A DNA stretch of 25,247 nucleotides from a virus, in IMG/VR virus record IMGVR_UViG_3300012005_000051, positions 1-25,247 of that record. One strand, written 5' to 3'. The position numbers and the translations under genes were made by a program. The notes below the pieces were generated by a model. It worked only from the letters and a program-made list of their open reading frames with translations, did not search any database and was not told where the DNA came from. Below, one piece after another: positions 1 through 25,247 of this stretch (its first letter is position 1; every line of letters begins with the position of its first letter).

Positions 1-52
1 TCTCCACGCAAGGCGCTGTACTCTTTAAAACTTCTTTATTAATTATGATCAT
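1..52 (-). CDS. N-terminus of a gene cut by the left edge
   Basis: An ATG at 52-50 opens a frame that stays open to the edge of the window, giving about 17 residues (MIIINKEVLKSTAPCVE). An AAGGG sequence lies a few bases upstream. The start is the last of a chain of leftward genes and overlaps the TGA of the preceding 13-codon frame (ATGA). The opening, with a short amphipathic start followed by an Ala/Pro-Cys pair, resembles the N-termini of a common class of small phage proteins beginning like 'MKITKELL...AC'. The fragment is too short to assign a function. Confidence 0.45.
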   Translation of the reverse strand, partial: MIIINKEVLKSTAPCVE

Positions 53-90
53 TGTTTTCCCTTATTATTCGCACTTGCTTTATCGCTCAT
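49..90 (-). CDS. possible 13-aa micro-ORF or leader peptide
   Basis: An ATG at 90-88 is preceded by a very good ribosome-binding site (GGGGAG, 6 nt upstream) and encodes MSDKASANNKGKQ. Its TGA overlaps the ATG of the next frame, as in the coupled gene pairs elsewhere in this operon. It may be a true micro-protein or only a coupling leader for the edge gene. It sits just after the repeat-encoded gene at 117-386. No function can be given. Confidence 0.3.
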   Translation of the reverse strand: MSDKASANNKGKQ

Positions 91-116
91 CTCAATCTCC
101 CCACATTTCCACATGA

Positions 117-373
<257 letters not shown>

Positions 374-386
<13 letters not shown>

Positions 387-688
387 ATTTTACTCGTGAG
401 TGTATTAAAGGCATTTAAACTTAAAGGCATGATCTCAATTGCTTCAGTTAAAATAATTTCTGGCACCGCCATTGATATTTTATTATTCGGATCGGTAGAT
501 CCGTCGACTGATAATTGAGAAAGTGAGCAAGCATTTGACCAATAGAATACACGATGGGCATTTTTTAATACGACCTCTTTTCCTTTTCTGCTAACTAATT
601 CACCAAAGTGAACTCCGGCAGAATAAGTTCTAATCATAACAAGCTTTGTTCTTACTGCTTTCTTTTTAGCTACTACTTTCTTTTTCAT
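374..688 (-). CDS. DUF6948-like phage protein
   Basis: This is a 104-aa protein with a Lys-rich N-terminus (MKKKVVAKKKAVRTK) followed by a compact domain starting 'IRTYSAGVHFGELVSRKGKEV'-like at residues 19-40. That domain continues through a Trp-containing 'VFYWSNACSLSQLS' segment and a 'ILTEAIEIMPLS' segment near residue 85. This pattern matches what I remember of the DUF6948 family of small phage proteins, whose function is unknown. The start is firm: AAGGAG lies 7 nt upstream of the ATG. The C-terminal codons (TGG AAA AAA TAA) contain an A6 run, and the following repeat gene begins inside them in the -1 frame. The tight arrangement suggests the two products are made together. Confidence 0.7.
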
Positions 689-699
689 AAATATCTCCT

Positions 700-897
700 T
701 TAATTTTTAAATAAGTCGTAATGACTAACTTTAACTAATTCTCTTTTTACTTTCGGCATCGCTACGACCAACGGACAAGTGCATCTTTTTAAAATCAAAA
801 AAGTCTTCGGTCTCCGATTAAAATAACCAAAATCATACCCATAAAACTCGTAAGGTTTTTGAATCTTGCTCGGTCGGCGGGTAATTTTATTATGCAC
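700..897 (-). CDS. small basic protein, unknown function
   Basis: This 65-residue frame starts with GTG (897-895) and overlaps the end of the upstream gene by 8 nt. AAGGA lies 6 nt before the GTG. The protein is strongly basic (many Lys/Arg), rich in Tyr/Phe in the middle (EFYGYDFGYFNRR), and has a CTC pair near residue 39. I do not recognise a family. Position and spacing make it a genuine member of the leftward operon, lying between the zinc-ribbon-like protein and the DUF6948-like gene. Confidence 0.6.
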   Translation of the reverse strand: MHNKITRRPSKIQKPYEFYGYDFGYFNRRPKTFLILKRCTCPLVVAMPKVKRELVKVSHYDLFKN

Positions 898-1132
898 TCC
901 TCATCCTTTTATTTTTACAATCCAGCTTCCCGCAATGCATGCGATTTCCTTCGACTAGTGCTCTCTTGTCACGCTCACAGTAATCACCACAACGACAAAG
1001 ACACTTGAGGATGATTTTATATTTACAAGGATTGCCTAACTCGCGCCCTGTAAAAGTTTTAATACTTGGTAAAATCTCAACTACAGTCAAGGTGCCAAAT
1101 TTCTGCCCGACAAATGCATTGGTCTTAATCAT
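890..1132 (-). CDS. zinc-finger-like small phage protein
   Basis: This is an 80-aa protein with a beta-hairpin start 'GQKFGTLTVVE' (residues 9-19) followed by a cysteine cluster: CLCRCGDYC around residues 44-52, then HCGKLDC near 66-72. The 'G.+FG.LTV.E ... C.C.CG' layout is typical of small phage proteins related to the N-terminal zinc-binding part of HNH/AP2-type homing proteins. No HNH catalytic motif is present, so a DNA-binding or structural zinc domain is more likely than a nuclease. The start overlaps the upstream stop by 8 nt, and AGGG is about 11 nt upstream. Confidence 0.6.
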   Translation of the reverse strand: MIKTNAFVGQKFGTLTVVEILPSIKTFTGRELGNPCKYKIILKCLCRCGDYCERDKRALVEGNRMHCGKLDCKNKRMRSA

Positions 1133-1331
1133 CGTGGACTATCCCTTTATTGTGCAATAACATTCTTAAGCGAGCGTTAGTCAGCAAGGTTTCTCGAAGC
1201 ATATCGCATTTTAAATCGTAGATATCGCCAATCCGATCAACTTCTTTTTGGCAAGTTTCAGCGCGGTCAAACTGCTCATCGCCTCGCTTTCTTTCATTTT
1301 CGCAATCAATGCAAACTACGTCTTCAGACAT
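1125..1331 (-). CDS. small coiled-coil protein with a CxxC pair
   Basis: This is a 68-residue protein that starts MSEDVVCIDCENERKR, giving a CxxC pair at residues 7-10. A charged helical stretch with heptad-like character follows (about 20-60, 'QKEVDRIGDIYDLKCDMLRETL'-like). It has the form of a short zinc-binding or disulfide head with a coiled coil. The ATG overlaps the stop of the exonuclease gene by one base (TAATG), so it is probably translated by coupling. No family is recognised. Confidence 0.6.
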   Translation of the reverse strand: MSEDVVCIDCENERKRGDEQFDRAETCQKEVDRIGDIYDLKCDMLRETLLTNARLRMLLHNKGIVHDD

Positions 1332-2125
1332 TACAAGACTCCCTGTTCTTTATGAAAACACCAATGAGGCGCACCTATATTCTCGATCTTGTCACTATAT
1401 CCAACATATTGTTTTGGATTGTTTAAATAATCTTTATATTTCGCCAGGCTCTTCTTATAGCTGGCACGGCCAATATCAATTGACGGTTGATCTAGGGAAT
1501 AGCAAGCGACTCCGTGCTGTCTGGCACCGCGCTCAACTGCGATGAATAGAAACCCCGTCGCACCAAGACCGTTCTGAGCGCAAAGGTCGATATAAAAAGC
1601 AGCTTGCTGATAATAATTATACTTGCCAATTGATCTAGCAAATTCCGAAGCACTAGCATCCTGGCAGGACTTCAAGTCAATTACGTATCCATTATTTAAA
1701 AGATCAATCTTGGCCCTAACTGGTACGCCATCGAACTCTCCAGTTAAAACACCCTCACACTGGGCACCATTTAAAACATTCTTGGCCATCGGGTGTGCCC
1801 TTAGATTATCTCGAAGTTGGTTAATCTCCCTCCAATCAGAAGCGGAAATTACTTCACGTCCAGAATCTAAAAGATGTTGATATTGATCTTTTCCGATTTT
1901 AGTACGACGGTCCATCCCCTCGGGAGACACGATATAGTTTTGATGAAAATTAGACTCTTCTAAAACATAAGAATGGAGTGCTCTTCCGAATCCCATTGAA
2001 GAAGTATCTTCTTTTTGATCTTTGTTTAAGTAATGTGAAATGGATTTTTCGATTAGTTTACAATCTGAATTTGAAATCTCTGGACGTGAAAAATAGAGTG
2101 AATCTGAAATTGGACCTAAAATCAT
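1331..2125 (-). CDS. RecE-type PD-(D/E)XK exonuclease (DUF3799-like)
   Basis: This 264-aa protein has the signature of phage RecE/exodeoxyribonuclease-VIII-like nucleases. It has a helical 'FGRALHSYVLEE' motif with His51, a core 'GVPVRAKIDLL...GYVIDLKSC' supplying Asp141 and the D150-L-K152 metal-binding pair, and a 'YYQQAAFY' helix (171-178) supplying the conserved Gln and Tyr. The family degrades one strand of duplex DNA to expose ssDNA for annealing. The natural partner here is the RecT-like protein encoded at 3700-4434. I prefer the ATG at 2125 over a GTG four codons upstream because GTGGGG lies 6 nt before this ATG and would be inside the coding region otherwise. A promoter-like sequence lies just upstream. 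Confidence 0.82.
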   Translation of the reverse strand: MILGPISDSLYFSRPEISNSDCKLIEKSISHYLNKDQKEDTSSMGFGRALHSYVLEESNFHQNYIVSPEGMDRRTKIGKDQYQHLLDSGREVISASDWREINQLRDNLRAHPMAKNVLNGAQCEGVLTGEFDGVPVRAKIDLLNNGYVIDLKSCQDASASEFARSIGKYNYYQQAAFYIDLCAQNGLGATGFLFIAVERGARQHGVACYSLDQPSIDIGRASYKKSLAKYKDYLNNPKQYVGYSDKIENIGAPHWCFHKEQGVL

Positions 2126-2163
2126 GTGATGCCCCACTGAAAAAAGTTATTTGGTAAAATTAA

Positions 2164-2190
2164 AATATAGCAAAAATCTATCTAAGTCAA
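2164..2190 (-). promoter_or_regulatory. sigma70-like promoter for the exonuclease operon
   Basis: On the minus strand TTGACT (2190-2185) is followed after 15 nt by TATATT (2169-2164). A 17-nt spacing to TATTTT (2167-2162) is also possible. It lies between the stop of the endonuclease-like gene and the exonuclease start. The early promoter near 7640 has the same TTGAC(A/T)-15-TATA(G/T)T layout. Confidence 0.5.
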
Positions 2191-2201
2191 ATAGGCAAGG
2201 G

Positions 2202-2666
2202 CTATTCCCAACCAACTATTATCCGGTGAAACATGGCCGCTATTTGCTTGTATTCTGCCGCTTCAACTAACACCATTTTTTCATCAGGGAAGTATTTGGC
2301 GAATCTTTTAAGCTTAGTTTTAGATTTCGGATCAAGCCATCCCTTTAACTCAATCCAATATTGAGAACCATCTAGATTAGTTATTCGATAGTCGGGCCTA
2401 TAGCTACTACAGCCTCTTTTAATCTTTTCGAAGTAAAAAGTAGTAGGTTCATACTCCCATCCCTTAATCTCACCTATCTCTACCCTGTATTGAAGGAATC
2501 GAGTAAAGTTCTTCTCGTAAGACGAGCGTACAAAGATTCTCTGGCCTCCGACTTCAATCCAGCCTGAATTATAGTTAGATTCTTTTTTCTTCTTCTCTTT
2601 CTTGGTCGGCAAGGTTTTTGGGAGAATTGGCTTTTGTTTGGAAAGTAGCTCATCAATCTTGGACAT
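2202..2666 (-). CDS. PD-(D/E)XK endonuclease-like protein
   Basis: This is a 154-aa protein. After a Lys-rich linker (residues 11-30) it has a nuclease core: 'SSYEKNF' with Glu51, 'SYRPDYRI' with Asp92, and 'YWIELKGW' with Glu106 and Lys108. That E...PD...ExK arrangement is typical of small phage PD-(D/E)XK endonucleases of the DUF1064/T7 endonuclease I-like type, which cut branched DNA or packaging intermediates. The 'GWLDPKSKTKLKRFAKYFP' tail after the core is also typical. The start is supported by AAAGGA 6 nt upstream. It is the first gene leftward of the structured RNA region. Confidence 0.7.
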   Translation of the reverse strand: MSKIDELLSKQKPILPKTLPTKKEKKKKESNYNSGWIEVGGQRIFVRSSYEKNFTRFLQYRVEIGEIKGWEYEPTTFYFEKIKRGCSSYRPDYRITNLDGSQYWIELKGWLDPKSKTKLKRFAKYFPDEKMVLVEAAEYKQIAAMFHRIIVGWE

Positions 2667-3097
2667 CTAGTTCCTTTGGTTTTTGGGTATAACGGAGCTT
2701 ACTGGCGGTGAAACTCTTAGGAACTACCCTACTTGCTTCTAGCTGGTGCCAGCCTTTCTATCAGTGTTTCTTCTTATCCGTCTCGTTTCCCAGTCGCAGT
2801 TGGGCCATTGAGTATCACCATGCCTAATCTTTAGCCCTTTCAATCCTAAAAAGTGCGTTCGATACGAGTCTCGAATAAGACCTTATTCACCTACAGACCA
2901 TTATTGGCCATTGGAATATCTAAACACTGAAAAGTTAATATGATTACGCTCCGTAAGTTATAATCATAGGCGGCGACCGGACCAATACGCGCTTAATTCC
3001 GGTCAATTCTTCAGAGAGTCGTTTTCCTACGTGCGAATCTTGAGCGCACGAATACTAGCTCGTTAAAGTTCCATTTTATTAAAGAATAATGGGAGAA

Positions 3098-3226
3098 AAT
3101 TCTATAAGTTTCAGCGTCTGCCAAGAATTAGAGTTGATTATTAGGATAAGTTTATATATTGTAAAGCTACTAATTCTCACAATTAGTGCCAATCGCCCCA
3201 TAATTCTATAAGCTTCTCTGCCAAGA
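3098..3226 (+). repeat. two-copy direct repeat near the 3' end of the RNA region
   Basis: AATTCTATAAG is followed by TCTGCCAAGA at 3098-3108 plus 3117-3126, and again at 3202-3212 plus 3217-3226. The two blocks are 8 nt apart in the first copy and 4 nt apart in the second. The copies flank the ACTAATT hairpin. The second copy lies in the loop of the terminator-like structure. Confidence 0.8.
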
Positions 3227-3249
3227 GTGTTTTAGATCGGGGCTTTTTT
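3195..3249 (+). terminator. terminator-like structure ending the RNA region
   Basis: GCCCC (3195-3199) pairs with GGGGC (3239-3243), which is followed directly by T6 (3244-3249). The long loop holds a second small hairpin, CTCT-gcca-AGAG (3216-3227). The large loop is not classical, so it could be an attenuator controlling the gene at 3311 rather than a plain terminator. Confidence 0.55.
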
Positions 3250-3310
3250 GTCTTTACAGCTCAAGCAATAAGCCATATTAACTTCGCATAACTAAAACAA
3301 AGAGCATTTC

Positions 3311-3628
3311 GTGATTCCAAAAAACCAAGATTATTACGATCCAAGGGAAGCAAACGAGAAGAGGTATTCTATTCCTAGGGGGGACTTAAAGAAGGCCATC
3401 GCTTACCTGGAACACAAGGAAGCTCGTGAAAAAGTAAAGGCTAGTATGTATAAGGTTTCTGATGTCGGACTCAACAACAGACTTCCTGCTAGCTTAAAAC
3501 TGGTTCGTTTTATCAAAAACAAAAACATTGAAGTTTCAAATAATCTAAAGAGATTCGAGGCGATTGCCATTATAGAAGAATTAGGATTTTCTGTAGATAT
3601 GAACGATTTGATAATTTTGGATGAATAA
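3311..3628 (+). CDS. 105-aa basic protein, unknown function
   Basis: It starts with GTG at 3311, with AAAGAG about 7 nt upstream, and is the only rightward gene in the left third of the window. The protein is rich in Lys, Arg and Glu, looks all-helical in the middle ('RGDLKKAIAYLEHKEAREKVKAS'-like, residues 23-45) and ends acidic (MNDLIILDE). No signal peptide, membrane segment or catalytic motif is visible and I do not recognise a family. It lies directly downstream of the structured RNA and its terminator-like element, so it may be controlled by read-through. The length does not fit type III toxins of the ToxN kind (about 170 aa). Convergent transcription from the RecT operon is stopped by a terminator overlapping its end. 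Confidence 0.6.
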   Translation: MIPKNQDYYDPREANEKRYSIPRGDLKKAIAYLEHKEAREKVKASMYKVSDVGLNNRLPASLKLVRFIKNKNIEVSNNLKRFEAIAIIEELGFSVDMNDLIILDE

Positions 3629-3650
3629 AAAAGGCCCTCCGAAAAGGGCC
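3627..3650 (-). terminator. Rho-independent terminator of the leftward early operon
   Basis: On the minus strand a perfect 6-bp stem GGCCCT/AGGGCC with a 6-nt loop (3633-3650) is followed by six U (A6 at 3627-3632 on the + strand). It stops leftward transcription after the RecT-like gene and overlaps the last codon of the convergent gene at 3311-3628. Confidence 0.85.
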
Positions 3651-3699
3651 AATTGAAATCAAAGACCAAAGGGGCCTTGATGAACGTGAGAATTATAGT

Positions 3700-4434
3700 T
3701 TAACTCGAAAACACTTGTGTGGCCAAACTGGCCGCTTCTTTATCGCTAGTTTTGTCGTTATAATCTTCCATTTCGTCCCCAAAATAAAGCCCACGAATAG
3801 CATCTGGAGTAAGCCATTTGGCCACTCGTCCAGCGCACCTCCTAAAAAGCATATCTCTGGGGTGTTTATTCCAGGTTTCATTAGTAGTCCCAGAGAGGGT
3901 TTTGTCGTCCATGGTAAACGAAATTCTAGATCCACAATCGTGACCTTTTCTTTTGGCATAAATCTCGCACCCAAAAAAGACCTGGCCCTTCTTAGGTCTT
4001 TCAATTAAGTTGCCAACTTCATCAAAGAAAGTAACCTGGAACTCTTCGAGGTATCCCGATGAGTGCATAAGCCCTAAATAGGTATCACCAAAGATCGCCA
4101 CCTTCCCTTTTAAGACGTAAAAATCTTTAAGGGAAGAACTAGGAAGCCCAAACTCTTTAATGGTTTGAATGGCTATTACGAGCTGCGAGGCTTTCTTAAA
4201 ACTGTCGCTTACCAGTAAATTATCCATTAGGTATTGAGCATAGGCCAATTGCTCTCCCATAGAGTTGAGAGTATAGTTACCATCGATCATTTCCAGGCCC
4301 TTTTTAGTTTCTGGTGTCAATTTTTTGACGGACATTTCTTTAGGTACCTCATCCTTAACCCATCCAGAATCGGTTTCTTTTTCTCCGATAGTCATTTGCT
4401 TAATGTCGTTTAGTAGTTTTTGATCTTTTGTCAT
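3700..4434 (-). CDS. recT: RecT-family ssDNA-annealing protein
   Basis: This 244-aa protein fits the RecT family of phage single-strand annealing proteins. Residues 105-133 ('FYVLKGKVAIFGDTYLGLM...SGYLEEFQV') match the family's 'NGK..IFGD..L.L+..SG' core. Residues 188-223 ('WNKHPRDMLFRRCAGRVAKW...PDAIRGLYFGDEME') match the conserved C-terminal helical motif. The protein coats ssDNA and pairs it with a complementary strand, normally after resection by a RecE-type exonuclease, here probably the one at 1331-2125. AAGGGG precedes the ATG. The gene is the last of the leftward early operon, just before a strong terminator. Confidence 0.83.
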   Translation of the reverse strand: MTKDQKLLNDIKQMTIGEKETDSGWVKDEVPKEMSVKKLTPETKKGLEMIDGNYTLNSMGEQLAYAQYLMDNLLVSDSFKKASQLVIAIQTIKEFGLPSSSLKDFYVLKGKVAIFGDTYLGLMHSSGYLEEFQVTFFDEVGNLIERPKKGQVFFGCEIYAKRKGHDCGSRISFTMDDKTLSGTTNETWNKHPRDMLFRRCAGRVAKWLTPDAIRGLYFGDEMEDYNDKTSDKEAASLATQVFSS

Positions 4435-4445
4435 TTTAGTGCCCC

Positions 4446-4736
4446 TTAGTAATGATATTTATAAACGTAATTTTCGATGATCATTTTCATTGTTAGCAAG
4501 AGAAATGCAATAAAGCAAAAATACCAAAAAGTAGTTCCATTCTTTTCAATTTTCTCAGTTGCTCCCTTCCGCTTACTTTTTGATAGGTCTTCGATTAACC
4601 CCAGGTTGTTTTTAACTCGATAAAGAATTTTATCAATTTTCTCAGTATCCAGAATAGAATAAGTTTCGGCCTTGAGTGCTACCGATAAAATATCTAGGTA
4701 ATCCTGATGATTATGCTCTTGTGATTGCTTTTTCAT
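4446..4736 (-). CDS. small tail-anchored membrane protein
   Basis: This is 96 aa if started at ATG 4736, which has AAGGG 9 nt upstream. A longer in-frame start at 4802 lies wholly inside the preceding gene and lacks a ribosome-binding site. The N-terminal two thirds are hydrophilic, helical and Lys/Glu-rich. Residues about 69-87 (FWYFCFIAFLLLTMKMII) form one membrane helix, followed by a short Tyr/Lys tail. This is the shape of a C-terminally anchored inner-membrane protein. It overlaps the helicase-loader-like gene by 26 nt. Candidate roles are tethering replication to the membrane or superinfection exclusion, but neither is shown by the sequence. Confidence 0.6.
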   Translation of the reverse strand: MKKQSQEHNHQDYLDILSVALKAETYSILDTEKIDKILYRVKNNLGLIEDLSKSKRKGATEKIEKNGTTFWYFCFIAFLLLTMKMIIENYVYKYHY

Positions 4737-5202
4737 TGCTAGTACCCTTGATAGTATCCAAAAAGAAGGATGGTTTATTAATAATAGACTTAAATGCCTC
4801 AATCATATCTTTTTTATACATTTTTTGGCATTCGTTAAAGCCATAATCTGTTACAAATTGAACAAGTTCACTACGATTATTTTGGATAAAATAGTGATAG
4901 TTTCCGGCCGATGTTTTAATTGCCATCTCGAACTCTCCTGTTAGCTCAAGGGCCCTTTGGTCCAACGTCCCAATAGGTCTCAAGATAGTGAAGTAGTCAT
5001 TGATCCCAGGAAAATAAGGACTTCTTTGGAGGATATACTCCGATGCCTTGCTAATTTCATCATAGCTAAAATATTTCACCAGGTATTCAGCATAGGCAGC
5101 AATTTGCTTTTCTGTGCGTTCAACGTTTTTAACTATGGCCAGATGACATAAGAGCTTGGCCACATTTATCGGTAAAGCATTTTTTTGACTTTGTGTTTCC
5201 AT
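4711..5202 (-). CDS. helicase-loader-like replication protein
   Basis: This 163-aa protein's N-terminal half is a helical domain with the pattern seen in phage helicase loaders/inhibitors of the G39P type: 'VAKLLCHLAIVKNVERTEKQIAAYAEYLVKY' shape, then 'YDEISKASEYIL' and 'YFPGINDYFTILRP' (about residues 65-78; a 'FPs+.ei' motif). It lies in the same operon as the replication initiator (5750-6340). The C-terminal half is helical and unassigned. No Walker motif is present, so it is not a DnaC-type ATPase. The start is firm, with AAGGGGG 5 nt before the ATG. A replication accessory role is inferred and the exact family is uncertain. Confidence 0.5.
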   Translation of the reverse strand: METQSQKNALPINVAKLLCHLAIVKNVERTEKQIAAYAEYLVKYFSYDEISKASEYILQRSPYFPGINDYFTILRPIGTLDQRALELTGEFEMAIKTSAGNYHYFIQNNRSELVQFVTDYGFNECQKMYKKDMIEAFKSIINKPSFFLDTIKGTSNEKAITRA

Positions 5203-5456
5203 GAGACCCCCTTTTTTAGTTCACTGACTTCCATTTTCGCATCACCCATTAAGACTCTATAAGATTGAGCTCCGATTATAATTTCAACACATTTATCAAA
5301 GGTTAAGTCTGGTTCGCTGTCTTTAAATTTTAACCAAAGCTTGCGACTTGCGATTAAAAAATGCTCAGAAACATAATGCCCTCTAAATTTATAATAAGTA
5401 TTTAGCCCGGTATATTCACACTGCCCTTCTTTTTCACATGGTATTAGCTCATTCAT
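5166..5456 (-). CDS. 96-aa hypothetical early protein
   Basis: It begins MNELIPCEKEGQCEYTGLN with two Cys at residues 7 and 13, and continues with an aromatic, charged sequence ('YYKFRGHYVSEHFL', 'FDKCVEIIIGAQSYRVLMG'). The end is Lys-rich. No known domain is evident. The ATG overlaps the TGA of the micro-gene at 5453-5578 (ATGA) and AGGA lies 6 nt upstream. Its end overlaps the next gene by 37 nt, typical of the tight packing in this operon. Confidence 0.6.
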   Translation of the reverse strand: MNELIPCEKEGQCEYTGLNTYYKFRGHYVSEHFLIASRKLWLKFKDSEPDLTFDKCVEIIIGAQSYRVLMGDAKMEVSELKKGVSWKHKVKKMLYR

Positions 5457-5578
5457 TCCTCTTCCTCGCTATGACATTCGGTTTCTATTATGTGATCTTC
5501 TTCATTCTCGAAGTTATGAAATCGATCATCTAGGTCGAGATCAGGATACGAGTGCTCGTCAAGCCTATTTCTATTCAC
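5453..5578 (-). CDS. 41-aa acidic micro-protein
   Basis: A GTG start at 5578-5576 has a near-perfect ribosome-binding site (AAGGGGG, 6 nt upstream). The frame encodes MNRNRLDEHSYPDLDLDD and so on, ending in ETECHSEEEE. It is very acidic, with no hydrophobic core, and probably disordered. Its start overlaps the upstream TGA (GTGA) and its stop overlaps the downstream ATG, so it is flanked by coupled genes on both sides. Strong acidity would suit a DNA-mimic or a protein-binding peptide, but that is only a guess. Confidence 0.65.
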   Translation of the reverse strand: MNRNRLDEHSYPDLDLDDRFHNFENEEDHIIETECHSEEEE

Positions 5579-5775
5579 CTATTCCCCCTTGTTATGTTTT
5601 CTTCTGATTCTGCTAATTGCTTCAAGAGCCATCTATTTTCATTTTCAAGCTTGCTTATTCTAGTTCTGGCCAAGTTTAAATCACGGACAACTCTTTCACT
5701 GAATACAGTATCCTGGGCTTTTTTCCGCCTACAGATTAGCTTAAAAAGCTTATTTAAAATATTGATCAAACGCAT
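5575..5775 (-). CDS. 66-aa amphipathic/coiled-coil protein
   Basis: The N-terminus (MRLINILNKLFKLICRRKK) is an amphipathic, basic helix that could lie on a membrane. It is followed by a clear coiled-coil segment with heptads (about residues 32-58, 'LNLARTRISKLENENRWLL'). The start is inside the end of the replication initiator gene, with GGAGG only 3 nt before the ATG, so initiation is probably helped by coupling. No family is recognised. Confidence 0.55.
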   Translation of the reverse strand: MRLINILNKLFKLICRRKKAQDTVFSERVVRDLNLARTRISKLENENRWLLKQLAESEENITRGNR

Positions 5776-6340
5776 ACGCCTCCATCTTTTCAGTTTTCTG
5801 CTGCTTCTCTACTTCATTCAAATATCCTATAAACTTAGTCCCAAAGAGTGTTTCTGGCCTAAGATAGGCAGCAAACTTGGACCCAAGCCAATCTTTACAT
5901 TTTTTGTCGATCACTGTTTTAAAGTCTTCTGCCTTGACCCCTTCTCTAATGCGAGCATTAATCTGGGATTGAACCTTGGGTGTCGCTTTGAATTTTCGAT
6001 CAAGCTTATGGTTTAAGTAGTCAATCGCGTCTTTGGCAATGTTTTGAGTCTTCTCGCTATGTTCGATGTTTTTCTCCGCAAAAGCCTCAGTGGCCATACT
6101 CATAGAACGCATAATCTCAGGGGCAAGGGTATAAACCTTGTAGATCTGAACTTTAATTATCTTTTCCTTAAGAAGTTCTTTAAAGAGAGTATAGCTATGC
6201 CGTGATAGGGATTTACTAAGCTTTAAAAACCTAAATGCCTCTTGCCTAGTAAAGCTTCCGGCCGGATTCATGGCCCTAATACATGCCTGGAGCATAGTGG
6301 TCACCCGTTCACTCCGAGAAAGATATTTTTTATCCATCAT
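5750..6340 (-). CDS. phage replication-initiation protein (DnaD/phg_2220 C-terminal type)
   Basis: This is 196 aa from ATG 6340. Residues about 105-176 carry the conserved domain of phage replication proteins of the TIGR02220/Phg_2220_C type: 'AIDYLNHKLDRKFKAT', 'IREGVKAEDFKTVID', 'DWLGSKF' and 'YLRPETLFGTKFIGYLNE'. The N-terminal part (10-75) looks like a winged-helix DNA-binding domain. The family binds the phage origin and recruits the helicase loader, fitting the loader-like gene downstream. A longer frame to 6418 exists but would overlap the HNH gene by 89 nt. The double ATG at 6340/6337 overlaps the HNH stop in the usual way, so I prefer it. Confidence 0.8.
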   Translation of the reverse strand: MMDKKYLSRSERVTTMLQACIRAMNPAGSFTRQEAFRFLKLSKSLSRHSYTLFKELLKEKIIKVQIYKVYTLAPEIMRSMSMATEAFAEKNIEHSEKTQNIAKDAIDYLNHKLDRKFKATPKVQSQINARIREGVKAEDFKTVIDKKCKDWLGSKFAAYLRPETLFGTKFIGYLNEVEKQQKTEKMEAYAFDQYFK

Positions 6341-6611
6341 GGACCCACTTAAGACGGGTAGAGCAAAAATACCAGCCATGAGACAGCAGCCAGGATTTAA
6401 CTTTCCAATATTTTTCACTCATATGAAGAAGACCTTTTTGACCTTTTTCACCGTGGTGATAGCGACAAAGTGTCATAATATTGTTTTCCGTATTCTTTCC
6501 ACCAGACCCCAAGGTTTTAACGTGATCCGCGTCCAGGGGGCCAATACATCCAATCCCAACCTGGCAAATGTCTTTTTTAAACTGATTATATTCTTTAGGT
6601 TTACGCTTCAT
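6330..6611 (-). CDS. HNH endonuclease-like protein
   Basis: This 93-aa protein contains an HNH core. 'LDADHVKTLGSGGKNTENNIMTLCRYHH' spans about residues 26-53 with His30 (metal-side His of DH), Asn43/Asn44 and His52/His53. Cysteines 16, 22 and 49 may bind structural zinc. The compact size and early-operon location next to replication genes suggest a phage recombination or DNA-processing nuclease rather than the HNH protein that sits beside terminases. Its start overlaps the preceding micro-gene by 11 nt. The ribosome-binding site is weak (GTGGG), which is consistent with coupling. Confidence 0.8.
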   Translation of the reverse strand: MKRKPKEYNQFKKDICQVGIGCIGPLDADHVKTLGSGGKNTENNIMTLCRYHHGEKGQKGLLHMSEKYWKVKSWLLSHGWYFCSTRLKWVHDG

Positions 6612-6699
6612 TATCTAAGACCCACATAAAAAGAACCACTCCCCAAAAAGGAGGAGCAAAAAGCGCAGCAAATACCATGCCGTAAAATAATGTTTTCAT
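6601..6699 (-). CDS. 32-aa single-span membrane micro-protein
   Basis: An ATG at 6699-6697 with an excellent GGAGG site 5 nt upstream encodes MKTLFYGMVFAALFAPPF and then a second hydrophobic stretch, ending MWVLDNEA. Almost all of residues 3-27 are hydrophobic, with a Pro-Pro pair in the middle, so it is probably one membrane span. It is coupled at both ends: its ATG overlaps the upstream TGA, and the HNH start lies inside its last codons. It may act at the host membrane, but no function can be given. Confidence 0.65.
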   Translation of the reverse strand: MKTLFYGMVFAALFAPPFWGVVLFMWVLDNEA

Positions 6700-6818
6700 T
6701 TTTCCTCCAAGGGGCCCACCGACCCCGAGACTAATTTTAAAATATAAAAAATTGTGTGTAGGCCCGGTGGTGCCATTAGTCTATCTAGTTCTATAGAAAT
6801 TTCTTGTACTGTTTGCAT
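6696..6818 (-). CDS. 40-aa micro-protein
   Basis: The ATG at 6818-6816 follows directly on the TAA of the upstream gene, and GGAGAG lies 6 nt before it. It encodes MQTVQEISIELDRLMAPPGL, then a hydrophobic segment (HTIFYILKLVSGSVG), ending LEEK. The stop overlaps the start of the membrane micro-protein (ATGA). The ribosome-binding site and coupling make it convincing as a gene. Its function is unknown. Confidence 0.6.
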   Translation of the reverse strand: MQTVQEISIELDRLMAPPGLHTIFYILKLVSGSVGPLEEK

Positions 6819-7166
6819 TTAAAACTCTCCTTCTAATAATTTAGTTTCCATTTTTTTGATAAATTCTTCAGTTAAATAACATGTAACGTCTAAAGGTTTT
6901 GAATCTTTGCGTGTTTTAATATGACAAGTAATTAACTCCGCAGAAGCATCAGTTTCAGGATCAATGCGCGTGGCCTCGCGTGCTGAGGTATACATAAAAG
7001 TAAATGAGCAATCGACGCAAACCTCAATTACTTCTCCATTAGACATAATGACCGCATAAATTGACTCGTGTAATGGTAAGTATCCACGAACCTCATCACA
7101 GAACTCTCGAACATTATTAATATCGCCCGTCTCGATGGTCCACAATGCCTTTTTAATAGCTCTCAT
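6819..7166 (-). CDS. 115-aa hypothetical early protein
   Basis: This is a mixed alpha/beta protein without recognisable motifs. It has a central beta-rich part ('HESIYAVIMSNGEVIEVCVDCSFTFMY', about residues 33-59) containing a CVDC pair, and a helical, Lys/Glu-rich C-terminus. The start overlaps the upstream stop by one base (TAATG). It is in the promoter-proximal part of the leftward operon, where phages often carry host-takeover or inhibitor genes, but no specific role can be read from the sequence. Confidence 0.6.
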   Translation of the reverse strand: MRAIKKALWTIETGDINNVREFCDEVRGYLPLHESIYAVIMSNGEVIEVCVDCSFTFMYTSAREATRIDPETDASAELITCHIKTRKDSKPLDVTCYLTEEFIKKMETKLLEGEF

Positions 7167-7393
7167 TAGTAAACCTCATCCGTTGAAATCATTTCAAAAT
7201 TAAGTCCATCATTTCTTTCGATTACCGAGAAGCACTCTTGGCAAAAGTTAAAAGATGCCGTCCCTTCAATACCCTTGACTGTTTCTCGGCTAAATGAATG
7301 AACATAACCGCAAACGTCACAAGAGGGAGTTATTACAGCTTCGCGTAAGATGAAAGTTTTAAGTGAGTCGAGAAGGAAGTCTTTTTTAGTCAT
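7166..7393 (-). CDS. 75-aa zinc-ribbon-like protein
   Basis: Two CxxC knuckles, CDVC at about residues 25-28 and CQEC at about 51-54, are separated by 22 residues and suggest a small treble-clef or ribbon zinc site. The first is followed by 'GYVHSFSRETV'. AGGGG lies 7 nt before the ATG. It is the second gene after the early promoter. Small zinc-ribbon proteins in this position may bind nucleic acid or RNA polymerase; here this is inference only. Confidence 0.6.
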   Translation of the reverse strand: MTKKDFLLDSLKTFILREAVITPSCDVCGYVHSFSRETVKGIEGTASFNFCQECFSVIERNDGLNFEMISTDEVY

Positions 7394-7408
7394 AAATACC
7401 CCTATGAA

Positions 7409-7588
7409 TTAAAGTGTTTTTGTTTCTTGTTGAACTTCCACTGAAAAGCCCAGTGACTTAATAGTGGCGATGTCTGAGCGAGAAAGAGTCTTTTTACCCG
7501 CCAAAGAAGCGAAGGATTTAGATTTCTCACATACCGGATAGATTGCTTCGGTGCCGTAGTTGTTTTTGATTGTTACTAGAATTGTCAT
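7409..7588 (-). CDS. 59-aa conserved-type small phage protein
   Basis: An ATG at 7588 with GGGG 8 nt upstream encodes MTILVTIKNNYGTEAIYPVC followed by 'EKSKSFASLAGKKTLSRSDIATIKSLGFSV...'. The pattern '(V/I)T(V/I)KN.YG...IYPVCE....FA.L.G.KTL....I..IK.LGF.V' recurs, from memory, as a small protein of unknown function in many tailed phages. It is the first gene of the leftward early operon, about 45 nt downstream of the -10 element, and is probably expressed early and strongly. Confidence 0.75.
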   Translation of the reverse strand: MTILVTIKNNYGTEAIYPVCEKSKSFASLAGKKTLSRSDIATIKSLGFSVEVQQETKTL

Positions 7589-7628
7589 AATGATGCCCCA
7601 TTAAGTTTGTTTGATTCGTTAAATAGAG

Positions 7629-7655
7629 ACTATAACCAGACTAGTTTAATGTCAA
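7629..7655 (-). promoter_or_regulatory. leftward early promoter (sigma70-like)
   Basis: On the minus strand a perfect -35 hexamer TTGACA (7655-7650) is followed after 15 nt by TATAGT (7634-7629). It lies about 40 nt upstream of the first leftward gene and its RBS. The layout matches the promoter-like site at 2164-2190. Confidence 0.65.
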
Positions 7656-7841
7656 ATGAAAAGTGCTTTTTTCAAGTATCTGGAATAATGGATAATATCA
7701 CAAATAGTTTTACAAAATATATCCCAATAATGCACCTTTTTAGTCGTAATTTGTTTATAGCTATAACATATATTACTTGCAAGTTTATTCATAGTATTCA
7801 TACACTTAAAACATTAGTAAAAAGAATCTATCAGGTATCTA
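7656..7841. promoter_or_regulatory. AT-rich divergent control region
   Basis: This stretch between the leftward early and rightward late blocks is about three quarters A+T and has no convincing gene. A 82-codon + frame across it begins with TTG, lacks a ribosome-binding site and is not gene-like. It must hold the start of the rightward transcript. Candidate elements are TATAAC around 7763-7768 and TTGCAA-18-TACACT around 7779-7808, but no single site stands out. It could also contain the origin or late-activator sites. Confidence 0.4.
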
Positions 7842-8309
7842 ATGGCCATCAGTGAATTAGCCTTTCTCCATTTCACCTCTAAGTATAAAGAAGAGTACTG
7901 CGTCCAGCTGCTTGACCATTGTGCCGAAGGTCGATCAATCGAATCATTCTCAGCTAAAATTAATTCTATTCCTGAAGCTCTTGCTTATTGGGCCAATAAA
8001 CATGTGGAGTTTGAAGTTTGTTTAAGAGTCGCCTATTGGAAGTCGTTCTATTGGTGGGAAGATCAGGCCATTAAGGATCAGGATGCTATTAAAGAGTTTA
8101 AAACGCTCAACCCTCAACTATATCTTGCCGTAATGAAAAACCGATTTAAATGGAGGGATAGTGCCGATGACTTAATGCTAGCGGTGTCTAAGATGTCCGA
8201 CTCAGAACTTGAACAGAGAGCACGTCGAATCATCGAGGCCAAGCAAGATCCCAAAGAGATAGCCATGGAAAAAAAGCAGGATAAATTTATCAAGGAAAGA
8301 TCGAAATGA
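7842..8309 (+). CDS. terS: terminase small subunit
   Basis: This is a 155-aa, largely helical protein. The N-terminal half (about residues 15-60, 'LLDHCAEGRSIESFSAKINSIPEALAYWANKH') resembles a helix-turn-helix domain. 'LNPQLYLAVMKNRFKWRD' (89-106) matches the 'P...F.MKNRFGWRD' signature of many phage small terminases. The C-terminus is a charged helix. The protein recognises the phage packaging site and passes DNA to the large subunit, encoded three genes downstream. AGGT lies 8 nt upstream of the ATG and the gene opens the late region. Confidence 0.72.
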   Translation: MAISELAFLHFTSKYKEEYCVQLLDHCAEGRSIESFSAKINSIPEALAYWANKHVEFEVCLRVAYWKSFYWWEDQAIKDQDAIKEFKTLNPQLYLAVMKNRFKWRDSADDLMLAVSKMSDSELEQRARRIIEAKQDPKEIAMEKKQDKFIKERSK

Positions 8310-8758
8310 GTACTATAACTAAATTCATAGTTCGGGAGCTCCGTGCTTCAGACCGTGACTATATTACCAGGACCATGCTTTATTCTCACTTTGCTCTTTC
8401 AAGCCACGCAAGGCAATGCAACCGCGATAGCTATTTTACAGGCCATAACAAGATCATTAATTCCTTACTGGATCACTGCGAGACGTTGATAGTCGCCGAC
8501 CCAGAAGATTCTGATCTTATTTATAGTTTCATTATCTATGAGAAGTCACTGGGAGATTTTGATGTAATTCATTATGCCCACACACGGAAGGACTTTAGGA
8601 AGCTTGGGTTATTAAAAAACCTTATCGAAGTTATTAAGACACGCGAGTCCCTGGCCATATCTCATGTAAATGAAGAAATTCGGCCGGCAAGACTTAAGCA
8701 GTTTTATAAAAAGGTTATAGTTGATAATTATTTACTAATGAACATAGGAAGGAAGTAA
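8306..8758 (+). CDS. GNAT-like protein in the packaging cluster
   Basis: This is a 150-aa protein overlapping the small terminase by 4 nt (ATGA). Residues about 86-108 ('DVIHYAHTRKDFRKLGLLKNLI') resemble GNAT motif A, beta-strand 4 plus the acetyl-CoA-binding 'R..G' turn, although the usual second Gly/Ala of Q/RxxGxG/A is Leu. Similar GNAT-fold proteins sit between terminase and portal genes of many podoviruses, and their substrate is not known. The AAGGA site is about 9 nt before the ATG. Catalytic activity is doubtful because of the degenerate motif. Confidence 0.58.
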   Translation: MSTITKFIVRELRASDRDYITRTMLYSHFALSSHARQCNRDSYFTGHNKIINSLLDHCETLIVADPEDSDLIYSFIIYEKSLGDFDVIHYAHTRKDFRKLGLLKNLIEVIKTRESLAISHVNEEIRPARLKQFYKKVIVDNYLLMNIGRK

Positions 8759-9063
8759 TGATTCTAGATAAAGTTTCTTGTTACCAGGCGATAGAAATCT
8801 CTCATAATGGAAAGCGTAATAACTTTCATACGATTTCTAGTGAAGTAATCCCCTTAGTTAAACTAGAGCTCAATGAGCACGTTTTGACTATTTCGCACCC
8901 AGACTGGGAGGAGGACGTTTATGTTTTTACGGCCAATATTCGTTATGCTACTCGTCGCAAAGATATTGTGATGACTTTCCCAAAAGTTGAACTATTAGGA
9001 ATTGCCGAAGAGTTGAAAATTAAGACTCCTGTCGTCAAACGCCACCACAAAAACACAAAGTAA
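8758..9063 (+). CDS. 101-aa hypothetical protein between terminase genes
   Basis: The ATG overlaps the preceding stop by one base (TAATG). The sequence looks like a small beta-rich domain: 'KVSCYQAIEISHNGKRNNFHT' start, 'HVLTISHPDWEEDVYVFTANIRYATRRKD' centre, and a basic His/Lys tail. No family is recognised. Its place between the small and large terminase genes suggests a packaging or head role, without direct evidence. Confidence 0.55.
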   Translation: MILDKVSCYQAIEISHNGKRNNFHTISSEVIPLVKLELNEHVLTISHPDWEEDVYVFTANIRYATRRKDIVMTFPKVELLGIAEELKIKTPVVKRHHKNTK

Positions 9064-9065
9064 AA

Positions 9066-10532
9066 ATGTTTAATTTCCACTATACGCCCATCGATAACCA
9101 GCAAGTATTATCTGAGTACTTGAAGCGCAAGGGTAAACTCGCCCCGATAGATATGCGTGAGCCTTTATTCTTAAAGCAAAATGCGGTATTGAACGATAGA
9201 GGCTCTAGGTTTAAAGCGTTAAATACTACCCGGAGAGGTGCCAAGTCTACCACCGAGGCAATGGATCATATCGAGGTATGCAATGAGTTCCCAGGATCAA
9301 GAACCGTCTACATGGGTCTTACAATTGGCTCTGTAAGAGAAATTATATGGGATGTCTTCAAGGACCTTAACTCAAAACATGCTCTCGGGCTTACTTTTAA
9401 TGAAACTGATTCGATTATTAAATATCCCAATGGATCACGCACAAGACTCTTCGGTCTTGATAGTTCCCCGAGAGAAATGGCAAAAGTTCTTGGACAGAAG
9501 CTTAGAAAGGTTTCTATAGATGAAGCTGGGTCTATGACCATTGACCTTGAGTCTTTTGTTAATCAAAAGCTACGTCCGGCCTTAATCGATTTGGCCCCGA
9601 ACTCATGGGTTACATTATTGGGAACCTGTGAAAATATTCCTAATACTTATTTTGAAAAGGTCACAACGGGAAAAGATCAAGTTATCGACTGGTCAATTCA
9701 CCGCTGGACTACTTACGACAATCCCTTTATGCGCGATAATTGGCATAATGAAATAAGCGAAATGACCCTAAAGAATCCAAAAATTGCCGAAGCTTCTTGG
9801 TTCAGGACTCACTACCTCAATGAGTGGTGCACTGATGATGATCTACTTATTATCCCGGCAGCAAAAATGCAGTTTGTGGATATATTGCCTCATTCTCGTG
9901 ACTGGTACTATGTCCTCGGAGTAGATCTGGGTTTTAACGATGCTAGTTCATACACCATTGTGGCCGCCTCTCACTCTCTTAAATCGGTCTATGGAATCTA
10001 TTCTAATAAAGAAACCGAACAAGATTTTACCGCAGTGGCAGATACCATTAAAATGCTCAAGGAAAGATATCCCTTGACTAGAATCATTGTAGATGGGGCC
10101 AATAAGCAGGGAATCGAGGAAATGAAAAACCGGATGAACCTTCCGGAACTCGAAATAGCTGAGAAGACCGGGAAGGCCATTTACCTAAGACTTCTTAAGG
10201 ATGATATCATTACAGGGGCTATTAAGTTTCTGGCCAATACTTGCGATCCTCTAAAGGTAGAATGGCAAGGGCTCCAATGGCTTTCAGTTAAGGGCGAGAA
10301 GAAAGAAGTCGAAGACCCTAGATGTCAGAACCATTGCTCAGACTCGGCACTTTATGCATGGCGATGTACATACGCTTATATGGCCGAACTTGCTAAACCA
10401 ATTTATGCCCTAGGAACTGACGAATATTATCAAGACTTATCAACAAGGATGGAAGAGTATGACGAAAACAGCAGAAGCGAAGACCATTTCTTCGAAAACA
10501 CCGAAGCGAGCAGTGCAATCGACAATTGGTAA
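9066..10532 (+). CDS. terL: terminase large subunit
   Basis: This 488-aa protein has both terminase domains. In the ATPase, the Walker A variant is 'TTRRGAKST' (residues 54-62) and Walker B with the catalytic Glu is 'VSIDEAG' (149-155). In the RNase H-like nuclease, acidic residues are Asp287 in 'VLGVDLGFND', Asp343 in 'IIVDGANKQG' and Asp426 in 'NHCSDSALYAW'. It drives DNA into the prohead and cuts the concatemer. The length is in the normal range. The ribosome-binding site is weak, and the start lies 2 nt after the previous stop, so coupling is likely. Its last 74 nt overlap the next gene. Confidence 0.93.
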   Translation: MFNFHYTPIDNQQVLSEYLKRKGKLAPIDMREPLFLKQNAVLNDRGSRFKALNTTRRGAKSTTEAMDHIEVCNEFPGSRTVYMGLTIGSVREIIWDVFKDLNSKHALGLTFNETDSIIKYPNGSRTRLFGLDSSPREMAKVLGQKLRKVSIDEAGSMTIDLESFVNQKLRPALIDLAPNSWVTLLGTCENIPNTYFEKVTTGKDQVIDWSIHRWTTYDNPFMRDNWHNEISEMTLKNPKIAEASWFRTHYLNEWCTDDDLLIIPAAKMQFVDILPHSRDWYYVLGVDLGFNDASSYTIVAASHSLKSVYGIYSNKETEQDFTAVADTIKMLKERYPLTRIIVDGANKQGIEEMKNRMNLPELEIAEKTGKAIYLRLLKDDIITGAIKFLANTCDPLKVEWQGLQWLSVKGEKKEVEDPRCQNHCSDSALYAWRCTYAYMAELAKPIYALGTDEYYQDLSTRMEEYDENSRSEDHFFENTEASSAIDNW

Positions 10533-10734
10533 CTTGAAAGAATTAATCCAATTATGCCGAGAAAACAAAATCAATCAACTTAATTTGCCCGATGGAACGA
10601 TGATAAACATGCACCCTTTGGCTTTTTATGATGGAAATATCCAAAGTGCTCCAAGTCAATCGGATTTTCCTACCATAAATGATAATGATGCAGATATAAT
10701 CGACGAAGACATATTATACGCATCGGCACGGTGA
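10459..10734 (+). CDS. 91-aa small head-region protein
   Basis: It overlaps the terminase gene by 74 nt in another frame, with GGAAGAG just before its ATG. The core 'GNLKELIQLCRENKINQLNLPDGTMINMHPLAF' (about residues 24-56) follows a pattern seen in small proteins encoded between terminase and portal in many podovirus-like phages ('LKELI.YC+.N.V..L...DG..I...P.AF'). The C-terminus is acidic. The function is unknown. A T8 run follows between this gene and the portal gene. Confidence 0.6.
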   Translation: MTKTAEAKTISSKTPKRAVQSTIGNLKELIQLCRENKINQLNLPDGTMINMHPLAFYDGNIQSAPSQSDFPTINDNDADIIDEDILYASAR

Positions 10735-10763
10735 GCTGGGCTTTTTTTTAAAGGAATCTTTAA

Positions 10764-12656
10764 ATGGAATTCAGCAACCAAAATATTATCTGGTGGGATC
10801 AACAAGATAAAAATGACCGCGCCAAGGCAATGTTTGATCATGTAGTAGCATTAAAAACACGTCAGGCCTCTGGAGTAACTGATAGAAACCTTAGACACGT
10901 AAGGCTTTATGGTAACTCTGAGATCTCTGGGCTAAAGCCCTATCAATACTCCAATACTCTTTCCGATCGAACTCTCACCATGAATGTGGTGCAAAGTGCG
11001 TGTGACACTGCAACTGCGCGGATCGGAAAATCTAAGCCTAGACCTCAGTTTCTAACCTTTAAAGGTAACTACAAAATGAAGAAAGAGGCCGAAAAGCTTC
11101 AACTTTATTGCGATGGAGTTTTTGAAGAAAATAAAATGTATCAATTAGGCCAGAGGATCTTTAAAGATGCAACTATTACTGGTACGGGAGCGATTAAGTT
11201 TTATCCGACCAAGAAGCTAGTTAAGCGTGGAGAGTACAAGACTGCTATTTGTGCTGAAAGAGTTTTTATTGATGAGATCGTAGTCGATGAAGTACAATGT
11301 ATGTATGACGATCCAATGGAATATTACCAGATTAAAATAGTTCCACGTAGAACACTAAAGGCCTTGCATCCTAAAAAGAAAGCAATGGTTGATAAGTCTA
11401 AGTCAGATAACGATATGACCTATCTGTATCAGGGTCTGGATCAAATGACAGTAGTAATTGAGGGATGGAAGCTTCCTTCCGCCCCTGGAGCAGGAGATGG
11501 GCTACATATTCTAGCGGTTGACTCTGGAGAATTGTTCTCAGAAGAGTGGGCCCACGAATGGCACCCTTTTGAATTCTTTAGATGGAACCGAAAAACCTTT
11601 GGATTTTACGGGCAAGGGATAGCTGAAATGCTAACCGGCATCCAATATGAAATTAACAAGCTATTAAAGGTTATTCAGTTATCTATGCACTTGGGATCTA
11701 TTCCTAAAATCTTTATGGATGCTAATAGTAAAATCGTTAAACAACATTTAAATAATGAAATCGGTGGAATCATAACCTACCAGGGTATGAAGCCAAGCTA
11801 TGACCAGTTAATGGCCATACCTCCGGTCCTTTTTACTCAATTACAAACCTTATATGAGAAATCTTTCGAGATTATCGGACTATCGCAAATGAGTGTCGCA
11901 GGAGTTAAACCTGCCGGACTAGATTCTGGTAAGGCGCTTAGAACCTTTAACAATATTGAGACCGATCGTTTTGCTATTGTCGCCCAGGATTACGATCAGT
12001 TTATGGTTAATTGCTCAAAGAAGTTTATCTTGATGAGTGAATTTGTTTCCGAAAAAGATAGCTCTCTTAAAACGACTTCATTCAACAACAAAGAAATAGA
12101 AAATATTGCATGGAAAGATATCGACATTGCTCGGGACCAGTATATCCAAAGAGTTTTTCCAACTAACTTTTTACAAACTACGCCAGAGGGTAAAATTGAA
12201 GACGTTAAAGATCTCATGTCTATTGGGATGCTTAATAAAAACCAAGCAAGCTCTCTTATGGATTATCCTGACCTGGACCAGTTCACTCAATACAATAATG
12301 CTGCCACTGACGACATTATGGCGGTGATGTACGATATCATAGACGAGGGAGTTTATAACCCTCCAATGCCTCAACAGGCCCTCCAGTACGGCAAAGAACT
12401 CTTTCAACAAGTATGGCTCAAGATGAAACACCAAAAACTTGAACCAGAAAGATTAGAAATGCTAATGCGCTGGGTGGAAGATGCAGATATGCTTATGCAA
12501 ATGGCAATGCCTCAGCCAGCTATTGGTGATCCTAATGCTCAAGTGCAAGCTTCGCAACCTGGAACTCCAACCACCATGGCCACTACTCCCGGACAAGGAG
12601 GACAGTCACTACCTCCTGGACAAAATACTCAGTCAGCTAATCCGGTAGGTGCTTAA
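10764..12656 (+). CDS. portal protein (podovirus type)
   Basis: This 630-aa protein is identified by position (after terminase, before scaffold and capsid), length, and a portal-like sequence. It has an N-terminal helical/beta wing ('DRTLTMNVVQSACDTATARIGKSKPRP', about residues 72-98), then 'GFYGQGIAEMLTGIQYEINKLLKVIQLS' (about 275-302) and 'MSVAGVKPAGLDSGKALR' (about 376-393), corresponding to the crown/stem region where podoviral portals carry 'lsG..G.aLr'. The C-terminal 60 residues are Gln/Pro/Gly-rich and probably disordered. Twelve copies would form the DNA channel at one capsid vertex. AAAGGA is 8 nt upstream. Confidence 0.85.
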   Translation: MEFSNQNIIWWDQQDKNDRAKAMFDHVVALKTRQASGVTDRNLRHVRLYGNSEISGLKPYQYSNTLSDRTLTMNVVQSACDTATARIGKSKPRPQFLTFKGNYKMKKEAEKLQLYCDGVFEENKMYQLGQRIFKDATITGTGAIKFYPTKKLVKRGEYKTAICAERVFIDEIVVDEVQCMYDDPMEYYQIKIVPRRTLKALHPKKKAMVDKSKSDNDMTYLYQGLDQMTVVIEGWKLPSAPGAGDGLHILAVDSGELFSEEWAHEWHPFEFFRWNRKTFGFYGQGIAEMLTGIQYEINKLLKVIQLSMHLGSIPKIFMDANSKIVKQHLNNEIGGIITYQGMKPSYDQLMAIPPVLFTQLQTLYEKSFEIIGLSQMSVAGVKPAGLDSGKALRTFNNIETDRFAIVAQDYDQFMVNCSKKFILMSEFVSEKDSSLKTTSFNNKEIENIAWKDIDIARDQYIQRVFPTNFLQTTPEGKIEDVKDLMSIGMLNKNQASSLMDYPDLDQFTQYNNAATDDIMAVMYDIIDEGVYNPPMPQQALQYGKELFQQVWLKMKHQKLEPERLEMLMRWVEDADMLMQMAMPQPAIGDPNAQVQASQPGTPTTMATTPGQGGQSLPPGQNTQSANPVGA

Positions 12657-13603
12657 TGGGAATCGGAAAAGCCTTAGTTGGAATGAGCGCAAAGGATGTT
12701 AGAAGCCAAACAGACATTCTTAGAAACGCAGGGTTGTCAAACGATGAAATACAAGAACAATTAAAACTTAAAGGGTTTGATCCATACGAACCACCAGTGT
12801 CTGGGCGGGTTGACGGTGGGGCATACCAGCAATGGAGAAGAGCCAGCATGGAAGCAGGGGCCGAGCCATCGGCAGACAGACCGATGATCGACCAGGCCCA
12901 AAATTACGAAAAGACCAGTGTCCCAAAAAGCGAGCAAGCGAATAGCTTTCTCACTCAAAAGAGAATTGAATTCAACGAAGCTAAGTTTGCCGATATTAAC
13001 AAGACCGCCACTGAAAATCTTTATAATGAAATGCCAGAAGTACGCGGAGACTATGGAAGAGCTAACGTCCAAGGCTTGGCAGAATTCGCCCTGGCATCAG
13101 CACTCGCTAAATCATTAACCCCAAGTGTGGCCGGCGAAGGTTCAGACGAAATTCCGTTAATGGAAAAAGGTCGGCCCATGCTACCCGATCTTAGTCAGTC
13201 ACACCCCGAAGTCCAAGCACTATTAACCAATCCTAACATGCAAAAGGCAATACAGCACATATCTACCATTAAGCGTGGCCCTGGAAGCTTGCCGGATGGT
13301 TATGGACGATCAGTTATTAATGGGGAAGAGGTTGTTACTCCTCCATCTCAAGTGGCCCGATCAGCGCCTATTCAAAATACCAATGCTAATGGAGATGAGT
13401 TGTCAGCGAGTCAGGATGCTGACTCTGGTGATAACTTTGACCCCACGGAAGGCTATTATGACAACTTGAAAAAAGATGAAATAGGAAATCCATACATCTC
13501 CCCAATGGGTGCAATGTCAGGAGCAGCAATAGGAGGAACTAGTAAATCCTTCGCAGGCGCCCTATTAGAAAAAGCACTCACGCCAATACCGGCACAGCAG
13601 TAA
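12656..13603 (+). CDS. 315-aa hypothetical head-region protein
   Basis: The start overlaps the portal stop by one base. The sequence is hydrophilic with long Gly/Pro/Ser/Asn-rich stretches (about residues 45-95 and 190-270). There is a short helical start ('AKDVRSQTDILRNAGLSNDEIQEQL', about 12-36) and a Gly/Ala-rich tail ('GAMSGAAIGG'). No enzyme motif is visible. Between portal and scaffold one expects a minor head or assembly protein, and disorder of this kind also fits an internal virion protein. I do not recognise a family. Confidence 0.6.
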   Translation: MGIGKALVGMSAKDVRSQTDILRNAGLSNDEIQEQLKLKGFDPYEPPVSGRVDGGAYQQWRRASMEAGAEPSADRPMIDQAQNYEKTSVPKSEQANSFLTQKRIEFNEAKFADINKTATENLYNEMPEVRGDYGRANVQGLAEFALASALAKSLTPSVAGEGSDEIPLMEKGRPMLPDLSQSHPEVQALLTNPNMQKAIQHISTIKRGPGSLPDGYGRSVINGEEVVTPPSQVARSAPIQNTNANGDELSASQDADSGDNFDPTEGYYDNLKKDEIGNPYISPMGAMSGAAIGGTSKSFAGALLEKALTPIPAQQ

Positions 13604-13614
13604 AAAGGATATTT

Positions 13615-14535
13615 ATGGGATTAAGAACAGCAGCGCCAGTTAGTGCGCCAGCATTACCGAGCTTAGATTCGATTATCAGCGGAGAAAATGCCAATGAAAC
13701 AGGAACTCAAGAAACCAAAGCGCCTGAACCAAAAGAAGACCAAAGCGCACTTGAGAGAATTGAAAGAGAACAAAAACACCGACGAGAAATGTTTGCTCTC
13801 CAAAAGCGAAACAAGGAGCTTGAAGCAAAATCCCGAGATTCTAGTAATACGGCCAGTGTCGTAGAGTCTAAAAACCCTATCAAGGATCTGGCAAAAGCTC
13901 GTAATCTTTCTCAAGATGATGTAATCCGTATGGCCCTAGAAGCAATGGACGATGATCAGACAGTTGATGAAAAGAAAGATGAACTTAAAGCAATGACTCC
14001 GGCCGAAATTGCCAAGCTAGTAAAGGCAGAACTAGACAAAGAAAAAGAAACCACTGAAAAATCCACCAAAGAAACCCAGGCCATTACTGACTTCAAGGCC
14101 CAAATATCAAGCAAGGCAAAAGAATTGGCAGAAAAATTCCCCATGGTAGATGCACTGGGTGGGGCAGATAGTGCTTATAAGCTAATAGACGAGCAATATA
14201 CAAAGGACGTTGAAGAGTATGGGGCAGATTATGCGGCCGAAAATATGCTCTCGATTGATGAAGCTATACAAAAAACTAATGAAACGCTTGCATTAAACGT
14301 AAAAGATGCGTTAAAATCAAAACATCTACGCGATTTTATTCTCAAGTCTATCAAGGAAGAAGGGTACGAGAACGATAAAGCAGATCAGTCCGATGGGAAA
14401 GTTCAGTTAGAAGAGAAAGAAGAAAGTGTCACCATGACAAACAAAGGTTATCGACCAGCTACGGAGGCCGGAGGAAAACCCCAGTTTAAAAGTGATGCTG
14501 AAGAATTAGATTTTCTCATTAATAAACTAACTTAA
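13615..14535 (+). CDS. capsid scaffolding protein
   Basis: This is a 306-aa, highly charged, mostly helical protein lacking aromatic residues. It has a disordered acidic N-terminus, a Lys/Glu/Arg coiled coil (about residues 43-80), Lys/Glu-rich helices to 250 and a basic-aromatic C-terminal patch ('NKGYRPATEAGGKPQFKS'). This composition and the position directly before the major capsid gene are typical of phage scaffolds, which guide prohead assembly and are then removed. No protease motif is visible. AAAGGA lies 6 nt upstream. Confidence 0.75.
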   Translation: MGLRTAAPVSAPALPSLDSIISGENANETGTQETKAPEPKEDQSALERIEREQKHRREMFALQKRNKELEAKSRDSSNTASVVESKNPIKDLAKARNLSQDDVIRMALEAMDDDQTVDEKKDELKAMTPAEIAKLVKAELDKEKETTEKSTKETQAITDFKAQISSKAKELAEKFPMVDALGGADSAYKLIDEQYTKDVEEYGADYAAENMLSIDEAIQKTNETLALNVKDALKSKHLRDFILKSIKEEGYENDKADQSDGKVQLEEKEESVTMTNKGYRPATEAGGKPQFKSDAEELDFLINKLT

Positions 14536-14548
14536 CCAAAGGTATCAA

Positions 14549-15772
14549 ATGTCATCACTAGGACTAGCGGCCGCAGCGCCAATTTTAAAAGAATATTATA
14601 CAGCTCAAAGAGTAGAGAACATGACTTACAAAGATTTTCCTTTGTACGCTATGCTTCCAAAAGACAAGAATTTTTACGGTAAAGTTTTACCATTAGCGAT
14701 TCAAATCGGAAACCCACAAGGGCGTTCAGCGGTTTTTGCTACGGCTCAAGCAAACAAAACATCTTCTGTTTATAAAGATTTTGTTTTAACAAGAGTTAGA
14801 GATTACTCTCTTGCTTCAGTGGATAATGAAACAGCAGAAGCTTCAGAAAATGAAAAAGGTGCATTCATTAAAGCACTAACAAGAGAAATCGACTCAGCAA
14901 TCGAAGCGGCAACGACTTCATTGGCCTGGGGTCTTTATGGTGATGGTTCAGGATCTTTAGCGACAATTTCAGCTACAGGTTTTCTTAACACTAACGCATT
15001 TTTCACATTAGCTAACCCTGATGATGTAGTTAAGTTTGAAATCGGTCAGCATATCGTATTCGCAGCAGCAGCTTCAACGGGAGCTCTTCGCGTAGGTGGA
15101 TCTCTTCTGATTTCTGGTGTAAACCGTGATTCAGGATTAATTACTGTAAGCTCTGTTCTTTCAGGAATTACAGCAATCGCAGCGGGAGACTATATCTTCA
15201 CTGAAGGCGATAGAAATGCAAAAGTTTCAGGCCTTGCAGCTTGGCTTCCATTCGTAGCTCCTACCTCAGGAGATTCATTTTTCTCTGTAGATAGATCAGT
15301 AGACGTAACTCGCCTTGCTGGTTTACGCTTTGATGCTACAGCTCTATCAATCGAAGAGGGTCTTGTTAAGGGACTTACTAGATGTAACAGAGAAGGCGGA
15401 AAGCCTGAGGTCGTTATGGCCAATTATACTGACTGGGGAAATCTTGAGCTTGCTCTTGGTTCAAAAGTTCAATACATGGTGAGCCAAGCCTCTGGACGTG
15501 CAGACATCGGCTTTGAGGGTATCCAGGTTAAAACTAACAAGGGTGTTTCAAACGTAATTGCAGATCCATTTTGCCCAATCAACTATATGTACGGCCTAAC
15601 TATTAAGTCATGGAAACTTTTCAGCTTGAAAGAGCCAATTAGAATTCTTGATCTTGATGGAAACAAAGTTCTAAGAGACTCAACTTCTGACTCGATAGAG
15701 TTAAGAGTCGGTGGATACTTTCAACTTGGTTGTGATGCTCCAGGGCATAACGTAGTTATTAAGTTAGCTTAA
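14549..15772 (+). CDS. major capsid protein (HK97-fold type)
   Basis: This is a 407-aa protein. The N-terminus 'ILKEYYTAQRVENMTYKDFPLYAMLPKDKNF' with a following 'GKVLPLAIQIGNPQGRS' is characteristic of capsid proteins of this podovirus group. The central part carries the spine-helix-like 'KGAFIKALTREIDSAIEAATTSLAWGLYGDG' (about residues 103-134). The C-terminus ('SIELRVGGYFQLGCDAPGHNVVIKL') looks like the P-domain end. Codon choice differs from its neighbours, with many TCA, GCA and GCT, suggesting selection for high expression. AAAGG precedes the start and a terminator-like hairpin follows. Confidence 0.9.
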   Translation: MSSLGLAAAAPILKEYYTAQRVENMTYKDFPLYAMLPKDKNFYGKVLPLAIQIGNPQGRSAVFATAQANKTSSVYKDFVLTRVRDYSLASVDNETAEASENEKGAFIKALTREIDSAIEAATTSLAWGLYGDGSGSLATISATGFLNTNAFFTLANPDDVVKFEIGQHIVFAAAASTGALRVGGSLLISGVNRDSGLITVSSVLSGITAIAAGDYIFTEGDRNAKVSGLAAWLPFVAPTSGDSFFSVDRSVDVTRLAGLRFDATALSIEEGLVKGLTRCNREGGKPEVVMANYTDWGNLELALGSKVQYMVSQASGRADIGFEGIQVKTNKGVSNVIADPFCPINYMYGLTIKSWKLFSLKEPIRILDLDGNKVLRDSTSDSIELRVGGYFQLGCDAPGHNVVIKLA

Positions 15773-15782
15773 TTTTTTAATC

Positions 15783-15815
15783 AGGCCCTCGGCAAGTACC
15801 GGGGGTCTTAATTTC
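15783..15815 (+). terminator. hairpin after the capsid gene, possible partial terminator
   Basis: AGGCCCTCGG (15783-15792) pairs with CCGGGGGTCT (15799-15808) as 10 bp with two G-U pairs and a 6-nt loop. The tail TAATTTCTT is only moderately T-rich, so the element may terminate partially or protect the 3' end of the capsid mRNA. Confidence 0.55.
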
Positions 15816-15830
15816 TTAAGGAGAAACCCT

Positions 15831-16196
15831 ATGTCTAATAATCTTTTCCATAACCCTCAAACAATTGAGCGTTCGGCTAAAAAAATGCACCTTGAAGTTA
15901 TTATTGGAGCAGCTGGAGCGCCTACTTTGTCTCGCGGAATTTCTATTACTTCAATCACTAGAAACTCTGCCGGACTTTATACTGTAGTTCTTCCTAAGTT
16001 TAATAAGTTTTTATCAGCACACTTCACAAGACTTTTGGCAACGGTTGAAGCTGGAAGTGTTCAGCTTACGGCAGTAAACGCTCAGGCCGGTACAGTTCAG
16101 TTTATGACTATTATTGGTGGTGTAGCTGCCGACTTAACGTCTGGGACGGTTCTGTATATCGATCTTGAGTATAAAAATACCGTAGTTTTAAACTAA
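15831..16196 (+). CDS. putative capsid decoration or minor structural protein
   Basis: This 121-aa, all-beta-looking protein follows the capsid gene and has an ideal AAGGAG site. The pattern 'RGISITSITRNSAGLYTVVLPKFNKFLSA' and the C-terminal 'GTVLYIDLEYKNTVVLN' resemble small beta-sandwich proteins encoded directly after phage capsid genes, some of which decorate the shell. Strong translation signals suggest an abundant virion component. The exact function is inferred from position and fold-like sequence. Confidence 0.5.
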   Translation: MSNNLFHNPQTIERSAKKMHLEVIIGAAGAPTLSRGISITSITRNSAGLYTVVLPKFNKFLSAHFTRLLATVEAGSVQLTAVNAQAGTVQFMTIIGGVAADLTSGTVLYIDLEYKNTVVLN

Positions 16197-16205
16197 GGGG
16201 TATTT

Positions 16206-16472
16206 ATGAATATGCTAGAAGGAAATAGAAAAATTGCCTCGGTATTAATCGATAAAATGTCTCCTAATATGAAGCTTGGACCTAAAGAGCCTAGCGATGA
16301 TATTAATGAGAATGCTCACCAGTTAGAAATAACCAAGGAACTAATGAGCGCCATTAAAGAAAATAAGCCTGAAAAGGCCTGTAGAGCTTTGATGATGCTT
16401 ATAAAAGCATGTTACGATGAATATGAAGAAAAAGAAGATGAAGAAAACGACGAAACGCCCGATAGTGAGTAA
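16206..16472 (+). CDS. 88-aa acidic hypothetical protein
   Basis: This is a mostly helical small protein with 'ITKELMSAIKENKPEKACRALMMLIKACYDE' (about residues 40-70) and a very acidic end (EEKEDEENDETPDSE). AGGGG lies 5 nt before the ATG. Genes like this, a helical 'l..Ai...D...a..aL...i..C' protein, commonly follow capsid/decoration genes in podovirus-like phages. The function is unknown. A strong terminator follows, so it is the last gene of the capsid transcript. Confidence 0.6.
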   Translation: MNMLEGNRKIASVLIDKMSPNMKLGPKEPSDDINENAHQLEITKELMSAIKENKPEKACRALMMLIKACYDEYEEKEDEENDETPDSE

Positions 16473-16496
16473 TCGCTAAAAGCAAACCGTCACATA

Positions 16497-16523
16497 AGGG
16501 GCCGCGTTCCGGCCTCTTCTTTT
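16497..16523 (+). terminator. Rho-independent terminator after the capsid block
   Basis: AGGGGCCG (16497-16504) pairs with CGGCCTCT (16510-16517) as 8 bp with one G-U pair and loop cgttc, followed by TCTTCTTTT. It separates the capsid genes from the neck/tail genes. Since no obvious promoter precedes the next gene, read-through must supply it. Confidence 0.8.
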
Positions 16524-16536
16524 AAAGGGTATACAA

Positions 16537-17223
16537 ATGAGCCGAAACACAACCCTTCTCAAACTTAGAACCCAATCGCGCCTTAGGGCCGACAAAGTTA
16601 ATTCTGGATTTATTTTAGATTCGGAGCTTAATCAATATGTTAATAATTCCATTACTGAGCTTTATGATCTCTTGGTTGGGGCTTATGGTAATGACTATTA
16701 TTTAAAGAAGTATCAATTCAGTACAGATGGAATCAATTCAGAATTTGCTCTTCCGGCAGACTTTTATAAATTAGAAGGTATTGACTTAAATGTTAATGCT
16801 TCAAACTTTATCACTCTAAAGCCTTACATGTTTAACGAAAGAGCTAGGTTCCAAAATGGATCTAACTGGTCAGCTAATAGTATGGCCCAAGGGCCACGCT
16901 ACCACCTCAAAGCTTCTACAGTCGACTTCGTTCCAACTCCTTCGGTAAATGCCTTAACGATGTATTATATTCCGGCCTCCCCGGAACTTATCGGTGATTC
17001 CGACACCTTCGATGGGATTAATGGCTGGGAAGAGTATGTTGTAGTGGATGCAGCAATTAAAATGCTTCAAAAGGAAGAGTCTGACGTTAGTGTTTTAGCG
17101 GCCCAAAAACAGGCGTTAGTTTTACGCATAAATGCCATGGCCGAGAATCGTGACATGGGACATTCCTTTAAAGTTCAAGATGTACAACAAAGATATAATG
17201 ATCGATTTATGGAAGGTTACTAA
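16537..17223 (+). CDS. head-tail adaptor (neck) protein
   Basis: This is a 228-aa protein. The helical N-terminus ('LLKLRTQSRLRADKVNSGFILDSELNQYVNNSITELYDLL', about residues 7-46) is the standard start of podoviral adaptor proteins comparable to P22 gp4. It is followed by 'FALPADFYKLEGIDL' (about 70-84) and a helical C-terminus with 'EEYVVVDAAIKML'. These proteins form a ring under the portal. AAAGGG lies 7 nt upstream, directly after the terminator. Confidence 0.75.
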   Translation: MSRNTTLLKLRTQSRLRADKVNSGFILDSELNQYVNNSITELYDLLVGAYGNDYYLKKYQFSTDGINSEFALPADFYKLEGIDLNVNASNFITLKPYMFNERARFQNGSNWSANSMAQGPRYHLKASTVDFVPTPSVNALTMYYIPASPELIGDSDTFDGINGWEEYVVVDAAIKMLQKEESDVSVLAAQKQALVLRINAMAENRDMGHSFKVQDVQQRYNDRFMEGY

Positions 17224-17519
17224 TGAGTTTTCCAAGAGAAATCCTAGATGATATTTCAAGCCAAAGATTCCAGGATAATGTCGGACGGCAGTTAGACAAA
17301 AAAAGTGCAGTTCATGGCTGCTTGGGTGGAACAGTAACTAATCTTGGAAGTAATACTTTTAAAGTTGAGCACTCCCTAGGAACTCCTGCTACTAGTTTTT
17401 TTCTATTATCTCACACAACAGCAGGATCGATTAAATCAACACTGGTAAGCTCAGACGGAACTACGGCAACATTCTCCTTTGACCATGATCCAGGAACCTT
17501 TACCGTTTCTTTAAGTTAG
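17223..17519 (+). CDS. 98-aa beta-rich neck/tail protein
   Basis: The start overlaps the adaptor stop (TAATG), with GGAAGG upstream. After a short helical start the sequence is beta-rich: 'GSNTFKVEHSLGTPATSFFLLSHTTAGSIKSTLVSSDG' with a 'F.VeHgLG..P' motif common to small phage structural proteins encoded before the tail hub. Likely part of the neck or tail, but not assigned to a defined protein. Confidence 0.55.
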   Translation: MSFPREILDDISSQRFQDNVGRQLDKKSAVHGCLGGTVTNLGSNTFKVEHSLGTPATSFFLLSHTTAGSIKSTLVSSDGTTATFSFDHDPGTFTVSLS

Positions 17520-17525
17520 GAATTT

Positions 17526-20500
17526 ATGGCATTACAAAAACAGCAAATATCTCTCGATCTTATTAATGGGACAGAGACTAAAGTTAATGGGCAAATTAAC
17601 ACCAAAAACCAAGATATGATAAATGTCGTTTTCTCGGGTGATACGACTGCCAAGAAAATGAATGGATACGATCTACTGGCAACACTTCCACCCAATGAAT
17701 ACTATTCGAGTATTTTTACTAAGGGGAGCGAGCTGCTGGCCCAGACCGAAAAAGGTGCCTATAAATATTATGAAAACCTAACACAGTTTAGAAAGATTGA
17801 TGGAATAGGATCGTCTAAAATTGACACCATGGATTCATACGGGGAAGTTTTTTCTAGTGCTGCTAATTATAATCTCCATATTGGGTTTATCACTAGAACA
17901 GTTTTTACAGGATACGTGGGACTTGATCACAGATACCTTATTCATACTTTTACGGATAAAAATGGCGCAGTTTTAAATACTATTGAAAGTGAAGTAGATA
18001 CCTTGTTAAATATTCCCACCGAAGGACATGTCTTTAACTGGATTCAGGCCGTTTCTTTTGGCGATAGTTTTTTTGTTATTAAGCTAAATATTGCCCGAAA
18101 TATTGTTTTTGAAAAATATATCTTTAATAGCTCTTCTAACATATTTCAAAGTACGGCCACGCTTGTTTTTAATGGTACTGGAAATCGTGCCATTGGATAT
18201 GAAAACCTTCTAAGTTCAGATATTTTTACAGATGGGACAGCTCTTTACTGGGCCGAGCTTGATAACTCACCAATCCCTGGGCATGAAATCTATAAATTAA
18301 ACTTTAATACACTTGCTGTAGTAAGCCAGGTAACTTTTGGGACGAGTGTTTTTAGCTCTATTAGGATTGCGGCTAGAGACGTGTCAACTATTTATGTTTC
18401 TTATTGTTCTTTTTTTAATGGGTCAAGTTCGGCCTTCTTGATGGTAGAAGCGTACTCGGTTACAACTATGGCCATGATCTTTAGCAATATTGCTGGGCAA
18501 AACTACGCCGACTATTCTTCTATGGGCCCTCATTATAGTCATATTGTTTTAAGTGATAATACCGCTAAGTATGTTTTCCACAGTGTTTCACAAGTGGCCC
18601 AGACGGGCGGAACGGCAAGCCAGGGCTTTGCCTTTTCGGCATTTAAGATAGTTAATAGCTACTTTGGATCAAATGGCATTGTAGGATTTGCTCCAGTAGG
18701 AGAGTTATTTCTCCAGAATGGATCTTATTATATTCTCGGAGTTTCAACTGTTGGAATCAATCAGATCTTTGCAGTAGTTAGCGTAGATACTGGTGCGCTC
18801 GTCGCTTCAATGTATGCTACAAGTGTTTCGCAAAATGATGATTATAATGTTAATAATTATAACCTAACCAATGTTTGGGGCTTTTACCTTTACGCTCCCA
18901 AGAAGATGTATTCAATCTCTGGGAAATGGGTTTTACCAGTTAAGAGTAAAACAAGTGGAAGCACTAACCCCATTACTCGATTATTTACCCTAGATTTAAC
19001 TTCTGCAAATAGCAGCTCCCAGATAGAAATGGGTGGGAAATCAAATATTTTTAATGCCCAGCCATCTTATTATGATGGGGCAGACTTTAGCGAAATGGGT
19101 CTAAACAATAAGCCATTTTTAAATAATACACAGACCTACCTAACTGGTGGGTTCCTGTCAAATGGTACTTATCAGATTGTTGCTATTTACAAATGGACTG
19201 ACGCTACCGGATCAATTTTTTACAGTGACTTGTCTAATATTATTGGATCAACCTATCCATTGGTTTTAAGTGGTGGAGGTGTAAACCAAAAAATAGAGCT
19301 TGATATTTATGCTCCAATTATTTCTACAAAAAGTTTAATTGAGCTTATTATCTACGTTAAACTTGGCAGTGCACAGTTTATCAAAAACCAATCTTTTTTC
19401 TTTAACCCTATGAGCCAATCTAACTCTGGGAAATATGTAGTTTCTATTTCAAAGTATGCTGCACCTTCTATTTCAAATAATACACTTCCCGACAATTATT
19501 TATATTCTACGGCAACCTTTGCAGCAGGGGGAGATCTTCCCACTTCTGTAATCACAAACTGTATTGCTTCGGCCATACATGAGGATAGAATATTTTTTAT
19601 TTCTCAGGATAATCCTAAATCATTAGCATACTCACAGGCTAGAATTCCGGGATATGGCCCAGAGTTTAATCAAAATATTTTCTATGTTGATGTCTATGAC
19701 AAGCGAGGATTATATGAAGACAATCTGAGTGGACTGGCGGCAATGGATGGAAGATTATTTATTTTCAAAGAAAGATCAGTTTTATATATGACCGGATCAG
19801 GACCAAGCAGGGCCAATACTCAGAATGATTTTGCTACACCTCAGCTTATAACTGCAGACGTTGGGTGCATTTCATCGCGCTCAATTGTTCTAGGGCCTCA
19901 AGGCCTTATGTTTATGTCAGACAAAGGGATCTATCTTTTAGATAGAAAACTTCAAGTCTCATATATTGGAGCATCAGTAGAAAGATTTAATTCAAGAACA
20001 ATTACTTCGGCCATTTTACTAGAAAAGGTAAATGAGATCAGATTTTCAACCTTGGAAGGCGAAATCCTAGTTTATAATTATTACGCAAATGCTTGGTCAT
20101 GGTTTACTAACCTTCCTTCGGCTTCCGCTTGTATCTGGAAAGGCAAATATACACTACTTTTAACAGATGGAAGGGTTTTTACCGAATCAAGTACCCATAA
20201 AAAGATTTTACAAGCAGGGGTATCGACAGCAATCATTCAAAAGATTTCAAGCCCATGGGTAGTAGTAGATAAAAAACAAGGCTGGGAAAAGGTCTACCAA
20301 GCACTCTTGTTGGGTGACTTTAAAACAGATCACCAAGTTAAAGTTTCATTTTATTACGACTATGAAAAATATGCGTCAGACGTTTATACAATAGACCCAT
20401 TGGCGAGTACTCAATACAACCTAGTGACTCGTCCTACTAGCTCCGAAATTGAAAGTGGAGCTAAGACCGATGGAGTTTATCAAATTTCAATTGATATGAT

Positions 20501-20654
20501 TCGTAAAAACTGCCAATCTTTCAGGATGGAAATTGAAGATGTACCGCTTAACATAAGCTTAAACTCAGGAGAATGCTTTGCTCTCTCAAACATATCCGTT
20601 ACCTTTGGGGCCAAAAAAGGGCCAAGTAAGACACCAGATGCAAAATCCTACTAA
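17526..20654 (+). CDS. tail hub/stabilization protein, P22 gp10-like
   Basis: This is a 1042-aa, beta-rich protein. The first 60 residues ('INGTETKVNGQINTKNQDMINVVFS...MNGYDLL') match the 'G..tk.d......l.N.vf....+ + +R.GY' start of this family. Residues about 690-825 carry its best landmark: 'RIFFISQDNPKSLAYSQ', 'IPGYGPEFNQ', 'GLAAMDGRLFIFKERSVLYM', 'TADVGCISSRSIV', 'GLMFMSDKGIYLLDRKLQVS' and 'YIGASVERF'. These are beta-propeller-type repeats of phage tail hub proteins that join the adaptor ring to the tail needle or fibres. It is longer than P22 gp10 (472 aa), with extra beta-rich modules in residues 100-500. TAGGA lies just upstream. Confidence 0.72.
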   Translation: MALQKQQISLDLINGTETKVNGQINTKNQDMINVVFSGDTTAKKMNGYDLLATLPPNEYYSSIFTKGSELLAQTEKGAYKYYENLTQFRKIDGIGSSKIDTMDSYGEVFSSAANYNLHIGFITRTVFTGYVGLDHRYLIHTFTDKNGAVLNTIESEVDTLLNIPTEGHVFNWIQAVSFGDSFFVIKLNIARNIVFEKYIFNSSSNIFQSTATLVFNGTGNRAIGYENLLSSDIFTDGTALYWAELDNSPIPGHEIYKLNFNTLAVVSQVTFGTSVFSSIRIAARDVSTIYVSYCSFFNGSSSAFLMVEAYSVTTMAMIFSNIAGQNYADYSSMGPHYSHIVLSDNTAKYVFHSVSQVAQTGGTASQGFAFSAFKIVNSYFGSNGIVGFAPVGELFLQNGSYYILGVSTVGINQIFAVVSVDTGALVASMYATSVSQNDDYNVNNYNLTNVWGFYLYAPKKMYSISGKWVLPVKSKTSGSTNPITRLFTLDLTSANSSSQIEMGGKSNIFNAQPSYYDGADFSEMGLNNKPFLNNTQTYLTGGFLSNGTYQIVAIYKWTDATGSIFYSDLSNIIGSTYPLVLSGGGVNQKIELDIYAPIISTKSLIELIIYVKLGSAQFIKNQSFFFNPMSQSNSGKYVVSISKYAAPSISNNTLPDNYLYSTATFAAGGDLPTSVITNCIASAIHEDRIFFISQDNPKSLAYSQARIPGYGPEFNQNIFYVDVYDKRGLYEDNLSGLAAMDGRLFIFKERSVLYMTGSGPSRANTQNDFATPQLITADVGCISSRSIVLGPQGLMFMSDKGIYLLDRKLQVSYIGASVERFNSRTITSAILLEKVNEIRFSTLEGEILVYNYYANAWSWFTNLPSASACIWKGKYTLLLTDGRVFTESSTHKKILQAGVSTAIIQKISSPWVVVDKKQGWEKVYQALLLGDFKTDHQVKVSFYYDYEKYASDVYTIDPLASTQYNLVTRPTSSEIESGAKTDGVYQISIDMIRKNCQSFRMEIEDVPLNISLNSGECFALSNISVTFGAKKGPSKTPDAKSY

Positions 20655-20979
20655 CAATCCATTGGATTTTTTTAGAGAAATTGGTTCGTATGTTTTAGAA
20701 AATGAGCATGGATGGCTTAATTATTTTATTAACAGTGAGGGTAATTGCTATCTGGAAAATATGTATATCTATCCAAGTTCTCGCAAATTACAAAAAGGTA
20801 CTTCACTTTTAAGTAACCTGGAATTGCAAGCGGTAGAAATGCATAAGTGTAAGTGGCTCTTTACTTCTATTAACCGACATATTCCTCAGGTAGATATTAA
20901 TCTCCAAATAACACTAAAGAGAGGTTTTAAATTCCACTCAAGCAATAATGATGCGATAATTTTAAAAAAGGAGCTTTAA
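20638..20979 (+). CDS. GNAT-fold protein in the tail cluster
   Basis: This is 113 aa from ATG 20638, overlapping the tail-hub gene by 17 nt. A longer frame from 20578 lies inside that gene and is not favoured. The layout is GNAT-like: 'GNCYLENMYIYPSSRKLQKGTSLLSNLELQAVEMHKCKWLFTS', that is beta4 then an acetyl-CoA-binding loop, then 'LQITLKRGFKFHSSNNDAIILKKEL' as the C-terminal strands. The R/QxxGxG/A loop is degenerate (RKLQKGTS). Similar proteins follow tail-hub genes in other podoviruses. It may modify a virion or host protein, but the substrate is unknown. Confidence 0.6.
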   Translation: MQNPTNNPLDFFREIGSYVLENEHGWLNYFINSEGNCYLENMYIYPSSRKLQKGTSLLSNLELQAVEMHKCKWLFTSINRHIPQVDINLQITLKRGFKFHSSNNDAIILKKEL

Positions 20980-20980
20980 T

Positions 20981-21496
20981 ATGAGTGCAGTCACCGGGGC
21001 CTTAGGGCTTACACAAAATACAGGGGCTTTTGACGGTCAGTTAGATCAGCACCAACAAATGTTACAACAAAGGGCCAATAACCCTAACGGTATAGCGACA
21101 GAGGCCTATAAAGGCATGGCCAATACAGGAATGGGCAATGTTCTTTCAGGAATAGCTCAAACAAAGGGTTTAAACCCATCGGCCCAAGCAACTATGGCAG
21201 ATATCGCAGGATCAAGAATTCAAGGTCAGACAGCTCAAAACGCAGGCCTCATGGGTATGCAAGAGCAGCAAGCTAATCAAAATATGCTAGGAACCTTAAT
21301 GATGAATCGTAATGCTGAAGATCTTAAGCAGCAATCGGCTCAACAGCAAGCATTGACAAGAACTATCGCGGGCGTAGCAACCGGAGGGGCATCAATGGGA
21401 ATCCCTCAAGGTCAACCTTGGAGTAATGGTGGGAAAAACGCTATGACCTCTAGAGAGCAAACTGATTTCATTAATGATGATTCAAACTGGAAGTAA
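20981..21496 (+). CDS. internal virion (ejection) protein candidate
   Basis: This is a 171-aa protein rich in Gln, Ala, Asn, Gly and Met with few charges. The repeating helical pattern 'GLNPSAQATMADIAGSRIQGQTAQNAGLMGMQEQQANQNM' (about residues 67-106) is typical of small podoviral ejection proteins that sit inside the head near the portal and enter the cell before the DNA. The C-terminus has a Gly/Ala stretch (IAGVATGGASMG). AAGGAG precedes the start. It is followed by two larger proteins of similar composition, matching the usual trio of ejection proteins. Confidence 0.55.
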   Translation: MSAVTGALGLTQNTGAFDGQLDQHQQMLQQRANNPNGIATEAYKGMANTGMGNVLSGIAQTKGLNPSAQATMADIAGSRIQGQTAQNAGLMGMQEQQANQNMLGTLMMNRNAEDLKQQSAQQQALTRTIAGVATGGASMGIPQGQPWSNGGKNAMTSREQTDFINDDSNWK

Positions 21497-21500
21497 ATAA

Positions 21501-23219
21501 ATGAAAGATTTATTAGAGCATTTTAAAAGACAAAATGAACTATTAACCCCAATGATTAATCCGGAAGATATAGGGCAGGACTTTATAGGAGGAGACCCAA
21601 TCCCAGAAGATTCTCAGGCCAAAGATTCGATTCAGCAAGCTCCTGGCCGCACTGATCAGCAAATGCAAGACCAGCAAGACTATATGAACGATCAAAACTA
21701 TAATCGTCTAAAAGATAATAATGATCTTCCGGGGCAAAATGCCCAGGGAAGAGATCCGGCCAACTGGAAAGATACTTTACTAAATACACTTAATCCATTC
21801 ACTCCCACACAGGCCAGTATTGTAGGCGGTAAACTAGGAGGACACCCAATTGATGAAAAAACGGGAAGAGAGATCTCTCAGACTCCATCGGTTGAAGCAG
21901 GAGCGGATAGTTCAACTGTGACCAACACTGGTCCTAATGTTACCACTGGAGCTAAAGATCCTCGATCAAGTGTAGAGCATATTTCTAGTGGGAAAGAGCA
22001 ACAACTTCCCATGGTGCAAACTCCCGAAAGTGTAAATGCTGCCGCTAAAATTATTGCACAAGAGAAACAAATTCCCTTTGAAGATGCGCTAAAGATTGCT
22101 CAAAATGATGCTTCTCAAAATCTAGCTACGGCCACTTCCGCTAAAGATCAATATGAAAATGCACTTAGTACTTTGCCAGCAATGCAAGCTCGTCAAAAAG
22201 AGATTTATACTAAAATTGATAATCAGGTTAATGAGATTAATAACATTTCAAAGATTGATCCTAATCGTATCTGGAACCAGGGATCAACTGGGAATAAGTT
22301 GGCTTTTTTAGTAAGTGCGGCCTTTGGAGGTTTGCAAGCTGACGGCCCCTTGAGGGCGGTTATTAATAGCGATATCCAAGCTCAAATTCAAGATGCTAAC
22401 AATGAAAGTGAGAATAAGCGCGGAGTTTTAAGTGTTTTTTTAAAGCAGGGCGACTCAATGAGAGAGGCCATTCAAAATACTATGGGATTCTACAAGGGAT
22501 ACGTTGATTCATTAAAAGCGATGGGACAGGCGAAAATGGCGCTTAACCCAGAAAACGTCAATGCTGCCGCGATTGATCTTTTTAATAAGAATTCTAAAAT
22601 GATTGGAGACCAGCATTTGGCCCTTGCCGGGAAAGAAATGGAGGTCAAGAAGACCAATATTGATATTGCTAAAACTAATACCAATCTGCGTGAAAAGCAA
22701 ATGGGCCGCCAAATTGAAGCGGAGAAATATGCTAAAGATCAAAATAAATTTACCACACAGGCCGGAGAAGCAGCAGAGCAAACCATTAAGGGCAAAGGTG
22801 CGGCCAAGCGTTTGGTAGAACTTGAGAGTAAAGGAATTCAAGGGGTAACGGTTGACAATATTCTTGATAAAAATCAATTAAGAGCTTTGTCTAATGAGGA
22901 CTATAACTCAGGAACCTTTAAAAACTTAATTAATGAAATGATCGTTAGAGGCTCTCCTCAGTTAAGAGATAATGCTCAAAAATCAGACCTTTCAGAATAT
23001 TATACTACCTCAATTCGACTAGCGGCCGAGTTAGCAAAAAATGAAGGTGCAAGATTAACTGAAGATAACATTGCCAACTATTTAAAACGAGTTATCCCAG
23101 GCCCTAATCTAACCCCCCAAGCGAGAGCAAGGGTGCAATTAGAGCGTACGCGTGATGCTGGTAGAATGGCCATTAAAGGCGGTCCGGCGGCCGAAAAGAT
23201 CATTAACCTTAACAAGTAA
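21501..23219 (+). CDS. internal virion (ejection) protein candidate, 572 aa
   Basis: The N-terminal 190 residues are disordered (Gln, Asp, Asn, Pro, Gly). Residues about 190-250 form a coiled coil ('ALSTLPAMQARQKEIYTKIDNQVNEINNIS'). About 255-330 hold 'NKLAFLVSAAFGGLQADG...AVINSDIQAQIQDANNESENK', a pattern ('..la..f.Gi..g......I...I..QI....') seen in podoviral internal virion proteins. The rest is Lys/Glu/Ala-rich helix. It is probably part of the complex that carries DNA across the envelope. GGAAG is 7 nt upstream. Its TAA is followed in frame by AAA AAA and the ATG of the next gene. Confidence 0.55.
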   Translation: MKDLLEHFKRQNELLTPMINPEDIGQDFIGGDPIPEDSQAKDSIQQAPGRTDQQMQDQQDYMNDQNYNRLKDNNDLPGQNAQGRDPANWKDTLLNTLNPFTPTQASIVGGKLGGHPIDEKTGREISQTPSVEAGADSSTVTNTGPNVTTGAKDPRSSVEHISSGKEQQLPMVQTPESVNAAAKIIAQEKQIPFEDALKIAQNDASQNLATATSAKDQYENALSTLPAMQARQKEIYTKIDNQVNEINNISKIDPNRIWNQGSTGNKLAFLVSAAFGGLQADGPLRAVINSDIQAQIQDANNESENKRGVLSVFLKQGDSMREAIQNTMGFYKGYVDSLKAMGQAKMALNPENVNAAAIDLFNKNSKMIGDQHLALAGKEMEVKKTNIDIAKTNTNLREKQMGRQIEAEKYAKDQNKFTTQAGEAAEQTIKGKGAAKRLVELESKGIQGVTVDNILDKNQLRALSNEDYNSGTFKNLINEMIVRGSPQLRDNAQKSDLSEYYTTSIRLAAELAKNEGARLTEDNIANYLKRVIPGPNLTPQARARVQLERTRDAGRMAIKGGPAAEKIINLNK

Positions 23220-23225
23220 AAAAAA

Positions 23226-25247
23226 ATGGCCTTATTAAATAGTAAAACTGGGAACCCCGTAGATCCGAGTACTCCAATGAGTCTAATGGATCTCTCGGGT
23301 AAAATTATAACCGTTCCAGCACATCAGGCAGAGGGCATCCTACAAGATCCGGCCAGCGGTTATCAACTAGCTAGTCCTAGTCAAAAAAATGACTATGCTT
23401 CTCAACAAAAACACGCGAGCGAAGGCCTAATGACTGCAGGAGAAGGATTGGCCGATGCTGCAACCTTTAGCATGGCCCACCCAATAATTAAGGGAGTTAT
23501 CAGCGCAGTAGATAAAGACCTAGGCAATAGTTACGAACAAAACTATCAAGAGCGTAAAGAGTGGAATCCTGGAATGGCGCTAGCTGGGCAAGTAGCAGGC
23601 TATGTCGCTGATCCTTTGGGTGTAATGGGAGTTCTTGGAAAAGGTGCCTCAGCGGTTGCTAAACCTTTAATAGGCGAAGCTTCTAGCATGGCCCTAGGTA
23701 GAATTGCCCAAAAAACTATTGTTGGAGGAATTGAAGGTACTGGATTCGGAGCACTTAATTATACTTTACCTAAGCTAGTCGATGATCAACCGTTTTCTGG
23801 TGATGCACTATTGGACAATATGTCTAAGGATGCGCTTAACTTTTCTATTTTTCACGGAGTTTTGCATTCGGGAGCCGAGGCCCTTAAGTCAGTGGCCGAG
23901 TCAAAAGTTACCGCCAAAAAGTTATTAGATAAAACAGTTAATAAATACACCAACCCTGAAGATCCTACGGGACCTAGTGGGGGACCTAGTGGGGGACCAC
24001 CTGGAATTAGTACTCAGCCTATAACCTTTGACGAACTTAACCGACTACGTTCACCATTAGGGCCCAAGGCTACTACTTTTAAAGTTAAAACTGAGCCAGC
24101 TCCGATTGATCCCAGTCAACCATTAGTTAATAATGACAAGGTGACATACACCCACCAGGACGGAAATAAATCGACAGTAATGGGGCCGCAAAACATTAGC
24201 GGAAATGGCGCTGATTTTAGTACCCCTCAAGGACTACAGGATATTGGATTAAAAAATAACATCAGTGATTTTGATGTTAAACATAGATCACTAAAGGGAG
24301 CTGATCAGAGTGAAAAGGACTTTTTAATAGAAAGTAAAAACCGCCAAACTAAAATTAATTGGCTAAATAAAAATGAAATGATTTTAACACCAGATGAGCA
24401 AAACGTCCTAGCTCAGCATGATAATATTATTAATGCCCTTAAGTCTCATCCCGACGAAGCCCTACTAAAACAACATTTACAGGTCATAAACCAAGGAATT
24501 GATACTATTACCGAGGGACTCCATAATAAATCTACTATTGACCGCGGGGCCTTGAATGATAATCTCGTTAAACAAGAACTTGAGCAAATGTCCCATGAAG
24601 TAAAAAACGCCACTCGCACCCAGGGATTGACAGTAGACTCTAATGGCGAAATTAACGGGCGTTATGATGATAACTCTTACCCGGACTATTACCGAGAGGT
24701 TGGTGCTAAAAATCCTGAAGACTTTGAGAAAATCTTAAGATCTGGCAAGGGTAAAAGGTATGACCGTATCGTTGAACTGGCCAAGGGGCGGCTAGAAAAT
24801 GGCTATGAGTCTACTACCTCAGGGCCTGTATATCCTCATCCAGATTATTTTACAGGTACAGCAGAAGAAGGAGCGGCTTCGCGCGCACCAATCTCTGAAC
24901 AAAATATATTAAAAGGAAAACTAGGTAATAACCCTAAGGCAGTCGATCAATTTATTGAAGGTCTTGATCATGCTCGCATGGGTGACGAGTTACATGTTTT
25001 TAAAAGTGATAAAGTAAGTGGAGAATTTACTCAAGTAAAAAGTAACCCTCTTTACAGTGATACTGCTAATGAAGTTACAAGAGACCTCAATGTTTCTGAT
25101 AAAATTCGGTTTCGCCAAAGAATTGCAACCTATAACAACGTTGCAGACTATATTAAGAATGATCTTTATCCTAAAACTGCAGACGAAATCGCTGGCAACC
25201 AACACGCTATTGATTATATTGCCCAAAAAAATAAGGCCAACTTAGCA
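23226..25247 (+). CDS. very large internal virion/ejection-type protein, 3' end missing
   Basis: The frame from ATG 23226 stays open for 674 codons to the right edge. Residues about 117-185 are Gly/Ala-rich and partly hydrophobic ('LAGQVAGYVADPLGVMGVLGKGA', 'GGIEGTGFGALNY'), as in large phage ejection or polyvalent proteins that must unfold and insert in membranes. A short GPSG tandem (249-260) forms a linker. The remainder is Lys/Asn/Asp-rich and helical without a visible enzyme motif in this part. No Shine-Dalgarno sequence precedes the start, only an A-run following the previous stop. It completes the expected set of ejection proteins, and enzymatic domains may lie beyond the edge. Confidence 0.65.
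   Translation, partial: MALLNSKTGNPVDPSTPMSLMDLSGKIITVPAHQAEGILQDPASGYQLASPSQKNDYASQQKHASEGLMTAGEGLADAATFSMAHPIIKGVISAVDKDLGNSYEQNYQERKEWNPGMALAGQVAGYVADPLGVMGVLGKGASAVAKPLIGEASSMALGRIAQKTIVGGIEGTGFGALNYTLPKLVDDQPFSGDALLDNMSKDALNFSIFHGVLHSGAEALKSVAESKVTAKKLLDKTVNKYTNPEDPTGPSGGPSGGPPGISTQPITFDELNRLRSPLGPKATTFKVKTEPAPIDPSQPLVNNDKVTYTHQDGNKSTVMGPQNISGNGADFSTPQGLQDIGLKNNISDFDVKHRSLKGADQSEKDFLIESKNRQTKINWLNKNEMILTPDEQNVLAQHDNIINALKSHPDEALLKQHLQVINQGIDTITEGLHNKSTIDRGALNDNLVKQELEQMSHEVKNATRTQGLTVDSNGEINGRYDDNSYPDYYREVGAKNPEDFEKILRSGKGKRYDRIVELAKGRLENGYESTTSGPVYPHPDYFTGTAEEGAASRAPISEQNILKGKLGNNPKAVDQFIEGLDHARMGDELHVFKSDKVSGEFTQVKSNPLYSDTANEVTRDLNVSDKIRFRQRIATYNNVADYIKNDLYPKTADEIAGNQHAIDYIAQKNKANLA
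23969..23998 (+). repeat. 12-nt tandem repeat encoding GPSG
   Basis: Two and a half copies of the unit GGGACCTAGTGG inside the last gene encode a GPSG-GPSG-GPP linker at residues 249-259. It separates the Gly/Ala-rich N-terminal region from the charged helical part. Confidence 0.85.

Follow-up and report, generated by a model that had tools for sequence, protein, structure and literature searches.

The locus and its counterparts in related phages

The window, i.e., the whole stretch of DNA analysed here (25,247 nucleotides), comes from an uncultured tailed phage; its 25 kb encode an SU10-type portal, a terminase and a recombination module. Two leftward recombination genes and a small rightward gene border the stretch of interest:

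1331-2137 (-): exonuclease VIII-like protein (DUF3799), 268 aa, the next leftward gene; phrog_412, E 2e-64; PF12684
2202-2666 (-): Holliday-junction-resolvase-like endonuclease, 154 aa, the first leftward gene; phrog_9019, E 7e-11
3311-3628 (+): 105-aa protein of no assigned family, just past the terminator described below
3633-3650 (-): terminator at the end of the leftward gene block that lies upstream; L002 and L049 likewise have one

As a preliminary description had stated for 2690-3250, positions 2667-3310 are devoid of genes: neither strand has an open reading frame of more than 40 aa, and none of those of 40 aa or less is gene-like. The stretch is about three times the length of any other true gap in the window; a second long gap is about half occupied by a short HNH-like gene.

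Relatives were found by terminase searches, and two of them retain the locus: L002 (terminase 74% identical to that of the window; the contig, the closest relative's record, is 35.6 kb) and L007/L004 (about 62-64% identical). At the equivalent position, L002 and L007 have ~550-590 nt without an obvious gene, which separate the leftward gene from a RecT-like block. Comparison by blastn found almost no similarity between the gene-free stretches, though the proteins are mostly 40-74% identical, and the first ~350 nt (the 5' two thirds) could not be aligned among the phages. In a fourth relative, L049, the corresponding interval is only 262 nt long and lacks a promoter-hairpin-terminator unit of the kind described below. 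Additional relatives were sought with terminase, 105-aa protein, RecT-like, endonuclease and exonuclease queries, in viral contigs and in one genome scan, and besides L002, L007 and the deviating L049, these searches yielded no further phage with the locus. Long gaps in G003, G004, G007, G012 and L026 are at a different locus and look unrelated.

The gene to the left of the stretch is exchanged among the phages (window 2202-2666, L002 4437-4895, L007 3875-4330, L049 4785-5246): the window and L002 carry one resolvase family (45% identity), L049 a RecU-like resolvase, and L007 a 151-aa protein that matches no family clearly. On the right, a family search with the 105-aa protein gave no match, and its predicted structure is mostly helical and of low confidence (mean pLDDT 64). 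This protein is 55% identical in L007, has a remote relative in L049 and is absent at this place in L002. A conserved GLNNRLPASLKL motif is found in the small rightward protein of the window (3311-3628), L007 (5004-5321) and L049 (5509-5781); the protein follows the putative small RNA in the window and L007, and the remote relative in L049 stands alone.

Folding of the gene-free stretch

The preliminary description had proposed a single 560-nt "ornate" RNA over this stretch, on the basis of densely spaced complementary segments. Such an RNA was not supported, because folding z-scores were not beyond those of shuffled sequences and no Rfam family matched. The complementary segments themselves are present, and mostly in the minimum free energy (MFE) structure. 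The long-range helix joins 2761-2769 with 2922-2930 (p about 1) and is extended by 2754-2757/2931-2934, the pairing of 2692-2701 with 2945-2954 occurs in the sequence with a core of 7 bp, and local hairpins are found at 2939-2968, 2975-3004, 3030-3050 and elsewhere. Their density, however, is no greater than chance, which by our own estimate would give ~1 perfect 9-bp and ~10 7-bp complementary pairs in 560 nt. Dinucleotide shuffles folded about equally well (z = -0.8 to -1.2), so the claim of dense structure did not hold: the MFE z on the + strand was -0.82 for 2680-3250 and -1.16 for 2667-3250, that on the - strand was 0.05, and sliding 120-nt windows over the stretch gave no z below -1.1 on either strand. 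The long-range helices also had no evident counterpart in the syntenic stretches of L002 and L007. Rfam covariance models, including GOLLD, ROOL, OLE and introns, gave no match at the gathering threshold in the window, L002, L007 or L049, and nothing credible at a permissive E of up to 10, either in these records or in the stretch itself. An SR1 match at 3053-3202 (15.6 bits vs. a threshold of 45) was dismissed as chance, and a search of the 25-kb window for tRNA genes found none.

The only portion of the stretch that exceeded chance in folding was its last 82 nt (z = -3.8; 1 of 400 shuffles as good). Here, the 3' end had been described correctly, with a G+C stem (3195-3199/3239-3243) and, after it, T6 at 3244-3249. 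A non-coding RNA on the + strand that ends at this stem and T6 is likely, as had been suggested, but of another size and kind than was suggested. For the stretch outside 3134-3250, a leader of a leftward transcript (opposite strand) is the better interpretation, and most of the proposed 560-nt RNA would fall within this leader.

A putative small RNA gene and a predicted leftward promoter

The conserved unit of the locus appears to be a ~80-nt promoter-hairpin-linker-terminator gene at 3134-3250. Its predicted elements, and those of the leftward transcript, are as follows:

2667-3130 (-): putative 5' leader of the leftward operon, ~460 nt, untranslated and without genes
3030-3094 (no strand assigned): hairpin, conserved GAATACTAGCTCGTTAAAGT (3053-3073) and hairpin, a block common to the window and L002
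3098-3126 (+): repeat copy 1; its complement is nt 5-33 of the leftward transcript
3134-3162 (+): rightward promoter TTGATT-17-TATTGT, predicted start 3169
3137-3165 (-): leftward promoter TTTACA-17-AATAAT, 10/12 consensus, predicted start about 3130
3169-3250 (+): putative ~82-nt small RNA (5' hairpin, linker, terminator), from rule match, fold z and synteny
3169-3187 (+): 5' hairpin ACUAAUU-CUCAC-AAUUAGU, which begins exactly at the predicted +1
3195-3249 (+): intrinsic terminator, a GCCCC...GGGGC stem before T6; L002 and L007 have classical terminators at the equivalent position
3202-3226 (+): repeat copy 2, AATTCTATAAGCTTC-TCTGCCAAGA, within the small RNA; direct repeat with 3098-3126

All promoters in this study were predicted from matches to the (sigma-70-like) consensus. 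The hexamers and spacing of the rightward promoter are identical in L002 (5276-5304), where, as in the window, only 8/12 positions agree with the consensus, and the L007 promoter (4870-4898) reads TTGACA-17-TATTCT. In all three phages, 6 nt of discriminator lie between the -10 hexamer and the first base of the hairpin. The hairpin is GAGAGU-UCCAU-GCUCUU in L002 and AUCAGU...ACUGAU in L007; its six outer pairs are kept in all three phages and, by direct reading, three of these are changed on both sides. A hairpin at +1 is expected by chance in about 10% of cases per sequence, and therefore is weak as a lone feature.

We scanned for the combination of a sigma-70-like promoter with a 17-nt spacer, a hairpin exactly at +1 and a terminator 45-92 nt on. 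The comparison comprised three genomes, and this rule, like the segments tested below, was selected after inspecting them. Over the whole records and both strands, exactly one match was obtained in each of the window, L002 and L007, all three at this locus and on this strand (syntenic equivalents of the small RNA, L002 5311-5386 and L007 4905-4985); shuffled genomes gave 0.06-0.16 matches per strand. A stricter rule lowered this number to 0.02-0.07 per strand and missed L002. On ~700 kb of other loci, the rule returned four chance-like matches, two of them at one and the same place. The small RNA itself folded with z-scores of -3.8 in the window, -2.3 in L002 and -5.3 in L007. Alignment by eye from the terminator backwards revealed one order of elements common to the three phages: hairpin, short motif, hairpin, repeat copy 1, promoters, hairpin, repeat copy 2 and terminator.

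The predicted leftward promoter occupies the same DNA as the rightward promoter, in the opposite direction, in both the window and L002 (TTGACA-17-AAAAAT); the best leftward promoter of L007 is nearby, offset and less convincing. A leftward promoter is needed here, since transcription of the upstream leftward block would stop at a terminator of its own. A search for a leftward terminator within 2667-3130 on the - strand found none, and the inferred leaders of L002 and L007 are ~380 and ~466 nt long, respectively. Inside the supposed leader of L007, there is a 47-aa open reading frame with a good ribosome-binding site (4581-4724, -), which has no counterpart in the window or L002.

Direct repeats and RNA complementarity

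In all three phages, a pair of direct repeats flanks the promoters, with a spacing of 104, 90 and 92 nt in the window, L002 and L007, respectively. The repeat sequences differ between the phages and match within each, and equally good repeats at equivalent places were seen in 1, 8 and 3 of 300 shuffles (window, L002, L007). As the two transcripts diverge, a direct repeat in the DNA means complementarity in the RNA, with about 25 pairs and one 4-nt bulge in the window, 14 pairs in L002 and 11 in L007.

Because the pairing segments were chosen after the repeats had been seen, the duplex and shuffle figures that follow are descriptive rather than strict tests: duplexes between the linker of each small RNA and the start (~40 nt) of the leftward leader of the same phage had energies of -31.4, -14.9 and -19.0 kcal/mol (window, L002, L007), all six cross-phage combinations gave -1.8 to -10.4 kcal/mol, and the own duplex was equalled by 0, 4 and 4 of 1000 shuffled leaders and by 0, 8 and 1 of 1000 shuffled linkers. 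None of the other 41-nt tiles of the own leader equalled this duplex. The repeat of L002 is A+T-rich, one mismatch in it corresponds to a G-U pair, and when the first 120 nt of the L002 leader are considered, the best duplex lies elsewhere. Repeat copy 2 of the window is partly within the terminator hairpin. Genome-wide, other ungapped matches score equally high.

Proposed antisense control and alternative explanations

It is probable, in our judgement, that the right end of the stretch contains the gene for a divergent antisense small RNA that controls the leftward resolvase/exonuclease operon. Transcription of the ~82-nt RNA (3169-3250, +) would begin at a promoter overlapping, in the opposite orientation, that of the leftward operon; this operon would comprise the resolvase-like endonuclease, the exonuclease and the genes after them. 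Through copy 2, the small RNA would pair with the complement of copy 1 in the first ~40 nt of the leftward transcript, some 430 nt upstream of the first leftward start codon. Pairing at the start of the nascent transcript might lead to RNase III cleavage, to premature termination, to a refolded ~460-nt leader or to an effect on translation of the first gene, and the recombination genes would be held down as a consequence. From what was found by computation, i.e., a gene-free stretch, its syntenic conservation, the promoter-hairpin-terminator unit and a complementarity that co-varies in three phages, we infer that the two RNAs are produced and pair in the cell, with repression as the outcome. 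Nothing in this analysis supports an additional, longer rightward RNA. A more tentative extension, which we consider possible without favoring it, is that a co-evolving divergent antisense RNA controls the phage recombination operon via a long leader at a two-way promoter, each RNA being specific for its own phage. Since pairing specificity differs between the related phages, the action of each RNA would be confined to the phage that encodes it, as for an immunity determinant.

The main rival to an antisense RNA is a pair of protein operators, an explanation that we regard as unlikely. Control would then be exerted on the DNA, with the two direct repeats serving as operators for a phage regulator that flank the divergent promoter and act by looping or occlusion; the repeats would differ because the specificity of the regulator had changed, and the small RNA would be a short leader or absent. 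Consistent with this, the repeats flank the promoters at a spacing of 90-104 bp in all three phages, a further palindrome lies on a promoter-like site at 2935-2968, and operators co-vary with repressors in known phages. However, the repeats are direct in all three phages, as RNA pairing requires, and none is clearly palindromic; the 4-nt insertion inside the window repeat would be a tolerable bulge in an RNA duplex but hardly tolerable in a protein site, one L002 mismatch would still pair as G-U, and the hairpin-linker-terminator unit would not be needed.

A single large RNA of ~560 nt, reading rightward from ~2690 to 3250 and resembling ROOL or GOLLD in spirit, appears improbable. Two relatives do have a gene-free stretch of similar size, place and terminator strand, the hairpin-motif-hairpin block at 3030-3094 is common to the window and L002, and the stretch of L007 folds at z = -3.0 on the + strand, but also at -3.4 on the - strand. 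Against it, z is about -1 in the window and L002 (-1.0 in L002), Rfam gave no match, the first ~350 nt cannot be aligned, the long-range helices are not conserved and there is no convincing rightward promoter near 2690. That the stretch is an ordinary untranslated spacer with a fortuitous repeat, its terminator serving stray rightward transcription, would fit the unremarkable composition and folding of most of it and the few genomes compared; we find this very improbable, given that the promoter-hairpin-terminator unit occurs once per genome, at one locus, in three diverged phages, and that the complementarity co-varies among these phages. The slightest chance is given to a type I toxin-antitoxin system, in which the small RNA would be the antitoxin and the leftward leader would encode a small membrane toxin in the style of tisB/IstR-1 or zorO/OrzO. 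The divergent layout, short RNA and ~20-nt complementarity in the 5'-UTR are as in those pairs (PMC4147584, PMC3919570), but the leftward strand of the window and L002 has no small hydrophobic open reading frame with a ribosome-binding site, and the only good candidate in L007 is the hydrophilic 47-aa frame.

If antisense control is true, an uncultured phage group that has been seen only in metagenomes would gain an antisense RNA, and a divergent RNA pair of the IstR/OrzO type would serve phage recombination genes instead of a toxin. The co-varying repeats make the hypothesis testable in a surrogate host, without the phage. Furthermore, apparent "dense structure" in a 560-nt spacer can mask a small, well-bounded RNA gene at one end.

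Comparison with known RNAs

In IstR-1/tisB, OhsC/shoB and OrzO/zorO, an RNA lies adjacent to and divergent from its target and has 18-21 nt of complementarity to the target 5' UTR (PMC4147584, PMC3919570), and IstR-1 acts far from the tisB start codon (PMC4147584). The present locus shares with these loci the divergent layout and RNA-target complementarity, here a direct repeat in the DNA. As judged by sequence, the small RNA has its own promoter and intrinsic terminator and diverges from its putative target; complementarity in the window (about 25 pairs with one 4-nt bulge) reaches the known length, and that in L002 (14) and L007 (11) is shorter than in the known cases. In contrast to IstR-1/OrzO-type RNAs, the present RNA would target an operon for phage recombination rather than a small hydrophobic toxin, and there is no sequence relation to them (no Rfam match). 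We do not claim membership in the divergent type I antitoxins, because no hydrophobic toxin frame was found. A type III system (ToxIN/CptIN/TenpIN; tandem short repeats, terminator, ToxN-fold toxin) was also ruled against: the locus has two repeats ~100 nt apart, and the 105-aa protein has no family match and is absent at this place in L002.

Among phage RNAs, OOP and sar lie on the strand opposite their target (cis-antisense), unlike the present RNA, whose complementarity comes from a segment repeated across the divergent promoter. By pairing, the short RNAs OOP of lambda, sar of P22 and c4 of P1/P7 lower the expression of a phage operon next to them (PMC12197685). Like GOLLD and ROOL, the stretch is non-coding, phage-borne and gene-free, with roughly the size of ROOL; unlike them, it has no Rfam match, tRNA array or structure excess, and its conserved core is only ~80 nt. 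The elaborate conserved structure over more than 500 nt of GOLLD, ROOL and OLE was not found, nor were the neighbouring tRNA genes, a usual, not strict, feature of this class, in the window. In ICP1, with an abundant ncRNA of ~800 nt, and in the satellite PLE, with the IIR transcript, long spaces that lack open reading frames are transcribed, and IIR is complementary to nearby gene leaders (PMC7567579). Those RNAs were seen in RNA-seq, unlike the present one, which is predicted from sequence and would be ten times shorter than that of ICP1.

Additional observations

Other pairings within the stretch were tried and rejected. The duplex energy of a long-range 5'-3' closing helix (2674-2722 with 3100-3133) was matched by 127 of 500 shuffles, and the helix has no counterpart in the relatives; an attenuator, in which a 5' anti-repeat would pair with either repeat, was found only in the window. 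A search of the three genomes for a common mRNA target of the small RNA gave none.

Between the two hairpins of the 3030-3094 block lies a 20-nt element, GAATACTA(A)GCYCGTTAARGT, at 3053-3073 (+) in the window and 5185-5206 (+) in L002; a DNA pattern search with this element found L002 only and no other IMG/VR contig. At 2935-2968, the window has a 30-bp imperfect palindrome, TATGATTACG-ctc-CGTAAgtTATAATCATA, which is operator-like and lies over the promoter-like site TTAATA-18-TATAAT. In the record of another relative, L044, a 608-nt gene-free stretch at a different locus (16387-16994) has a strong terminator at its end and contains several closely spaced restriction-site palindromes. Finally, a ~250-bp array of short repeats stands at an equivalent position, beside the same small gene, in the window (92-386), L002 (2160-2409) and L049 (2104-2437); the array is open in several frames and encodes (G/S/D/Y)-rich or (H/S/Q)-rich peptides.
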